Positions 1-64,000 of a stretch of 64,000 nucleotides of DNA are shown one piece after another. The position numbers and the translations under genes were made by a program. The number at the start of each line of letters is the position of its first letter. Within the stretch, counting starts at the first letter, position 1. The notes beneath the pieces were generated by a model. That model was not told where the DNA came from and searched no databases. It saw nothing but the letters and a program-made list of their open reading frames with translations. The DNA is from Limisalsivibrio acetivorans (GTDB lineage Bacteria; Chrysiogenota; Deferribacteres; Deferribacterales; Geovibrionaceae), in the NCBI RefSeq assembly GCF_000421105.1, contig NZ_ATWF01000001.1, positions 2,305,407 through 2,369,406 on the forward strand, in the 5' to 3' direction.

Positions 1-1
1 A

Positions 2-1309
2 GAGGGTATGTGGCCTGCGGAGGGGAGCATAAGCGAAGCGGCAGCGGAAACCTTTGCCGCTAACGGAGTCGAATGGATCGCCAGCGACGAGGATGTTTTG
101 GCAGGTTCCATGGAGACCAACCTCACCCTTTCGGAAAACCGTAAGCTTTTATACAGAAGGCATTACTACGAAAGGAACGGCAGGCGGATCAATATCTACT
201 TCCGTGACAAGATCCTCAGCGATCTCATCGGTTTTACCTACAGCGGATGGGAACCGGAGCGTGCGGCGGATGATTTTATTCAAAAGCTCAGGGTGATATA
301 CGATTCTATGGATGATTCACCTCTCGTGCCCGTTATCCTCGACGGGGAAAACGCATGGGAGTACTACAAGGAGAACGGAGAACCCTTCTTCCGTGCCCTT
401 TATAAGAGGCTTGAGGAGACGGAGTGGCTCGATACTGTTACCATGTCCGAAGGAGTGCGCCTCAGCGATGTGCCGGAGAACCGGTTGGATAAGATCAGAG
501 CCGGCTCATGGATATACGGTGATTTTACCACATGGCTCGGTCACTCGGAGAAGAACGAGGCGTGGCGTCTTCTAAGCGAAGCGAGGAAGGCGGTTAACTA
601 TACAGATGACAAGGAGCGTATCGAGAAAGCGATGCGTGAGATACATATAGCCGAAGGTAGCGACTGGTTCTGGTGGTTCGGGGATGACCACTTCAGCCTA
701 CAGTCCGACCTTTTTGACAAGCTCTTCAGAAACCATCTGAAGAACGTATACGATGCAGTGGGTGTAAAGCCCCCTGCGGATCTATTTATCCCCATAAAGA
801 AGAGCCACAAGAGTGGTATAGTCCGCAAGCCGAACTACTTCCTCTCCCCGGTGGTGGATGGTCAAGTGACCAGTTTCTTCGAGTGGCTCAGTGCGGGAGA
901 GTTTGACCTTAAATTTGACGCAGGCGCAATGCACGCCTCCTCCAGCAGCCTCAAAAAGCTGTATTACGGCTGGGATGAGAACTGCCTCTATCTCAGGGTT
1001 GAGGGTGAACTTGCCTCAATCATGGAGCGGGGGCGTGAGCTTGAGATCGAGATAACTATTGATGATGTTAAGATATTCCGAATCCCCCTGGCAGGAGGTA
1101 GCGGACAGACCGAGGAGGGTGTGTTCTACCATTTCGGCAGGATAGCAGAGGTTGGAGTCCCCTTCACAAGCATCTTTAAGGATAGCTGGAAGAGGCTATA
1201 TCTTGTTCTCAGGGTAAAGGATGGCGAAGATATCGTCGAGCGTGCACCCCTTTACAACATGGTCGAGATAGACGTGACCGAAGATTTTGAGGATGACTGG
1301 ATAGTCTGA
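2..1309 (+). CDS. Glycoside hydrolase family 57 protein (5'-partial)
   Basis: C-terminal 435 or so residues of a GH57 alpha-glucan hydrolase; the reading frame is open to the window edge, so the start lies outside. Seen: the GH57 nucleophile block reads EGMWPAEGSISE and the acid/base block VILDGENAWEYY, as in the amylopullulanase/alpha-amylase branch of the family. The last ~160 residues after the catalytic part are predicted to form a beta-rich extra domain. It stops 10 bases before the next GH57 gene, whose ribosome site (GGAGGAG) overlaps the end, so the two are one operon with glgA and the branching enzyme. Role inferred: cytoplasmic breakdown or remodelling of alpha-1,4-glucan. The exact linkage specificity cannot be read from this fragment. 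Confidence 0.85.
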   Translation, partial: EGMWPAEGSISEAAAETFAANGVEWIASDEDVLAGSMETNLTLSENRKLLYRRHYYERNGRRINIYFRDKILSDLIGFTYSGWEPERAADDFIQKLRVIYDSMDDSPLVPVILDGENAWEYYKENGEPFFRALYKRLEETEWLDTVTMSEGVRLSDVPENRLDKIRAGSWIYGDFTTWLGHSEKNEAWRLLSEARKAVNYTDDKERIEKAMREIHIAEGSDWFWWFGDDHFSLQSDLFDKLFRNHLKNVYDAVGVKPPADLFIPIKKSHKSGIVRKPNYFLSPVVDGQVTSFFEWLSAGEFDLKFDAGAMHASSSSLKKLYYGWDENCLYLRVEGELASIMERGRELEIEITIDDVKIFRIPLAGGSGQTEEGVFYHFGRIAEVGVPFTSIFKDSWKRLYLVLRVKDGEDIVERAPLYNMVEIDVTEDFEDDWIV

Positions 1310-1319
1310 TGGAGGAGAG

Positions 1320-3368
1320 ATGAAACTGCCCCTTTTGATGGGAATACACTGCCACCAGCCCGTAGGTAACTTTACCCATGTGGTTGATGAAGCGGTGGAA
1401 AACTGCTACGCACCTTTTATGGAAACTGCGCTTAAGTACAAGCGATTCAAGTTCTCTGTGCATTACTCCGGCTGGCTCCTTGAGTTCATAAGGGAGCGCC
1501 ACGGCAAGACCTTTGAGATAATGCAGGAACTCGCCGGAAGGGGGCAGGCGGAGTTTTTCACAGGTGGATACTATGAGCCAGTCCTCGCTTCCATACCCTC
1601 CCGTGACAGGCGGGGGCAGATAGAGATGTTGAGCGAATATATTGAGAAGTATTTTAATCAGAAACCGACCGGACTCTGGCTCACCGAGCGTGTGTGGGAT
1701 TCATCTATAATACCCGATGCAGCAGAACTCGGCATTGAGAATGTTATCGTAGATGATTACCACTTCCTCTCCGCCGGCTACTACAAAGAGATGCTTAACG
1801 GCTACTACGTGACCGAACAGGATGGCTACAGGGTAAACCTTTTTCCCATAGACAAAAACCTGCGATACTACATCCCCTTCTACGATGAGACGAAGGTGGT
1901 GGACTATTTAGAGGATGTCCAAGGCTCTGGGGGTAAGTGTTCCGTAATATTCGATGACGGCGAAAAGTTCGGCGTCTGGCCCGATACCTATGAATGGGTG
2001 TATGAGAAGAAGTGGCTTGAGAAATTCATAAAGGCTGTGAACAAAAGCGACAAGGTTGCCTTTGCCAGATACGATGAAACCGTTGAAAAGGAAAAGCCGG
2101 CCGGTCTGGCGTATCTACCCGTAACCTCCTACTACGAGATGGGTGAATGGTCCCTCTTTGCCGAGCGTACCATACAGATGGAGGAGCTTGCGGCGGATGT
2201 GAAGGATACGGAGCATAAGGACTACGCCGATGTTTTCATAAAGGGGGGTATCTGGAAGAACTTCCTTGCGAAATACCCCGAGAGCAACCGTATCCATAAA
2301 AGGGCTCTCAGGCTCAGCAGATACGCGGCGGACTATAATGACGACGAACTCACCGATTCCCTGTATCGTGCCCAGTGCAACGATGTTCTGTGGCACGGCA
2401 TATTCGGCGGGTTGTATCTCCCCAACCTGCGCAACAACTCATGGCGTTTTATCATAGAGGGTGAGAGGAGGCTGGAGGAACTCGCCGGAACATCATTCCC
2501 CGCCATCGAGCAGGAGGATATGGAGTATAACGGTTACGACGATCTGTATATCCGTAACAGGGATTTCAACGCCATGTTCACCTCAAGGGACTGTGGGCAG
2601 CTCTGTGCCCTTGAAATCAAGAAACACGGCATCAACCTGCTGAATACCCTCACCAGAAGGAAGGAGGCGTACCACGAACGTTTCGTTCCCGAGAAGGATG
2701 AGGGGGATAAGAAGGAGAGCGATGGTGACGGCATAAGCACCATCCACGACCTTGATATCGAGGTCAGCGAGGAGATGCAGGCGCATCTAAGCTACGACTG
2801 GTACAACAGGAACTCCTTCATAGATCACTTCACACCCTCACTCTCCCTCGGGGATTTTAAGTGCTGCTCCTTTAATGAGGTTGGTGATTTTGCAAACCAG
2901 CCCGCAGATGTGAAAACATCCGCCAAGGGTGTATCCTTTGAGCGCAAAGGGGGGCTTTATCTGGGTGATAAGTCTTACAGTGCAAAGATAAAGAAGAGAT
3001 TCACCTTCAAAGAGAACAGGATAGATTTTGAGATCGATTTCACATCCGACTCCCCAGAAGAGATCACATACTTCGCCGAGTTCAACTTCCACTTCATGGA
3101 TCTGAACAATACCCTTATTAACGGTGAAAACTGCGGTGAGGGGCTCGAGGCGGATTTCAGCGATTCTGTCATAAAGGACGCAGCCACACCTGTATCGCTG
3201 AGGCTTTCTGTTCCCGGGAGTGATAAGGGGTATGCCTTCACGGTGAAAACCGTATCCCAGTCGGAGAAGGGGGCGGACCTGACATCACAGGGGATCGCCA
3301 TCGCTGTTCCAATGCGTTTCACAGGCTCCTTCAAGATGAAGGGGAGCCTTGTTATAGATATTAGTTAG
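1320..3368 (+). CDS. GH57 4-alpha-glucanotransferase / alpha-amylase
   Basis: 682 residues, the usual size of GH57 4-alpha-glucanotransferases. The opening MGIHCHQPVGNF is the GH57 first motif. The nucleophile block GLWLTERVW puts Glu at residue 123, the same number as in the Thermococcus litoralis enzyme, and FDDGEKFGVWP (about 211-221) carries the acid/base Asp. The C-terminal 280 residues correspond to the DUF1925/DUF1926 beta domains of this subfamily. Start chosen at the ATG 5-6 bases after GGAGGAG. It should transfer or hydrolyse alpha-1,4-glucan chains in the cytoplasm, serving glycogen turnover with the neighbouring glgA. Transferase rather than amylase activity is inferred from length and domain order. 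Confidence 0.9.
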   Translation: MKLPLLMGIHCHQPVGNFTHVVDEAVENCYAPFMETALKYKRFKFSVHYSGWLLEFIRERHGKTFEIMQELAGRGQAEFFTGGYYEPVLASIPSRDRRGQIEMLSEYIEKYFNQKPTGLWLTERVWDSSIIPDAAELGIENVIVDDYHFLSAGYYKEMLNGYYVTEQDGYRVNLFPIDKNLRYYIPFYDETKVVDYLEDVQGSGGKCSVIFDDGEKFGVWPDTYEWVYEKKWLEKFIKAVNKSDKVAFARYDETVEKEKPAGLAYLPVTSYYEMGEWSLFAERTIQMEELAADVKDTEHKDYADVFIKGGIWKNFLAKYPESNRIHKRALRLSRYAADYNDDELTDSLYRAQCNDVLWHGIFGGLYLPNLRNNSWRFIIEGERRLEELAGTSFPAIEQEDMEYNGYDDLYIRNRDFNAMFTSRDCGQLCALEIKKHGINLLNTLTRRKEAYHERFVPEKDEGDKKESDGDGISTIHDLDIEVSEEMQAHLSYDWYNRNSFIDHFTPSLSLGDFKCCSFNEVGDFANQPADVKTSAKGVSFERKGGLYLGDKSYSAKIKKRFTFKENRIDFEIDFTSDSPEEITYFAEFNFHFMDLNNTLINGENCGEGLEADFSDSVIKDAATPVSLRLSVPGSDKGYAFTVKTVSQSEKGADLTSQGIAIAVPMRFTGSFKMKGSLVIDIS

Positions 3369-3382
3369 TTGACGGAGAGGAT

Positions 3383-4423
3383 ATGTCAGAGCTGAGACAC
3401 GACCCGGTTAAGAAAAAATGGAGCGTTATTGCTACAGAAAGGAGCCGAAGACCCCACGACTTCACCCTTGAGAAATGCGAAGTGGAGCCGCAGAGGGAGA
3501 GCTCGAACTGCCCCTTCTGCTATGGTAATGAGGATAAAACCCCCAACGAGGTCTTCGCTCTTCGAAAGGGGAATGAAAGGAATAAACCGGACTGGTACAC
3601 AAGGGTTATACCGAACAAGTACCCCGCCTTCCGCATTGAGGGCGAGCTTGAGAGATCGGGTAAGGGGCTCTATGACGAGGTCTCGGGTGTTGGTGCCCAT
3701 GAGGTTATCATCGATACTCCGGAGCACAGCCTATCCCTCTCCGGCTACGACCGCAAAACGATGTACAACCTCTTTCTTACCTTCCGTGAGCGGATACGTG
3801 ATCTCACCAACGACACTCGCTTTCGCTGTATTATGCCCTTTAAGAACCACCGTATAGGCTTCGGCTCCGCCATAGGCCACCCCCATTCCCAGGTGATAGC
3901 CCTTCCTGTGCTCCCTCACATACTTAAAACAAAATTGAACAGCGCAAGGATGCACTACAGGAATAAGGAGCGGTGTCTCTTCTGTGATATAATTGAGGAG
4001 GAGCAGCGTGAGGCAAAGCGTCTGGTGTATGAGAATCAGGATTTTCTGGCCTTCTGCCCATATGCTTCATCCTTCCCCTTCGAGTTGCATGTCTACCCGA
4101 AGAGGCACAGGCACAACTTCGCAGGGACCAATGAGAGTGAGCTCCACGGACTTGCGGATATAATGAGCGAGCTTTTCGGACGTCTGGACAGGGTTCTGCA
4201 GGATCCGCAGCTCAACTTTGTTATACATACCGCCCCGCCGCTCACAAACAGACCCGGAAAGCCTGACTACTGGCACAGTATAAAGCAGGATTTCCACTGG
4301 CACATAGAGATAGCACCGAGGCTCACAAGTATAGCAGGCTTTGAATGGGGTACGGGTTTTCATATTAATCCCGTACGCCCCGAGGACTGCGCAGGCTACC
4401 TGAGGGAGGCCGCCGAGAGATGA
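3383..4423 (+). CDS. galT: Galactose-1-phosphate uridylyltransferase (GalT-like)
   Basis: 346 residues of the HIT superfamily GalT family. Seen: zinc-type CPFC at 43-46, a second CLFC at 198-201, and the catalytic GHPHSQ block with His166-Pro-His168-Ser-Gln170, where the second His becomes uridylylated in the family. Family reaction: exchange of UMP between UDP-glucose and galactose-1-phosphate. It sits between a GH57 enzyme and glgA, overlapping glgA by 4 bases (ATGA). No galK or galE is nearby, so its work here may be sugar-nucleotide/sugar-phosphate exchange feeding glycogen rather than galactose catabolism; related HIT enzymes acting on ADP-glucose exist and cannot be ruled out. Confidence 0.85.
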   Translation: MSELRHDPVKKKWSVIATERSRRPHDFTLEKCEVEPQRESSNCPFCYGNEDKTPNEVFALRKGNERNKPDWYTRVIPNKYPAFRIEGELERSGKGLYDEVSGVGAHEVIIDTPEHSLSLSGYDRKTMYNLFLTFRERIRDLTNDTRFRCIMPFKNHRIGFGSAIGHPHSQVIALPVLPHILKTKLNSARMHYRNKERCLFCDIIEEEQREAKRLVYENQDFLAFCPYASSFPFELHVYPKRHRHNFAGTNESELHGLADIMSELFGRLDRVLQDPQLNFVIHTAPPLTNRPGKPDYWHSIKQDFHWHIEIAPRLTSIAGFEWGTGFHINPVRPEDCAGYLREAAER

Positions 4424-5841
4424 GAGTAGTTCATATCGCCAGTGAAGCGGGACCGTTCGTTAAATCGGGCGGTCTCGGAAACGTTCTGGAGAAGCTCCCC
4501 GCCGCACTCCACTCCGCCGAGACGGATGTTTGCGTAATGCTCCCCCTTTATCTACAGATAGACAGGGATGAGCATGCCCTTGAGGAGACAGGCTTCAGAA
4601 CCTCTGTGCGGTCAGGATTCAATGATTTTGAATACACTATCTACCGGAAGAATCAGGGTGGTGTGGAGTATCTTTTCTTCCATAATGCCGAGCTATTCGA
4701 TAGACACGGCATCTATGGTAACAGGGATTTCGATTACTCCGACAATGATATCCGCTTTGGCACCTTCTCCCGTGCCTGCCTGAACTATATTGATAAGATG
4801 GAGAAAAAGCCGGATATTATACACTGCCACGACTGGCAGACGGGGCTTGTTCCCGTGTATCTGCACTACAACTACCCCCGCATCCTCTCCCGCACGGTCT
4901 ATACCATACACGATATAGCCTTTCAGGGGAGCTTCAGCAGGGGGAGCATGGACAGCCTCGGCCTTCCTTGGGATGTCTACTGTATCGACGGCATAGAGTT
5001 CTACGATCACGTAAGCTTCCTCAAAGGTGGGGTGGTCTTCAGCGATCGTGTCACAACAGTCAGCCCCGCCTATGCGGAGGAGATTCAAACCGAGGACATA
5101 GCAGAGGGCATGGCCGGGGTTATGCGTGAATACTCCTCAAAGCTCCAGGGGATACTTAACGGTATAGACTATGCCCAGTGGAACCCCGATGATGACCCTC
5201 ACATCGTCTGCCGCTGTGAACATAACGATAGGAAATGGAAGCAGCTAAACAAGCAGGAGCTGGCAAAGGAATTCTGTATTGAATCGAAACGGCCCCTATT
5301 TGTTATGGTAAGCAGGTTCAGCCATAAAAAAGGGTTGGATCTCTTCATCGATTCAGCAGAGGAACTCTCTGAACTGGATGCTGATTTCATCGTTCTGGGG
5401 CATGGGGACATACATTATTCCAGGGCGCTGAAAAGCGCTTCTGAAAAATATGACAACATTCACCTCTATCAGGGGTATTATCAGGCATTGGCCCATAAGC
5501 TCTATGCGGCGGCGGACTTTGTTATGGTTCCCTCGGTGTATGAACCCTTCGGAACATCCCATCTCATAGGTATGAGATACGGCGCTGTACCCCTTGTGAG
5601 TACAGCGGGAGGGCTGAAGGATACAGTTAAGGATATAACAGACGGCGGCCACGGACTGGTCATGAAGCAGTACAGCCGTGAAGAGTTTATGAGGATCATC
5701 GCCACAGCTATGGAACTTTTTGCAGACAGTGATATATTGCAATCACAGGCGGTACATTTCATGGGTTTGGATTACTCATGGAGAAGAACCGCTGGAGAAT
5801 ATATGAAACTATACGATTCGCTCTGCGGAGGAAAGGAATGA
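4420..5841 (+). CDS. glgA: Glycogen synthase (GT5)
   Basis: 473 residues, normal for bacterial glycogen synthase, which adds glucose from ADP-glucose to glycogen. The N-terminus shows the nucleotide-sugar binding block KSGGLGNV (family form KTGGLADV) at about residues 15-22. The C-terminal half has the GT-B retaining-enzyme block VPSVYEPFGTSHLIGMRYG followed by STAGGLKDTV. Starts on the ATGA overlapping galT and ends on an ATGA overlapping the DUF4912 gene, so translation is probably coupled along the operon. No glgC is in the window. Confidence 0.95.
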   Translation: MRVVHIASEAGPFVKSGGLGNVLEKLPAALHSAETDVCVMLPLYLQIDRDEHALEETGFRTSVRSGFNDFEYTIYRKNQGGVEYLFFHNAELFDRHGIYGNRDFDYSDNDIRFGTFSRACLNYIDKMEKKPDIIHCHDWQTGLVPVYLHYNYPRILSRTVYTIHDIAFQGSFSRGSMDSLGLPWDVYCIDGIEFYDHVSFLKGGVVFSDRVTTVSPAYAEEIQTEDIAEGMAGVMREYSSKLQGILNGIDYAQWNPDDDPHIVCRCEHNDRKWKQLNKQELAKEFCIESKRPLFVMVSRFSHKKGLDLFIDSAEELSELDADFIVLGHGDIHYSRALKSASEKYDNIHLYQGYYQALAHKLYAAADFVMVPSVYEPFGTSHLIGMRYGAVPLVSTAGGLKDTVKDITDGGHGLVMKQYSREEFMRIIATAMELFADSDILQSQAVHFMGLDYSWRRTAGEYMKLYDSLCGGKE

Positions 5842-6593
5842 ATTTCGCCAAAATGACTAAGAAAGAGCTGTATAAGCTCGCTACGGAGCATAATGTGAAA
5901 AACCGCTCCAAGATGAACAAGAAAGAGCTTATAGCTTCGCTTGAAGAAGTTATGAAGAATCCTCTCCCCGAAAACAGCGTAACGAGTCAGCCGGGGTATG
6001 CAGAGGATAAACAGGGGGAGAAGAAAAAGGGAGAACCCCAGCCAAACTATCCTATCCCCGAGCGTTACCAAGTGGATACGGTGGTTCTGCTCCCCATAAA
6101 CCCCAAGCGTGAGTATGTTTACTGGGAGCTTTGCGACAAAACACTCGATAAGCTCAGCCGGGAGCTCGATTCACCGGAGCTTACCTACATCCTCAAGGTC
6201 TTCACCTCCTGCGATGATGCTGTTGAGGAGAAGGCGAGTGTCCGTGTCGGTCGCTACGGTACATGGTACTTCGACCTATACGTCCCAGACTGCTTCATAT
6301 GGGCGGAGATCGGTATCATGGACAGCAGAGGCAACTACCGTGCAGTTGTTACCTCCCGCAAGGTACATATGCCCAGCGACAAGGTTAGCGAGCATGTGGA
6401 CGAGGAAACGTGGATGACCGTCGGCGAGAAGATCGAGGAGATCTACCGTCTCTCCGGTGTGGACGAGATGGATCAGGCTGTTCCAGGGAGTGTGCGTATA
6501 TTCCAGGAGATCATGAAGTACATAGAGAAATCGGTTTCCTCAGGCGAAATGATCAACAGAAACCCCTCCGACAGCAATAAAGGAGATAAATAA
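5838..6593 (+). CDS. DUF4912 domain protein with N-terminal SAP/Rho-N-like segment
   Basis: 251 residues. The start at 5838 is chosen because GGAGGAAAGG precedes it and it overlaps the glgA stop as ATGA; an upstream in-frame ATG at 5778 would lie 60 bases inside glgA without a clear ribosome site. The first 40 residues (KMTKKELYKLATEH, then KMNKKELI) look like the short helical Rho-N/SAP motif. After a charged linker, residues ~80-190 form the DUF4912 domain (VLLPINPKREYVYWEL, then WYFDLYVPD). The function of DUF4912 is not established. Its place between glgA and the branching enzyme suggests a glycogen-related binding or regulatory role, which is inference. Confidence 0.75.
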   Translation: MNFAKMTKKELYKLATEHNVKNRSKMNKKELIASLEEVMKNPLPENSVTSQPGYAEDKQGEKKKGEPQPNYPIPERYQVDTVVLLPINPKREYVYWELCDKTLDKLSRELDSPELTYILKVFTSCDDAVEEKASVRVGRYGTWYFDLYVPDCFIWAEIGIMDSRGNYRAVVTSRKVHMPSDKVSEHVDEETWMTVGEKIEEIYRLSGVDEMDQAVPGSVRIFQEIMKYIEKSVSSGEMINRNPSDSNKGDK

Positions 6594-8170
6594 TGTCAGG
6601 ATACTGGATGCTGGTGCTCCACTCTCATCTACCATTTGTGAAGCATCCTGAGTACGACTACTTTTTAGAAGAACACTGGCTTTATGAAGCCATAACAGAA
6701 ACATATATACCACTCCTCATGAAAATGAAGCAGATGGAGGAGCAGGGGATACACTTCCGTATAACCACATCTGTAACACCTCCCCTTGCGGATATGCTCG
6801 CAGACGGCATGCTCATGCAGCGCTACGAAAAGCATCTTGAGAAGCTTATTGAGCTTGCCGAGAAGGAGAAGGACAGAACGGTGGGGGATGCGAAGCAGAA
6901 CCGGCTCGCATGGATGTATCTCGACCGTTTCGAGCGTATAAGAGAGTTCTACTACGGCTTTCTACAGCGTAATATCCTCAACGGATACCGTTACTTTCAG
7001 GCGACAGGGAGCCTTGAGATCATTACCTGCGGGTTCACCCACGGCTTCCTTCCTCTGCTTTCAAACGAGGATAACGCCGTAAGAGCTCAGATCGAGATGG
7101 CCGTTCGAAGCCATGAAAAGAAGTTTGGACGCAAACCCAAAGGCATCTGGCTCCCCGAATGTGCCTACTACTCAGGACTTGAAAAGATCCTCTCAGATTA
7201 CGGTATAAGGTACTTCTTTGTGGATACCCACGGCATCCTCTTCTCCAAGCCAAGGCCACGTTATGGCGTTTATGCCCCTGTTTTTACAAAGGACGGAGTG
7301 GCCGCCTTCGGTCGTGACTTCTACTCCTCAAAGCAGGTTTGGAGCAGCAAGGAAGGCTATCCCGGTGACCCATATTACAGGGATTTCTACAGGGATATCG
7401 GTTACGATCTCGATTTCGACTACATATCCCCGTATATAAGCCCCGATGGAACAAGGGTTTTCACAGGGCTTAAATATCACCGCATTACGGGCGAGAGTGA
7501 AAACAAAGAGTTTTATGACCCACAGATTGCTCTGGAGAAGACTGAGGCCCACGGTAAACACTTCGTTGCCGAACGTGTCGCCCAGCTGGAAGAGCTTGAT
7601 GAGCTAATAGACCGCAAACCCCTCGTTGTGTCACCCTACGATGCAGAGCTCTTCGGGCACTGGTGGTTCGAAGGACCGGAGTTCCTTTATCAGGTATTCA
7701 GGGCGATGAATGGGGAGAGCCGTGTTCAACCCATAACACCCCTCGAATATCTCGATGAGTTCCCCACCAATCAGGTTGTAGAGGTTAACCCCTCCTCATG
7801 GGGGGATAAAGGTTTCTACGATGTCTGGCTGAATGGCGGGAACGAATGGATATACCGTCATCTGCATTTCATGGCGGATTCCATGGTGAGTATGGCGAGA
7901 AAGCACAGCTCTGTGAGAGAGGGCTTCATCAAGCGGGCCCTTAACCAGATGGCAAGGGAGCTGTTCCTCGCCCAGAGCAGTGACTGGGCATTTCTGATGA
8001 CAACGGAGACCGCCTTAGAGTATTCAGTAAGAAGAACAAAGGAGCATATACATAACTTTATGCGTCTCAGGGAGATGCTGGACGACGGCAAGCACGATGA
8101 TGATTATCTCACGAAGCTTGAAAACAAAAACAGCATATTCCCCGAGATAGATTTTCGTGTGTATGCATAG
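6593..8170 (+). CDS. GH57 1,4-alpha-glucan branching enzyme
   Basis: 525 residues, matching the GH57-type branching enzymes (not the GH13 GlgB type). Seen: the first motif LVLHSHLPFVKHPE, the nucleophile block GIWLPECAY with Glu189, the acid/base block VVSPYDAELFGHWWFEGP with Asp350, and a C-terminal helical DUF1957-like part ending in repeated Trp/Phe helices (SDWAFLMTTETA). Family reaction: cuts an alpha-1,4 chain and rejoins it as an alpha-1,6 branch. Start overlaps the preceding stop by one base (TAATG) with AGGAG upstream. With glgA it completes the pair needed to build branched glycogen. Confidence 0.9.
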   Translation: MSGYWMLVLHSHLPFVKHPEYDYFLEEHWLYEAITETYIPLLMKMKQMEEQGIHFRITTSVTPPLADMLADGMLMQRYEKHLEKLIELAEKEKDRTVGDAKQNRLAWMYLDRFERIREFYYGFLQRNILNGYRYFQATGSLEIITCGFTHGFLPLLSNEDNAVRAQIEMAVRSHEKKFGRKPKGIWLPECAYYSGLEKILSDYGIRYFFVDTHGILFSKPRPRYGVYAPVFTKDGVAAFGRDFYSSKQVWSSKEGYPGDPYYRDFYRDIGYDLDFDYISPYISPDGTRVFTGLKYHRITGESENKEFYDPQIALEKTEAHGKHFVAERVAQLEELDELIDRKPLVVSPYDAELFGHWWFEGPEFLYQVFRAMNGESRVQPITPLEYLDEFPTNQVVEVNPSSWGDKGFYDVWLNGGNEWIYRHLHFMADSMVSMARKHSSVREGFIKRALNQMARELFLAQSSDWAFLMTTETALEYSVRRTKEHIHNFMRLREMLDDGKHDDDYLTKLENKNSIFPEIDFRVYA

Positions 8171-8196
8171 ATAAATATTATTTTGGAGGAGTTTAA

Positions 8197-8709
8197 ATGG
8201 TTAGTAAAAAAATGGGAAAAGCACTTAACGATCAGATGAACTACGAGTTCTATTCAGCATATGTATACCTCGCCATGAGCGCAGACTGCGAGTCTAAAGG
8301 ACTCAAAGGCTTCGCAAACTGGTTCTACGTTCAGTATCAGGAAGAGACGGCCCACGCCATGAAGTTCTACAACTACATACTCGATCAGGGTATTGATGTT
8401 GAGCTTGATAAGATGGATAAGCCCAAGAAGAGCTTTAAGGATCTCCTTGAAATGTATAATGAAACTCTCTCCCACGAGAAAGAGGTTACCAAAAGGATAT
8501 ACAACCTTGTGGATCTCGCCCTTGACGAGAGGGACCACGGTACGAATGCGTTCCTTCAGTGGTTCGTAACCGAGCAGGTGGAGGAAGAGGCCTCTGTGAA
8601 CGAGATCCTCGACCAGCTTAAGCTTGTGGAGAGCAGTGGTAACGGAATCTTCATGCTCGATAAGGAGCTTGGTCAGAGAACACTCCCCGCAGACGCTGCC
8701 GCCGAATAA
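8197..8709 (+). CDS. ftn: Bacterial non-haem ferritin
   Basis: 170 residues with the four-helix ferritin pattern: NDQMNYEFYSAYVYLAMS in helix A, QYQEETAHAMKFYNYI in helix B carrying the ExxH of the di-iron centre, and QWFVTEQVEEEAS in helix D. It oxidises Fe2+ and stores it as a mineral inside a 24-subunit cage. Start follows GGAGGAG by 6 bases. It stands 26 bases after the branching-enzyme stop and may be transcribed both with that operon and alone; no clear separate promoter was found. Its 3' untranslated region is odd: over 400 bases of tandem repeat before the terminator. Confidence 0.95.
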   Translation: MVSKKMGKALNDQMNYEFYSAYVYLAMSADCESKGLKGFANWFYVQYQEETAHAMKFYNYILDQGIDVELDKMDKPKKSFKDLLEMYNETLSHEKEVTKRIYNLVDLALDERDHGTNAFLQWFVTEQVEEEASVNEILDQLKLVESSGNGIFMLDKELGQRTLPADAAAE

Positions 8710-8710
8710 A

Positions 8711-9060
8711 CCAGCCAGGTGGGCTAGTCTGGTGGGCTAGTTCGGGTAACGACCAGGGTATTTGGGTTAATAGTTGGTCAAGTGGGCTAGTCTGGTGGGC
8801 TGGTTCGGGTAACGACCTGGGTATCTGGGTTAATAACCAGCCAGGTGGGCTGGTCTGGTGGGCTGGTTCGGGTAACGACCTGGGTATCTGAGTTAATAAC
8901 CAGCCAGGTGGGCTAGTCTGATTGGGTACCTCGGCTATCATTTCTGGCTTAATTACGACCTTGCATAACTTAGCGGGGTGGGCTGGTTCGGGTAACGACC
9001 AGGGTATTTGGGTTAATAACCGGCCATGTGGGCTAGTCTGGTCGGGTAGCCTCGGCTATC
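8711..9060 (+). repeat. 63-bp tandem repeat behind ferritin
   Basis: The core GTGGGCTAG begins at 8719, 8782, 8845 and 8908, exactly 63 bases apart (third copy reads GTGGGCTGG). Each unit then carries TTCGGGTAACGACC and a GGGTTAATAACCAGCC-like end. The fourth unit breaks into a different stretch (CCTCGGCTATC), then a partial unit resumes at 8976-9018 and another GTGGGCTAG follows at 9028 with a second CCTCGGCTATC. The last two blocks are therefore a 120-base higher-order repeat. Units differ at a few bases. The array lies between the ferritin stop and its terminator, so it should be in the ferritin mRNA 3' end. No gene is seen in it. Confidence 0.9.
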
Positions 9061-9152
9061 TTTGGGTGCTGGACCGTGGCCTGCCTGTATGGTTAATCAA
9101 AATAACGGGTTGTCTTTTCTAACTGAAATCGCAACTTACAGATAATATTAAT

Positions 9153-9176
9153 GGGGGCTCTTGCCCCCTTTTTTTT
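9153..9176 (+). terminator. Rho-independent terminator of ferritin transcript
   Basis: Perfect GC stem GGGGGC (9153-9158), loop TCTT, GCCCCC (9163-9168), then eight T. It ends + strand transcription after ferritin and its repeat array. The T-tract contains the stop codon of the convergent DsrE-like gene (9175-9177). Confidence 0.9.
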
Positions 9177-9654
9177 ATTCCATGGGGAGCAGGGCGTAGC
9201 CTTTATTTTGATATCCGACCAAGGATACATAGCCGTTCTTAACGACCTCTATCTCCTCTATGATCTCATCCTCCCCAATCCCCTGCAGGTTGATGGCAAC
9301 GCCGCACTGCTGAAAGCGAACACCTTCCTTCACCATTGCACGGATACGTTTCTGCATCTCGGTTTTAAGCTTTGAGTCTAGGTTGTTTATGTGGCTGTCA
9401 CTCTTGGTCATAAATCTGGATGCGCCCCCACGGACAGCAACTATAACATCGGGGGTTGAGCCACCCGCTTTGATATCCTCAAAGGTCTGCTTAATAAGCT
9501 TAAGCCGCAGGTTCAAGAGGGCGGGTTTACCCTGGTTCAAATCTACTATTACCTTTGTTTTATCAACCCCTTTGAGCGCATCGGAAAAGTTTTCGGATGC
9601 GTAGGCAAATACACTGAGACTGAGTATGGTTATGAGAATAATGAGCTTATTCAT
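9175..9654 (-). CDS. Exported DsrE-like protein
   Basis: 159 residues. The first 19 (MNKLIILITILSLSVFAYA) are a signal peptide with an AYA-type cleavage site, so the product is periplasmic. The rest has the DsrE/DsrF-like alpha/beta pattern: KVIVDLNQGKPALLNLRL, DVIVAVRGGASRFM, and a Cys in GVRFQQCGVAIN in the position where DsrE-like proteins often keep a Cys. Family members are linked to sulfur relay, but exported forms are mostly uncharacterised. Start is supported by AGGAGG five bases upstream. It ends inside the T-tract of the ferritin terminator. Confidence 0.7.
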   Translation of the reverse strand: MNKLIILITILSLSVFAYASENFSDALKGVDKTKVIVDLNQGKPALLNLRLKLIKQTFEDIKAGGSTPDVIVAVRGGASRFMTKSDSHINNLDSKLKTEMQKRIRAMVKEGVRFQQCGVAINLQGIGEDEIIEEIEVVKNGYVSLVGYQNKGYALLPME

Positions 9655-9691
9655 AGTGACCTCCTAGTATTTATACAATAATACCTGAGTA

Positions 9692-10339
9692 CTATTTTTG
9701 AAGGGAAAGGGAGTATGGAGGAGGATTTTTCATGGTGAGAGGGTTCTTTGTGCAGTATCCTGCATAGCTCTTATGGATGAACCGGTAGGGGAGATATTCA
9801 TCTCGACCTTCGGGTATGCCGAGCCTCGTAGTCTGGATGATTTCTTCGGGGTTATCCCCATCGTTCAGGAAGCAGAAATCCGCTTCATCAATGCCTACAC
9901 CGCTGTGCTCGGGGACCTTGAGATTGAGGCTTTTACAAAGGAGCGTCTGTCCGGAGCATAGACGCTCAGGTTCTCTTAACCTGCCGTTTACGGGGTTAAG
10001 CCTCTGCATGAGTTCTATCCCTTCTTCGCTGTTCCCCCAGGGAATACCCGACTTGATGAGTACGGCGTTTCCTTCGCCGCGGGAACTGATATTCAGGGAA
10101 TCCCCGCCCCTTGCATAGTACATATACACCGTACCGCCGACCATGAAGAGCGGGGAACGCTTTTCGGTATAGCCCAGAGATGCATGGCTGCCTTTGTCCG
10201 CGAGGTAGTAGCACTCGGTCTCGATGACCATCACACGAAGGGGCACACCCTCCACTTCACGGTAGATGACCTTCCCTAAAAGTTCCTCCGCAACAAGAGC
10301 CGCATCCCTGTCGAAGAACTTTGATGTAAGTCTTTCCAT
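9692..10339 (-). CDS. 3-methyladenine DNA glycosylase, AAG/Mpg family
   Basis: 215 residues, typical of the family that flips out alkylated or deaminated purines and cuts the N-glycosidic bond. Seen: LAEELLGK-like opening (VAEELLGKVIYRE), the catalytic Glu40 in VIETECYY, the following SHAS with GYTEKRSPLF, the VYMYYARG block that holds the intercalating Tyr, and ESGPGIG-equivalent EHSGVGID near 145-152. The next upstream gene on the same strand starts 39 bases away and is unrelated. Base-excision repair role is from family knowledge. Confidence 0.9.
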   Translation of the reverse strand: MERLTSKFFDRDAALVAEELLGKVIYREVEGVPLRVMVIETECYYLADKGSHASLGYTEKRSPLFMVGGTVYMYYARGGDSLNISSRGEGNAVLIKSGIPWGNSEEGIELMQRLNPVNGRLREPERLCSGQTLLCKSLNLKVPEHSGVGIDEADFCFLNDGDNPEEIIQTTRLGIPEGRDEYLPYRFIHKSYAGYCTKNPLTMKNPPPYSLSLQK

Positions 10340-10378
10340 AGTTTAACCCTACAGAAAAAAGCACAGCAGTACAAGCAT

Positions 10379-10873
10379 CTATACCAAGCCGGATTCCTCC
10401 ATGATGTGCCTATACTTATCGTTGTAGCCGTGTTTCTTAAGGAGCTGAAGGCCGACTATGTTCGAGTACAGGTAATCGCCCCGGTAGGCGAGGTCTATGA
10501 AGAAGCGGTTGAGAACTCCGTCATTAAAGCATCTCTGCATCTCGATAACGCTGTAATTCCTGCCGGTCTGCTTGCTGAGCAGGCGGAGGAGGGACGAGCG
10601 CATTTCGAAGTCGTCACGTATAAGTTCCTGATAGTATACGGCGATGGGGCCAAAATGCTCAAGGTGCTCCGGGCTGAGCTCATTCACGGGGGTGTTGTCG
10701 TCCACGAGCTTAAGGTGCGCCTTGTACCACTGCAGATGCTCAAGGGCCTCGATGCTGTGGCGGTTGATCCTCTCCGTCTCCCTCAATGAGCGGGCCATGC
10801 TGACAAGGGTATAGAGTCCGCATGTGCAAATGAGCGCCATTACTGTGTTCAGAAGCTGGATATCTATAAGCAT
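10379..10873 (-). CDS. Hypothetical membrane-anchored protein
   Basis: 164 residues, no family recognised. The N-terminus (LLNTVMALICTCGLYTLVSMA, about residues 8-28) is one probable transmembrane helix, followed by a soluble helical part rich in charged residues (RSLRETERINRHSIEALEHLQ) and aromatic pairs. The topology suggests a membrane-anchored cytoplasmic domain. GAGAGGTGACTT precedes the ATG. It could be co-transcribed with the Mpg gene 39 bases downstream. Confidence 0.65.
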   Translation of the reverse strand: MLIDIQLLNTVMALICTCGLYTLVSMARSLRETERINRHSIEALEHLQWYKAHLKLVDDNTPVNELSPEHLEHFGPIAVYYQELIRDDFEMRSSLLRLLSKQTGRNYSVIEMQRCFNDGVLNRFFIDLAYRGDYLYSNIVGLQLLKKHGYNDKYRHIMEESGLV

Positions 10874-11427
10874 AAGTCACCTCTCAGGCGTTTTGATTAA
10901 GACATACAAAATCGGACTATAATGGTCCTTAATATAATAACGCCCGTTTGGTGGGGAACTTTAGTTCATTATTTTCGCTTTCCTGTAAACTTATGAAACA
11001 GGTAGGAAAATGAATTCAGACCGCTTTAAAAACCATTTTATTGTTTGATTAATGATAAGATATCCTATTTTAGTAATTTGTAAATAGCTGATATGTTTGT
11101 TAAAATGCTTATTATGGCGTATCTGGAAGCCTTGTCTATTCCATAATCAATGCGGTTGTAAAATGTGCATATGTTTCATTAGGAGGGATTAATAAAACCG
11201 CAGGGGGATAAAGAATTTTATTCACTTATGCTGGTTGGGTTTTAGGAACGTGCCCATAAAATAAACAATGATTTTAGGAAAAAATATTTCAGGGGTTTTA
11301 GGGGTTTAAGAAAACGTTAACCGTCCTTGGCGGGTTTGGGGGTAAAAATCACAGATATGTGCCAATTAGGATGCTATAATTTAGATATCTTGAACGATGG
11401 TCAGGAAATACAATATAGGAGGAAAAA
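10874..11427. other. Intergenic stretch, AT-rich
   Basis: About 550 bases between two divergent genes. No open frame with a ribosome site, no tRNA and no recognised riboswitch. The only sites I can support are the promoter at 11372-11380 and the ribosome site AGGAGG before 11428. Confidence 0.6.
11372..11380 (+). promoter_or_regulatory. Extended -10 promoter for the lipoprotein gene
   Basis: TGC followed by a perfect TATAAT (11375-11380), the extended -10 form that tolerates a poor -35; none is obvious 17 bases upstream. It would start the transcript about 40 bases before the lipoprotein ATG at 11428. Confidence 0.6.
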
Positions 11428-12279
11428 ATGCTTAGAAAACTCATTTTTGCAGTTTTAGTGGCTATGATGCTTGTCCTTGCCGGATGCGGTGGAGGCAGCG
11501 GAGATGGAGACACAACCGGAGATGATGGCGGCGGAGGCGGCGGTGGTGATACCACTACAGAGCTTTCCGAGGAGCAGGAAGAGGTTGTAGGCGAGAGTTT
11601 TAATGCGGTGAGTGAAGCTGCAACCCTTGCAGGAGAGAGCATGTATATCCCCGGCGGTGCCGGCGGTGCGGCGCTCGGTGTTATGCCCAGAGCGGAGATC
11701 AATGAAAGCATCTCCATCGACCTAGACCAGAACGGTGTGAACGATGTAACCATTACATATACAGGAACCTCCCAGACCGAGCTTAACCCTACAACATTCA
11801 CCTTCGACCTTACCGGTGATGCTACATTCATCAGCGACTTTTCATACAGCGAAGGTGACAGCACGTACACCATATATAACGGAAGCTCCTACGCAAACAC
11901 ACTCGATGTTGTTATGGCGGAAGGTAATGGTGATCTCTACGACCTTACTATCGATCTCAGCGCCAGCTACTCTGATTTTTCCGTGGACTACACCGATGGG
12001 CTTTCCTCCGGTAGTATTGTCCTTAACGGAAGCACAGATATGACCTTTGCAGGAACTATCGATCCCCAGGCTGAGGACGGGGAAGGAATGGACGGAACAG
12101 CTCAGGCCACAGTTGACCTGACGGCGGTTATTACTGAGGATGGCGAGACATATACGGTAGGCTTTTCCGGCAACGGTTCTGTAAACATAGAGACCGGCGA
12201 TGTTGACGTTGTATACTATGTATCAATCGACGGCACAACATACGGCCCCTATACAGAGAGCGAGCTTGAGGCGTTCTAA
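11428..12279 (+). CDS. Putative lipoprotein with acidic repetitive region
   Basis: 283 residues. A lipoprotein signal peptide ends in the lipobox LAGC with Cys20. It is followed by a Gly/Asp-rich spacer (GGGSGDGDTTGDDGGGGGGG) and a helical stretch (ELSEEQEEVVGESFNAVSEA). The remainder is Thr/Ser/Asp-rich and beta-rich (FTFDLTGDATF, LTIDLSASYSDF, VDVVYYVSIDGTTYGPYTE). Very acidic, with no known domain recognised; likely surface or periplasmic. Has its own extended -10 promoter, AGGAGG ribosome site and terminator, so it is a single-gene unit. Confidence 0.75.
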   Translation: MLRKLIFAVLVAMMLVLAGCGGGSGDGDTTGDDGGGGGGGDTTTELSEEQEEVVGESFNAVSEAATLAGESMYIPGGAGGAALGVMPRAEINESISIDLDQNGVNDVTITYTGTSQTELNPTTFTFDLTGDATFISDFSYSEGDSTYTIYNGSSYANTLDVVMAEGNGDLYDLTIDLSASYSDFSVDYTDGLSSGSIVLNGSTDMTFAGTIDPQAEDGEGMDGTAQATVDLTAVITEDGETYTVGFSGNGSVNIETGDVDVVYYVSIDGTTYGPYTESELEAF

Positions 12280-12304
12280 CAATCATTAGATTTCAGATAT
12301 AAAG

Positions 12305-12329
12305 ACCCGTCCCCGTGGCGGGTTTTTTT
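12305..12329 (+). terminator. Terminator after lipoprotein gene
   Basis: ACCCGTC (12305-12311), loop CCCGT, GGCGGGT (12317-12323), then T7. Seven-base stem with one G-T pair. The T-tract overlaps the stop codon of the convergent NTF2-like gene. Confidence 0.85.
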
Positions 12330-12714
12330 ATTGCCCGAAATCCTCCAGCGAGACTATGAAGCCGTCCTGAAAGCGGAAGATGCTCCTTCCTTCCATGTGC
12401 ATCTCGGTGCCCGCTTTTGGTCCGTTGGGCACATCAACGGCCAGTACGCCGTAGTAGTCTATCTCGATCTCGGCTTTGTCCGGTTCGAATGAGAAGCTTT
12501 TGATAGTCTGGCTTCTTGTGGAGAAAAGCTCTGCGGCCATCTCTGCCGCCTCTCTCAGTTCGTCTATACCTTTTACCTGCATGTTCACACGGTCGTTGGC
12601 GTAGTTTTTGAAATCGACCTCGGTGTCCATGTCCGCAAGCATTCCATCTATGTCAAAGTTGTTGTAGGCATCTATATAGTTTTCGATAATCCGGCGCATA
12701 TTCTGTTCTGTCAT
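12328..12714 (-). CDS. NTF2-like / SnoaL-type protein
   Basis: 128 residues with the NTF2-fold pattern: IIENYIDAYNNFDIDGMLADM at the start, then VDFKNY, a helix, and four strands (IKSFSFEPDKAEIEIDYYGVLA, MHMEGRSIFRFQDGFIVSLED). Families of this fold include small isomerases, hydratases and non-catalytic binding domains; no catalytic set can be assigned. It overlaps the ATP-grasp gene upstream by 4 bases, so both are one transcript and probably one pathway. Confidence 0.7.
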   Translation of the reverse strand: MTEQNMRRIIENYIDAYNNFDIDGMLADMDTEVDFKNYANDRVNMQVKGIDELREAAEMAAELFSTRSQTIKSFSFEPDKAEIEIDYYGVLAVDVPNGPKAGTEMHMEGRSIFRFQDGFIVSLEDFGQ

Positions 12715-13919
12715 AAAGCTCCCTGTTTTTCCTTTGCTGGTATTATGAATTCACGAAGATCCGAATGGAGGATTCCGTGGAGTTCAGCAATATCATCTTT
12801 GTCGGTCTCTGTGAAGAGGAAGCCGAAGAGGGGGAAGCGTTTATGGTCTATCATCCTCATTTCAAGGGGGTTTTTAAATTTTGAGAGCAGGCTCTCATAG
12901 TTGAACGATTCTATGTCCGCACCCCGCATTCCGGTGGAATTGTCCAGAACGATCATGCCGTAGAGCTTGTCCTCTTTGCCGTTGAATACCTGCTCCCAGT
13001 CCGGTTTGAGTCCTTTGTGGAAGTATTCATAGGGGCTGAACCCATAGGAGAGTATGGTTGCATCCGCTGTGGTACACCACCCGCCGAAGCGCATCGGGTT
13101 TATCTCTATGGGTGCGATTATCTCACCGTCTCGTCTCAGCTCCGCATGCACAGTAATGTTTCTCGCTCCGGAGAGTTTGCCGATTTCGGCCATGAAGTGC
13201 GTGAAGGGTTCGAGGTTATCGAGGATCACGTCCTTTGAGGATATGTATACCCTGTCGCTTACGTCATCTGCGGAGGAGAATATGTGCTTATGTATGTTGA
13301 GCACAACCGGCTCCCCCGATTCATCATAGTAAACATCAACGGCGTATTCCTCTCCGTCAATGCACTCTTCGATGATGAACGCCTCGCTGTTCATGACCTC
13401 ATCGGGGTACAGCCCTGCAACCTCTTTGAGTTCAGCCTCAATCTTTGCCACGGTGTTGTTCCACTGGGAGGGGTCCTCAACCCTGTGTACTCCCATACTG
13501 AAGAACCCCGTTGCGGGTTTGATGATGAAGGGATATTTGAGGGTTGCGGGGTCGGTGTTATTGAGTTCCTCAAAGGGTATCTCAAGGAAATAGAAATGGG
13601 GGAACATCGGCTTGAGCAGTTCACGGAAGCGCACCTTATTTTTGAAGTTATCTATAAGCTCGGGGAGTTTGGTGTCCTTGAGATTTTTCGCCACCCATCC
13701 GATGGAGTTTTCCGAGTTTGTGTACACCTTCGGGTACTCCTGCGCATTGAGAAGCTTGATTGCCTCCGCCTCATCGATAACATTTGCCGTACGGTCTATG
13801 CCCATCTCTCTGGCTGTTGAGGTGTACACAAGGGGTATGTCGAATTTGGCGGCGGAATTGAGCATTATATCTGAAACAAAGGGCCTGTCTGGAATAATCA
13901 TTATGGTGTTCTCCTTCAA
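12711..13919 (-). CDS. ATP-grasp domain protein
   Basis: 402 residues. A Rossmann-like N-terminal part (NTIMIIPDRPFVSDIMLNSA) precedes the ATP-grasp core: the Lys in YPFIIKPATGFFSMGVHRV, the adenine-region EAFIIEECIDGEEYAVDVYY, and the metal block APIEINPMRFGG. ATP-grasp enzymes join a carboxylate to an amine or thiol through an acyl-phosphate; the substrate here is not visible from sequence. Partner is the overlapping NTF2-like gene. GGAGAACACC lies just before the ATG. No peptide-carrier or transporter genes are nearby to suggest a natural product. Confidence 0.8.
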   Translation of the reverse strand: MKENTIMIIPDRPFVSDIMLNSAAKFDIPLVYTSTAREMGIDRTANVIDEAEAIKLLNAQEYPKVYTNSENSIGWVAKNLKDTKLPELIDNFKNKVRFRELLKPMFPHFYFLEIPFEELNNTDPATLKYPFIIKPATGFFSMGVHRVEDPSQWNNTVAKIEAELKEVAGLYPDEVMNSEAFIIEECIDGEEYAVDVYYDESGEPVVLNIHKHIFSSADDVSDRVYISSKDVILDNLEPFTHFMAEIGKLSGARNITVHAELRRDGEIIAPIEINPMRFGGWCTTADATILSYGFSPYEYFHKGLKPDWEQVFNGKEDKLYGMIVLDNSTGMRGADIESFNYESLLSKFKNPLEMRMIDHKRFPLFGFLFTETDKDDIAELHGILHSDLREFIIPAKEKQGAL

Positions 13920-14264
13920 AGATAAATATGGGGGTTTCTATAACATGAAGAGTTCTTTTGTAAAAGATGCAGTTTTCTGGAAAAACTGTACCTGTCTGGG
14001 AACAAAAAAAGCCGGGCTGTTCGTGCCGCATTCTCTGTATAGGTCTGGAACTGGAAGATCCTTCTCGGCCTCTTTAAAATTGATAATATTTGTTCTTCGT
14101 ATAATTGTTTCTTCATTTGAGTTCTCTTTTAATATTTTGCGGAAAACTCTCTTAATACTGGGCTAGTTTACGTGGGAAAGGCCAAGGACACATTACCAAA
14201 CCAACGATAGACCATGTCTCGATGAAGGGTTTAAGGGAGAACCAGATGGTTCCCCCTTATTAGT
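13920..14264. other. Intergenic stretch with hairpin
   Basis: No gene. It holds an imperfect 12-bp hairpin at 14233-14258 (AAGGGAGAACCA, GA, TGGTTCCCCCTT; 11 of 12 pairs) just after the methyltransferase stop on the - strand. It lacks a T-run on that strand, so it is at best a weak terminator or an mRNA-stabilising end. Confidence 0.6.
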
Positions 14265-15032
14265 TTATCGCTTTTTGCAGATCAGGTAACCGAAACTCGT
14301 CCATCTGCCATTATCTACTTCCAGAGTTTTGGCATCACCCTCAGGGTTGTTTTTTTCAAACGGGTCATACCGAACAAATTCCTGCCACCACTCAGTAGCG
14401 TCAGCAGGGTAACCACTCTCGAGCACCTCAAAACCTGCATCTTCAATCTCTGCCTTTGTTTCTTCAAGAGATCTGAAACAATCCTTCCATGGGTACTCGC
14501 CTGATGAAACGTAAGGGAGCAGGTCTTCAGGGATCTCTACATCATAGTGCATCGGTTCGGCAATACCGAGGATTCCATCATCTTTCATAACCCTTCTGAT
14601 CTCAAGCAAAGCATTCCTGTAGCCTTCTGCCCCTAAAGACACTCGAACCATCTCCAGTGCTGTTGTTGAGTAGATGTAGTCAAAGGTTTTTGATGCGAAA
14701 AACAGATCAGGAACGCCTATTTTCATCCCTATGACCCTGTCTAAAACGCCCCATTCAGATGCATTTTCAATCAGATGTTCGACCATCGGCCTCCCATCCA
14801 TTCTGTCATCCCAAGGGTCAACGGCTACGGTGCGCACAGCATACTCTTTTGCGATAAAGCATGTTTGGTATCCTCTGTTGCAGCCAAGATCAAGCAGAAG
14901 TTTATCAGGATGTATCTGCATCTTTTCTGCCATAAACTCTGCCAGTTTTAGCCCGCCCGGACCGCTGCACTGTTCATAAATCTTATGTAAATTGGTGTAT
15001 TTTTGTGACTTAGCGTATTTGAAATTTGACAT
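14265..15032 (-). CDS. SAM-dependent methyltransferase
   Basis: 255 residues, class I Rossmann methyltransferase. Motif I is LLLDLGCNRGYQ (about 46-57), then VRTVAVDPWDDRM as motif II, FDYIYSTTALEMV as motif IV and LLEIRRVMKDDGILGIAEPM as motif V/VI, the usual order for UbiE/COQ5-like small-molecule methyltransferases. Trp-rich C-terminal part (DATEWWQEFVRYDPF). The substrate is unknown and the neighbours give no pathway. Two palindromes lie directly upstream and may be operators. Confidence 0.8.
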   Translation of the reverse strand: MSNFKYAKSQKYTNLHKIYEQCSGPGGLKLAEFMAEKMQIHPDKLLLDLGCNRGYQTCFIAKEYAVRTVAVDPWDDRMDGRPMVEHLIENASEWGVLDRVIGMKIGVPDLFFASKTFDYIYSTTALEMVRVSLGAEGYRNALLEIRRVMKDDGILGIAEPMHYDVEIPEDLLPYVSSGEYPWKDCFRSLEETKAEIEDAGFEVLESGYPADATEWWQEFVRYDPFEKNNPEGDAKTLEVDNGRWTSFGYLICKKR

Positions 15033-15059
15033 ATTATGCCCCTTAAAATAGTTTAATAG

Positions 15060-15090
15060 TGTTTGGTCACAACTTTATTGTCACCAAACA
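15060..15090. promoter_or_regulatory. Interrupted palindrome, candidate operator
   Basis: TGTTTGGT C ACAA, loop CTTTA, TTGT C ACCAAACA: 12 paired bases around one C-C mismatch, 28 bases upstream of the methyltransferase start. Symmetry of this size suits a dimeric repressor. An RNA hairpin in the leader is the other reading. Confidence 0.55.
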
Positions 15091-15124
15091 AGGAAATTAT
15101 TTCATTTTGGTAGGTATGCCCCAT

Positions 15125-15143
15125 AACTCAAAGAAATTGAGTT
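15125..15143. promoter_or_regulatory. Second small palindrome
   Basis: AACTCAA, AGAAA, TTGAGTT: perfect 7-bp arms, 35 bases beyond the first dyad. Function unknown; may be an operator or attenuator-like hairpin of the same promoter region. Confidence 0.4.
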
Positions 15144-15442
15144 ACAGGGAAGGCACAATTGTCTTTTTAAGAAATGCGAGAGAGAGTATTTTGTTCAAAA
15201 AATCTCCTGATTTTTTTGGTATTGTATTTGTCATGCTTCTGACAGTCAATATGAAATCGCATCCATACTCTATATGTACAGCTTTTGTCGGCTTTGCGAA
15301 TATATTTCTTTATCCCGTCCGACACCAGAAAGGGGCACCCCCATCCCTTGCCTATGGGGCGATGGTACAAAATACTGCCTGCATCCATCAATACAGGCCG
15401 TTTCTGCATTGCTTGAGTGGTAAGTGGGAACGTGTGCGCAGG

Positions 15443-15460
15443 TTACATCATGCCGCCCAT
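15443..15460 (-). repeat. Orphan groEL tail, distal att-like repeat
   Basis: 18 bases identical to the groEL 3' end; on the - strand it encodes Met-Gly-Gly-Met-Met-stop. Bases on either side do not match groEL flanks, so identity stops sharply at both ends, as for a recombination core. Confidence 0.75.
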
Positions 15461-15534
15461 ATTGAGGTAAATTATTTATATATAGATAGTTTAAAAAAGT
15501 TAGTTATTGCAAATACCTCGAATTATACCTCAAT
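15461..15534. repeat. Inverted ATTGAGGTA / TACCTCAAT pair beside the att repeat
   Basis: ATTGAGGTA at 15461-15469 touches the att-like repeat, TACCTC recurs at 15514-15519 and TACCTCAAT at 15526-15534. The spacing and position resemble arm-type protein sites near a tyrosine-recombinase core. That role is inference; the sequence match is direct. Confidence 0.5.
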
Positions 15535-15606
15535 GTAAAAAACTGACCTTTAACATTCATGAAATAGTCTCATAAAATTGCACACTTAATTCACTTGCTA
15601 ACACTG

Positions 15607-17457
15607 TCACAAAAGATGTTTGCTTATTTCGTTTAGCCAGGTTAAGACTTCTCCGTTAGGATCTACATTATTAAGGCGTGCCAAAGTCATGTTTGAAACA
15701 GCACCTCGGTTCAGGCGTTTTTTAGCCTTACTCTCTTTCTTTCTTTGCTTCTCCTCGTCCAAATCTTCCCAGTCTACAGTAGACTCTGATGCACCATGGA
15801 CTGCCTTTGCGACCAACGCTGGAACGTCATCGAATGACTGAAAGTTTCCAGTGAACTGTGTTTCAAACTCTTCATTTATAGCTTCAAAATCTATATAATT
15901 CTCAATTTCCCTTTTACTAGTTATAAAAGAACTACAATTATTGCCTCGTGCATTTACCCTATCTGCAGCATCCTGATACTTGGCTGGCTCCGGTGGAGGG
16001 ACATCTCTATCCAACACATGCACTTCAGGGACACAGAGCCCTTCAAGCCTGTTTGTCCATAACTCAAGAGTCGAACCCCCCATAGGTATATAAACCAATT
16101 CTCCACTTTGTTCAGCGTTTCTTAAATCGGCAATGTTTGTGTCTTCCTGTGATAAATAAGAAGATATTGTGTTGATGAATTCAATGTCATTTGGCCCCTC
16201 GACTCCAACAAATACCTTGATGTTATGATTTGCAAACATGCCAAGAGTTGATTTAATTCTCAGCAATGTATCATCATCGTTTTCAGCCAATATTCGAGAG
16301 CCTTTTCCGTCTTTTTCAATAAACCTTATTGAATCACGATCAACTCGCCCGGCAAGAACAGGGTTGTGAGTTGAAAATATCACTTGATGAGTCTCCTCAA
16401 GCGCCAACTCCTTCAGTGCATCTAAGAGCAGCATTTGATTGTTTGGGTGCTGTGATGTTTCAGGCTCCTCAATTGCAAAAATAACATCTTGAACATCTCT
16501 TTCACTTGCTAACTGTTCAGCTTTGGCTCGGAAAAAGTTAATTAAGAAAAGTCGTCGAACCCCACTACCACGCTTATTCAAGGGTATTTGATTTTCATTT
16601 GTGAGTGACACGGAGAAAACCTTCCCCCAGTTGAATTTTGAGAAATTTGGATTCAACTGGTTTGCCAACTCAGGGTCCATTTCTCTGATTTTTTCGATAG
16701 TTAAATTTGTAACCTCTTCAACTTGACGTTTTACATAGTTTTCAATAGCAACAAGCTCATTTGCCTTTTGAGTTATAGCTTCCTTGATAGCAAATTTAAT
16801 GGGATCTTGTGCTTCAGCGTCCTGATCGGAACTTGGACGGTCAGATTTAAAAAGTTGGAATAGAGGAAGAGTATTCTGAAGTGGCTTCCATATCTTGGAC
16901 TTTACCTCTAACTCGACTAATTGTTTAACTAGCTGCTCATCAGATACACTTGACCAGATAGCATGTCTCAGAGCTGACTTAACAGTTTCGTTTACTCCCT
17001 CTAAATTAATGCTAAGTTCTTTTGCCCTTGCTTTTAGTTGCGTTATGTTTAAAGAAAATAAATCATTGAAATTTTCAACCGTTGGATGGGATGCTCGAAT
17101 AAATACTTTTTCGCACTTCGGTGAGGCGCTAGAGAACACTTTCTTTATTTCAAGCTTGCCTTCAGTGTTTAGAAGATATTCATTTGCAGGTGATATACGA
17201 TGATCTGTGTCTATTATTAAGTGTCTTGGTATATCTGTAAAAATACACGTTATCTCAATATCATCTGAGCTACTCAACCCAGCTGACCGATCACCAGACT
17301 CTAGCTTGTCAGCATTAAAGAAAGTATCCAGTGCTTCAAGAACAGAAGATTTACCTATGTCATTCTTGGCAACCAGTGTCGTCAAATCAGAGAAATGTAT
17401 CGATATTTCGTTCTTATAACAGCGAAAATTTTTTATTTTTACAATATCCAGTTTCAT
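15607..17457 (-). CDS. OLD-family ATP-dependent endonuclease (AAA + TOPRIM)
   Basis: 616 residues. ABC-type ATPase part: Walker A VAKNDIGKSS at 29-38, signature GSGVRR at 297-302, Walker B VIFAIEEPE at 325-333, and switch STHNP at 362-366. The C-terminal TOPRIM nuclease part has VGVEGPND with Glu420 and VLDRD with Asp483/Asp485 for metal. This is the domain order of P2 OLD and of GajA. Family role: ATP-controlled DNA cutting, often phage defence. No UvrD-like helicase (GajB) is adjacent, so it is not a Gabija pair as seen here. AAGGATATAGG precedes the ATG. It lies in the groEL-tail island and is AT-richer than its neighbours. Confidence 0.85.
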   Translation of the reverse strand: MKLDIVKIKNFRCYKNEISIHFSDLTTLVAKNDIGKSSVLEALDTFFNADKLESGDRSAGLSSSDDIEITCIFTDIPRHLIIDTDHRISPANEYLLNTEGKLEIKKVFSSASPKCEKVFIRASHPTVENFNDLFSLNITQLKARAKELSINLEGVNETVKSALRHAIWSSVSDEQLVKQLVELEVKSKIWKPLQNTLPLFQLFKSDRPSSDQDAEAQDPIKFAIKEAITQKANELVAIENYVKRQVEEVTNLTIEKIREMDPELANQLNPNFSKFNWGKVFSVSLTNENQIPLNKRGSGVRRLFLINFFRAKAEQLASERDVQDVIFAIEEPETSQHPNNQMLLLDALKELALEETHQVIFSTHNPVLAGRVDRDSIRFIEKDGKGSRILAENDDDTLLRIKSTLGMFANHNIKVFVGVEGPNDIEFINTISSYLSQEDTNIADLRNAEQSGELVYIPMGGSTLELWTNRLEGLCVPEVHVLDRDVPPPEPAKYQDAADRVNARGNNCSSFITSKREIENYIDFEAINEEFETQFTGNFQSFDDVPALVAKAVHGASESTVDWEDLDEEKQRKKESKAKKRLNRGAVSNMTLARLNNVDPNGEVLTWLNEISKHLL

Positions 17458-17534
17458 CCTATATCCTTCTTCTATTTAGGCAATCTCTATATGACTTATT
17501 AATATATTATGCATATTCGTATAATTAAATTTAG

Positions 17535-17765
17535 TCACCTCAGCTTCATCCATTCCAATACCTCAGAATGTCTCCAGCCAACACTACTGCCAGACAGTGG
17601 CACCCTTGCAGGGGATTCACCTTTGCGTTCCAGCCGCCAAATAGTTGTCCGAGAAAGGCCTGTTAATTCCTGAAGCTCTTGTGCCCGTATAATTCGTTCT
17701 GCCAAATCATCAGGGCTCAATTGTGGAGCTGTTCTTTCTACAACCTTATCCAGCAAATACTCCAA
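17535..17765 (-). CDS. AlpA-like helix-turn-helix regulator
   Basis: 76 residues from a TTG start; no ATG is available in frame and the ribosome site is weak, so the start is uncertain. The core RAQELQELTGLSRTTIWRLERKGE followed by VPLSGSSVGWRHSEVLEWM is the AlpA/MerR-like winged helix with the GWR/E..EW ending typical of prophage and satellite AlpA regulators, which act as excision or gene-activation switches. It lies 77 bases upstream of the OLD gene on the same strand and is the likely regulator of the island. Confidence 0.75.
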   Translation of the reverse strand: MEYLLDKVVERTAPQLSPDDLAERIIRAQELQELTGLSRTTIWRLERKGESPARVPLSGSSVGWRHSEVLEWMKLR

Positions 17766-17861
17766 TAACTGGAAACTAAAAACAAAAGATCATATTTAGT
17801 AACATGTACATATCATGCAACATAGCGGAACAAATTGCAACGAAATGAGAAGGTAGCAGAC

Positions 17862-17893
17862 AAAAAAAGCCGCACCCCGTAAAGGAGTGCGGC
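17862..17893 (-). terminator. Terminator of groES-groEL
   Basis: On the - strand GCCGCAC plus TCC, loop TTTAC, GGG plus GTGCGGC, then T7: a 10-bp stem. It stops groEL transcription 35 bases after the stop codon, before the AlpA-like gene. It lies inside the island boundary, so if the island is inserted this terminator came with it. Confidence 0.9.
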
Positions 17894-17927
17894 CGTTGAT
17901 ATTATTAGCGATTGAAGAAACGGGGGC

Positions 17928-19601
<1,674 letters not shown>

Positions 19602-19605
19602 TTAG

Positions 19606-19896
19606 TTATCCGAGAATTCCGAGGATGTCGTCCTCTCTCATGATGAGATACTCATCATCACCGAACTTAACCTCTGTACCTGCGTACTTGCTGAAGAGAA
19701 CCTTGTCCCCTTCCTTTACGGTAAGCTCTACCCTGTTTCCATTCTCAAGGTATTTACCGGGTCCGGTTGCGATAACTTCGCCCTCCATGGGCTTTTCCTT
19801 TGCGCTGTCGGGAATGATGATGCCGGCTGCGGTCTTCTCTTCACTCTCGAAACGCTTTACAAGAACTCTGTCCTGAAGCGGCTTGATAGATGCCAT
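19606..19896 (-). CDS. groES: Co-chaperonin GroES
   Basis: 96 residues, normal for chaperonin 10. Opens [20 protein letters not shown] with the mobile loop [12 protein letters not shown] that binds GroEL, and ends [23 protein letters not shown] precedes the ATG. First gene of the groESL operon. Confidence 0.98.
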
Positions 19897-19954
19897 CTTC
19901 TGCCTCCTTTATATAGTTTAGTTATAAATGACTTATTTGTTCTGTTTTCTGTTA

Positions 19955-19981
19955 TTAGCACTCTCGCCTTGTGAGTGCCAA
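19955..19981. promoter_or_regulatory. CIRCE operator (HrcA site)
   Basis: TTAGCACTC (19955-19963), nine spacer bases, GAGTGCCAA (19973-19981): the CIRCE inverted repeat with one change in the right arm. It is just downstream of the groESL -10, so HrcA bound here would block transcription until heat shock. hrcA is not in the window. Confidence 0.95.
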
Positions 19982-19989
19982 CACGGATA

Positions 19990-20018
19990 TTTATATAGAA
20001 ATGCGAAGAAGATTTCAA
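19990..20018 (-). promoter_or_regulatory. Sigma-70-type promoter of groESL
   Basis: On the - strand TTGAAA, exactly 17 bases, TATAAA; the CIRCE site begins 8 bases downstream. No sigma-32-type element is apparent, which fits HrcA control. Confidence 0.85.
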
Positions 20019-20093
20019 GGGAAAAATTAGACCTGAGCCGGGTTTTATAAAGATATTTTAGGGGATGTAACTCTTTGTTTCGGCGTGATATAT

Positions 20094-20121
20094 AAAAAAA
20101 GGGGGTCCTGCTCTGACCCCC
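20094..20121 (-). terminator. Terminator of the mqnC-amidase operon
   Basis: On the - strand GGGGGTC, loop AGAGCAG, GACCCCC, then T7, 18 bases after the amidase stop. Confidence 0.9.
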
Positions 20122-20138
20122 TTTGTATTATTAATCGT

Positions 20139-21920
20139 TTACTGATGCATCTCTATGTATTCCGCCAGACCTTTATAAATGCCGTAGGCGATCTTCTTGC
20201 GGTAGTTTGTACTTCTGTATTTCTTAGCTTCGGTACGGTTTGATATGAAGCCAGCCTCAACGAGGATAGAGGGCATCTGCGCACCCACCAGAACATAGAA
20301 GGGAGCCTGCTTAACCCCTCTGTTGCCGCTGTGGCTTGAGGAGCCGTAAACGTACTTTACGAGCCATTCCTGCGCCTTACCCGCCAGAAGAAGGGATTCC
20401 TCCAGCTTGGAGTTGAGCATTATATCCTTGAGGATGCCCTGCAGGTCGGACATGGATTTGGTCGTTGCCATGTTCTCCTTTGCGGCGAGGGCAAGGGCGG
20501 CCTTGTCATCGGTTACGTTAAGTACATAGGTCTCTATCCCGTTTGCGTTCCGGTTCCTGCTCGCATTTATGTGAACGGATATGAATATATCCGCCTTCTT
20601 CCGGTTTGCGAATGCTGTTCTCTCCTCAAGGGGAATGAAAACATCCCGCCTTCTTGTCATGAACACCTCAAGCTGGGTGTTCTCTTTGAACAGCCTCTCG
20701 AGCTCAAGGGCGATATCGAGGACAACATCCTTCTCCTTGAGGCCGTTGTATGTTGCTCCCGGATCCTTGCCTCCGTGGCCGGCATCTATGACTATACGGC
20801 GTATCTTAAGTCCGAAGACGCTTGCAAGGGTCGCCTTGTCCAGATCCGCATCCTGATTAGCCATATTGGGGGATTCATCCCTGCGGTCCTTGATAGGCTC
20901 GCCGCTTACATCGATTACGATCCTATCCGGGTTGCCCATGGGGAATACGTTGAAGTCCTTAACGTTGTCCGAATCGAGAACCACACGGATAACACCGGGT
21001 CTGTTCACTCCCCAGCGTACGGAACGCAGGAGGCCGTCTTTTATGTCGATCTCCTTGGGGATTGTCTTGTCGATGACGTCGGTTTCAATGTCCAGAAAAA
21101 GCCTCGGAGGCTTGTTGTATTTAGGATTGGCCTTTAGCCAGTGTTTCTTGTAGTTAACGGGGCCGCTCATGTCGAGAACAACACGTGTGTAGTCCGATGC
21201 GGCGAAATGGCGGATACCGCTTATCATGGTTTTGCCGCTTGGGGCGTCCATTTTGCCGCCGTACTGCTTCTCCCCGCCGCTCTCCTGTGCCGCACTGGTG
21301 GTTTTGTCGGTAAAGAGGCTGTCGGTACTCACCTTCTGAACCTCGGGGGCGGGCTCTTCCGCTGTCTGCTCAACAGGAGGTTCCTCAGCGGTATCCTTTA
21401 TTATATCCTCAACATCCGGTGCGCTGTTCTTCTTTGCGAACTTGGCATCAATGGCTTCCAGCTTCTTTCTTGCCGCCGGAGCATCCTCGGAATTCGGGAA
21501 CTTGAAGAGGAGACGGTTCAGCATGAACTTCGCCGAGGCAAAATCCTTGCGCATCGTATATATATCCGCAGACTGCAGATAGGCAAGGGAGGCGAGCCTT
21601 GTCTCGTAGTTTACAGCTAGAAGTTTAAGATATTTTAGTGTTTTAAGAAGATCGTCACGGTTGTTGAACCGCTTGTAGCTTCGGTAATAGGTCTGGGCTG
21701 TGTAGTGCAGGGCATCATCAGCCAGGGACGACTGGGGTGCGGAGCTGTATATGCTGTAAAACTGGGAGGCCACATTCTCGTATGACTTCCTGCTCACCTT
21801 GGAGGATTTCTCGATAAAGGCCAGATCCTTTTTTGCGGTCTGGTACTTATCGTAGTCTCCTGCAAAGGCGTAGACAGCCGTTGCAATTACCAGAAGGATC
21901 AGAAGTGCTTTCTTTTTCAT
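20139..21920 (-). CDS. N-acetylmuramoyl-L-alanine amidase with AMIN domain
   Basis: 593 residues from the chosen start at 21920, which follows the uvrA stop by one base and opens a good signal peptide (MKKKALLILLVIATAVYAFA); the frame is open 19 codons further up but inside uvrA. Order: signal peptide, a TPR-like helical part (~20-150), an acidic/Pro linker, an AMIN domain (~220-330, HFAASDYTRVVLDMSG) and the zinc amidase_3 domain (IVIDAGHGGKDPG, FISVHINAS, ILVEAGFISN). It cuts the amide bond between MurNAc and the stem peptide in the periplasm, as AmiC does in cell separation. Last gene of its operon. Confidence 0.93.
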   Translation of the reverse strand: MKKKALLILLVIATAVYAFAGDYDKYQTAKKDLAFIEKSSKVSRKSYENVASQFYSIYSSAPQSSLADDALHYTAQTYYRSYKRFNNRDDLLKTLKYLKLLAVNYETRLASLAYLQSADIYTMRKDFASAKFMLNRLLFKFPNSEDAPAARKKLEAIDAKFAKKNSAPDVEDIIKDTAEEPPVEQTAEEPAPEVQKVSTDSLFTDKTTSAAQESGGEKQYGGKMDAPSGKTMISGIRHFAASDYTRVVLDMSGPVNYKKHWLKANPKYNKPPRLFLDIETDVIDKTIPKEIDIKDGLLRSVRWGVNRPGVIRVVLDSDNVKDFNVFPMGNPDRIVIDVSGEPIKDRRDESPNMANQDADLDKATLASVFGLKIRRIVIDAGHGGKDPGATYNGLKEKDVVLDIALELERLFKENTQLEVFMTRRRDVFIPLEERTAFANRKKADIFISVHINASRNRNANGIETYVLNVTDDKAALALAAKENMATTKSMSDLQGILKDIMLNSKLEESLLLAGKAQEWLVKYVYGSSSHSGNRGVKQAPFYVLVGAQMPSILVEAGFISNRTEAKKYRSTNYRKKIAYGIYKGLAEYIEMHQ

Positions 21921-21921
21921 G

Positions 21922-24726
21922 TTACCCCAGCTTTCGTTTAAGGTATTTTCCTGTGTATGATTTCCTGCTTTTAGCACATTTCTCAGGTGTTCCGGAGAAG
22001 ATTATCTCCCCTCCGCCTCCGCCACCCTCAGGGCCGAGGTCGATGATGTAATCGGAGCATTTAATAACATCCAGATTGTGCTCGATGATCACAACCGTGT
22101 TCCCTGATTCGGTCAAAGCGCGGAAAATCTTAACCAGTTTGTTGATATCATCAAAATGAAGCCCCGTTGTGGGTTCGTCAAATATATAAAGAGTTTTACC
22201 CGTGGGACGCTTCATCAGCTCCTTTGCCAGCTTAACCCTCTGCGCCTCGCCGCCGGAGAGGGTGGTTGCGGGCTGGCCGAGCTTTATGTAGCCAAGGCCC
22301 ACATCAACGAGAACCTTCAGCTTATTCTTTAATTTCGGTATATTTTCGAAAAACTCAAATGCCTGATTTACCGTCATGTCCAGTACATCGGCTATATTCT
22401 TCCCGCTGTAGCGTATATCAAGGGTATCCCTGTTGTACCTTTTCCCTCCGCAGGCATCGCATCTTACATACATATCGGGGAGGAAATGCATCTCGATCTT
22501 AATGTACCCTTCACCCTGGCACGTTTCGCATCTGCCGTAGCGGACGTTGAAGCTGAACCTGCCCGCCTTGTACCCACGTTTCTTAGCCTCGGGGGTCATG
22601 GCGAAAAGCTCCCTTACATCGGTGAGAACACCCGTATATGTCGAAGGATTCGAGCGGGGTGTTCTGCCTATGGGGCTCTGGTCGATATCGATAACCTTGT
22701 CGATATGCTCAAAACCTTCAATACTTTTATATTCGCCGGCTTTTATGGCCGTTCCCTGCAGCTTGCGGACAAGGGCGGGGTACATCGTATCCATGATAAG
22801 GGTGGATTTACCCGAACCGCTCACTCCTGTAACGCAGACCATCATCCCGAGGGGGAGTTCAAGCTTAACGTTCTTGAGGTTGTGCTCCGAAGCGCCTGTC
22901 AGCTTAAGCCATCTTTCACAGGGCTGGTTGCGCTCTTTCGGGATCTCGATCTCCATCCTTCCGCTGAGGTATGCGCCTGTAAGGCAGTTTTCGCAATCGC
23001 TCAGCCCTTCGGGTACGCCTTCGTAGACGATCTCTCCACCCTTGCGCCCTGCGTAGGGGCCCATATCGATTACGTGGTCCGCATCGAGGATCGTATCCTC
23101 ATCATGCTCAACAACGATAACTGTGTTTCCTATATCACGCAGGTTCTTGAGCGTGGCGATGAGCATATCGTTATCACGCTGATGGAGGCCTATGGAGGGT
23201 TCGTCCAGCACGTAAAGCACGCCGGTGAGCCCGGAGCCTATCTGGGTGGCAAGGCGTATCCTCTGTGCCTCTCCTCCAGAGAGTGTGGAGGCCTTTCGTT
23301 CAAGGGTTATGTAATCCAGCCCCACATCACGGAGGAAGGCGAGCCTGCGGACGATCTCTGCCACGATCCTGTCTGCAACCTCCCTGCGGAAGCCTGTGAA
23401 GTTAAGGTTCTCGAAGAAATCCAGAGCGATCTGGATATCCATGGCGGAGACTTCGTGTATGTTCTTATCCCCCACAAATACGGAAAGGCTGGTCTTCTGA
23501 AGCCTTGCCCCCTCGCATTCGGGGCAGTCCATGGATGACATGTATCTTTTGGCGTTGTCACGTTCGTTGGGCGTTCCTGTATATAGCTTTTCCCTGAGCC
23601 AACCCAGGACGCCGGTGAATTTCTTTTCGTAGAAAACCTTCTTCTCCCCTTTAAAGGTGAAGAGCTTGAGGGGTTCGTCGCTTCCGTTGAGCAGATAATC
23701 CTTCGCCTCTTCGCTTAACTTCTTGTAGGGGATGTTCATATCGATCCCCTGCTGCTCGCTTATGGCCACGAGTGTGTTGTAGTGATGGAAGTTGTCGAAA
23801 TGCTCCCACGGCTTTATGGCTCCCTCACGCACGCTGAGGTTATCGTTGGGGACGATCGCCTTTTCATCGAAGATCTGCTTCTCACCGAGCCCTTCGCATT
23901 CGGGGCATGCGCCGAAGGGGTTGTTGAATGAGAAGCTCCTCGGTTCGATCTCGGGGATGCTTATATTGCATTCTGCACAGGAGAACTTTTCGGAGAAGAG
24001 GCGGCTATCACCATCCACGGAGATCTCCGCCAACCCTTCGGAGAGGCGTAGAGCGGTCTCTACCGAATCGGCAAGCCTGCGGTCTATCCCCTCTTTGAGT
24101 TTAACCCTGTCTATACTTACGCTTATATTGTGTTTTACATTCTTTTCGAGGATGATCTCCTCTTCAAGCCTTCTCTGCTCGCCATCCACCCATACACGTA
24201 CGTAGCCGTCCTTAAGCAGGCCTTCGAAGAGCTTTCTGAACTCCCCCTTCTTCCCCCTGACTATGGGTGAGAGGATCTCAACCCTGCTTCCATCGGGGTT
24301 CTCAAGGATATGATCCACGATCTGCTGAACCGAATAGCTCTCAACTACTTTGCCGCATGAGGGGCAGTGTACATCCCCCACACGGGCGAAGAGCAGGCGC
24401 ATGTAGTCGTATATCTCGGTTATGGTTCCAACTGTGGAGCGGGGGTTTCGGCTTATGGATTTCTGTTCGATGCTGATTGCGGGTGCGAGGTACTCGATGG
24501 AATCTACGTCCGGTTTCTCCATGAGCTCCAGGAACTGCCTCGCATATGCGGAGAGTGATTCCACATAACGCCTCTGCCCTTCTGCGTAGAGGGTGTCGAA
24601 GGCGAGGGTGGATTTACCTGAACCGCTTACTCCGGTGATTACCACCAGCTTGTTTTTCGGGATTTCGAGATGAATATCTTTCAGATTATGCTGACGTGCA
24701 CCTTTAACGATAATCTTATCAGTCAT
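21922..24726 (-). CDS. uvrA: Excinuclease ABC subunit A
   Basis: 934 residues, full length. Two ABC ATPase modules: Walker A GVSGSGKST at 32-40 and again in the second half, with LSGGEAQR signatures in both. Zinc modules CAECN...CPECEG and CETCQ...CDACGG, and the UvrB-contact region between. It finds bulky DNA lesions and loads UvrB in nucleotide excision repair. The start overlaps the FapA-like gene by 8 bases; the stop nearly touches the amidase start, so repair and wall genes share a transcript, probably without shared function. Confidence 0.98.
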   Translation of the reverse strand: MTDKIIVKGARQHNLKDIHLEIPKNKLVVITGVSGSGKSTLAFDTLYAEGQRRYVESLSAYARQFLELMEKPDVDSIEYLAPAISIEQKSISRNPRSTVGTITEIYDYMRLLFARVGDVHCPSCGKVVESYSVQQIVDHILENPDGSRVEILSPIVRGKKGEFRKLFEGLLKDGYVRVWVDGEQRRLEEEIILEKNVKHNISVSIDRVKLKEGIDRRLADSVETALRLSEGLAEISVDGDSRLFSEKFSCAECNISIPEIEPRSFSFNNPFGACPECEGLGEKQIFDEKAIVPNDNLSVREGAIKPWEHFDNFHHYNTLVAISEQQGIDMNIPYKKLSEEAKDYLLNGSDEPLKLFTFKGEKKVFYEKKFTGVLGWLREKLYTGTPNERDNAKRYMSSMDCPECEGARLQKTSLSVFVGDKNIHEVSAMDIQIALDFFENLNFTGFRREVADRIVAEIVRRLAFLRDVGLDYITLERKASTLSGGEAQRIRLATQIGSGLTGVLYVLDEPSIGLHQRDNDMLIATLKNLRDIGNTVIVVEHDEDTILDADHVIDMGPYAGRKGGEIVYEGVPEGLSDCENCLTGAYLSGRMEIEIPKERNQPCERWLKLTGASEHNLKNVKLELPLGMMVCVTGVSGSGKSTLIMDTMYPALVRKLQGTAIKAGEYKSIEGFEHIDKVIDIDQSPIGRTPRSNPSTYTGVLTDVRELFAMTPEAKKRGYKAGRFSFNVRYGRCETCQGEGYIKIEMHFLPDMYVRCDACGGKRYNRDTLDIRYSGKNIADVLDMTVNQAFEFFENIPKLKNKLKVLVDVGLGYIKLGQPATTLSGGEAQRVKLAKELMKRPTGKTLYIFDEPTTGLHFDDINKLVKIFRALTESGNTVVIIEHNLDVIKCSDYIIDLGPEGGGGGGEIIFSGTPEKCAKSRKSYTGKYLKRKLG

Positions 24727-26260
24727 ACTGGGATTCTTTGTCCTCCATGCTGACCCAGGCGATCCTTTCGTATTTATCGTCGTAGAAGAAGAGGACCTTG
24801 GAATCCTTCTCCCTCATGGTGAGCTTTTCTCTGAAGAACTGAACCTCAAGGCCTTCGTACATGGTTTTCATAACCTTGATCCTCGGTCTTGAGTGGTGTG
24901 CACTGCGTATCAGCTTCTGGATCTGTTCATCGGTCTTCTTGATGTTTTCCAGAATCTGCTTGCGCAGAATAAGCAGCTGCTTAACCTTGGGGTTTTTGAG
25001 GATCTCCTTGTTTGTGGTGTCCAGCTTGCCAAGGAATTCCTCTACCTTTTCAAGGTTTTTTTCGTATTTATCCTTTGTATCTTTAAGCTTGTTCAGTTCT
25101 TCTTCGAAGAAATATTTCGTGCCCACGGCCATGGCGAAGTTTGTATTCCCCGTTGTTCCGGCCTGATTGATGACGATCTCGGAGAAGGCCATAACGCGCC
25201 CTCCGGCGATGATCCCCGGTTCGCCGACGGCTGTAACAAGTCCGCCGGATTTTATGTTGCTGTTATATGAGTATTTCAGCAGCTCCACGTTACCTTTTGC
25301 CTCAACGTTGGCCTTCTCGGCATAGCCGATTATAACGTCTCCCCCGGCTGCTATCCTGTTTTTAAAGTCACCCTTAATGCCGGTTTTGATGGTTATATTT
25401 CCTCCGGCTATAAGGTTTGCATCCTGAACGATACCCTCAACGATAATATCCTTTTCTGCCTTTATGGCAAACCCACTGAGGACATCGGACTTAACATGCA
25501 CAACCCCGTTGAATATAATGTTGCCGATGGAATAGTCAAGGTTTCCTGGAACTGTATATATGGGGCTGACAGCAAGGCGGTTTCTGTGGAAGGTTACGCA
25601 CCCGTCACAGGTTGCGTAGTACTCCTTCTCCTCCTCATCGGTGCTTACCCCGTCTTCTATGTGTATGGTGAGATCCTTTCCTTCCTCGGGGGAGATCTCC
25701 TCGTTCTGTACAGTGAGCCCTTTTACACCAGCGGTGGCGGGCTTTTTAGTGAGAAGAAGATCACCCTTTCTCACAAGGCGGATGTTGTCAATATTCTTAT
25801 AGTCCACACTGCCGTCCTCACGAACCTTGGGGCGGCTTTGGGCGGGATCAAACTTAAGCTCAAGGTTAGCGTCAGCCCCTGATATGGGCTCGATACCTTC
25901 TGCAAAAAGGATCTTTTCTACAATGCCGAAGTCCGAATAGAGTTCGTAGGCATTCTTGATCTTTTCTGTTTTAAGGTTAACCGTTACACCGTTTTCCTCA
26001 ATAATACGAAGGAGTTGGTCGTAATCGAACATCTCTCCGCCGTTGATAGGGGGGTATAGTGACAGATGCGCCTTCAGCCCGTCCGGGGATACATCGATCT
26101 CAAGGGAGGAATCCACCACCTCTTCGGTTACGATCTTTGCGAGGATGGTCCCCTCTTCTCTCTTGAGAACAAAATCGGACTGGCTTAAGCCGTACCTTTC
26201 AACGAGCAGTTTTTTAAATTCATTCTCTGTACGGTTAGAGTGATTCCTGAGAAGGTTCAT
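24719..26260 (-). CDS. FapA / DUF342 family protein
   Basis: 513 residues. N-terminal part with NGVTVNL and the AVEGIEPISGADANLEL-like block of DUF342 (FAEGIEPISGADANLELK). The middle is a beta-solenoid with Gly pairs every ~20 residues (VHVKSDVLSGFAIKAEKDIIVEG, LIAGGNITIK, RIAAGGDVIIG). The last 130 residues are a long coiled coil (LNKLKDTKDKYEKNLEKVEEF) and a small cap. The family is widespread, often near motility or signalling genes; function of this branch is unknown. Its start overlaps the end of the histidine kinase gene by 26 bases. Confidence 0.85.
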   Translation of the reverse strand: MNLLRNHSNRTENEFKKLLVERYGLSQSDFVLKREEGTILAKIVTEEVVDSSLEIDVSPDGLKAHLSLYPPINGGEMFDYDQLLRIIEENGVTVNLKTEKIKNAYELYSDFGIVEKILFAEGIEPISGADANLELKFDPAQSRPKVREDGSVDYKNIDNIRLVRKGDLLLTKKPATAGVKGLTVQNEEISPEEGKDLTIHIEDGVSTDEEEKEYYATCDGCVTFHRNRLAVSPIYTVPGNLDYSIGNIIFNGVVHVKSDVLSGFAIKAEKDIIVEGIVQDANLIAGGNITIKTGIKGDFKNRIAAGGDVIIGYAEKANVEAKGNVELLKYSYNSNIKSGGLVTAVGEPGIIAGGRVMAFSEIVINQAGTTGNTNFAMAVGTKYFFEEELNKLKDTKDKYEKNLEKVEEFLGKLDTTNKEILKNPKVKQLLILRKQILENIKKTDEQIQKLIRSAHHSRPRIKVMKTMYEGLEVQFFREKLTMREKDSKVLFFYDDKYERIAWVSMEDKESQYD

Positions 26261-27374
26261 GTCTTAACGGCACCTTTACAGTAAATTCAGTGAAAACCCC
26301 CTCTTCGGAGGTAACACTTATAGATCCATTGTGTGCTTCTATTATCATTCTGACAATGGCAAGCCCGAGACCAGTCCCTTTAACCTTCCCCGATGTGAAG
26401 AAGGGGTCGAATATCCTTTGCCGGCTTTCTTCGGCTATTCCTTTGCCGTTGTCGTGTATCTTAAAAATGCATTCATCGTCGCATACTTCGGCGCTCAGCT
26501 TTATAAGTCCGCTTTCCCCGAGGGCATCTATGGAGTTGCCCATAAGGTTGAAGAGAACCCTGAACATCTTCTCCCGGTCAAGCTTGAGCTCCGGGTTGTC
26601 TATATTTTCAATTTCAACAACAATATCGGTGTCTCTTGTCAAAATGTAAACATGTTTCTTCAAATCTTCAAAGATTTCCGAAACATAAAATTTTGATACG
26701 TTTATTGTAACCTTTTGTCTTGAAAAGTCCAGCAGATCAAGCGTGAGGCCGTGGATTCTTTTTACTTCGGTGTAGATACTGTCGATGTAATCTGTCATTT
26801 CATCGTCAAGTTCAGAGAGGTTTATGAGATCCAGATACGACTGGACTATGTTAAGAAGATTCTTGATATCGTGGGCTATGGAGCTGTTAAGCATGCCGAT
26901 TATGCGCAGGTTTTCACTCTTGCGCATATCCTTCACCATATTAAAACGCTCAACGCCAAGGGCGCATTGGGAGGCGATGTAGCGTGCTATCTTCACATCA
27001 TCCTCTGTGAAGTAGTCCTGTTCTTTGTCCGTAAGGTTTAAGACGCCTATGACACGGTCGTTTGCTGTGAGCGGGACGGACATGAAGGAGGACGCCCTGT
27101 AGCCCATCTCCTCTCTCGTATCTTCCGCAAGGTTAACAACGGTTTCCTCGCCGGACTCGGCAACCTTTCCTGCAATTCCCTGCCCCAGCTTGACCGTTGT
27201 GTTATCCGGATCGATGTCGAAGCCGGTATGGGCGCAGATCTTCAGTGTTTCCTCCTCCTTGAGCATCAGAGAGACCCTCTTTACGCCGAGGTACTCCTTT
27301 GCGATGCCTATGATGGAGGGGAGCAGGGTGTTTATCTCAAAGACAGTATTCATCTTTTCGGAGATCTCAAGCAT
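26235..27374 (-). CDS. Cytoplasmic GAF-domain sensor histidine kinase
   Basis: 379 residues, no membrane segment. GAF sensor domain about 8-145 (FMSVPLTANDRVIGVLNLTDK), HisKA helix with the phospho-acceptor His168 in NSSIAHDIKNLLN, then HATPase_c with N box NLMGNSIDALGE, G1 DNGKGIAE, F box FDPFFTSGK and G2 GTGLGLAI. It phosphorylates itself from ATP and passes the phosphate to a response regulator; none is encoded beside it, so the partner is unknown. TGGAG stands 5 bases before the ATG. Confidence 0.92.
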   Translation of the reverse strand: MLEISEKMNTVFEINTLLPSIIGIAKEYLGVKRVSLMLKEEETLKICAHTGFDIDPDNTTVKLGQGIAGKVAESGEETVVNLAEDTREEMGYRASSFMSVPLTANDRVIGVLNLTDKEQDYFTEDDVKIARYIASQCALGVERFNMVKDMRKSENLRIIGMLNSSIAHDIKNLLNIVQSYLDLINLSELDDEMTDYIDSIYTEVKRIHGLTLDLLDFSRQKVTINVSKFYVSEIFEDLKKHVYILTRDTDIVVEIENIDNPELKLDREKMFRVLFNLMGNSIDALGESGLIKLSAEVCDDECIFKIHDNGKGIAEESRQRIFDPFFTSGKVKGTGLGLAIVRMIIEAHNGSISVTSEEGVFTEFTVKVPLRHEPSQESL

Positions 27375-27398
27375 AATCTCCAGAAGATCCGCTTTCAG

Positions 27399-28439
27399 TT
27401 AAAGGCTCCTTATCCTGTTGTACTGCATGTCTCTCTGGCAAGCTTTAAAGCCGGCTCTGTTTATATTATGCACTATTTCCCGCACACTTATACTGTAAGT
27501 TGCACCGCAGGAGGCAACAACGTTCTCCTCGATCATCAAGCTGCCGAAATCGTTACCGCCGAAACGGAGGGCGGTTTGCCCTATCTCGGGCCCCTGTGTA
27601 ACCCAGCTCACCTGAATATTGGGCATGTTGTCGAGGTACAGTCTGCACAGGGCAAGCACCCTGAGATACTGCACAGGGCTTGTTTTCGCACCGCCGAGCT
27701 CTGTGTTGTCCGGCTGGAAGGGCCACGGTATGAAGGCTGTGAACCCGCCTGTTCTGTCCTGCAGCTTGCGAACCTTTGCGAGGTGCTCCACTATCTTTTC
27801 CGGTTCATCCTCCTGCTTGAACATCATGGTTGCGGTGGTTTTCATGCCCAGCTTGTGGGCCTCCTCCATTACGCCGAGCCATTTTGCAGAGTTTATCTTA
27901 TTCGGGCTAATGCGCATCCGTTCCGAGTCCACAAGGAGCTCAGCCCCGCCACCGGGCATGGAATCGAGCCCCGCATCCATGAGTTTCTTTAGTGTTTCAG
28001 TGATGCTCAGCCCGCTGAGGGAGGCTATGTGGTGAATCTCTGGAGGGGAAAAGCCGTGGACCCATATATTGAAGCTCTTCATGTAGCGGAGGAGATCCTC
28101 GTAGAAGTCTATCTTTAGATCCGGATGAAGCCCCCCCTGGAGAAGTATCTGTGTTCCGTCCAGCTCTTTGGTTTCGTTGATCTTGGAGGCGAGGGTTTCC
28201 TTGTCGAGGACGTATGCGTCTTTATCACCCACGCTGCGGTAGAACCCGCAGAAGGAGCATCTGCATGTGCAGACATTGGTGTAGTTTATGTTTCGGTCTA
28301 TGACGAAGGTGACTGCGCCGTCGGGGTGCAGAGCCTGCCTCATCTCATCGGCTTTTCTGCCGAGTTCCAGCAGGTCTGAGTTTTTGAGAAGATCGACAGC
28401 CTCGCCGTCGCTCACCCGGGTGATCCTGTTTGACAACAT
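27399..28439 (-). CDS. mqnC: Cyclic dehypoxanthine futalosine synthase
   Basis: 346 residues, radical SAM. INYTNVCTCRCSFCGFYR carries the CxxxCxxC cluster site. GGLHPDLKIDFYEDL, HGFSPPEIHHI, FIPWPFQPDNTELGG and FGSLMIEENVV fit MqnC better than the sister enzymes MqnE or CofH. It closes the spiro ring of dehypoxanthine futalosine in the futalosine route to menaquinone, the quinone of anaerobic respiration. First gene of the - strand operon; the kinase gene starts 24 bases downstream. Confidence 0.88.
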   Translation of the reverse strand: MLSNRITRVSDGEAVDLLKNSDLLELGRKADEMRQALHPDGAVTFVIDRNINYTNVCTCRCSFCGFYRSVGDKDAYVLDKETLASKINETKELDGTQILLQGGLHPDLKIDFYEDLLRYMKSFNIWVHGFSPPEIHHIASLSGLSITETLKKLMDAGLDSMPGGGAELLVDSERMRISPNKINSAKWLGVMEEAHKLGMKTTATMMFKQEDEPEKIVEHLAKVRKLQDRTGGFTAFIPWPFQPDNTELGGAKTSPVQYLRVLALCRLYLDNMPNIQVSWVTQGPEIGQTALRFGGNDFGSLMIEENVVASCGATYSISVREIVHNINRAGFKACQRDMQYNRIRSL

Positions 28440-28602
28440 AGCTATTTATGACCATCCGTTTATTGGTTTTGTATCCGGTAATATCGCACAAAGCGGACTG
28501 AATTGGAACAGTAAAATTCACTTAAAATACTGGATTCGCAGGTTTCACAGCACCCCAAAGCCTCCCCTTGCTTTCCCTGTGCAAAAGGATTAAAATTCAT
28601 CA

Positions 28603-29385
28603 ATGTCATTTGAATATCTCTATCAGACCGATACCCTGATGACATTTATACTGGCGGGGTTCAGGATCGCAGGCATACTTTTCAGCGCACCAATGTACGG
28701 AAGCCGGATGATACCCATTAACATCAAGGTTGCCCTTGCCCTTTTGCTCACTGTTCTCATAGCGCCCCTGATAGAACCTATCCAACTGGAAAATATAGAC
28801 TTTGTTCTTCTCGTTCTTGTTATTGCAAAGGAGCTTCTGCTTGGGATAGCCATAGGTCTGCTCGGTTATCTTCTGCTTGTGGGGGTTCAGATAGGGGGGC
28901 AGATAATCGGTTTCCAGATGGGCTTCGGTGTGGTAAACGTATTCGACCCGATGACAAACACCCAGCTCTCCATCATCGCCCAGTTCAAGAATATTGCGAT
29001 GCTCCTTTTCTTCGTTGCGCTGGATGGTCATCATATGGTTATCGGTGCGATCAGCGAATCCTTCGATGTGGTTCCGGTGGGGACCTTTGTTTTCCAGAGC
29101 GAGGGGTTCCTCTTTGTGGTTCAGCTTATGAGCCTTGCTTTCTCTACGGCGATTCAGATTGTTGCGCCTATCTTTGTAACACTGCTGACCCTGCACACGG
29201 TTATGGGTATAATGGGGAGACTGGTTCCCCAGCTGAACCTGATGATTGTGGGCTTCCCCCTGCAGATCGCCACGGGGCTCACCCTGCTTTCCCTCAGTCT
29301 TAACTACTTCTATATTGTGTTTGAAAAACTTCTGCACAATTATTTTAAAGAGATAGCAACACTTTTCAGCATCTTAGGTGGATAA
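28603..29385 (+). CDS. fliR: Flagellar export gate protein FliR
   Basis: 260 residues, five or six hydrophobic segments. MTFILAGFRIAGILFSAPMYGSRMIP at the start and IIGFQMGFGVVNVFDP in the middle are characteristic. It is part of the FliP-FliQ-FliR gate of the flagellar type III export machine in the inner membrane. fliP and fliQ are not in the window. The ribosome site (AAGGA) is 13 bases upstream, on the long side. First gene of the motility locus, divergent from mqnC. Confidence 0.95.
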   Translation: MSFEYLYQTDTLMTFILAGFRIAGILFSAPMYGSRMIPINIKVALALLLTVLIAPLIEPIQLENIDFVLLVLVIAKELLLGIAIGLLGYLLLVGVQIGGQIIGFQMGFGVVNVFDPMTNTQLSIIAQFKNIAMLLFFVALDGHHMVIGAISESFDVVPVGTFVFQSEGFLFVVQLMSLAFSTAIQIVAPIFVTLLTLHTVMGIMGRLVPQLNLMIVGFPLQIATGLTLLSLSLNYFYIVFEKLLHNYFKEIATLFSILGG

Positions 29386-30444
29386 ATGGCGGATAACGAC
29401 AGCGAAAAGACCGAAGACCCGACGAGCCGGCGAATAAGGCAGGCAAGGGAGGAGGGGAACGTTCCCAAGACAAGGGAGCTGAGCTCGGCAATTATGTTCC
29501 TCGCCATGGCGATGTTTATGTATTCCTACCTGCCCAAAATGGGTGTTGAGCTTATGCGCTACATGCGCGAGGCTATGCGCTCACTTGATTACGGTTTAGA
29601 CATCCAGAGTACCGTTGAGCTCCTCATATTCTCCCTCTTCTTTATGGGTAAACTCCTTGCGCCGATAATGTTTCTCCTGCTCGTTATTTCAATTGTTTCA
29701 AACAACCTCCAGTTCGGCTTCCTGTTTACCCCCAAGGCGCTGGCTATAAAATGGGAGAGGCTTGACCCTGTAAAGGGGCTCGGGAAGCTTTTTTCCAAGA
29801 AGAGCCTTGTGGAGCTCTTTAAGTCGCTCTTTAAGATATTCGTCATCGGTTTTGTCGCCTATACTATCGTTAACGGAAAGATCCCGACGATTCTGCGTCT
29901 CTCCGATTCGGACCCGATGGATACGGTTATCTTTTTCCTCCTGCTCATATTTGAGCTCTTTCTTAAAGTGGGTATCCTTGTTCTCCTTATGGCCATTGCG
30001 GATCTTTTCTACCAGAAATGGCAGAACAAAGAGGACCTTAAGATGACCAAAACCGAGGTTAAGGAGGAGCATAAGCAGATGGAGGGGGACCCGCTGGTTA
30101 AACAGAAAATACGCTCACTCCAGAAGGAGATGGCGAGGAAACGGATGATGGAGGATGTGCCTAAATCCGATGTTGTTGTTACAAATCCCACCCATTACGC
30201 CGTAGCCCTGCGTTATACGCCGGGGGAGGACAGGGCGCCTGTGGTTCTTGCAAAGGGACAAAGGCTTATAGCCCTTCGTATACGTGAAATGGCGAGGGAG
30301 AACGGAGTGCTTGTTCATGAGGATCCTCCCCTCGCAAGAACGCTTTTCAAAACGGTTGACATAGGTGATGAAATACCTGAAAATCTTTATAAAGCTGTAG
30401 CGGAAATCCTTTCACTTGTAGATAAATACAGAACCGCAAACTGA
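29386..30444 (+). CDS. flhB: Flagellar export protein FlhB
   Basis: 352 residues. N-terminal EKTEDPTSRRIRQAREEGNVPKTRE is the family opening, four membrane helices follow (to ~210), then the cytoplasmic domain with the self-cleaving NPTH at 267-270. Cleavage at NPTH switches export from rod/hook to filament substrates. It starts on the base after the fliR stop. Confidence 0.97.
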   Translation: MADNDSEKTEDPTSRRIRQAREEGNVPKTRELSSAIMFLAMAMFMYSYLPKMGVELMRYMREAMRSLDYGLDIQSTVELLIFSLFFMGKLLAPIMFLLLVISIVSNNLQFGFLFTPKALAIKWERLDPVKGLGKLFSKKSLVELFKSLFKIFVIGFVAYTIVNGKIPTILRLSDSDPMDTVIFFLLLIFELFLKVGILVLLMAIADLFYQKWQNKEDLKMTKTEVKEEHKQMEGDPLVKQKIRSLQKEMARKRMMEDVPKSDVVVTNPTHYAVALRYTPGEDRAPVVLAKGQRLIALRIREMARENGVLVHEDPPLARTLFKTVDIGDEIPENLYKAVAEILSLVDKYRTAN

Positions 30445-30464
30445 TGTCTTTCGGAGAAGCATAA

Positions 30465-32552
30465 ATGGCCGCCACTATCCAGGGTGTACTTACTCGTATA
30501 TTCAAGCAGAACGACATCATGTTTGCGTCTTTCTTTATAAGTATCATTATCGTAATGATCCTCCCGCTCCCCGCTTTTTTGTTGGACCTGCTTCTTACAG
30601 TCAGCATTACTTTTTCCGTTATCATCCTTATGGTTGCCATATACGCCGATGAGCCTTTGCAGTTCTCCACCTTTCCATCGGTTCTGCTGGTTATTACCCT
30701 GTTCCGGCTTGCGCTAAACGTCGCAACTACCAGGCGGATTCTGCTTTACGGAGCGAGCGGAGAGGGGGCTGCGGGTAACGTTATCCAGGCCTTCGGGCAG
30801 TTCGTTGTGGGGGGTAATTATATCGTTGGTATAATTATCTTCCTCATCCTTGTCTTGATCAACTTCATGGTTATCACGAAGGGTTCAACCCGTATCGCCG
30901 AGGTTGCCGCAAGGTTCACCCTTGATGCGATGCCGGGTAAGCAGATGAGTATCGATGCGGATCTCAACGCAGGCATCATTGATGAGATCACGGCGAAGAA
31001 GAAGCGTGAGACCATACAGAAGGAAGCGGACTACTACGGAGCAATGGATGGTGCGAGTAAGTTTGTTCGAGGGGATGCCGTTGCGGGTCTTATCGTTACT
31101 GCGATAAATATCATCGGCGGCCTGCTCATAGGAAGCCTGCAGCAGGGCTTGCCCCTACAGGAATCGGCTGGGATTTTCACAATCCTTACCATCGGTGACG
31201 GCCTCGTTACACAGATACCATCGCTCATAGTTTCCACGGCGGCGGGTATTATCGTTTCCCGTGCGGGTGGTGAGAGCGACCTCTCCGGCCAGCTTGTTAA
31301 TCAGCTTTTCACAAGCACCAAGGTACTCTCCATGACCGGTGGGATCCTCCTCTTCTTCTCCCTGATTCCCGGTCTTCCCAAGCTCTCCTTCATGGTAATT
31401 GCGGCGATGCTCTTCGGTATTGTTTATGCAACAAGGAAGGCGGTTGCACCCATTGATGAGAAGGCTGAGGATGATGAAGAGGAACCGGACGAAGAGCGGG
31501 ATGAGAAGGAAGAGGTGCGTGAACTGCTTGATATGGATACCATGGAGCTAGAGATCGGATTTAGCCTTATCCCCCTTGTTGACTCCTCCCAGGGGGGAAC
31601 CCTGCTCACTAGGATCAAGGCGATCAGAAAGCAGATCGCCCTTGAGATGGGTATTATCGTTCCTCCGGTGAGGATACGTGACAACCTCCAGCTGGATGGA
31701 ACGGGATATGTTGTTCTGCTCAAAGGTGTTAAGGTCGCCTCGGGAACCATCATGCCGGACAGGTTTATGGTGATGAACCCCGAAGGGGAGCTGAGCGATA
31801 TTGATGGAATACCCACCAAGGAACCCGCCTTTGGCCTTGAGGCGAAGTGGGTGGATGAGGCGCAGAAGGAGAAGGCGGAGCTGCAGGGCTACACCATAGT
31901 GGATCCCGCAACCGTTGTTGCCACACACCTCACTGAGGTTATTAAGAGCAACTCCTACGAGCTCCTCGGCAGACAGGAGACACAGGAACTTCTGGACAGG
32001 CTCAGGGAGAAGTATCCGAAGCTTGTGGAGGATCTTGTCCCGAATATTCTCGATTTAGGAACTGTTAACAGGGTTCTTCAGAATCTTCTGCGTGAGCGTG
32101 TCTCCATAAGGAACCTGCAGAGTATCCTTGAGGTGCTCGCCTCCTACGGGGTACAGAACAAGGATGTCCCCTCCCTCGTCGAGAAGGTGCGCTACGCCCT
32201 GCGCAGGCAGATAACCGAATCACTCCTTGCACCGGATGGAACCCTTTACGTCTTCACACTCCCCTCCAATGTGGAGCAGTTCATTGCGCAGAACCTCCAG
32301 CAGGGGGATGACGGCAAGGAGATACTCATTGACCCCTCCGTGGCCCAGAAGATACTCTCTGAGATAATGAAAAAGAGTGATGAGGTGGCGGAAAAGGGTT
32401 ACAGCCCCGTACTTGTTGTTTCTCCGCCGCTCAGGTATTCCATGAGAAAGTTTGTTGAGAAATTTATTAATAATATTAACGTAATATCACATAATGAGAT
32501 AAGCGATAACGTCCGGATCGAGAGTCTGGGAATGCTGGAGATTAAGCTATGA
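30465..32552 (+). CDS. flhA: Flagellar export protein FlhA
   Basis: 695 residues. Eight N-terminal membrane helices with the FHIPEP-type loop (GSTRIAEVAARFTLDAMPGK), then an acidic linker (EDDEEEPDEERDEKEE) and the large cytoplasmic ring domain that docks chaperone-substrate complexes. It forms the export gate's proton-driven ring. GGAG lies 10 bases before the ATG; it overlaps flhF by 4 bases. Confidence 0.97.
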   Translation: MAATIQGVLTRIFKQNDIMFASFFISIIIVMILPLPAFLLDLLLTVSITFSVIILMVAIYADEPLQFSTFPSVLLVITLFRLALNVATTRRILLYGASGEGAAGNVIQAFGQFVVGGNYIVGIIIFLILVLINFMVITKGSTRIAEVAARFTLDAMPGKQMSIDADLNAGIIDEITAKKKRETIQKEADYYGAMDGASKFVRGDAVAGLIVTAINIIGGLLIGSLQQGLPLQESAGIFTILTIGDGLVTQIPSLIVSTAAGIIVSRAGGESDLSGQLVNQLFTSTKVLSMTGGILLFFSLIPGLPKLSFMVIAAMLFGIVYATRKAVAPIDEKAEDDEEEPDEERDEKEEVRELLDMDTMELEIGFSLIPLVDSSQGGTLLTRIKAIRKQIALEMGIIVPPVRIRDNLQLDGTGYVVLLKGVKVASGTIMPDRFMVMNPEGELSDIDGIPTKEPAFGLEAKWVDEAQKEKAELQGYTIVDPATVVATHLTEVIKSNSYELLGRQETQELLDRLREKYPKLVEDLVPNILDLGTVNRVLQNLLRERVSIRNLQSILEVLASYGVQNKDVPSLVEKVRYALRRQITESLLAPDGTLYVFTLPSNVEQFIAQNLQQGDDGKEILIDPSVAQKILSEIMKKSDEVAEKGYSPVLVVSPPLRYSMRKFVEKFINNINVISHNEISDNVRIESLGMLEIKL

Positions 32553-33892
32553 GGATAAAGAAGTACGAAGCTTACGACATGGCCGAAGCCATGAGGATGA
32601 TAAAGGCGGAGCTGGGCTCGGAAGCTATAATCCTCAACACGAGAAAAGTGGTCAAAAACAGCGGTTTCGGACTCTTTTCCAAACCCGTCATAGAGGTTAC
32701 CGCCGCCGTGGATATGGATGAACGTATCCAGGAGGAGAAGAAGGTTCAGCGGGTTAAGCCGAAGCGCAGCAATGAGGGTTACACCCCCGAGAGCTATCCC
32801 TCCGTTACAGCAGGGGGAACCTATAACAGCTACGGCAGGCATGCCGAATCCTCCGAGAACGAAGAACGTGAGTTTGTGGAGCTTAATCCGGACATACTCC
32901 GTAAGCAGGAGGAGGAATCGGCTAGAAAAGCCTCCCAGAAGAAGGAAGCCGGAGGGGATCTGGGCAAGCTCACCGAGCTGATAAACACCCTCGGTCTCAA
33001 CCGCTTCGAAGGGCTTATGGAGGATGTGGCGGATATAAAGAAACAGATGCTTGAGATGAAGTCCGCCCTCAGCGAGAACATTGTTGTGGATCTCCCCCCT
33101 GTGCTCAAAGAGTTTTACGCCCTTATGGTGAAGAACGGGGTTGATGACGTTATCGCATACAAGTTTCTGAAGAGAATAGAGAAGCGTGCCACAGCGGGAC
33201 TCACCCGCAATCAGGTACGCAACCTCATCGTACAGCTTCTTGCGGACCTGATTCCTCTGGAGAAGAATTACTTCTCCACTCTGAACAGTAAGGTGGTCGC
33301 CTTTGTGGGCCCGACCGGAGTCGGCAAAACCACCACAGTGGCAAAGATCGCCGCAGAGCTCTCCCTCAAGCTCAAGAAGAGGGTGAGCCTTATAACGATA
33401 GATAACTTCCGTATCGGTGCAGTGGAGCAGCTTAAAACCTATGCGGAGATTGTGGATATCCCCCTTCAGGTGGCCTCCAGCCCCGAAGAGTTGGATGAGA
33501 TACTCCGCAACTCGGAAAACTACGATTACGTATTTGTGGACTCCATGGGAAGAAGTCAGTTTGACACGGAGCAGATAGGGGATATCTTAAGTTTTATACA
33601 GAGCGGTAAGGATATCAGCGTCGCCCTTGTTCTCTCAATGAGTAGCAACCATCAGGAGATGGCGGATACCTTTGAGAACTACTCAAAGCTGAAGCCGGAG
33701 TACCTCGTCTTTACCAAGCTTGACGAGACTAAATACTTCGGCCCGCTTATAAATCTTCCCATAAGGAAGAAGACCCCCGTTCTGCTGCTCTCCACCGGAC
33801 AGAACGTTCCGGATGACATGGAAGTGCCGGATGGCAGAAGGATTGCTAATGCTATCCTCAGAGAAATTCCGGGCTTCTGGAGTGAGAAATGA
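32549..33892 (+). CDS. flhF: Flagellar SRP-like GTPase FlhF
   Basis: 447 residues: a basic N-terminal region (IKKYEAYDMAEAMRMIKAELGSEA) and charged linker, an N-domain helix bundle, then the SRP-type G domain with VAFVGPTGVGKTTTVAKIA, ITIDNFRIGAVEQL, VDSMGRS and FTKLDE. DSMGRS departs from the usual DTAGRS at two positions. FlhF marks the pole or site where the flagellum is built, together with FlhG next door. Four-base overlaps on both sides. Confidence 0.95.
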   Translation: MRIKKYEAYDMAEAMRMIKAELGSEAIILNTRKVVKNSGFGLFSKPVIEVTAAVDMDERIQEEKKVQRVKPKRSNEGYTPESYPSVTAGGTYNSYGRHAESSENEEREFVELNPDILRKQEEESARKASQKKEAGGDLGKLTELINTLGLNRFEGLMEDVADIKKQMLEMKSALSENIVVDLPPVLKEFYALMVKNGVDDVIAYKFLKRIEKRATAGLTRNQVRNLIVQLLADLIPLEKNYFSTLNSKVVAFVGPTGVGKTTTVAKIAAELSLKLKKRVSLITIDNFRIGAVEQLKTYAEIVDIPLQVASSPEELDEILRNSENYDYVFVDSMGRSQFDTEQIGDILSFIQSGKDISVALVLSMSSNHQEMADTFENYSKLKPEYLVFTKLDETKYFGPLINLPIRKKTPVLLLSTGQNVPDDMEVPDGRRIANAILREIPGFWSEK

Positions 33893-34731
33893 CCGATCAG
33901 GCCTACAATTTAAGGAAAAAAGCTTGGGAGAAAAAGAGGCGGGCGTCTTATATCTCCGTTTCCAGCGGCAAGGGTGGAGTGGGTAAAACCAACTTCGTGG
34001 TAAACCTTGCCTACTGGCTGGCGAAGATGGGAAAAAAAGTGCTTGTATTTGATGCAGATCTGGGTTTGGCGAACATTGATATCCTGCTGAACCTCACCGT
34101 TAAGTCCTCCATACGGAAATATCTTCGTGGTGAGGCTGAGATGGAAGACCTGCTTAAGAAGGATGTTTACGGCTTCGATGTCGTTCCGGCGGCCAGCGGT
34201 TTCGCCGAGCTTACAAAACTGGATGATGAAGAGTTTGAGAAGCTGGTGGAGATCTTTGTAAGCATGGACACAATGTACGACTATATCCTCTTCGATACCG
34301 GTGCAGGCATCTCCGATACCGTGACCCGTTTCGCCGCCATTGCGGATAACGTAATCGTTATGACCCAGCCCGAACCTACAGCTATAACCGATGCCTATGC
34401 ATTCATGAAGGTTGTGCACTTTGAGCACGGGGTTGATAAGGTTCAGTTTGTTCTGAACCGGGTGGAGGATGTTCCCGGTGTTAAGAGTATTTACATGAGC
34501 ATGAAGAACGTTGCGATGAAGTTTCTCAACATAGACCTTGAGCTTCTGGGTCACCTGCGTGAGGATAAGCAGTTGATAAGCGCTGTGCGTCAGCAGAAAC
34601 CTGTTTCAGAAGTAAGCCCCAACGGTAGTTACTCCCGGGATATCTACAATATCGCCCGAAAGATCGTCGGCCTCCCCAAAGAAAAGGAGAAGCCGGGGCT
34701 CTACGGTATACTTAAGGGGGTCTTTAAATGA
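33889..34731 (+). CDS. flhG: Flagellar number regulator FlhG (MinD-like ATPase)
   Basis: 280 residues. The N-terminus TDQAYNLRKKAW holds the DQAxxLR motif by which FlhG activates FlhF's GTPase. The deviant Walker A is SSGKGGVGKTN, then FDADLGLANIDILL and DTGAGISD, as in MinD-type ATPases. It limits flagellar number. The C-terminal amphipathic segment (GLYGILKGVFK) would bind membrane. Overlaps flhF and the small membrane protein by 4 bases each. Confidence 0.95.
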   Translation: MTDQAYNLRKKAWEKKRRASYISVSSGKGGVGKTNFVVNLAYWLAKMGKKVLVFDADLGLANIDILLNLTVKSSIRKYLRGEAEMEDLLKKDVYGFDVVPAASGFAELTKLDDEEFEKLVEIFVSMDTMYDYILFDTGAGISDTVTRFAAIADNVIVMTQPEPTAITDAYAFMKVVHFEHGVDKVQFVLNRVEDVPGVKSIYMSMKNVAMKFLNIDLELLGHLREDKQLISAVRQQKPVSEVSPNGSYSRDIYNIARKIVGLPKEKEKPGLYGILKGVFK

Positions 34732-34931
34732 ATTTTCTGCATAAGGAATTTGCTCTCTTTCTCGCCTCCGGTGCGTTTATGGCTTCCTTTGTTTACAAGG
34801 TGTTTCTGCTTGAGGTAAAATTGACTTATGTCGCCAGGGACTTTATAATGTTTTTCGTTATATATTTTGTTGCCGAAAAATTATTCCTCCTTATCGACAA
34901 AATAATTATTAATTACAGGAAGATACTTTGA
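34728..34931 (+). CDS. Small membrane protein between flhG and fliA
   Basis: 67 residues, two hydrophobic segments (FALFLASGAFMASFVYKVFLL and FIMFFVIYFVAEKLFLLI) and a basic tail. No family recognised. Four-base overlap with flhG and one-base overlap with fliA make it almost certainly translated. The position suggests a part in flagellar assembly or in regulating FlhF/FlhG or FliA; that is inference. Confidence 0.75.
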   Translation: MNFLHKEFALFLASGAFMASFVYKVFLLEVKLTYVARDFIMFFVIYFVAEKLFLLIDKIIINYRKIL

Positions 34932-35665
34932 TGCACTATGACACAGGGGCTGTCAACAGGTTTACAGATGAGGAACGGGAAGCGATCCTTAAGGAGTTTA
35001 TGCCCAGAATAAAGTCCTGGGTTATCCGTATGTGCAGCACCCTTCCCGATACCGTAGAGGTCGATGACCTATATTCCTCGGCATGCCTCGGGCTCATAGA
35101 AAGTATGGATCGATTCGATAAGGACAGGAACGTAAACTTCTATACGTATGCAGAAAGAAGGATCAAGGGCTCTATCCTTGATACACTGCGAAGCCTGGAT
35201 TTTCTTCCCAGAAATGTAAGGACAAGGCTCAAGCAGCTGGAGGCCTTTGTGGAGAAAACCTATCGTGAGCTTGGGAGCAAGCCCTCGGTGGATCAGATAG
35301 TTGAGCAGACGGATTTTACCCATGCAGAGGTGTACCGCCTCCTGGATCTACAGGACAACGACAAGCTTTTGAGCCTTGACGAAACTGTGGGTACAGAAGG
35401 GGATACAAACCTCATTGACTTTATCAAAGCCAAAGGGCTTACCCCGGAGGATGAGACGATAAAGTCAAAACTTATTGAGCGGCTGGGTGGTGAGATAGAC
35501 TCTCTTTCCGAGAAAGAGAAATATGTTATTACCCTCTATTACCACGAGGAGCTTACTATGAAGGAGATCGCCGAGGTTCTGAGGATTACGGAATCAAGGG
35601 TTTCCCAGATTCATTCCGCCGCCGTTTCAAAGCTGAAAAGGAGGCTTAAGGATTTCTATGAGTAA
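34931..35665 (+). CDS. fliA: Flagellar sigma factor FliA (sigma-28)
   Basis: 244 residues from the ATG that overlaps the upstream stop as TGATG. Region 2 (VDDLYSSACLGLIESMDRFD, VNFYTYAERRIKGSILDTLR), region 3 (GSKPSVDQIVEQT) and region 4 (LTMKEIAEVLRITESRVSQIHSAA) are all present, as in FliA/WhiG. It directs RNA polymerase to late flagellar and chemotaxis promoters. Overlaps cheB by 8 bases. Confidence 0.96.
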   Translation: MHYDTGAVNRFTDEEREAILKEFMPRIKSWVIRMCSTLPDTVEVDDLYSSACLGLIESMDRFDKDRNVNFYTYAERRIKGSILDTLRSLDFLPRNVRTRLKQLEAFVEKTYRELGSKPSVDQIVEQTDFTHAEVYRLLDLQDNDKLLSLDETVGTEGDTNLIDFIKAKGLTPEDETIKSKLIERLGGEIDSLSEKEKYVITLYYHEELTMKEIAEVLRITESRVSQIHSAAVSKLKRRLKDFYE

Positions 35666-36746
35666 GGTTAGAGTGGTAGTTGTTGATGATTCCGCTTTCA
35701 TGAGAAAGGCGATCGAATCTATGATCGCCAAGGACCCTGATATTGAGATCGTCGGGCAGGCGAGAAACGGCTTTGAGGCCGTTGATATGGCTAAAAAGCT
35801 AAGACCCGATGTTATGACCCTTGATATAGAGATGCCCCGTATGGACGGGCTTACAGCGTTGCAGAAGATAATGGAGGAGAATCCTCTCCCCGTTATCATG
35901 GTTAGTTCCCTTACAACGGAAGGTGCCGATGCAACTATAAAGGCGCTGGAATACGGTGCAGTGGACTTCATATCCAAGGATAAGTCCTTTGCCAGCTTCG
36001 GCGTAATGAAGATAGAGGATGAGCTTCGCAACAAGATAAAAAGCTTCGCCCGCAGAAAGGGTATTATACGCAGGATGCCCGTTCGAAAACCGATGCGCCC
36101 CTCCGCTCCGGCGGCCCAGAGACAGCCCCAGGCTCCCTCAAAGCCCGAGGCGACAAAGACCGTCAGCCGTGGTTTCGGCAAGAAGCTGGTGGTTATCGGC
36201 ACCTCTACGGGGGGACCGCAGTCGCTCCAGAAGGTTATACCCCGTATCCCTGCAAACTTTCCCTGTCCTATCGTCATAGTTCAGCATATGCCGCCGAACT
36301 TCACAAAATCACTCGCCACAAGGCTCGATTCCCTCAGCAAGCTGAAGGTCATCGAAGCTCAGGGGAATGAGAAGCTGGAGCCTGGTACTGTTTACATAGC
36401 AAAGGGTGGTAACCACCTTAAGCTTAAGAGGGCCGGCTCCGGCCTGCTTACGGGTATATCTTCGGAACCCGAGGGAAGCCTCCATGTGCCCAGTGTGGAT
36501 GTAACCGTGGAATCCATTGCAAACGTTGCAGGAACCGATACCCTGGGCGTTATCATGACAGGTATGGGGAGTGACGGACGCAAAGGACTTCAGATGCTTA
36601 AGCAGAGAGGGGGGAATGTTATAGCTCAGGACGAAGAGAGCTGTATCGTCTACGGTATGCCCAGAGCCGTTATTGAGGCGGGTATATCCGATGAGATTGT
36701 TCCCCTTGACGATATATTCAACAGGATCATATTCCACTGTAAATAA
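35658..36746 (+). CDS. cheB: Chemotaxis methylesterase CheB
   Basis: 362 residues. Receiver domain with Asp10/Asp11 and phospho-acceptor Asp56 in TLDIEMPRMDG, a Pro/Ala linker (~145-168), and the esterase domain with Ser in GTSTGGP (181-187), His210 in VIVQHMP and Asp306 in MGSDGRKG. It removes methyl groups from chemoreceptors or deamidates them when phosphorylated by CheA, the counter-enzyme of CheR encoded 11 kb downstream. Confidence 0.97.
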   Translation: MSKVRVVVVDDSAFMRKAIESMIAKDPDIEIVGQARNGFEAVDMAKKLRPDVMTLDIEMPRMDGLTALQKIMEENPLPVIMVSSLTTEGADATIKALEYGAVDFISKDKSFASFGVMKIEDELRNKIKSFARRKGIIRRMPVRKPMRPSAPAAQRQPQAPSKPEATKTVSRGFGKKLVVIGTSTGGPQSLQKVIPRIPANFPCPIVIVQHMPPNFTKSLATRLDSLSKLKVIEAQGNEKLEPGTVYIAKGGNHLKLKRAGSGLLTGISSEPEGSLHVPSVDVTVESIANVAGTDTLGVIMTGMGSDGRKGLQMLKQRGGNVIAQDEESCIVYGMPRAVIEAGISDEIVPLDDIFNRIIFHCK

Positions 36747-36768
36747 ACAACTATTCGGGGTGTAGCAG

Positions 36769-37785
36769 ATGGCGGATATCCTTAGTCAGGAGGAAATTGA
36801 TGCTTTGCTGTCGACGGTGTCGACGGAAGAGGACCTCTCAGACGATTCGCTCCAACAGCTTGATTTCGTACCGAAGAAGATCTCGGTTTACGACTTCCGG
36901 AGACCAGACAGGGTCTCGAAGGAACAGCTGCGCTCAATCCGCAACCTCCATGATAAATTCGCCAGAAACTTCTCCTCCTCACTTTCCAACTTTCTGAGAA
37001 CCATTACCGACATTACTCTTGTGAGTGTTGACCAGATGACATACGGCGAGTTCCTCATGTCTCTCCCCGATCCCACAAGCTTTAATATTCTCAGTATGAT
37101 ACCGATGGAGGGGAACAGTGTCCTTGAGATAAACCCCTCGCTCATCTTTCCCATAGTCGACAAGCTCCTCGGCGGGCAGGGACAGCCCCTCTTCCAGTCC
37201 AGAGAGCTTACCAACCTTGAACAGCACATTATTGAAGGGATCCTCTCCCTTATCCTCAAGGATCTTGAAGAGGTTTGGAGGCAGATCGTTCCCAACGTCC
37301 GTCTCAAGAAGGAGCTCAGCGAGAACAGCCCCCATATTATCCAGATCGTTGCCCAGAACGAGGTTGTGGTTCTTGTGGTATTCGAGGTGAAATTCGGAGA
37401 AGCCACTGGTATGATGAACCTGTGCATACCCGCCATCGTCCTTGAACCTGTCCTCGGTAAGATAAGCTCCCAGGACTGGCTTATCGGAGCAAAGAAAGGT
37501 AAATTCGGCGACAACGAGGAGCATATACTTGAGATGCTTGAGGCGATCCCTATTGAGATGAGAACAAACCTCGGCGGGACAAGGCTCACAATTGAAGATA
37601 TACTGAACCTTAAGCAGGGGGAACTTGTTATGCTTGATATGAAGAGCAACCTCCCTGTGGACGTGTTCGTTAATAACGATAAAAAATTCAACGGCCAGAT
37701 GGGCACCCTGGGTGTTAAAAAGGCCGTTAAAATTACTGATATAATAGTGGAAAGTGTTGATGAAGAAGAATCTGGAAGCGAGTAA
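36769..37785 (+). CDS. fliM: Flagellar switch protein FliM
   Basis: 338 residues. Opening LSQEEIDALLS, then FRRPDRVSKEQLRSIRNLHDKFAR, the FliG-contact loop LLGGQGQP (~133-140), and a C-terminal FliN-like domain (LGGTRLTIEDILNLKQGE). Part of the C-ring that reverses the motor on binding CheY-P. The CheY-binding N-terminus is not the canonical LSQxEIDALL extended form but keeps its core. fliN begins 26 bases before its end. Confidence 0.96.
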   Translation: MADILSQEEIDALLSTVSTEEDLSDDSLQQLDFVPKKISVYDFRRPDRVSKEQLRSIRNLHDKFARNFSSSLSNFLRTITDITLVSVDQMTYGEFLMSLPDPTSFNILSMIPMEGNSVLEINPSLIFPIVDKLLGGQGQPLFQSRELTNLEQHIIEGILSLILKDLEEVWRQIVPNVRLKKELSENSPHIIQIVAQNEVVVLVVFEVKFGEATGMMNLCIPAIVLEPVLGKISSQDWLIGAKKGKFGDNEEHILEMLEAIPIEMRTNLGGTRLTIEDILNLKQGELVMLDMKSNLPVDVFVNNDKKFNGQMGTLGVKKAVKITDIIVESVDEEESGSE

Positions 37786-38677
37786 GTACACAGCATTCAC
37801 CGGTGTAATCACCGAGATGTTCGGTACCACTTTGGACAGCATGTTTGAGGCTGATGCCGCCGTTTCGCTGAGTGAGGCTTTTGCCGGGGATGCGGATGAG
37901 ATCATGTCCGGATATGAGGAGCAGGTTGTTGTTCTTGCAACCGAGGAAAAATCCGGATTTGATGCAGGAATATTCTTTAAGACAAAGGATATAACCATGA
38001 TGGCCTCCCTTATGCTCATGATGGAGTCCGAGGGGAGCGAAGAGCTTGAGGATGACGACAAGGATGCTGTGAAGGAGCTTTGTTCACAGATGCTTGCCTC
38101 GGTTACCGTTCCGCTGGATGAGAAGCTCGGCACTAAGGTTGCCTTCAAAGTTGACGATGTTATGAAGAACGAGAACTCCGCACTTTTTCAGTCGGAGAGC
38201 TATTTCTGTGCGGATATGAGCCTTACCGTGGGTGAGCGTGAATCAACCATGCGTTTCTTCATGGACGAGGCCCTGCTTGATATGTTCGATTCCGGCGGAG
38301 ATGCTGGTGCTGCGGACGAGCCCGATTTTGGTGAACAGTTCACCTTCCCCGATGACGATGATGACGGCGGAATGCCCGACTTCGGCGGGGGTGGCGGCGA
38401 CTCCATGCCGGGCGGACAGAATATGGATATGCTTTTGGACATCGATGTTCCCGTTAGTGTTAAAATGGGGTCGACCAAGATGTTTCTTAAGGATATACTA
38501 ACATTAGGGTCTGGTAATGTTATCGAACTGGACGAATCCGCCGATGAGGCGGTTGAGCTTGTGGTAAACAATAAAGTCATAGCAAGAGGCGAAGTAGTTA
38601 TTGTCGACGGTTACTTTGGTTTCAGGATCAAGGAAATTGTAAGCAGGGCTGAAAGACTCAAAAAATTAAAAGATTGA
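37760..38677 (+). CDS. fliN: FliN/FliY-type switch protein with CheC-like N-terminal domain
   Basis: 305 residues from ATG 37760 (a GTG six bases earlier is possible). N-terminal ~160 residues look like a CheC/CheX-type domain (KDAVKELCSQMLASVTVP). In the phosphatase motif ExxN the Asn is Ser109 after Glu106, and the partner repeat is not obvious, so phosphatase action is doubtful. An acidic Gly/Asp/Met linker follows (~165-215), then the FliN domain (LDIDVPVSVKMGSTKMFLKDIL to the C-terminus). This is the FliY layout. Overlaps fliM by 26 bases. Confidence 0.88.
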   Translation: MKKNLEASKYTAFTGVITEMFGTTLDSMFEADAAVSLSEAFAGDADEIMSGYEEQVVVLATEEKSGFDAGIFFKTKDITMMASLMLMMESEGSEELEDDDKDAVKELCSQMLASVTVPLDEKLGTKVAFKVDDVMKNENSALFQSESYFCADMSLTVGERESTMRFFMDEALLDMFDSGGDAGAADEPDFGEQFTFPDDDDDGGMPDFGGGGGDSMPGGQNMDMLLDIDVPVSVKMGSTKMFLKDILTLGSGNVIELDESADEAVELVVNNKVIARGEVVIVDGYFGFRIKEIVSRAERLKKLKD

Positions 38678-38703
38678 CATTGAGATAAGATTAGAAATAA
38701 TAT
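38674..38703 (+). promoter_or_regulatory. Candidate sigma-70 promoter for cheY
   Basis: TTGACA overlapping the fliN stop, 18 bases, TAATAT. It would let cheY-cheZ be transcribed apart from the upstream flagellar genes. Confidence 0.5.
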
Positions 38704-38733
38704 TAATATAAGACATCTCAAGCGGAGGATTTC

Positions 38734-39111
38734 ATGGCGTTTGATCACGTGGTAATTACTGTGGACGACTCTTCCACGATGAGGCGGATCATTAAAAATA
38801 CACTCCAGAAGATAGGTTTTTCTAACATACTCGAAGCGGCTAACGGTGTAGAAGCTCTTGACGTCATGGCTAAGAATGATGTTGATGTTGTTGTTACCGA
38901 CTGGAACATGCCCGAGATGGACGGCCTTACTTTTGTGAAAACACTCAGATCCAAGGAAGAATACAAGGAACTCCCTATCCTTATGGTTACCACAGAGGCC
39001 GCAAAGGAAGATATTCTTACTGCCCTTAAGAGCGGTGTTAACAACTATGTAGTTAAACCTTTCACCCCGGATACTCTCAAAGAGAAGATATACAAACTTC
39101 TGGGACTTTGA
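38734..39111 (+). CDS. cheY: Chemotaxis response regulator CheY
   Basis: 125 residues, a lone receiver domain. Asp11/Asp12 bind metal, Asp56 in VVTDWNMPEMDG is the phosphorylation site, Thr in MVTTEA and Lys in YVVKPF complete the site. CheY-P leaves CheA and binds FliM to change rotation. GGAGGATTTC before the ATG; ends 2 bases before cheZ. Confidence 0.96.
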   Translation: MAFDHVVITVDDSSTMRRIIKNTLQKIGFSNILEAANGVEALDVMAKNDVDVVVTDWNMPEMDGLTFVKTLRSKEEYKELPILMVTTEAAKEDILTALKSGVNNYVVKPFTPDTLKEKIYKLLGL

Positions 39112-39113
39112 TT

Positions 39114-39746
39114 ATGGCAGAGTTCAGGGATGTTAACGAGCTTCTTGATATTGCAAGAAGTATCAATGAAGGTAACTACGATGTCGTTGATGTTGATGTA
39201 ACACCCGAGAGCGAACTGTACCATATTGCGGATTATTTCAGCCAGGCTGTCAAAAAACTCAGAACCGTATCAAGTGCTATCGAAGATGCCTATGAGGACC
39301 TCCCCGGCTTCAGTGGAATACTAAACAGCGTTATTGATGAATCAAAGGAAGCATCCGAAAGTGTTCTGGAGTGCGTTGATAAGATTAATTTCAATATTGA
39401 TGATATAAAAGAAAACATTACTTTATTAAGAAAGTACGCCGAAGCGGGCGATTTCAATAAGATGAGTGGAGTTATCGACAGGCTCCGTGATAAAGGGGTT
39501 GCCGGACAGGATGTCAGCTTCGACATCATAGCCTCCCTTGAGTTTCAGGATATTACAAAGCAAAAGATTGATAAGCTTATTAAGATAATATACGACCTTC
39601 AAGAAAGATTGACACACCTTGTGCTGATGCTTGGTATAAAAGAGAAGAAGATAGATGTTGAAACACTGGAGAAGCTTAAAGAGAAGGACGGGGTTGTGGA
39701 AAACCAGAACCTTGTGGACGAGCTTCTCAACGAGTTTGGAGTTTAA
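39114..39746 (+). CDS. cheZ: CheY-P phosphatase CheZ
   Basis: 210 residues, nearly all helix. SLEFQDITKQKIDKLI holds Asp146 and Gln150, the spacing of the catalytic Asp143/Gln147 of E. coli CheZ, and the C-terminus (QNLVDELLNEFGV) is the CheY-binding peptide. Start set at ATG 39114; an upstream in-frame TTG would overlap cheY. It ends the CheY-P signal. Confidence 0.9.
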   Translation: MAEFRDVNELLDIARSINEGNYDVVDVDVTPESELYHIADYFSQAVKKLRTVSSAIEDAYEDLPGFSGILNSVIDESKEASESVLECVDKINFNIDDIKENITLLRKYAEAGDFNKMSGVIDRLRDKGVAGQDVSFDIIASLEFQDITKQKIDKLIKIIYDLQERLTHLVLMLGIKEKKIDVETLEKLKEKDGVVENQNLVDELLNEFGV

Positions 39747-39747
39747 C

Positions 39748-39761
39748 CCCGCATAGGCGGG
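39748..39761 (+). terminator. Short hairpin after cheZ
   Basis: CCCGC, loop ATAG, GCGGG, then CTTTCGTCATTT. A weak terminator or partial attenuator between cheZ and cheA; the T-run is interrupted. A second short stem CCAG-GCT-CTGG with T5 lies about 50 bases on. Confidence 0.4.
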
Positions 39762-39925
39762 CTTTCGTCATTTCCCCCCGGTTGGGCAGATTAGGCGTTT
39801 CCAGGCTCTGGTTTTTGCGGGCTCGGCTCTCTCGCCAGGCCAAGATTGTTTTTTAAAGTATATAAACCGATATTTCTCGGTAAAGCCGCGATAAGCAGCT
39901 GCCTTTTTATGAGAGGAGGTCCCTA

Positions 39926-42085
39926 ATGGACGGCATGAACGATATGCAGGATCTTGTACAGGATTTTATTCTGGAAACAGATGAAATTATAGAGAGCCTT
40001 GATCAGGACTTGGTGGAGCTAGAAGGTAAGAAGAGCGACCTGGATCTTCTGAACAAGATCTTCCGTGCAGCTCATACCATGAAGGGGGCGTCCTCCTTCC
40101 TCGGCTTCGATAAGATGAGCGGTGTAACCCACCACGCAGAAGAGATTCTCAACAAGCTGAGAAAGAATGAAATGCAGATGAACGCCACGATCATGGATAT
40201 CCTCCTTGAATTCGTTGACGTAACTAAGCAGATCCTTGCCGATATCAAAGAGGGCACGGATACTGTGAAGGTAGATTCCATAATGGAGAAGCTTAAGCTT
40301 GCTAACGACGGCAAGTTCGATCAGATAGAAGGGGCAAGAAAGCCCAATGAATCCTCCGAAGAGCCTGCTTCAAAACCCGCCTCCGGCGGTGGAGAGAGCG
40401 GTGGAGCACCTGCACCTGCACGTGGCAAACCCGAAGGTGGTGGGGACGTTTCCCAGGTTAAAAAGGCCGCACTCTCCATTGAGCAGACGATCCGTGTTGA
40501 TGTATCCAGGCTCGATTCACTCATGAACCTTGTGGGTGAGCTTGTTCTCAGCAGAAACCGTATAGGCCAGATCTCCTCCGACCTTGAGAAGAAGTTCGAG
40601 GGTGAGTATCTCATCGAGCAGCTTCTGGAAACCACATCCCAGATAGGCCTTATTACCACAGAGCTTCAGCTTGCCGTTATGAAGACCAGAATGGTACCCA
40701 TCGGTAAGGTATTTAATAAATTCCCCAGAATGGTTCGTGACCTCTCCCGTGAGAAGGGTAAAGAGGTTGAGCTTATAATCACCGGTGAAGAGACGGAGCT
40801 TGACAAATCCGTAGTTGAAGAGATCGGTGACCCACTTATCCACATGATCAGAAACTCCGTTGACCACGGCGTTGAGGATCCTGAAACCAGAAAACGTGCC
40901 GGAAAGCCCGCAAAGGGTGAGGTTCACCTCTCTGCATACCATGAGGGGAACCACATCGTAATCGAGATCAAAGACGATGGAAAGGGTATGGACGCAGAGG
41001 CTCTTAAGGGAAAGGCTATTGAGAAGGGAGTTATAACGCCCGACGAGGCCAAGAATCTTGACGAGGAGGGTGCTTACAATCTTATCTTCAAGCCCGGCTT
41101 CTCCACTGCAGAGAAAATAACGAACATATCAGGCCGTGGCGTTGGTATGGACGTTGTTAAGACAAATATAGAAAAACTCAACGGTATTATTAATATAGAG
41201 TCCGAATACGGGCAGGGCTCCCGCTTCCGTCTTAAGCTGCCTCTCACTCTCGCCATCATACAGGCGCTCCTTGTTGAGGTTAGCGGAGAGATATTTGCAA
41301 TACCCCTCGTTTCCGTTGTGGAGACGGTGCGCATAAACGAAAAGGAGATCCATAACTTCGAAGGAAGGGAGGTTCTCAAGCTTCGTGATTCTGTTCTCAG
41401 CCTGCTCAGGCTCGATGAGATATATGAGCTGGAGGGAACCTACAACGATGATATCTATGTTGTCGTGGTGGGCCTTGCGGAGAAGAGACTCGGCTTCATA
41501 GTGGACAAGCTGGTTGGCCAGGAGGAGATCGTTATCAAATCCCTCGGCGAATATCTCGGCGGAAACGCCGGAATCGCCGGAGCCACAATTATGGGCGATG
41601 GCCGTGTGAGGCTTATTATCGATGTTGCCGGAGTTATAGAGATAGCCGGCAAGATGCCCCGCCGCTCCAGAAAGAAGAAGGCCTCCAAGGCGGAGAAGAA
41701 GTCGGACAAGAGTGTAAACGTTCTCGTTGTGGATGATTCCGCCACGGACAGAAAGATTATGCACAGACTCCTCGATTCCACCGGCTGGGTGGGAGTAACC
41801 GAGGTATCCTCCGGTAAGGATGCGCTGAGGTATCTTGATTCCAACGAGCCCGATATTATCATTACGGACATCATGATGCCCGAGATAGACGGTTATGAGC
41901 TTGCTAGAATGATACGTGAGAAGGGCTTCGATAACCCGATCATCGCAGTATCCGGCAGATCCGAGATAACCGACAGGAAGAAGGTGAGCGCCGCTGGAAT
42001 AAACGCATTCATACTTAAGCCTGTTAACCTCCAGACTCTGCTGGACAAGATTGATGAACTTTATGCCCAGAAGGCTGACAGCTAG
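39926..42085 (+). CDS. cheA: Hybrid chemotaxis kinase CheA with C-terminal receiver
   Basis: 719 residues. HPt domain with His50 in RAAHTMKGASSF, a Gly/Pro linker (~140-180) in place of the P2 CheY/CheB-docking domain, then dimer helices (~185-260), the ATP domain with HMIRNSVDHGVE, DDGKGMD and GRGVGMDVV, and a CheW-like domain. A receiver domain (~595-715) with DSATDRK and TDIMMPEIDG closes the protein. It phosphorylates CheY and CheB. The missing P2 and the fused receiver are unlike E. coli CheA. No cheW or receptor gene is in the window. GAGAGGAGG precedes the ATG. Confidence 0.95.
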   Translation: MDGMNDMQDLVQDFILETDEIIESLDQDLVELEGKKSDLDLLNKIFRAAHTMKGASSFLGFDKMSGVTHHAEEILNKLRKNEMQMNATIMDILLEFVDVTKQILADIKEGTDTVKVDSIMEKLKLANDGKFDQIEGARKPNESSEEPASKPASGGGESGGAPAPARGKPEGGGDVSQVKKAALSIEQTIRVDVSRLDSLMNLVGELVLSRNRIGQISSDLEKKFEGEYLIEQLLETTSQIGLITTELQLAVMKTRMVPIGKVFNKFPRMVRDLSREKGKEVELIITGEETELDKSVVEEIGDPLIHMIRNSVDHGVEDPETRKRAGKPAKGEVHLSAYHEGNHIVIEIKDDGKGMDAEALKGKAIEKGVITPDEAKNLDEEGAYNLIFKPGFSTAEKITNISGRGVGMDVVKTNIEKLNGIINIESEYGQGSRFRLKLPLTLAIIQALLVEVSGEIFAIPLVSVVETVRINEKEIHNFEGREVLKLRDSVLSLLRLDEIYELEGTYNDDIYVVVVGLAEKRLGFIVDKLVGQEEIVIKSLGEYLGGNAGIAGATIMGDGRVRLIIDVAGVIEIAGKMPRRSRKKKASKAEKKSDKSVNVLVVDDSATDRKIMHRLLDSTGWVGVTEVSSGKDALRYLDSNEPDIIITDIMMPEIDGYELARMIREKGFDNPIIAVSGRSEITDRKKVSAAGINAFILKPVNLQTLLDKIDELYAQKADS

Positions 42086-42389
42086 TCTCCTTCTCCTTTT
42101 TCTCATTCTTGTAGCTGGTGAGGTATCGGCCAGGGTATATGTCTACGAGGTGGTAACTGAGAACCGCAGGTTTCAGACAGCCTCCCGCCTCGCCCCCAAG
42201 GCGTTTTTATACTACCACGGCGGAAGGGATATCATACGCTCTCTAACCGTTGTCAGCGCATATAAAGGGGATGATCTAAGTAAGGCTATGGAGGATTTCA
42301 AGCTTGGTGATTCCAATTTTAAGGAACTGGCTCCCCGTAATGCTCCTCCTGCTGCTCCTGGCAGTGATCGTTTCATCTGGTGGCGCTGA
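42063..42389 (+). CDS. Small exported hypothetical protein
   Basis: 108 residues from ATG 42063, which opens a signal peptide (PRRLTASLLLLFLILVAGEVSA). An ATG 9 bases earlier is possible. The mature part (VYVYEVVTENRRFQTASRLAP) has no recognised domain. Overlaps cheA by 23 bases and the OmpA-like gene by about 80, which is long, so the true end may matter; it could also be a leader gene coupling to ompA translation. Confidence 0.55.
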   Translation: MPRRLTASLLLLFLILVAGEVSARVYVYEVVTENRRFQTASRLAPKAFLYYHGGRDIIRSLTVVSAYKGDDLSKAMEDFKLGDSNFKELAPRNAPPAAPGSDRFIWWR

Positions 42390-43053
42390 TGCTGCCCGGG
42401 ATGACGGGCGTAAAACCTATAAGGTTCATGTAACCAAAGATGGGAGCAAGGTTGTAACAGCACTGAAATTCAGGGCGTACAGCACAGAGGACGCCCGCGA
42501 CCAGGCCTCTTTGAACGGTTGGGTCATTCTCAAGGTTGAAGAGGCTGAACCCCCTCCAGGTCCTTTCCTTGATGACAGGTTCAAACTGAACAAACCAGAG
42601 CAGATGCAGGAGAGTAAGGACTCCTCCAATGATATGGAGGGGCTTGAGCCTTTGGCACCGGCAGATAACGGCACCGGCGATACGGTATCTCAGATGCCTG
42701 CAATAGATGAGGATAACCTTACCGAGATTACAACCCTCTATTTCAATATAGGCGAATTCACCGCCGAAATCCCCGCCGAAGTCTCCGCCGAACTTGATAA
42801 GCTCGATGCTGAGAAAGACTACGTTATCCTCGGCCATACAGACAGCCTGGCTGTTATAGGAAATAACGGATACGATACAAACTTCTCTCTATCCCGCCGC
42901 CGTGCGGACTTTCTTAAATCTCTCCTTGTTCAGAGGGGGATCTCGTCCATGAATATCTCAACCATAGGCCTTGGTACCCTCCGCCCCGATGCAGAAAACA
43001 CCCCTGAAGGGCAGAGGCTGAACCGCAGAGCGGAGCTTTATGAACGAAGATAG
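42307..43053 (+). CDS. OmpA-family protein
   Basis: About 248 residues. No ATG gives a full signal peptide; GTG 42307 (or TTG 42304) opens VIPILRNWLPVMLLLLLLAV, while ATG 42340 would cut into it. N-terminal ~50 mature residues (KVHVTKDGSKVVTALKFRAY) are unassigned, a Pro/acid linker follows, and the C-terminal ~110 residues are the OmpA/MotB peptidoglycan-binding domain (TLYFNIGEF, ILGHTDS, NFSLSRRRADFLKSLL, GTLRP, LNRRAEL). It likely tethers the envelope to the wall. Overlaps the next gene by 14 bases. Confidence 0.82.
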   Translation: MIPILRNWLPVMLLLLLLAVIVSSGGADAARDDGRKTYKVHVTKDGSKVVTALKFRAYSTEDARDQASLNGWVILKVEEAEPPPGPFLDDRFKLNKPEQMQESKDSSNDMEGLEPLAPADNGTGDTVSQMPAIDEDNLTEITTLYFNIGEFTAEIPAEVSAELDKLDAEKDYVILGHTDSLAVIGNNGYDTNFSLSRRRADFLKSLLVQRGISSMNISTIGLGTLRPDAENTPEGQRLNRRAELYERR

Positions 43054-44011
43054 AAGCCTGAAATACGAAGACTTTTATAATATCTCCATAAAGAACTTCT
43101 ATGAGATCGTAACGGAGATCATGCACGATTTCCACTTTGCGTTCCACAGAGGCATCCAGGATGAGAACAGGAGAAGGCTGGAGATATGGCGGGCATCAAG
43201 GGATGATACCGATGATGCTCTCGTATGGATAGAGATAGTCAAAGAGGACGAGGCAATCGACAAGTATATCGGAACCGATGTGCTTCGCACCATGAACGAT
43301 GAGAACGTCACCAAGCTCTTCTTCTTTACCAACGGGAGTCTAAGCATTGATGAAAAGGATATTCTGGACGGGCGTGACCACTACATATTCACCCCCACAG
43401 ATATCATGGAGACAGTCTCCGCCCTTGATATGAAGAAGGCCTCCCGCTTTAAAAAGAAGCGTAAGTCAAAGAGTGTTCCCAGCGGCTATATGATGATCAA
43501 GAACTACCTGAAGGGGAAAGAGGAGCGCAAGGCTTCGGTCTTTGTTAAAACAAGCACGATACCCGCCCTTGTGGATAAATATACGGGGATGGTTCGAAAA
43601 ACACTCGATGATATTGATAAAATAGAAGATATCGACAACATTACACCCGACATCAAAGAGCGGTTCAAGAACGTTCAGCACGATTATCTCCCCGAATCCA
43701 TAAAGGTTTCATCCTACAGGTTTATCGATCATTTCTCAGAGGTGCGTGAGCGTCTGTTCTCTGTTATGCAGTATCTTGTTATGTACATCGGCGCAGTCAT
43801 AGAGTTTGAGAGCGAGGATGATATGAAGCGGTTTCGGGATCAGGTCGATGAGGATCTCCGGAGGCTACAGGAACTTAAGGATGATGTAGATGTGTTCAAG
43901 CATGAACAGATGAGCAAATCCCAGACCCTTGCATGGCGTTTGATTGGGATCTCAGTGATAATATCCGGCATTGCCATGGGCGTTCTCCTTTTTTCATTAA
44001 CAAGAAATTGA
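43040..44011 (+). CDS. Tail-anchored protein with possible nuclease-fold N-terminus
   Basis: 323 residues; one membrane helix at the very end (~298-318, LIGISVIISGIAMGVLLFSL), so the bulk is cytoplasmic. The N-terminal part (RRLEIWRA, DALVWIEIVKEDEAIDKYIGTD, VTKLFFFTNGSLS, DHYIFTPTDIMETV) follows the strand order of restriction-endonuclease-like (Mrr-type) domains, but the catalytic D/ExK set is not convincing. The middle is basic and helical. Function unknown; overlaps the OmpA gene. Confidence 0.7.
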   Translation: MNEDRSLKYEDFYNISIKNFYEIVTEIMHDFHFAFHRGIQDENRRRLEIWRASRDDTDDALVWIEIVKEDEAIDKYIGTDVLRTMNDENVTKLFFFTNGSLSIDEKDILDGRDHYIFTPTDIMETVSALDMKKASRFKKKRKSKSVPSGYMMIKNYLKGKEERKASVFVKTSTIPALVDKYTGMVRKTLDDIDKIEDIDNITPDIKERFKNVQHDYLPESIKVSSYRFIDHFSEVRERLFSVMQYLVMYIGAVIEFESEDDMKRFRDQVDEDLRRLQELKDDVDVFKHEQMSKSQTLAWRLIGISVIISGIAMGVLLFSLTRN

Positions 44012-44197
44012 TTATATTTTGTTTATAAAAATGTCCGTAACTTCTAAGAAGTTAAGGATAAAATGTATTTTTTCTTGATTAATATGTTATGCTTGTTTAG
44101 ATTCAGACTACTAAAAAATCACCTGAAATAGTGATGAAACAGGACTTTATTTTTTTATGCATCAGTTTTCAGGTTACGACGGAAGGTTCCGTGCTAT

Positions 44198-45772
44198 ATG
44201 GAGTTTAGCGAAGAGATTCTTAACTACATAAACGAGGTAGTTTTTGTAGTCGATGAAAATTACAGAATACAGTATTGCAGCAATGCAATAAAAACTCTCA
44301 CAGGGAAAAAGCCTGAGAAGCTGGTGGGGAAGAAATGTCACCTGAGCATCTTCAACAGGATGGAGCCCTGCGACAACTGCCAGCTTGAGACTATCAAGAA
44401 GAACAGAATCCCCATTGATATTGAGCATGATACTATAACACACAGGGGCTTCAGAAAACTTCTTTCAGCCCGGTTTCAGCAGCTGGAAAACGGCATGTTC
44501 GCCGAGATTATTGAAGACAGAACCAGCACCAAGAAGCTCATCGATAAACTTACCCACCATACAAAAGAACTCAAGGCCTCCAATGTTATCCTTAATCTCC
44601 GCCGCAAAGAGACAGAGAAGGAACACAAATTTATCATGAACACCGTCAACTCACTCTCAGAAGGAGTTATGGTTGTTAATCCTGATTTCTCTGTAAATAT
44701 TGCTAATACGGGTCTTTTAGAGATGTGCGGCCTTCGAAGCAGTGAGGTAAAGAAGGGTAAATGCTGGGAGATATACGGCTACACCGAGCAGTGTGCCGAA
44801 TGCCCCTACAAGGACAGAACGGTCGCCAAGTCCTTTCGTGAGTCGAACGGAAAGAAGCTTACTGTGGGATTCAACAGGTTCGATCAGTATATAGTTGAAA
44901 GTATAAGAGACACCACGAAAGAGCTTAAGCTCATTGAAGAGATAAAGAGTCAGCAAAAGGTTCTTGAGGAGAAACAGCGGCAGATGTCTCTGCTTAACAA
45001 GGATCTTCTCAGAATGAATGAAAAACTTAAGGATGCCCATAGGATTATCGATGAAGAGCTTACACAGGTGGGGCAGATCCAGTCCAGTCTTCTCCCGGAA
45101 AAGCTACCAGAGATAGAGGGTTACGATTTTGGCTCATACTACATCCCCGCTGAGCACGCAGGGGGGGATTACTACGACTGTATCGAGATGAGCAACGGCT
45201 ACTGGGGACTGGGCGTTGCCGATGTTTCGGGGCACGGCATCCCTGCATCTGTTATAATGGCAATAACAAGGGCGATCATGCGTTCATACACCTATGACAT
45301 CATAGCCTCCTCGGAGGCACTTGCCATGGTGAACGAGATCCTCTGTGACAATATACATACGAACGACTTCGTCACCATGTTCTATCTGGTGCTCGATTCC
45401 GCCACAGGCAAATGCAACTTCGCCAGTGCGGGACACAACCCCCTGCTGGTTTACGATAAGTCCGAGATGCTTGTCCGCAAGATTTCGGCCCAGGGGCTCT
45501 TCCTCGGAGCATTCGATTCTGTGGACTACGAAGAAGGTGAGCTGGAGGTAGATGCGGGTGACATCGTTTTCATGTATACCGACGGCCTCAACGAGGCGAT
45601 GAACCTGCAGAGGGAGCAGTACGGTTACGACAGGCTTATCTCTAAGATTATGATGTTCAGCGAGCTGCCCGTCAGCGAGATGATCAACAACGTCATGGAC
45701 GATGTAAAGAGCTTTACGGAGGGGCATCCCTTCGAGGACGATATAACTTTACTGGCATTTAAAAAACTATAA
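44198..45772 (+). CDS. PAS-PAS-PP2C (SpoIIE/RsbU-type) phosphatase
   Basis: 524 residues, no membrane segment. Two PAS domains (~5-110 and ~145-240), each with a Cys pair (CDNC at 58-61, CAEC at 199-202) that could bind metal or sense redox. A coiled coil (~245-290) leads to the PP2C-type serine phosphatase: AGGDYYD with Asp324, GVADVSGHGIPAS with Asp342, MYTDGLNEA and FEDDITLL. Family role: dephosphorylates STAS anti-anti-sigma proteins; two STAS genes follow directly. 186 bases upstream hold no gene. Confidence 0.92.
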   Translation: MEFSEEILNYINEVVFVVDENYRIQYCSNAIKTLTGKKPEKLVGKKCHLSIFNRMEPCDNCQLETIKKNRIPIDIEHDTITHRGFRKLLSARFQQLENGMFAEIIEDRTSTKKLIDKLTHHTKELKASNVILNLRRKETEKEHKFIMNTVNSLSEGVMVVNPDFSVNIANTGLLEMCGLRSSEVKKGKCWEIYGYTEQCAECPYKDRTVAKSFRESNGKKLTVGFNRFDQYIVESIRDTTKELKLIEEIKSQQKVLEEKQRQMSLLNKDLLRMNEKLKDAHRIIDEELTQVGQIQSSLLPEKLPEIEGYDFGSYYIPAEHAGGDYYDCIEMSNGYWGLGVADVSGHGIPASVIMAITRAIMRSYTYDIIASSEALAMVNEILCDNIHTNDFVTMFYLVLDSATGKCNFASAGHNPLLVYDKSEMLVRKISAQGLFLGAFDSVDYEEGELEVDAGDIVFMYTDGLNEAMNLQREQYGYDRLISKIMMFSELPVSEMINNVMDDVKSFTEGHPFEDDITLLAFKKL

Positions 45773-45791
45773 TTCAGTCAGGAGGCTAAGA

Positions 45792-46112
45792 ATGTTTGAT
45801 ATTCAGGAAAAGAGCGGAAAACAGGTTGTTTATATCAAAGGGGAAGTAAATGCCCAGACCGGAGGGGAGCTTAAGAAGAAGGTTCTCGACATGTTCAACT
45901 CAGCGGATGCTGTGGTTCTCTCCTTCAAAGGCGTTGTTTATATGAACAGCTCCGGTCTTAGGGAGATCATAGATCTGCTTAAGAATGCTAATAAGATGAA
46001 AAAAGAGCTGGCCCTTTGCGAGATGTCCAGCGACATCAGGGAAATGTTCGCCTTCACAGGCCTTGATAAGGTATTCAAAATATACGATACAGAGGCTCAG
46101 GCTCTGGGGTAG
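45792..46112 (+). CDS. STAS-domain anti-sigma factor antagonist
   Basis: 106 residues, single STAS domain. VYMNSSGLREI carries Ser53/Ser54, the phosphorylation site of SpoIIAA/RsbV-type proteins. When dephosphorylated such proteins bind and disable an anti-sigma or related kinase. GGAGGCTAAG precedes the ATG. Likely substrate of the PP2C phosphatase upstream. Confidence 0.9.
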   Translation: MFDIQEKSGKQVVYIKGEVNAQTGGELKKKVLDMFNSADAVVLSFKGVVYMNSSGLREIIDLLKNANKMKKELALCEMSSDIREMFAFTGLDKVFKIYDTEAQALG

Positions 46113-46121
46113 GTTTATGAT

Positions 46122-47540
46122 ATGGGAGCTGAACTCCAAAAAGATAACGGCTGCCTCAAGATAATCCTTGAGCAGGACGAGCCCATTGCCAGTTTTAACA
46201 ACCTTGTGAAGACAATCGCAGGTGAGCAGGGGCTAAACAGAGTTATACTCGATCTGAAAAACTGCTTCTATCTTCAAAGCAAGGCGCTTGCAAGCATCCT
46301 TGCCATGAAGAAGGAAGCCCAGAAGAAGAAAAGCGAATTCATTCTGGTTAATGTCAGCGAGGAGGTATTCCAGCTCCTAGAGATGACAAATCTTCTTCCG
46401 CTTTTTACCATATCCGACGACTACTCCTCTTACGAAATCGATGAGCTCATAGAAAAATTCCTCGATGCGGAGGAGGCGGACAAAGCCTCTGACTTTCTTG
46501 CAGAAAACTATAATGATGAAATAAGGAAGCGTCTCTTTGAGGTGCTTGATATGGATGATGCACTCCTCGAAGAGTATGCCGTGCTTACAATAGGCAAAGC
46601 CCACGACTTCGACGCTGTGGACAAGATTGCCGCATGCCTTGAAAGCGATGCCGGTGTTGTGGTTAGAGCCGCCATACTCGTACTTGGATGGATGGGTGAA
46701 ACCGAATATAAGCAGAGGATATACGATTTCCTCAAAAGCGATATCGTAGACGTTGCCGAGGCCGCCGCTGGCTCCATCGCACTGCTGGCCGATGACAGCG
46801 ATGCGGAGATTATTGGCTCCCTGCTTTCGAATGACAGCAAGCGTCTTCGCAAGGTTGCTGCGCAGGCTCTATCCCTTATCAACGACGAAAAGAGCTTCGA
46901 GATTCTCGTTAACCATCTTGAGAAAGAGCAGGATGAGGATGTCAGGGCGCAGGTTGTTAAGAGCGTCGCTTCCTTCAACAGGCAGAATGTTGCAGACCTT
47001 CTGCTGAAGTATTTTGACGACAGCTCCCTCAAGGTGCGTGAGGTGGCTGCCGGCGGTCTTGTACGTATTAAGGCGAAGGACCGCATCGGCGAGATAATGG
47101 CCCGTGTTAATGATAATGACAGCTGGGTTGGATACTTTGCCGCTAAGGCACTTGGCGAAATCTGCACGGCGGACTGCGTAGAACCTCTCAAGAAGGTTTA
47201 TCCCGATGTTGAGGATAACGTAAAGCTCGCCATTATCGAGGCACTTGGGAAGATCGATTTCGATACTTCTGATTTCCTGCTCAGCCTTATAGACGATGAA
47301 AACGAGGATATACGTAAAGAGGTTATTGGAACGCTCCAGAGGCTCAACTCCTCCATGGCTGTGGAGGCTGCTGTTAAGCTCATTGAAAAGGACGATAGCT
47401 GGCTGGTTCGTTTCAAATGTGTGGAGATTCTGGACAACTCAAAGCCCAAAAGCTATATGGAACTGCTTAAAAAAAGGCTTGAAAGCGAAGATAATCGCTA
47501 TGTCCGTGAAAAAATACAGTCTATTCTGGAAGCGATATGA
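46122..47540 (+). CDS. STAS domain fused to HEAT repeats
   Basis: 472 residues. Residues 1-105 are a second STAS domain; CFYLQSKALASI aligns with VYMNSSGLREI of the gene before it, keeping Ser53 but with Lys54 in place of the second Ser. Residues ~130-470 are about ten HEAT-like helix pairs (DVAEAAAGSIALLAD, VREVAAGGLVRI, VGYFAAKALGEI), a scaffold for protein binding. Probably the effector or scaffold arm of the switch module. Starts 9 bases after the first STAS gene and overlaps cheR by 4. Confidence 0.85.
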   Translation: MGAELQKDNGCLKIILEQDEPIASFNNLVKTIAGEQGLNRVILDLKNCFYLQSKALASILAMKKEAQKKKSEFILVNVSEEVFQLLEMTNLLPLFTISDDYSSYEIDELIEKFLDAEEADKASDFLAENYNDEIRKRLFEVLDMDDALLEEYAVLTIGKAHDFDAVDKIAACLESDAGVVVRAAILVLGWMGETEYKQRIYDFLKSDIVDVAEAAAGSIALLADDSDAEIIGSLLSNDSKRLRKVAAQALSLINDEKSFEILVNHLEKEQDEDVRAQVVKSVASFNRQNVADLLLKYFDDSSLKVREVAAGGLVRIKAKDRIGEIMARVNDNDSWVGYFAAKALGEICTADCVEPLKKVYPDVEDNVKLAIIEALGKIDFDTSDFLLSLIDDENEDIRKEVIGTLQRLNSSMAVEAAVKLIEKDDSWLVRFKCVEILDNSKPKSYMELLKKRLESEDNRYVREKIQSILEAI

Positions 47541-48367
47541 TTCAGTCAGGCACGATTAAGATAAAAGAGGATGAGTTTGTCGAGCTAAAGGATATAATCT
47601 ATAAAAACTCGGCAATATCCTTTGCGGACAGCAAGAAGTATCTGCTGGAAAACAGGCTTACAAAGCGTCTGCAGGAGCTGAACTTCAACAGCTTCAAGGA
47701 CTATATATACTACCTCAAGTATAACGTTAAGAAGAACGAGGAGATGGAGATCCTACTGAACCTCGTTACGATTAACGAGACATACTTCCTCCGTGAGCGG
47801 GGGCAGATGGACTACATGGTTAAGACGGTTATCCCCGAGCTGCAGGCTAAGGGTAAGCGTTCCATAAAGATCTGGTCCGCTGCATGCTCCTCCGGTGAAG
47901 AACCCTATTCCCTTGCCATACTCCTCAATGAGGCGGGACTTTTCAACAAGCTGAACATTGAAATCATGGCATCGGATATCAATACCGAGGTACTCAATAC
48001 AGCAAAGAGTGGTGTTTATAGAACGGTCTCCTTCAGAGGGGTTCCGCCTAACATCACAAGCAAGTATTTCACCAAAGACGGGTTCACCTATAAGCTGGAT
48101 CCGTCCATAAAGAGCAAGATCAAGTTCTTTCAGGCAAACCTGCTGAGCCCTGTTGTGGGTAGCAAGGTTGGTAAGGTTGATATTATCTTTTGCCGAAATG
48201 TTCTCATCTACTTTGATGTGGATGCGAAGAAGAAGGTTATTGATATGTTCCACCGCACGCTGGGCATGCCGGGACACATGTTCCTGGGGCATTCCGAGAC
48301 GTTGAATAAGATCAACGACAGCTTCACAATGAAGAACTTCGGCGGCGGCATTGTCTATATGAAATAA
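47537..48367 (+). CDS. cheR: Chemotaxis protein methyltransferase CheR
   Basis: 276 residues. N-terminal helical domain (SKKYLLENRLTKRLQEL), then the SAM fold with TINETYFLRE, IWSAACSSGEEPYSLAI, IMASDINTEVL and IIFCRNVLIYFD, the standard CheR blocks. It methylates receptor glutamates, opposite to CheB. Overlaps the HEAT gene by 4 bases and is closed by a terminator. Confidence 0.96.
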   Translation: MIQSGTIKIKEDEFVELKDIIYKNSAISFADSKKYLLENRLTKRLQELNFNSFKDYIYYLKYNVKKNEEMEILLNLVTINETYFLRERGQMDYMVKTVIPELQAKGKRSIKIWSAACSSGEEPYSLAILLNEAGLFNKLNIEIMASDINTEVLNTAKSGVYRTVSFRGVPPNITSKYFTKDGFTYKLDPSIKSKIKFFQANLLSPVVGSKVGKVDIIFCRNVLIYFDVDAKKKVIDMFHRTLGMPGHMFLGHSETLNKINDSFTMKNFGGGIVYMK

Positions 48368-48376
48368 GGTAATAAG

Positions 48377-48404
48377 CGGCCCGGACTTGATTTCGGGCCG
48401 TTTT
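48377..48404 (+). terminator. Terminator after cheR
   Basis: CGGCCCG (48377-48383), loop of 10, CGGGCCG (48394-48400), then T4. Strong stem, short T-run; may allow some readthrough to the next genes. Confidence 0.75.
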
Positions 48405-48447
48405 AGCCGAATATTATTGATAGGGTTATGCCTTAAAGAGGTGGATT

Positions 48448-48744
48448 ATGCCGGCTGGTCCTATTGATATTCAAACCGTATTCAACAAAACCCCTGTTGC
48501 CGAGAAGGTTCAGGAGGTCCAGGACAAAAGTGCTGAAAATAGACAGGCGCATTTCGCCCAGGAATCCCAACGTCAGAGAGAGAAGGAATCAGAGACCGTA
48601 ACTAACGTACCCGATTCAGAAAATCCTATACTGGATGATAAAGAGAAGGAGAAGAGGGAGCGGGAACGGCGTGAGCGTGAGAAGAGAAAAAAGAAGAGCG
48701 CTAGAAAAAAAGGTTCAAGACATATAATCGATCTGGAGGCGTAA
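48448..48744 (+). CDS. Small charged hypothetical protein
   Basis: 98 residues, almost all charged or polar: Gln/Glu-rich middle, then a Lys/Arg/Glu run (KEKEKRERERREREKRKKK) likely to be a single long helix. No domain. GAGGTGGATT precedes the ATG. It overlaps the next start by one base, so the two are coupled. Confidence 0.65.
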   Translation: MPAGPIDIQTVFNKTPVAEKVQEVQDKSAENRQAHFAQESQRQREKESETVTNVPDSENPILDDKEKEKRERERREREKRKKKSARKKGSRHIIDLEA

Positions 48745-49520
48745 TGCTAAGGGCAAGATTAACCCTGACCTATCCTGATGATATAAAGACAGCCCACGGA
48801 CAGCTTGTTTCAAAGGCTCCGCCAGAGCTTAAACTCCAAAGCGTCAGCGAGAACATGCTGAAAGAGGCGGATGAGATCTCCATGCAGTGGCATGAAAACG
48901 GCCGTAACCGGAGTGTCTTGCTTAACTTTGTGAGTATTCAGGACGGAACAGCAAGGTTCAAGGCCGCTGGCGAAGCACCATCATACCCCAGCCAGAGCCA
49001 CAGGGTCGAGTATAAGGGTATCTTCGATATCAAGGTTCTCAGCTCCTCTGAAATTCCAGAATACAGACGCCTTGCTGAGCGTGAGAACGCAAAACATAAA
49101 ACATCTATAGTCAATAAAATAAAGAATATCATCCCCAATGAGTCCGTAAGCAACCAACACCTTTTCCGTATGCTGCTGGAGATGGATTCGAAGCTGGACG
49201 AGATCCTTTTCCATGTGGCCGAACAGGAGATGAGCCCTGAAACCCGTCCTGTAAAGGCACTATACCTTAGCGGAGAGGGTATCGGTCTTTTCACCGAAGA
49301 TGAGATAAAGAAAGGTGAAAGCCTCTACGTCCGCTCACGACCCTCTGGTACAGGTGGTAAACTCCGCTTCTCCACCATAGCCGAGGTTGCCAGAAGCCGT
49401 TCCACAGAAAAAGGGTACCTGTTAGACGCTCTGTTTATCGATTTCGACGAAGCTGTTCGTGAGAATGTTATCAAATTCATATTCGAGAAAGACAGGGAGC
49501 TGATCAAGGGGACTGGTTAA
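48744..49520 (+). CDS. PilZ-like domain protein
   Basis: 258 residues. The order, a helical middle with RMLLEMDSKLDEILFHV, then ALYLSGEGIGLFTEDEIKKGESLYVR, TIAEVARSR, and DALFIDFDEAVRENVIKFIFEKDRE, resembles PilZ-type proteins that act on flagella. The RxxxR cyclic-di-GMP motif is not seen, so ligand binding is uncertain. It is the last gene before the accessory insertion. Confidence 0.6.
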   Translation: MLRARLTLTYPDDIKTAHGQLVSKAPPELKLQSVSENMLKEADEISMQWHENGRNRSVLLNFVSIQDGTARFKAAGEAPSYPSQSHRVEYKGIFDIKVLSSSEIPEYRRLAERENAKHKTSIVNKIKNIIPNESVSNQHLFRMLLEMDSKLDEILFHVAEQEMSPETRPVKALYLSGEGIGLFTEDEIKKGESLYVRSRPSGTGGKLRFSTIAEVARSRSTEKGYLLDALFIDFDEAVRENVIKFIFEKDRELIKGTG

Positions 49521-49532
49521 GTCTTTTCTATT

Positions 49533-50133
49533 TTATCTATGGAATTTCCCGTCCATATAATCTGGGAAATTCATCATCCTGAGAATTTCCCTGCCGCTAC
49601 GCTTGGCAAAGCCTTCGCTTCGCTTACTTCCGTTACAGAATATGAAGCATAGCTCCATATTCTTCACTTCAGAGCCAACATCCATGTTGGCTTTATTCGC
49701 TTCAACCTTAAATGCATGATTAGCATAAGCTTTCATGGATGGGATCATATTATATATTAACCACTATAATTATCTTTCAAATGGGTTTTTGAGGGGTGTG
49801 GGGAACTTTGTTCCCTAAAAAGTTCCCTGCAATCTTTTGTCTTACTAATTTTATCTATGAAATTTCCCGTCCATATAATCTGGGAAATTCATCATCCTGA
49901 GAATTTCCCTGCCGCTACACTCGGCAAAGCCTTCGCTTCGCTTACTTCCGTTACAGAATATGAAGCATAGCTCCATATTCTTCACTTCAGAGCCAACATC
50001 CATGTTGGCTTTATTCGCTTCAACCTTAAATGCATGATTAGCATAAGCTTTCATGGATGGGATCATATTATATATTAACCACTATAATTATCTTTCAAAT
50101 GGGTTTTTGAGGGGTGTGGGGAACTTTGTTCCC
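49533..50133. repeat. 318-bp tandem duplication of a hairpin-rich repeat
   Basis: Copy A 49533-49850 and copy B from 49851 are nearly identical at an offset of 318 bases; B is cut by the IS30 element after 50133 and resumes at 51207. Each copy has alternating GAATTTCCC / GGGAAATTC arms (49542, 49564, 49583), GAATATG...CATATTC, the palindrome GCCAACAT-CC-ATGTTGGC (49674-49691), a CATGGATG octamer, and GGGAAC-TTT-GTTCCC. Both strands carry a short open frame over the copies, but it follows the repeat, has no ribosome site and is not credible as a gene. Confidence 0.85.
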
Positions 50134-51206
50134 CCTGGATTCAATAATTAAGTGCAACTTTTAAGTAGTGGTCAAAAGAGGTCAGGTGCGTTAGCATCGT
50201 AGCTCTTTAACCACCACGTCAAAGGAGCACCGAATGAAGAACTATACACACCTGACCCGTGAACAAAGGTACCAGATTTATGTGCTGAGGAAAACCGGAC
50301 ATTCTCAGACGGACATAGCTGATTTGCTTAAAGTACATAAATCTACCATCAGCCGAGAGTTACGCAGAAACACAGGAGGTCGTGGTTATCGCCCAAAGCA
50401 AGCTCATCGCAAAGCTATTGAACGAAGAATGGACAAGGTCCCAAGACGGATTGCACAAACTGAATGGTATTTTGTTGAACGTCTTCTGCTTGAAGACTGG
50501 AGCCCTGAGCAGGTGAGCAATTGGCTAAATCAAAATTATGGAATAAACGTAAGTCATGAGCGTATCTACCAGCACATTCTTGAAGATAAAAGTCATGGTG
50601 GAACACTTTATACTCACCTGCGTTGCCGAAGAAAACGCAGGAAGCGATATGGTGTTTATGAACGCAGAGGAGAGATACATGGCAAGTTAAGCATTGAGCA
50701 GCGTCCAAGTATTGTAGAAGAGAAAGCGAGATTCGGAGACTGGGAAGTGGATACAGTTATAGGAAAAGGGAACAAGCAGGCGATTGTTTCTCTTATTGAG
50801 CGGAAGTCTTATCTGACACTTATACGCAAGGTAGAAAGAAAGACTGCTGTACTGGTGACAAAAGCGGTTATAGAAATGTTGAAACCGATATCACACCTAG
50901 TCCATACAATCACTTCCGATAACGGGAAAGAGTTTGCAGGACATGCCGAAATATCTGAGATACTAGGGGCTGAATTCTACTTTGCTCATCCATATGCTTC
51001 GTGGGAACGCGGAATAAACGAAAATACAAACGGACTCATTAGGCAGTATGTACCAAAGAGTAGGATGCTTGAAAGTGTTGATGATATAGAGATTCAGAAT
51101 ATTATGCAGAAACTAAACAACAGACCAAGAAAAGCAACTGGATATAAAACTCCTAACCAGATACTATTCTCTATAGACCCCGTTGCACTTGCTAGTTGAA
51201 TTCAGG
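50134..51206 (+). mobile_element. IS30-family insertion sequence 1, complete
   Basis: 1073 bp. Left end CCTGGATTCAATAATTAAG and right end (reverse complement) CCTGAATTCAACTAGCAAG, both continuing TGCAAC, form the terminal inverted repeats. Flanking CCC (50131-50133 and 51207-51209) is a 3-bp target duplication. Removing the element rebuilds GTTCCCTAAAAAGTTCC, the sequence at the same place in copy A, so the empty site is known. Confidence 0.92.
50234..51199 (+). CDS. IS30-family transposase 1
   Basis: 321 residues, complete. N-terminal helix-turn-helix (SQTDIADLLKVHKSTISREL), then the DDE core: Asp in FGDWEVDTVIG, Asp in TITSDNGKEF, Glu in RGINENTNGLIRQY, and the closing NNRPRKATGYKTP typical of IS30. 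AAGGAG precedes the ATG. Nothing is broken, so the element may still move. Confidence 0.95.
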   Translation: MKNYTHLTREQRYQIYVLRKTGHSQTDIADLLKVHKSTISRELRRNTGGRGYRPKQAHRKAIERRMDKVPRRIAQTEWYFVERLLLEDWSPEQVSNWLNQNYGINVSHERIYQHILEDKSHGGTLYTHLRCRRKRRKRYGVYERRGEIHGKLSIEQRPSIVEEKARFGDWEVDTVIGKGNKQAIVSLIERKSYLTLIRKVERKTAVLVTKAVIEMLKPISHLVHTITSDNGKEFAGHAEISEILGAEFYFAHPYASWERGINENTNGLIRQYVPKSRMLESVDDIEIQNIMQKLNNRPRKATGYKTPNQILFSIDPVALAS

Positions 51207-51291
51207 CCCTAAAAAGTTCCCTGCGATTTTTTCCTTTCATACTCAAATTAGAAATAAGCCACTAATCTCTTTGTCTTGCGCTTTCGCGCCA

Positions 51292-52410
51292 CATACTTTT
51301 TACGCAGATTGTAATAGCAATCTTATCACTAATATGAAATAAAAAAGGCTCATGCCATGCAGTCTTCACCACAAAAACTTTCTCCCGAAGGAGGAGCACA
51401 GCAATGAGCCATAAGCATCTTAGCATTAGAGATCGAGAAATACTAGAGCGTCTACTTCGCCAGGGATACTCACAACGTAAAATATCCGCAATATTAGGCA
51501 TTACACAATCTGCTGTAAGTCAGGAAATCAGTCGTAATAAGGATTGCTGTAACAGATATCGAGCTAAAGCATCCCACTCTCGAGCCTTACGTAGGCGCAA
51601 AAAGACTAAGGGCGGATTTCGTAAGGATAAGGGATTTTTGTTAAACTATGTCCGAGAGAAACTAGAACAACACTGGTCACCGGAGCAGATATCCGGTCGT
51701 TTAAAGAGAGATTATCCGTGTGAGTCAGATAAACATATATCATTTAAGAGCATATATTTATGGGTACGCAAGGGTATTGACCATGAGTACAGGGATGTTC
51801 CCTTACGTGGCTACCACAAGTATTTCAGGACACACCGAGGTCGTAAACGCACTATAGGTATAAAGGCAGGAAGTCGTTCAGCCAAGACAGACCTTCCTCG
51901 CATTGAGGACCGTCCAGAAGAGGGTTTTGGAGTATGGGAGAGCGATCTTATAAGTGGTTACAACAAAAGCGGTTATATAGCAACTTTTGTAGAGAGAAGT
52001 ACTGGTTTTATATGGGCTGAGAAACTTGAGAACAAGTCTATAAAAGAATATAACCGCTCAGCAATAGAGTGTATAAGGCGCTTTGGCAGCTCTAAGTTTA
52101 AATCCATAACAGTAGATAGAGGTAAAGAGTTTTACGGTTATAAGTCAGTAGGAGTACAGTTCTATTTCTGCAATCCGATGAGTCCTAATGAAAGAGCACT
52201 TAACGAAAACATGAACGGGCTTCTTCGGCAGTATTTTCCGAAGAGAACAAGCTTTAAAGATGTAAAGAGTGAAGATGTATACAGGGCAGTAGAAGAGATC
52301 AACAATAGGCCTAAGAAAAGATTTGGGTATATGACAACTATGGAAGTACTTGATAGCATGGGCATAGAGATGTGATAAGATTCAATTTACAATTCGCATA
52401 GAAAAGTATG
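51292..52410 (+). mobile_element. IS30-family insertion sequence 2, complete
   Basis: About 1.1 kb. Left end CATACTTTTTACGCAG and right end (reverse complement) CATACTTTTCTATGCG, both running into AATCTTATCAC, are the inverted repeats. CA on both sides (51290-51291, 52411-52412) may be a 2-bp target duplication. It lies 85 bases after the first element, from which it differs throughout. Confidence 0.82.
51404..52375 (+). CDS. IS30-family transposase 2
   Basis: 323 residues, complete. Helix-turn-helix QRKISAILGITQSAVSQEIS, then FGVWESDLISG, ITVDRGKEF (Asp; DNG of the family is DRG here) and RALNENMNGLLRQYFP as the DDE set, with NNRPKKRFGY at the end. GGAGGAGCAC precedes the ATG. Clearly a different IS30 lineage from the neighbour. 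Confidence 0.93.
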   Translation: MSHKHLSIRDREILERLLRQGYSQRKISAILGITQSAVSQEISRNKDCCNRYRAKASHSRALRRRKKTKGGFRKDKGFLLNYVREKLEQHWSPEQISGRLKRDYPCESDKHISFKSIYLWVRKGIDHEYRDVPLRGYHKYFRTHRGRKRTIGIKAGSRSAKTDLPRIEDRPEEGFGVWESDLISGYNKSGYIATFVERSTGFIWAEKLENKSIKEYNRSAIECIRRFGSSKFKSITVDRGKEFYGYKSVGVQFYFCNPMSPNERALNENMNGLLRQYFPKRTSFKDVKSEDVYRAVEEINNRPKKRFGYMTTMEVLDSMGIEM

Positions 52411-53145
52411 CAAAACTATTCCCTCAGGGTTTTCCAGCCCCCATTATTACTCATTTATTATCATAAATTCGCAAGTGATGGCGGTGCCCTCATTTCGCTC
52501 TTTTTCCACCTGAAGTTTTGCTGATGCTGAGGAGTGTAATCGCACCTCATACGCTTCAGAGTTCAATAATCAGGATTCTCTCACCTATCACGTACGGCCA
52601 AAACTTCCGGGCGGTTCCAAAAGAGCTCATTCGGCTGTAAAACATTCGGGAAAGAAAAGAAAGGGACTTGGACGCAATATAATAGTGGTGAGAGTTATGT
52701 CTGCTGGCAAAACAGGTTAACAAGGGGCACGTTGTTTTCTCTTGAGTGTAAACGTTATAGCTACCTATTAAACCGATGGAATTTTCCATCCATGGAAATT
52801 CCATTGCCGCTACACTCGACAAAGCCTTCGCTCCGCTTACTTCCGTTACAGAATATGAAGCATAGCTCCATATTCTTCACTTCAGGGCTTCCATCCCTGG
52901 AAGCCTGTTGAGTAGCAACCATATTTGTATGATTAGCATAAGCTTTCATGGATGAAAGCTCGCTTGCGTAAGTGAGAAGAAAGCCTCTTTCTTCGAGCGG
53001 CGAATAATTTGCATGGATGGGAAATTATTCAGACAGATAAAGGAGTTTGAACTATTATCAATAGAATTTCGTAGATAAATTACGTGATAGTGACTGCAAC
53101 AGTGTAATGTGTTAAACTTGATCCAGAACTAAAGGTCGGTGTTAA
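52376..53145. other. Gene-free accessory stretch
   Basis: 770 bases with no credible gene. The first ~35 bases are the right end of the second IS30, then ~350 bases of unassigned AT-rich sequence, then the diverged hairpin repeat at 52777-53030, then the leader of the next gene. Confidence 0.7.
52777..53030. repeat. Third, diverged copy of the hairpin repeat
   Basis: Shares an ~85-base scaffold with copies A/B (from TTGCCGCTACACTCG through GAATATGAAGCATAGCTCC to CACTTCAG), but its palindromes have other arms. Seen: TGGAATTTTCCAT-CC-ATGGAAATTCCA (52777-52803), GGCTTCCA-TCCC-TGGAAGCC (52886-52905), AGCTTTCAT-GG-ATGAAAGCT (52941-52960), CTCGCTT-AAGTGAG (52959-52976), GAAGAAAG-CCT-CTTTCTTC (52976-52994), and GAATAATTT with AAATTATTC (53002-53030). 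CATCCATG or CATGGATG sits at the tip of three of them. Confidence 0.85.
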
Positions 53146-53562
53146 ATGTCTGAAAATACGCTATTAATGCTCATCAGTTTTGCTGTTCTTGTACTTCTTT
53201 TTGTAGTTATCTGGCTTATTGTGAAGATACGTAAGCTGGAGGCACGTGTGGTGGATGTATCCCCTTCGGATCTTTATCCTTTTATTGAAGAGCTTCGTGA
53301 TCTTGTTCTTGAGAGTGAGCGTGTGGCGGAGAAGCTAGACAGCAGCATACGTGAGCGTGAGGATGTTCTTGAGGACTTGGCGGATCTCACAGAGAAGCGC
53401 CTTAGGAGCATTGGCGAGGCTAACATGGAGAGAGAGGGCACAAAGAGTCTTAAGGAGAAGATCTTGGAACTTGCCGAAGAGGGGGAGGATGATAAGGCTA
53501 TTGCGAAGGAGCTTGGTATCTCGACAACGGAAGTAAAGATTGTGCGTAGTATGGCGAAATGA
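53146..53562 (+). CDS. Membrane-anchored SwrB/DUF6115-like protein
   Basis: 138 residues: one N-terminal membrane helix (LLMLISFAVLVLLFVVIWLIV), a coiled coil (~35-95), and a C-terminal helix-turn-helix-like piece (ILELAEEGEDDKAIAKELGISTTEVKIVRSM). This layout matches small proteins found in flagellar operons (SwrB/DUF6115/DUF2802 type). It overlaps the FliK-like gene by 4 bases, supporting a motility role. Confidence 0.65.
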   Translation: MSENTLLMLISFAVLVLLFVVIWLIVKIRKLEARVVDVSPSDLYPFIEELRDLVLESERVAEKLDSSIREREDVLEDLADLTEKRLRSIGEANMEREGTKSLKEKILELAEEGEDDKAIAKELGISTTEVKIVRSMAK

Positions 53563-54692
53563 AGATAGGAAACTTTTTTCATAACACAGCAAAGCTTGAC
53601 CCCGCTAATCTCGGTGATCTTGTGGAAGGCGAAAAGCTTGGAGGCAAGGTTGTCCGCAGGATGGAGAACGGTATGTATCTCATTAATCTGCGGGGGAAGA
53701 CCGCCACGGCCAGCATGGAGGGAACGGGGCTCAGTGAGGGTGCGAAGTTCCGTGCTGAGGTGGTTCGAAACGGCAATCAGCTTGAGCTAAGGATTGTTAC
53801 AAGGCCCGAGGAGGCATTCAATACAGCCGATGTCAAACGCTCATCCGCAAATGTTTCCGATGACGGCGATTCTGCCATATTCCGACTCAATAAGAATACC
53901 TTTAGTGCCAAGCCTGGTGATAAGATTCTGCTCAATATATTGAAGACCCTCCCCGACGGTTCAAAGCTGTTTGAGGCGAAGGGGGGCGTTTTCCGTGCTA
54001 TGGTAGGTGAAACACTACTCACAAAGTTTTCTGCACAGGTTTTGCAGACGGAGCCTATGCTTGAGCTGGCAGTTTTCAAAAGTCCTATGGAGAGTTTGAA
54101 CACATCCTTCGTAAAGTCGCAGGTGGGGGGCTTTGATCTTGGCTCAATCCTGAAGAGTACGGGCAAGTTCTCTTCACTGAACCTTGCAGATGTTACCCCG
54201 GATAAACTTAAGGAAGCAGTACGGAACAGCGGTCTTTTTATGGAAAATAAGCTGATGTCCGGTGAAAGTGTTGAAGGGGATGAGAAATTTCGTGCCATAG
54301 CAGAGCAGAACACAGCAGGGCGAGAGGCGATAACAAGAACCCAGATCGCAAACGTAATACTTGCGGACGGCCTTGTAGGGTTCCTTAAAACCGCCGATGA
54401 TAAGGTGAGCGATGCAAAGATACGTTTCAAGAAGGATGAGGGTGGAGACTCCGCCGTATTTATATCTATGTCCTTCAGCAGGATAGGCGATACCTTTATC
54501 TCCATAAGGCAGGTTGGAACTGTTTTCGATGTACTTGTGAAGTCTGAGAAGGACATCTCCGATGAACTCAAAGAGCTTGATATAGAGAATACACTGATAA
54601 GATGGAAAAAATACGAGCAGAAGGACGAGGCTGTCTTCAATGTTCGGCAGAAGCTTGCCGGAGACATGGACAGCTTTGATATAAGGGCATAA
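53559..54692 (+). CDS. FliK-like flagellar hook-length protein (tentative)
   Basis: 377 residues. N-terminal beta-rich part (GGKVVRRMENGMYLINLRGK, then LRIVTRPEEAFN) resembles the export-signal region of FliK-like proteins; the C-terminal ~110 residues (IRFKKDEGGDSAVFISMSFSRIGDTFISIRQVGTVFDVLVKSEKD) resemble the FliK C-terminal switch domain. Not a close match, so the name is tentative. Overlaps the gene before it and stops 2 bases before the MscS gene. Confidence 0.55.
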   Translation: MKIGNFFHNTAKLDPANLGDLVEGEKLGGKVVRRMENGMYLINLRGKTATASMEGTGLSEGAKFRAEVVRNGNQLELRIVTRPEEAFNTADVKRSSANVSDDGDSAIFRLNKNTFSAKPGDKILLNILKTLPDGSKLFEAKGGVFRAMVGETLLTKFSAQVLQTEPMLELAVFKSPMESLNTSFVKSQVGGFDLGSILKSTGKFSSLNLADVTPDKLKEAVRNSGLFMENKLMSGESVEGDEKFRAIAEQNTAGREAITRTQIANVILADGLVGFLKTADDKVSDAKIRFKKDEGGDSAVFISMSFSRIGDTFISIRQVGTVFDVLVKSEKDISDELKELDIENTLIRWKKYEQKDEAVFNVRQKLAGDMDSFDIRA

Positions 54693-54694
54693 TA

Positions 54695-55909
54695 ATGGAT
54701 ATTTTGAAGGAGATATACAGCTACCTTGAGTCATACAGGGTTGTGCTGGCTGAAGTAGGTCTTTTGATAGTAGGGACCTATATATCATACATTCTGGCAA
54801 AGCGTTACGGGCTCCGGCTTATTGAGTCAACGGTGAACCGAACACAGTACAGATGGGACAACAAGCTCTACAACCGCAGGGTATTCCACGCCCTTGTGCC
54901 CCTGATACCGGCTTTTATTGCGTATTACGGGATGGATCTGTTCCCGTCCTTCGCAAAGCACGGCAAGCAGTTGGTGAACGGCTATACGATTATCGTACTT
55001 ATCGTATTTACGGACCGTCTTCTGAGTGCATTAACAGATATATACGGCGAACATCCAATCTCATATAAACGCCCCATAAAGGGTTATATCCAGCTGGTTA
55101 AGCTATTCGTATACATATTCGGCGGGCTGATCGCCTTCAGTTTCATAGCCGGCAAGTCGCCATGGGGATTCCTCAGCGGCATTGGTGCGCTAACAGCGGT
55201 TCTTATGCTCGTATTCAGGGACACTATCCTTAACTTTGTGGCGAGTCTCCTTATCATCCTGAACGACCTGGTCCATGTGGGTGACTGGATAGAGGTTCCC
55301 GAGCTGAACGTAGATGGTGATGTTGAAGAGATGGCGCTTCATACCATCAAGATACGCAACTTCGACAAAACAATCGTTACCATACCCACAAGGAAGCTTA
55401 TAGACGGCTCATTCAAGAACTGGCGGGGCATGCAGGAGAGCGGCGGCCGGCGGATAATGCGTTCATTATTCATAGATCAGAGTAGTGTCGGCTTCCTCAG
55501 TGCTGATGACATCGAGCGGCTCAAGGGGATCGCTGTATTGAGGGAATATATTGAGGATAAACAGGCTGAGCTAAAGGAGTATAACTCCAGAACCGGCGGT
55601 GACCATGACAGCATAAACAGCCGCAGGCTCACTAACCTTGGAACGTTTCGTGCCTATGTCGGTGGTTATTTGAGGAATAAGGAAGAGGTGCGTGACGATA
55701 TGACATTCCTTATCCGCCAACTCCCCCCATCGGAACATGGTGTGCCCATACAGGTTTACGTCTTTGCAAACACCATAGACTGGGCGGAATACGAAGCGAT
55801 ACAGGCGGATATCTTCGACCATCTCATAGCCGTTGTGCCCGAGTTTGGTCTCAGGATCTTCCAGTACCCTTCGGGTGCGGACTTGAAGGCTTTGGGTGGC
55901 CAAAAATAG
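54695..55909 (+). CDS. MscS-family mechanosensitive channel
   Basis: 404 residues, YbdG/MscM-like size. Several N-terminal membrane helices (AEVGLLIVGTYISYILAKRYG; NGYTIIVLIVFTDRLL; LVKLFVYIFGGLIAFSFIAG), then the pore helix GALTAVLMLVFRDTILNFVASLLIILND followed by VHVGDWIEVPELNVDGDVEEM, and a long cytoplasmic domain. It opens on membrane tension after osmotic downshift. Two bases after the FliK-like stop, so it shares that transcript. Confidence 0.9.
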   Translation: MDILKEIYSYLESYRVVLAEVGLLIVGTYISYILAKRYGLRLIESTVNRTQYRWDNKLYNRRVFHALVPLIPAFIAYYGMDLFPSFAKHGKQLVNGYTIIVLIVFTDRLLSALTDIYGEHPISYKRPIKGYIQLVKLFVYIFGGLIAFSFIAGKSPWGFLSGIGALTAVLMLVFRDTILNFVASLLIILNDLVHVGDWIEVPELNVDGDVEEMALHTIKIRNFDKTIVTIPTRKLIDGSFKNWRGMQESGGRRIMRSLFIDQSSVGFLSADDIERLKGIAVLREYIEDKQAELKEYNSRTGGDHDSINSRRLTNLGTFRAYVGGYLRNKEEVRDDMTFLIRQLPPSEHGVPIQVYVFANTIDWAEYEAIQADIFDHLIAVVPEFGLRIFQYPSGADLKALGGQK

Positions 55910-56153
55910 TTAGAATGTATTAGAAATATTGATTTTTGAAATATAATGTGGCAATATCGTGGTTAGTGTTTTATTTTTAATGAATGTTTTTTGAAAAAGA
56001 GCTTGTGTAATTTATAACGATATTTTATATTCTTCATTGCGGCAGTTTGTTAAAATAGAATAAAAGATTTAATAGATATTAGAACCTGTATATATTAGGG
56101 GATACGAGCTTATGTTGATTCTTTAATCTCGGTTCTAAACTAAGGAGACGGTT

Positions 56154-56939
56154 ATGGTTTACAAACCCGATGTAAAGCCTGTTCAGTCGGTTTATCACGC
56201 ACTGCAGCTTTTCGAGGTTTTCCGCACAGCAGAGAATAAGGACGAATTCGGCGTGACCGAGCTTAGCAAAGCTCTTGGTCTGCATAAGAATAATGTTTTC
56301 AGGCTCCTCGCTACCCTCGCATCAAGGGGCTATATAGAGCAGAACTTGAACACGGAGAACTACCGCCTCGGTATTGGTATATTCAACCTGGGGCAGAAGT
56401 TTGTGAATAAGCTGGGAATCCTCAAGCTTTCAAGACCCTTTATGGAGAAGATCGTCAGCGAGGTTAACGAATCCGTATATATCGGCATACTCCGTGAAGG
56501 GAACGTTATCTACCTCGATATAGCAGAGACGATGCTTCCGGTACGTGTTGTTTCAAGGGTAGGTAAGGATGTGCCTGCATACTGTACAGCCATCGGCAAG
56601 GTTCAGCTCGCATACTCCTCCGAGGAGGAGATCAATAAAATCTACATGGGCGCAAGACTTAAGAGATACACCGATACCACGATAACCTCCCTACCTGTCC
56701 TTAAAAAGGAGCTGAGAGGCGTTGCAGAGAAGGATTATGCCATGGACGACCAGGAATTTGAGGCAAGGGTAAAGTGTGTCGCCGTTCCTGTTAAGGATTA
56801 CCTCGGTATTCCCGTTGCTGCACTAAGCGTTACCGGCCCAGCATGTAGAATGACCGATGAGAGGATCGTAAATAATATTCTCCCCGTGGCAAAAAAGTAT
56901 GCAAGGGAAATAAGCAAGCGACTCGGTTACCAAGAATAA
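56154..56939 (+). CDS. IclR-family transcriptional regulator
   Basis: 261 residues. Winged helix-turn-helix (VTELSKALGLHKNNVFRLLATLASRGYIEQ) at ~33-65, then the IclR effector domain (VRVVSRVGKDVPAYCTAIGKVQLA, CVAVPVKDYLGIPVAALSVTGP). It responds to a small molecule; target genes cannot be read here. AAGGAGACGG precedes the ATG. Single-gene unit with its own terminator; it stands just upstream of the encapsulin operon but need not control it. Confidence 0.92.
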   Translation: MVYKPDVKPVQSVYHALQLFEVFRTAENKDEFGVTELSKALGLHKNNVFRLLATLASRGYIEQNLNTENYRLGIGIFNLGQKFVNKLGILKLSRPFMEKIVSEVNESVYIGILREGNVIYLDIAETMLPVRVVSRVGKDVPAYCTAIGKVQLAYSSEEEINKIYMGARLKRYTDTTITSLPVLKKELRGVAEKDYAMDDQEFEARVKCVAVPVKDYLGIPVAALSVTGPACRMTDERIVNNILPVAKKYAREISKRLGYQE

Positions 56940-56972
56940 AGCTAACTAACTGACATAACAATATTAAAAAAG

Positions 56973-56996
56973 GGCTGTCTTCGGACGGCCTTTTTT
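56973..56996 (+). terminator. Terminator after iclR-type gene
   Basis: GGCTGTC, UUCG tetraloop, GACGGCC (56973-56990), then T6. One T-G pair. Confidence 0.92.
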
Positions 56997-57035
56997 ATTG
57001 TATTAGCCTAAACGATAAAAATTATTAATTAGGGG

Positions 57036-57063
57036 TTGTCAGAGTGTTTTGTTGTGTTATTAT
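57036..57063 (+). promoter_or_regulatory. Candidate promoter of the encapsulin operon
   Basis: TTGTCA (57036-57041), 16 bases, TATTAT (57058-57063), about 36 bases before the EncFtn ATG. No clear Fur box was recognised. Confidence 0.6.
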
Positions 57064-57099
57064 TATAGGTGATCATAATTTTTGAACAGGAGGGAAATA

Positions 57100-57441
57100 A
57101 TGTCACAGTATCATGAACCCGTTGAAGAACTTAGCGCAAAGACGCGTGATTTTACAAGGGCGCTCAACAGTCTGAAGGAAGAGGTTGAGGCCATCGATTG
57201 GTATCAGCAGAGGGCTGATACAACAAGTGATCCCCAGCTTAAGTCTATCCTTGAGCACAACAGGGATGAAGAGATCGAGCACGCATGCATGGCCCTTGAG
57301 TGGCTGCGCAGAAATATGCCCGCATGGGATGAGCATCTCAGGGAGTTCCTCTTTACAGAAGGAGAGATTGGCCATCACGAAGAGGATGAAGGTGGCGAAT
57401 CCGAAGGCTCCGGCGGACTGGGCATCGGCAAGATCAAGTAG
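57100..57441 (+). CDS. Encapsulated ferritin-like protein (EncFtn)
   Basis: 113 residues from ATG 57100, preceded by AGGAGGG; an in-frame TTG 18 bases up lacks a ribosome site. EEVEAIDWYQQRAD and HNRDEEIEHACMALEWLRR hold the Glu and ExxH iron ligands of the EncFtn two-helix fold, which builds the ferroxidase site only as a ring of dimers. The C-terminal tail after an acidic/Gly linker, GGLGIGKIK, is an encapsulin cargo-loading peptide. It oxidises iron inside the shell encoded 40 bases downstream. Confidence 0.93.
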   Translation: MSQYHEPVEELSAKTRDFTRALNSLKEEVEAIDWYQQRADTTSDPQLKSILEHNRDEEIEHACMALEWLRRNMPAWDEHLREFLFTEGEIGHHEEDEGGESEGSGGLGIGKIK

Positions 57442-57480
57442 CAAAACTATCAGTAAATGATTTTAGAGGAGGATTATTAT

Positions 57481-58266
57481 ATGGATATTCTTAGACAGAG
57501 CTATGCACCCGTTAATGCGGTTGCATGGGAAGAGATAAACGATACAGCTAAGGAGGTGCTCACATCCTCACTTTCCGCGAGGAAGATAGTGGATGTAGTG
57601 CCCGTTGAAAATATGACTGGTGCCGTTAGTGAAGGGCGTATCGATGTTGTTAAGGACAAGTCGAAGGTTAACTACGGCATAAGCAGGGTTCTTCCCCTTG
57701 TGGAGAGCAGGATCCCCTTCTCCCTCAAGATATGGGAGCTGGATAACGCCGTAAGAGGTGCAGAGGATATCGACCTCGATGCCCTCGAGGATGCGGCAAG
57801 GGAGATTGCAGCTTTCGAGGAGAACGCTGTATATAACGGACTGCCCAAGGCGGGGATTAAAGGTCTGCTCAGCTCTTCGGAGCATGAGGCGCAGAAGTTT
57901 CCCGCAAAGGGTGAAGAGATCCCTGCGGCAGTGGGCAAGGCTCTCGGTCTTCTTAAGGAGGCTGCAGTAGAAGGACCATACAGCCTTGTGGTAAGCCCTG
58001 CAAAGTGGCAGCAGATCGTATCCCACATGAGTGGATATCCTCTCAAGAGGCACATTGAGGATATGATTGGCGGTTCCATTGTGATGAGCCGCAATATCGA
58101 TGATGCCCTGCTTATCTCCCAGAGAGGCGGGGATGTAAGACTCAACCTCGGAATGGATTTCTCCATCGGTTACGATAAGCACGACAGCGAGAAGGTTCAG
58201 CTCTACTTCACAGAATCATTCACATTCCAGATTCTGGATCCCGCAGCTTTCGTTGTATTCAAGTAA
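57481..58266 (+). CDS. Family 1 encapsulin shell protein
   Basis: 261 residues from ATG 57481 with AGAGGAGG upstream; the frame is open 8 codons earlier. HK97-type shell protein: APVNAVAWEEINDTAKEVLTSSLSARKIVDVV at the start, RGAEDIDLDALEDAAREIAAFEENAVYNG in the middle, and LYFTESFTFQILDPAAFVVF at the end are classic encapsulin blocks. It self-assembles into a compartment holding EncFtn as an iron store. A bidirectional terminator follows. Confidence 0.95.
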   Translation: MDILRQSYAPVNAVAWEEINDTAKEVLTSSLSARKIVDVVPVENMTGAVSEGRIDVVKDKSKVNYGISRVLPLVESRIPFSLKIWELDNAVRGAEDIDLDALEDAAREIAAFEENAVYNGLPKAGIKGLLSSSEHEAQKFPAKGEEIPAAVGKALGLLKEAAVEGPYSLVVSPAKWQQIVSHMSGYPLKRHIEDMIGGSIVMSRNIDDALLISQRGGDVRLNLGMDFSIGYDKHDSEKVQLYFTESFTFQILDPAAFVVFK

Positions 58267-58287
58267 AAAGATTACTTAATTACACAT

Positions 58288-58319
58288 AAAAAAAAGCCCC
58301 TCATTTGAGGGGCTTTTTT
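58288..58319. terminator. Bidirectional terminator between encapsulin and secF
   Basis: A8, GCCCCTC (58296-58302), loop ATTT, GAGGGGC (58307-58313), T6. It serves encapsulin on + and secF on -. Confidence 0.93.
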
Positions 58320-58349
58320 GTTTATAAACCTTGTCTGGAAGGCTTCCGT

Positions 58350-59258
58350 TTATGCGGCAGCTTCCTTTTTTGTTTTGATGGTATAAACGAACGCACTTGC
58401 TATACCGATGGAGGAGTAGGTTCCTACGATGACTCCAATGAGCAGTGCAAAGGCAAATCCGTTGATAACAGCACCTCCGAAGAGGTAGAGTGAGAGAACC
58501 GCAACGAGGGTTGTCAGCGAGGTGAGAACCGTTCGGCTGAGCGTCTCGTTAAGGCTCTTGTTCATCAGATCCTTAAGATTCATCTTCTCTGCGTCCTCAC
58601 CCCTCATGTTCTCCCGTATCCGGTCAAACACAACGATGGTATCGTTCAGCGAGTAACCAACGATGGTAAGCAGCGCCGCAATAATGGGAAGGTTTATCTC
58701 TCTACCCATAAGGCTGAAGATACCGAGGGTTATGATAACATCGTGGAAGATGGCGAGTACCGCTCCGAGTGAAAAGTTGAGCTGGAAGCGGAAGGCGATG
58801 TATAGAAGTACGCCCACGAGTGCGTAAAGCACGGCGTATCCCGCCTTTGTCTTAAGCTCTTCACCCACCTGGGGACCAACCTGCTCAACCCTTACTATCT
58901 TGAAGGGGTTTGATTTAAAGTTGGTCTCGAGCGTGTTCTTAATCTCCCGTGATACTTCCTCAAGTTCCTTTGAGGAGCGTTCCACACGTATGAGAACATC
59001 GGTTTCGTTACCGAAGTTCTGTATCACAACATCACCGAGGTTAAGCTTGCCGAGGGAGCCTCTTATTTCGTCAAGGTTGGGCTCGTTCTCGAAGCTAGCC
59101 TGGATAACAGTACCTCCGGCGAAGTCGATTCCATAGTTGAAACCCTTGCTGAATATCAGCCCGAGGCTGATTACCAGAAGGGCCCCTGAAACGGCGAAGA
59201 AGATCTTCGCCTTGGACAGAAAGTCTATCCTTGTTCCCTGTTTTACAATTTCCAGCAT
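58350..59258 (-). CDS. secF: Protein translocase subunit SecF
   Basis: 302 residues, six membrane helices. GLIFSKGFNYGIDFAGGTVIQ at the first periplasmic side, then GYAVLYALVGVLLYIAFRF, FHDVIITLGIF and TIVGYSLNDTIVVFDRIRE are the SecF blocks. With SecD and YajC it uses the proton gradient to help pull exported proteins out of SecYEG. Twelve bases after secD; last gene of the operon. Confidence 0.97.
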   Translation of the reverse strand: MLEIVKQGTRIDFLSKAKIFFAVSGALLVISLGLIFSKGFNYGIDFAGGTVIQASFENEPNLDEIRGSLGKLNLGDVVIQNFGNETDVLIRVERSSKELEEVSREIKNTLETNFKSNPFKIVRVEQVGPQVGEELKTKAGYAVLYALVGVLLYIAFRFQLNFSLGAVLAIFHDVIITLGIFSLMGREINLPIIAALLTIVGYSLNDTIVVFDRIRENMRGEDAEKMNLKDLMNKSLNETLSRTVLTSLTTLVAVLSLYLFGGAVINGFAFALLIGVIVGTYSSIGIASAFVYTIKTKKEAAA

Positions 59259-59270
59259 AATCAGCTCCGG

Positions 59271-60817
59271 TTAAATACTCAGTTTGGTGTTGTCGCCCCT
59301 TCTGAGAAGGAAGGCGAATAGTGTTCTTGTAAAGAAAATCGCCGTGAAAAGTGATGCAAGGATACCGATGGAGAGGGTAACTGCAAATCCTTTGATGGGT
59401 CCTGTTCCGAACTGGAAGAGAACCACAGCGGCGATGATCGTTGTTATGTTGGCATCCAGAATGGTGGAGAGTGCTTTCTCGTACCCGTACTCAATGGCGT
59501 TGAAGGGGGTTCTGCCGAGACGCAGTTCCTCACGCACACGCTCGAAGATAAGAACGTTTGCATCCACACTCATACCTATCGTAAGGATAAGACCCGCAAT
59601 ACCGGGGAGTGTGAGCGTGGCTTCAAACTGGCTCATTACCCCGAAGATAATAAGGAAGTTCATCGTGAGTGCGAGATCCGCAACTAAGCCGGCCAGTCTG
59701 TAGTAAACAAGCATGAAGAGCATAATGGCGATAACGCCTATTATAGCAGCCTTGAAGCCTTTGTTGATGGAGTCCTGCCCGAGGGAGGGCCCCACTGTTC
59801 TGTTCTCCTCTATCTCCACCGGAGCGGGAAGGCTCCCTGCCCTGAGTACGATGGCTATCTCCTTCGCTTCGGAGAGGTTTGCCATGCCGTCTATGTATGC
59901 CGAACCGCCGGCGATCCTGCTTTTAATAGTGGGAGCGGAGTAAACGTTGTCGTCAAGGACGATAGCCATCCTCTTGCCTACGTTCTCCCCCGTAACCTCT
60001 TCAAAAAGCTTGCTTCCTGCGGAATCGAGTGTGAATTCAACGATGGGCATGTTGTTCTGGGAGAAGTTTACCTGTGCATCAACAAGGTAGTCTCCGGAGA
60101 GAACGGCCTCTCTGTGCACAACATAGGGAACCTTCTGGATAGTCTGCCCTGTGGTTTGGTCCACGATTCTCTGGTACAGCAGCCTTGAGTTTGCGGGGAT
60201 ATTACCCTTTTCCACATCCTCTGCGGTCACATTCTCGTTAACTATATGAAACTTGAGCTGAGCAGTCTTACCGATAAGGCTTATCGCCTTCTCCGGCTCT
60301 GTGATGCCGGGGAGCTGAACAACGATCTGGTCCCTTCCTTGTCTCTGAATAACGGGTTCGGAAACACCGAATTCATCGATACGGTTGCGGACAACCTCAA
60401 GGGACTGCTCCACAGCGCTTTCCTTGATTCGCTTAACAGCTGTTTCGGTAAAGCGGAAGCTGAGCATATCCTCAGGGTTTCCAGATGCTATCTCTTCGAG
60501 GGAGGGATACCTGTTTGTTATGATCTCCTTAACCTGAGAGAAAGCCTCGTCGTTCTTAAGCGAGATGTTCAGCCTGCCCCTGTCATCAACCTGAACATAG
60601 CTAAAATCAATCTTCTCTGCTGAGAGCTCCTTGCGGAGTTTTGTGACGTAACTGTCGATTCTTGCCTCAACAGCTTTATCCGTTTCAACTCCGAGGATAA
60701 CGTGCATACCCCCCTGAAGGTCGAGGCCAAGCTTCATCTGCTTGCCCATGGGGAGCACAGAGAAGACGGACCATGCAACAACAACTGCGATTATGATCCA
60801 TCTGAGTTTAAGATTCA

Positions 60818-60818
<1 letters not shown>
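59271..60818 (-). CDS. secD: Protein translocase subunit SecD
   Basis: 515 residues. First helix, then LGLDLQGGMHVIL, a large periplasmic P1 domain (VRNRIDEFGVSEPVIQRQGRDQIVVQLPGI-type block at ~150-185), and five C-terminal helices with LTLPGIAGLILTIGMSVDANVLIFERVREEL. Partner of SecF. Start overlaps the yajC stop by one base. Confidence 0.97.
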
Positions 60819-63285
<2,467 letters not shown>

Positions 63286-63286
<1 letters not shown>

Positions 63287-64000
63287 TAAACGTTGTCGGC
63301 TATGTAGGCCTTTACCTTCTCAATATCGTTATCGATGGAAACCTTGCGTTTCTCCAGCCCTTCGATCCTTTTGATCCCCTCAGGTTTGTCCGGATCTTCG
63401 CCTATGGCATCACGAACAACGTCGGGGAATTTTGCCGGATGAGCCGTGGAGAGGCATACGGTTTTAAATTCTTCCTTATGGACAAGACCGGCTTTTACGC
63501 CGCAGGCCGTATGAGGATCGAGAACGTAGCCTGTCTCGTTGTAGAAGTCTCGTATAACGCCGACTGTTTCGTCGTTGGTTACGGAGTAGGTATCGATCTC
63601 CTCCTGAACCTTCTTCACATCAGCTTCGGGGAATTTGATTCCCTTCTCCTGTTTAAGTGTTTCCATAAGTCTATTTATGCGCTCTGTATCCTTTTCATAG
63701 AGGAAATACAGGTATCTTTCAAGATTGCTGGCGAGCTGGATATCCATGGAGGGGCTGTGGGTTGCCACAACATCCTGTAGTGTGTAATCCCCTGCCATGA
63801 TGAATCTGGAGAGTATGTTGTTCTCATTGGTTGCGAGAATAAGCTTTTCAATGGGAAGCCCCATCAGCTTTGCGAAGTATCCGGCGAAGATGTTGCCGAA
63901 GTTGCCCGTGGGGACAACGAAACGTATCTTTTCACCGTTTTCCGCAGCTCTGAAATAGGCGTGGAAGTAGTATACTATCTGCGCCAGTACCCTTGCCCAG
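63286..64000 (-). CDS. thrC: Threonine synthase (5'-partial)
   Basis: C-terminal ~237 residues; the frame is open to the window end, so the N-terminus with the PLP lysine is missing. Seen: INWAR-type opening WARVLAQIVYYFHAY, then RFVVPTGNFGNIFAGYFAKLMG, the phosphate-binding loop of ThrC, followed by GLPIEKLILATNENN and the C-terminal CLSTAHPAKFPDVV. It turns O-phosphohomoserine into threonine. An internal Met (63864) is not the real start. Confidence 0.93.

Follow-up and report, generated by a model that had tools for sequence, protein, structure and literature searches.

The ferritin gene of Limisalsivibrio acetivorans is directly followed by a tandem array with a 63-base unit, which raises the question whether this array serves the gene, for instance in iron control, or has grown there with little function of its own. 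The locus was analysed within a window of 64,000 nucleotides of contig NZ_ATWF01000001.1, the whole stretch of DNA under study, and against its own genome of 2.97 Mb in 3 contigs. The features of the locus are collected in Table 1.

Table 1. Features in and around the ferritin array (positions within the window).
Feature	Position	Strand	Remarks
Ferritin gene	8197..8709	+	Pfam Ferritin 5.5e-45; ORF of 170 aa; ends in TAA
Reverse-strand ORF, 96 codons	8651..8941	-	judged not to be a gene
Unit 1 (63 bases)	8710..8772	+	starts at the first base after the ferritin TAA
Tandem pair of 13-base monomers, GGTGGGCTAGTCT GGTGGGCTAGTTC	8718..8743	+	recurs at 8781 and 8844
Unit 2 (63 bases)	8773..8835	+	first 7 bases GTTGGTC vs ACCAGCC
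Unit 3 (63 bases)	8836..8898	+	
120-base step	8899..9018	+	unit 4 head (22 bases), unrelated middle, unit tail
Last partial unit, degenerate	9019..9064	+	end placed by eye (~9064)
Intrinsic terminator, GGGGGCTCTTGCCCCC then T8	9153..9176	+	6-pair G/C hairpin
Convergent neighbour gene, DsrE/DsrF-like	9175..9654	-	Pfam DsrE 4.2e-08

Tandem Repeats Finder reports a period of 63 bases at 8709-8920, with 3.4 copies, 87% matches and a score of 347. The original prediction had counted four near-identical units at this step; the 63-base step stands, while the array is composed of three full units and the 22-base head of a fourth, which is identical to unit 1 at 22/22 bases. The repeats are clear, and "near-identical" is a little strong for units that share 86-92% of their bases (54/63 between units 1 and 2, 58/63 between units 1 and 3, 55/63 between units 2 and 3). 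The broken step of 120 bases described after them is real, the spacing within the array being 63, 63 and 120, but it is loose, with 48/120 ungapped matches, 33 of them in the first 60 bases. The box GGTGGGCTRGTYYGG occurs nine times within 8718-9041 at up to two mismatches, against 0.67 expected for the whole window, and is absent at this threshold from the rest of the window. Units of this size repeated head to tail fall in the range of roughly 10-100 bp that defines minisatellites, and the array is taken as non-coding, since it begins past the TAA codon and the ORF on its reverse strand has no protein family over the cut-off. The array also precedes the terminator, and its description as a noncoding tandem repeat ahead of the ferritin terminator is supported. 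This terminator, the only one here with a long T run, lies 443 bases past the ferritin stop codon; a consensus scan returned no sense-strand terminator between the two, and a weaker consensus match (9191-9203) is located past it. As the array sits between stop codon and terminator, it should belong to the ferritin mRNA, and its position suggests that it is probably transcribed within a tail of ~440 bases.

A search of the genome for the unit elsewhere, proposed with the original prediction as a check, returned a related array at an unlinked locus, directly past the stop codon of a gene for an M23 peptidase (Pfam Peptidase_M23 7.5e-35) and in the sense of that gene, for which no recognisable sense-strand terminator was found in this genome. 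The M23 array is built of 13-base monomers, GGTGGGCTNGTCT, with periods of 13, 39, 52 and 78 bases, and its copies fade, by eye, with distance from the stop codon. The ferritin unit holds this monomer twice in tandem, and the strongest lag within the ferritin array is 13 (0.41, shuffle p 0.0045). An exact stretch of 23 bases is common to both arrays (E 1.9e-4 in the own genome), and their alignment scores 52, while the maximum reached in 500 dinucleotide shuffles is 35. Judged by their sequences, the two arrays are homologous. A ferritin- or iron-specific role is unlikely, because an array of the same monomer occupies the same position behind the gene of an unrelated cell-wall enzyme, and we reject such an element.

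A third array, with a period of 79 bases and 2.4 copies, lies directly past the stop codon of a gene that we read as CheZ-like; its protein returned no Pfam family across the 410 residues tested. The terminator of this gene stands 279 bases past the stop codon. Layout and composition resemble those of the other two arrays, and the kinship in sequence is weak and doubtful: the alignment score with the ferritin array is reached by 20/500 shuffles and that with the M23 array by 5/500, its score with the ferritin array is equalled by two of 154 other post-stop stretches, and the 13-base periodicity was not found (p 0.31). Once considered a sure member of the family, the CheZ array was downgraded for these reasons. 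The CheZ-like gene itself holds a 117-base in-frame repeat (2.4 copies, 95%; L089 13174-13459).

The setting of the three arrays was compared with a genome sample of 475,001 bases, which comprises the window, one stretch with the M23 gene and 20 sample stretches (one of them aimed at the CheZ array), and in which a simple self-written caller placed 371 genes. The arrays start at -1, 0 and 0 bases relative to the stop codon. Of 114 post-stop stretches that measure 100 bases or more, they rank 1, 2 and 4 by G+T and 2, 3 and 5 by GC skew, with a G content of 0.355-0.395 where the average is 0.213 (sd 0.053). In all three, the G-rich strand coincides with the sense strand of the gene and has a positive local GC skew. 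The 19 sample stretches chosen without regard to an array yielded no other G/T-rich array behind a stop codon; a short 16-base repeat (1.9 copies) lies 9 bases past a stop codon in one of the sample stretches (L077). The pattern GGTGGGCTNGTCTGG returned 26 matches in the own genome at up to two mismatches, and its reversed control 18; 15 of the 26 fall in the ferritin and M23 arrays, two in the CheZ array and nine elsewhere. A scan of genome contigs with an exact 24-base pattern reported two stretches, L058, where the match falls within an ORF predicted for the opposite strand, and L059. Tandem Repeats Finder detected about two 13-base copies and no longer array in each, and we read both as chance. 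At up to three mismatches, the 24-base pattern has five matches in the ferritin and M23 arrays, and a single three-mismatch match in each of six other genomes, among the 59 genomes scanned (own included). The same array at many unrelated loci, which the original prediction held to be the mark of plain satellite DNA, is therefore not what the genome holds: there is one clear further locus (M23) and one doubtful one (CheZ). Repeats of other kinds were encountered along the way. In the window, a 318-base direct repeat (49530-50133; 1.9 copies, 98%) lies 9 bases past a predicted stop codon and is unlike the G/T-rich array in sequence. Elsewhere in the genome, at C1:1360001-1380000 (L080 2243-3663 and 13713-14527), several arrays of 60-base period have units that share TTTCTAAGCTRCCTGTGCGGCAGTGAAC and differ in the remainder; to us they look like CRISPR arrays.

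Outside this genome, an array of period above 16 is absent from 22/22 ferritin loci of relatives, all of which belong to other genera. In one relative (G008; L053, L128), the ferritin gene and the CheZ-like gene are adjacent, point towards each other and have a single terminator between them; in the present genome they are on separate contigs, and each has its own post-stop array. In another (G011), a 144-base direct repeat of different sequence (1.9 copies, 97%; L150 1224-1497) adjoins the stop codon of the CheZ-like ortholog. No paper on the ferritin array was found in the open PubMed Central literature. The nearest published kind, as far as the available text of the sources goes, is the MIRU/VNTR class of mycobacteria. 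In Mycobacterium tuberculosis, 41 loci carry such intergenic tandem repeats, the units measuring 40-100 bp, and the repeat block between rnc and fpg starts 40 bp past the stop codon and is carried by one species complex, sister species lacking it (PMC2734929, in the part available); such repeats are thought to be transcribed (PMC3635867, likewise in part). The ferritin array shares with them, on the description in PMC2734929, the intergenic tandem units of such a size, the spread of related units over more than one genomic locus (through the M23 array, the CheZ array being doubtful), the position close behind a stop codon and the narrow distribution, with relatives that lack the array. It differs in sequence, in its distant host, in having 2-3 loci rather than 41, and in preceding a terminator, whereas the MIRU/VNTR described there lie between co-transcribed genes.

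On balance, we favour the view that the ferritin array is a lineage-specific, G/T-rich minisatellite of the 3' UTR, probably transcribed, that has grown in the gap ahead of the terminator and probably serves little or no function of its own. The 13-base G-rich monomer would have been duplicated by slippage or unequal recombination in a short gap between stop codon and terminator, a place that may tolerate growth, as extra DNA there would leave both the protein and the terminator unharmed. At the ferritin locus, growth would have continued with a 63-base unit containing two monomers, and the step would later have been broken to 120 bases; the M23 array would have been built from the same monomer, either copied or shared by descent. 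The periods of 13, 39, 52 and 63 bases fit the hierarchical growth of a short monomer, and the drift among the ferritin units and the fading of the M23 copies speak for a minisatellite. Other observations count against it. Slippage alone does not explain why an identical stretch of 23 bases is found at both unlinked loci, and a copying step is needed. In addition, three arrays of similar composition that lie exactly at stop codons show more order than would be required of a purely neutral process.

A bolder proposal, which we regard as possible but unlikely, derives the repeat family from an intrinsic terminator. According to it, the descending arm and the start of the T run (GGYGGGYT...) were copied head to tail once the ascending arm had been lost, the M23 array thereby replacing the terminator of its gene, and the ferritin locus acquired the monomer secondarily; such an origin would place an array rich in G and T exactly where the gene stops. 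In relatives, terminator-like structures no more than 120 bases past the stop codon were detected at 12/17 M23, 9/22 ferritin and 5/8 CheZ loci, by a script that missed at least one visible case (ferritin locus L055), the 17 M23 loci being those tested among the ones fetched. In the nearest genus, the ferritin terminator is found 6 and 8 bases past the stop codon in 2/3 loci. At the M23 orthologs, the descending terminator arm contains GGYGGGYT in 6/6 relatives from the two genera that are closest at the M23 gene. These terminators are located 21-31 bases past the stop codon, and one of the six arms holds GGTGGGCT exactly, with which the monomer begins; in this genome, by contrast, the M23 gene carries the array and lacks a recognisable terminator. 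A third genus mostly exhibits GCGGG arms instead. For comparison, an arm with GGYGGGYT is present in 2/36 post-stop terminators of the sample of this genome, in 1/9 ferritin orthologs (2/10 with L055, by eye) and in 0/5 CheZ orthologs, and the motif itself occurs four times in sense and four times in antisense in 154 post-stop stretches of this genome. The six M23 relatives count as one event because they are related by descent, and the base rate of such arms gives coincidence a chance of roughly one in twenty. The arrays themselves are devoid of an ascending arm and of a long T run and hence are not terminators now.

The other readings that we weighed are weaker than the minisatellite. One of them, which we consider improbable, holds that hairpins formed between the units, GGCTRGTT of one pairing with AACCAGCC of the next, shield the 3' end of the mRNA from exonucleases or bind a protein or another RNA. 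As sense RNA, the ferritin array surpasses its shuffles in folding (z -2.50 against 100 shuffles, and -3.63 with the terminator included), which counts against the minisatellite; however, the antisense strand also beats its shuffles (z -2.17), and the M23 (z -1.16) and CheZ (z -0.05) arrays do not stand out. An 8-pair stem is complete in 4/4 unit pairs on the sense strand (32/32 cells, against 27/32 on the antisense strand), although unit pair 1, taken alone, does not fold into it. With randomly placed changes in the arms, every pair is kept in 0.2-2.7% of the draws for transition shares of 0.33-0.8, but in 9.6% if all changes are transitions, and in 0.6-27% if the changes stay at their observed sites. 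Between the ferritin units, 20 transitions and 2 transversions are counted, compared with ratios of 1:4 and 9:20 for the two other arrays. The altered arm of unit 2 may be a recombined copy of the core, since the core is able to pair with itself through G-U pairs. A conserved hairpin, attractive by eye, was given up because 116/500 shuffles reach its covariation, which is computed from only four sequences. Rfam has 0 matches at the gathering score in the window. The GG runs also suggested a G-quadruplex, and none appears in the best fold of the three arrays on either strand with quadruplexes allowed.

Less probable still is an antisense barrier, in which the opposite strand, rich in C, poor in G and regularly spaced, loads Rho and stops transcripts that arrive from downstream. 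The available part of the RhoTermPredict paper describes Rho sites by a rule of 78 bases with C/G above 1 and a C every 11-13 bases (PMC6407284). Under this composition rule, the best antisense windows of the three arrays reach C/G of 3.44, 2.91 and 2.33, and they resemble the sites of that source in the excess of C over G in antisense and in the 11-13 base spacing of C over 78 bases. An antisense C/G of 2 is reached by 9/96 other post-stop stretches, the gene next to ferritin is convergent, and Rho is encoded in the genome. Against this, 12/96 ordinary post-stop stretches reach a C/G of 2 on the sense strand, and the score restates the G/T skew of three arrays that possibly go back to one event. 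The sense mRNA is opposite in composition to the sites in PMC6407284, as far as its text was available. Moreover, the gene behind the M23 array is co-directional, so that no strong antisense transcript is expected there.

That the array is a mobile repeat of the REP or MITE kind, inserting at stop codons, appears very unlikely. The same monomer does lie exactly past the stop codon at the unlinked ferritin and M23 loci, and the elements described in the available part of PMC3733652, which are tagged by GTAG and CGTC and thought to act as RNA, are likewise short repeats just 3' of genes, often touching stop codons. In contrast to them, the ferritin array contains no pair of inverted repeats of at least 14 bases, and by eye no GTAG or CGTC tag was recognised. 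The Y1 transposase associated with REPs (PF01797) has 0 matches in the genome, which rules out a REP with its transposase; the further loci are limited to the two named above, and the array pattern has no match in plasmids, phages or viral contigs. Lastly, it is barely conceivable that the reverse-strand ORF, open over 96 codons as 63 is divisible by three, encodes a repeat protein, since it shares bases with the end of the ferritin gene, the periods of 13 and 52 (M23) and 79 (CheZ) bases are not divisible by three, and its best Pfam hit, Synthase_beta, stays at 19.5 bits against a cut-off of 22 and spans 17 residues. The predicted opening of the reverse strand over nearly 300 bases does exist, and this ORF is best read as a by-product of the 63-base period.

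Altogether, the ferritin array looks like part of a home-grown small repeat family, not an iron-control device. In practice, this is a warning against an iron-related reading of the array and against calling a gene on its reverse strand. The M23 locus, with the same monomer, provides a second site for testing how such repeats spread. If true, the terminator-arm origin would show concretely how a terminator can turn into a minisatellite and how clean termination can give way to read-through. The ferritin locus shows that the tail of a bacterial mRNA can grow by several hundred bases while the protein and the terminator are left untouched.
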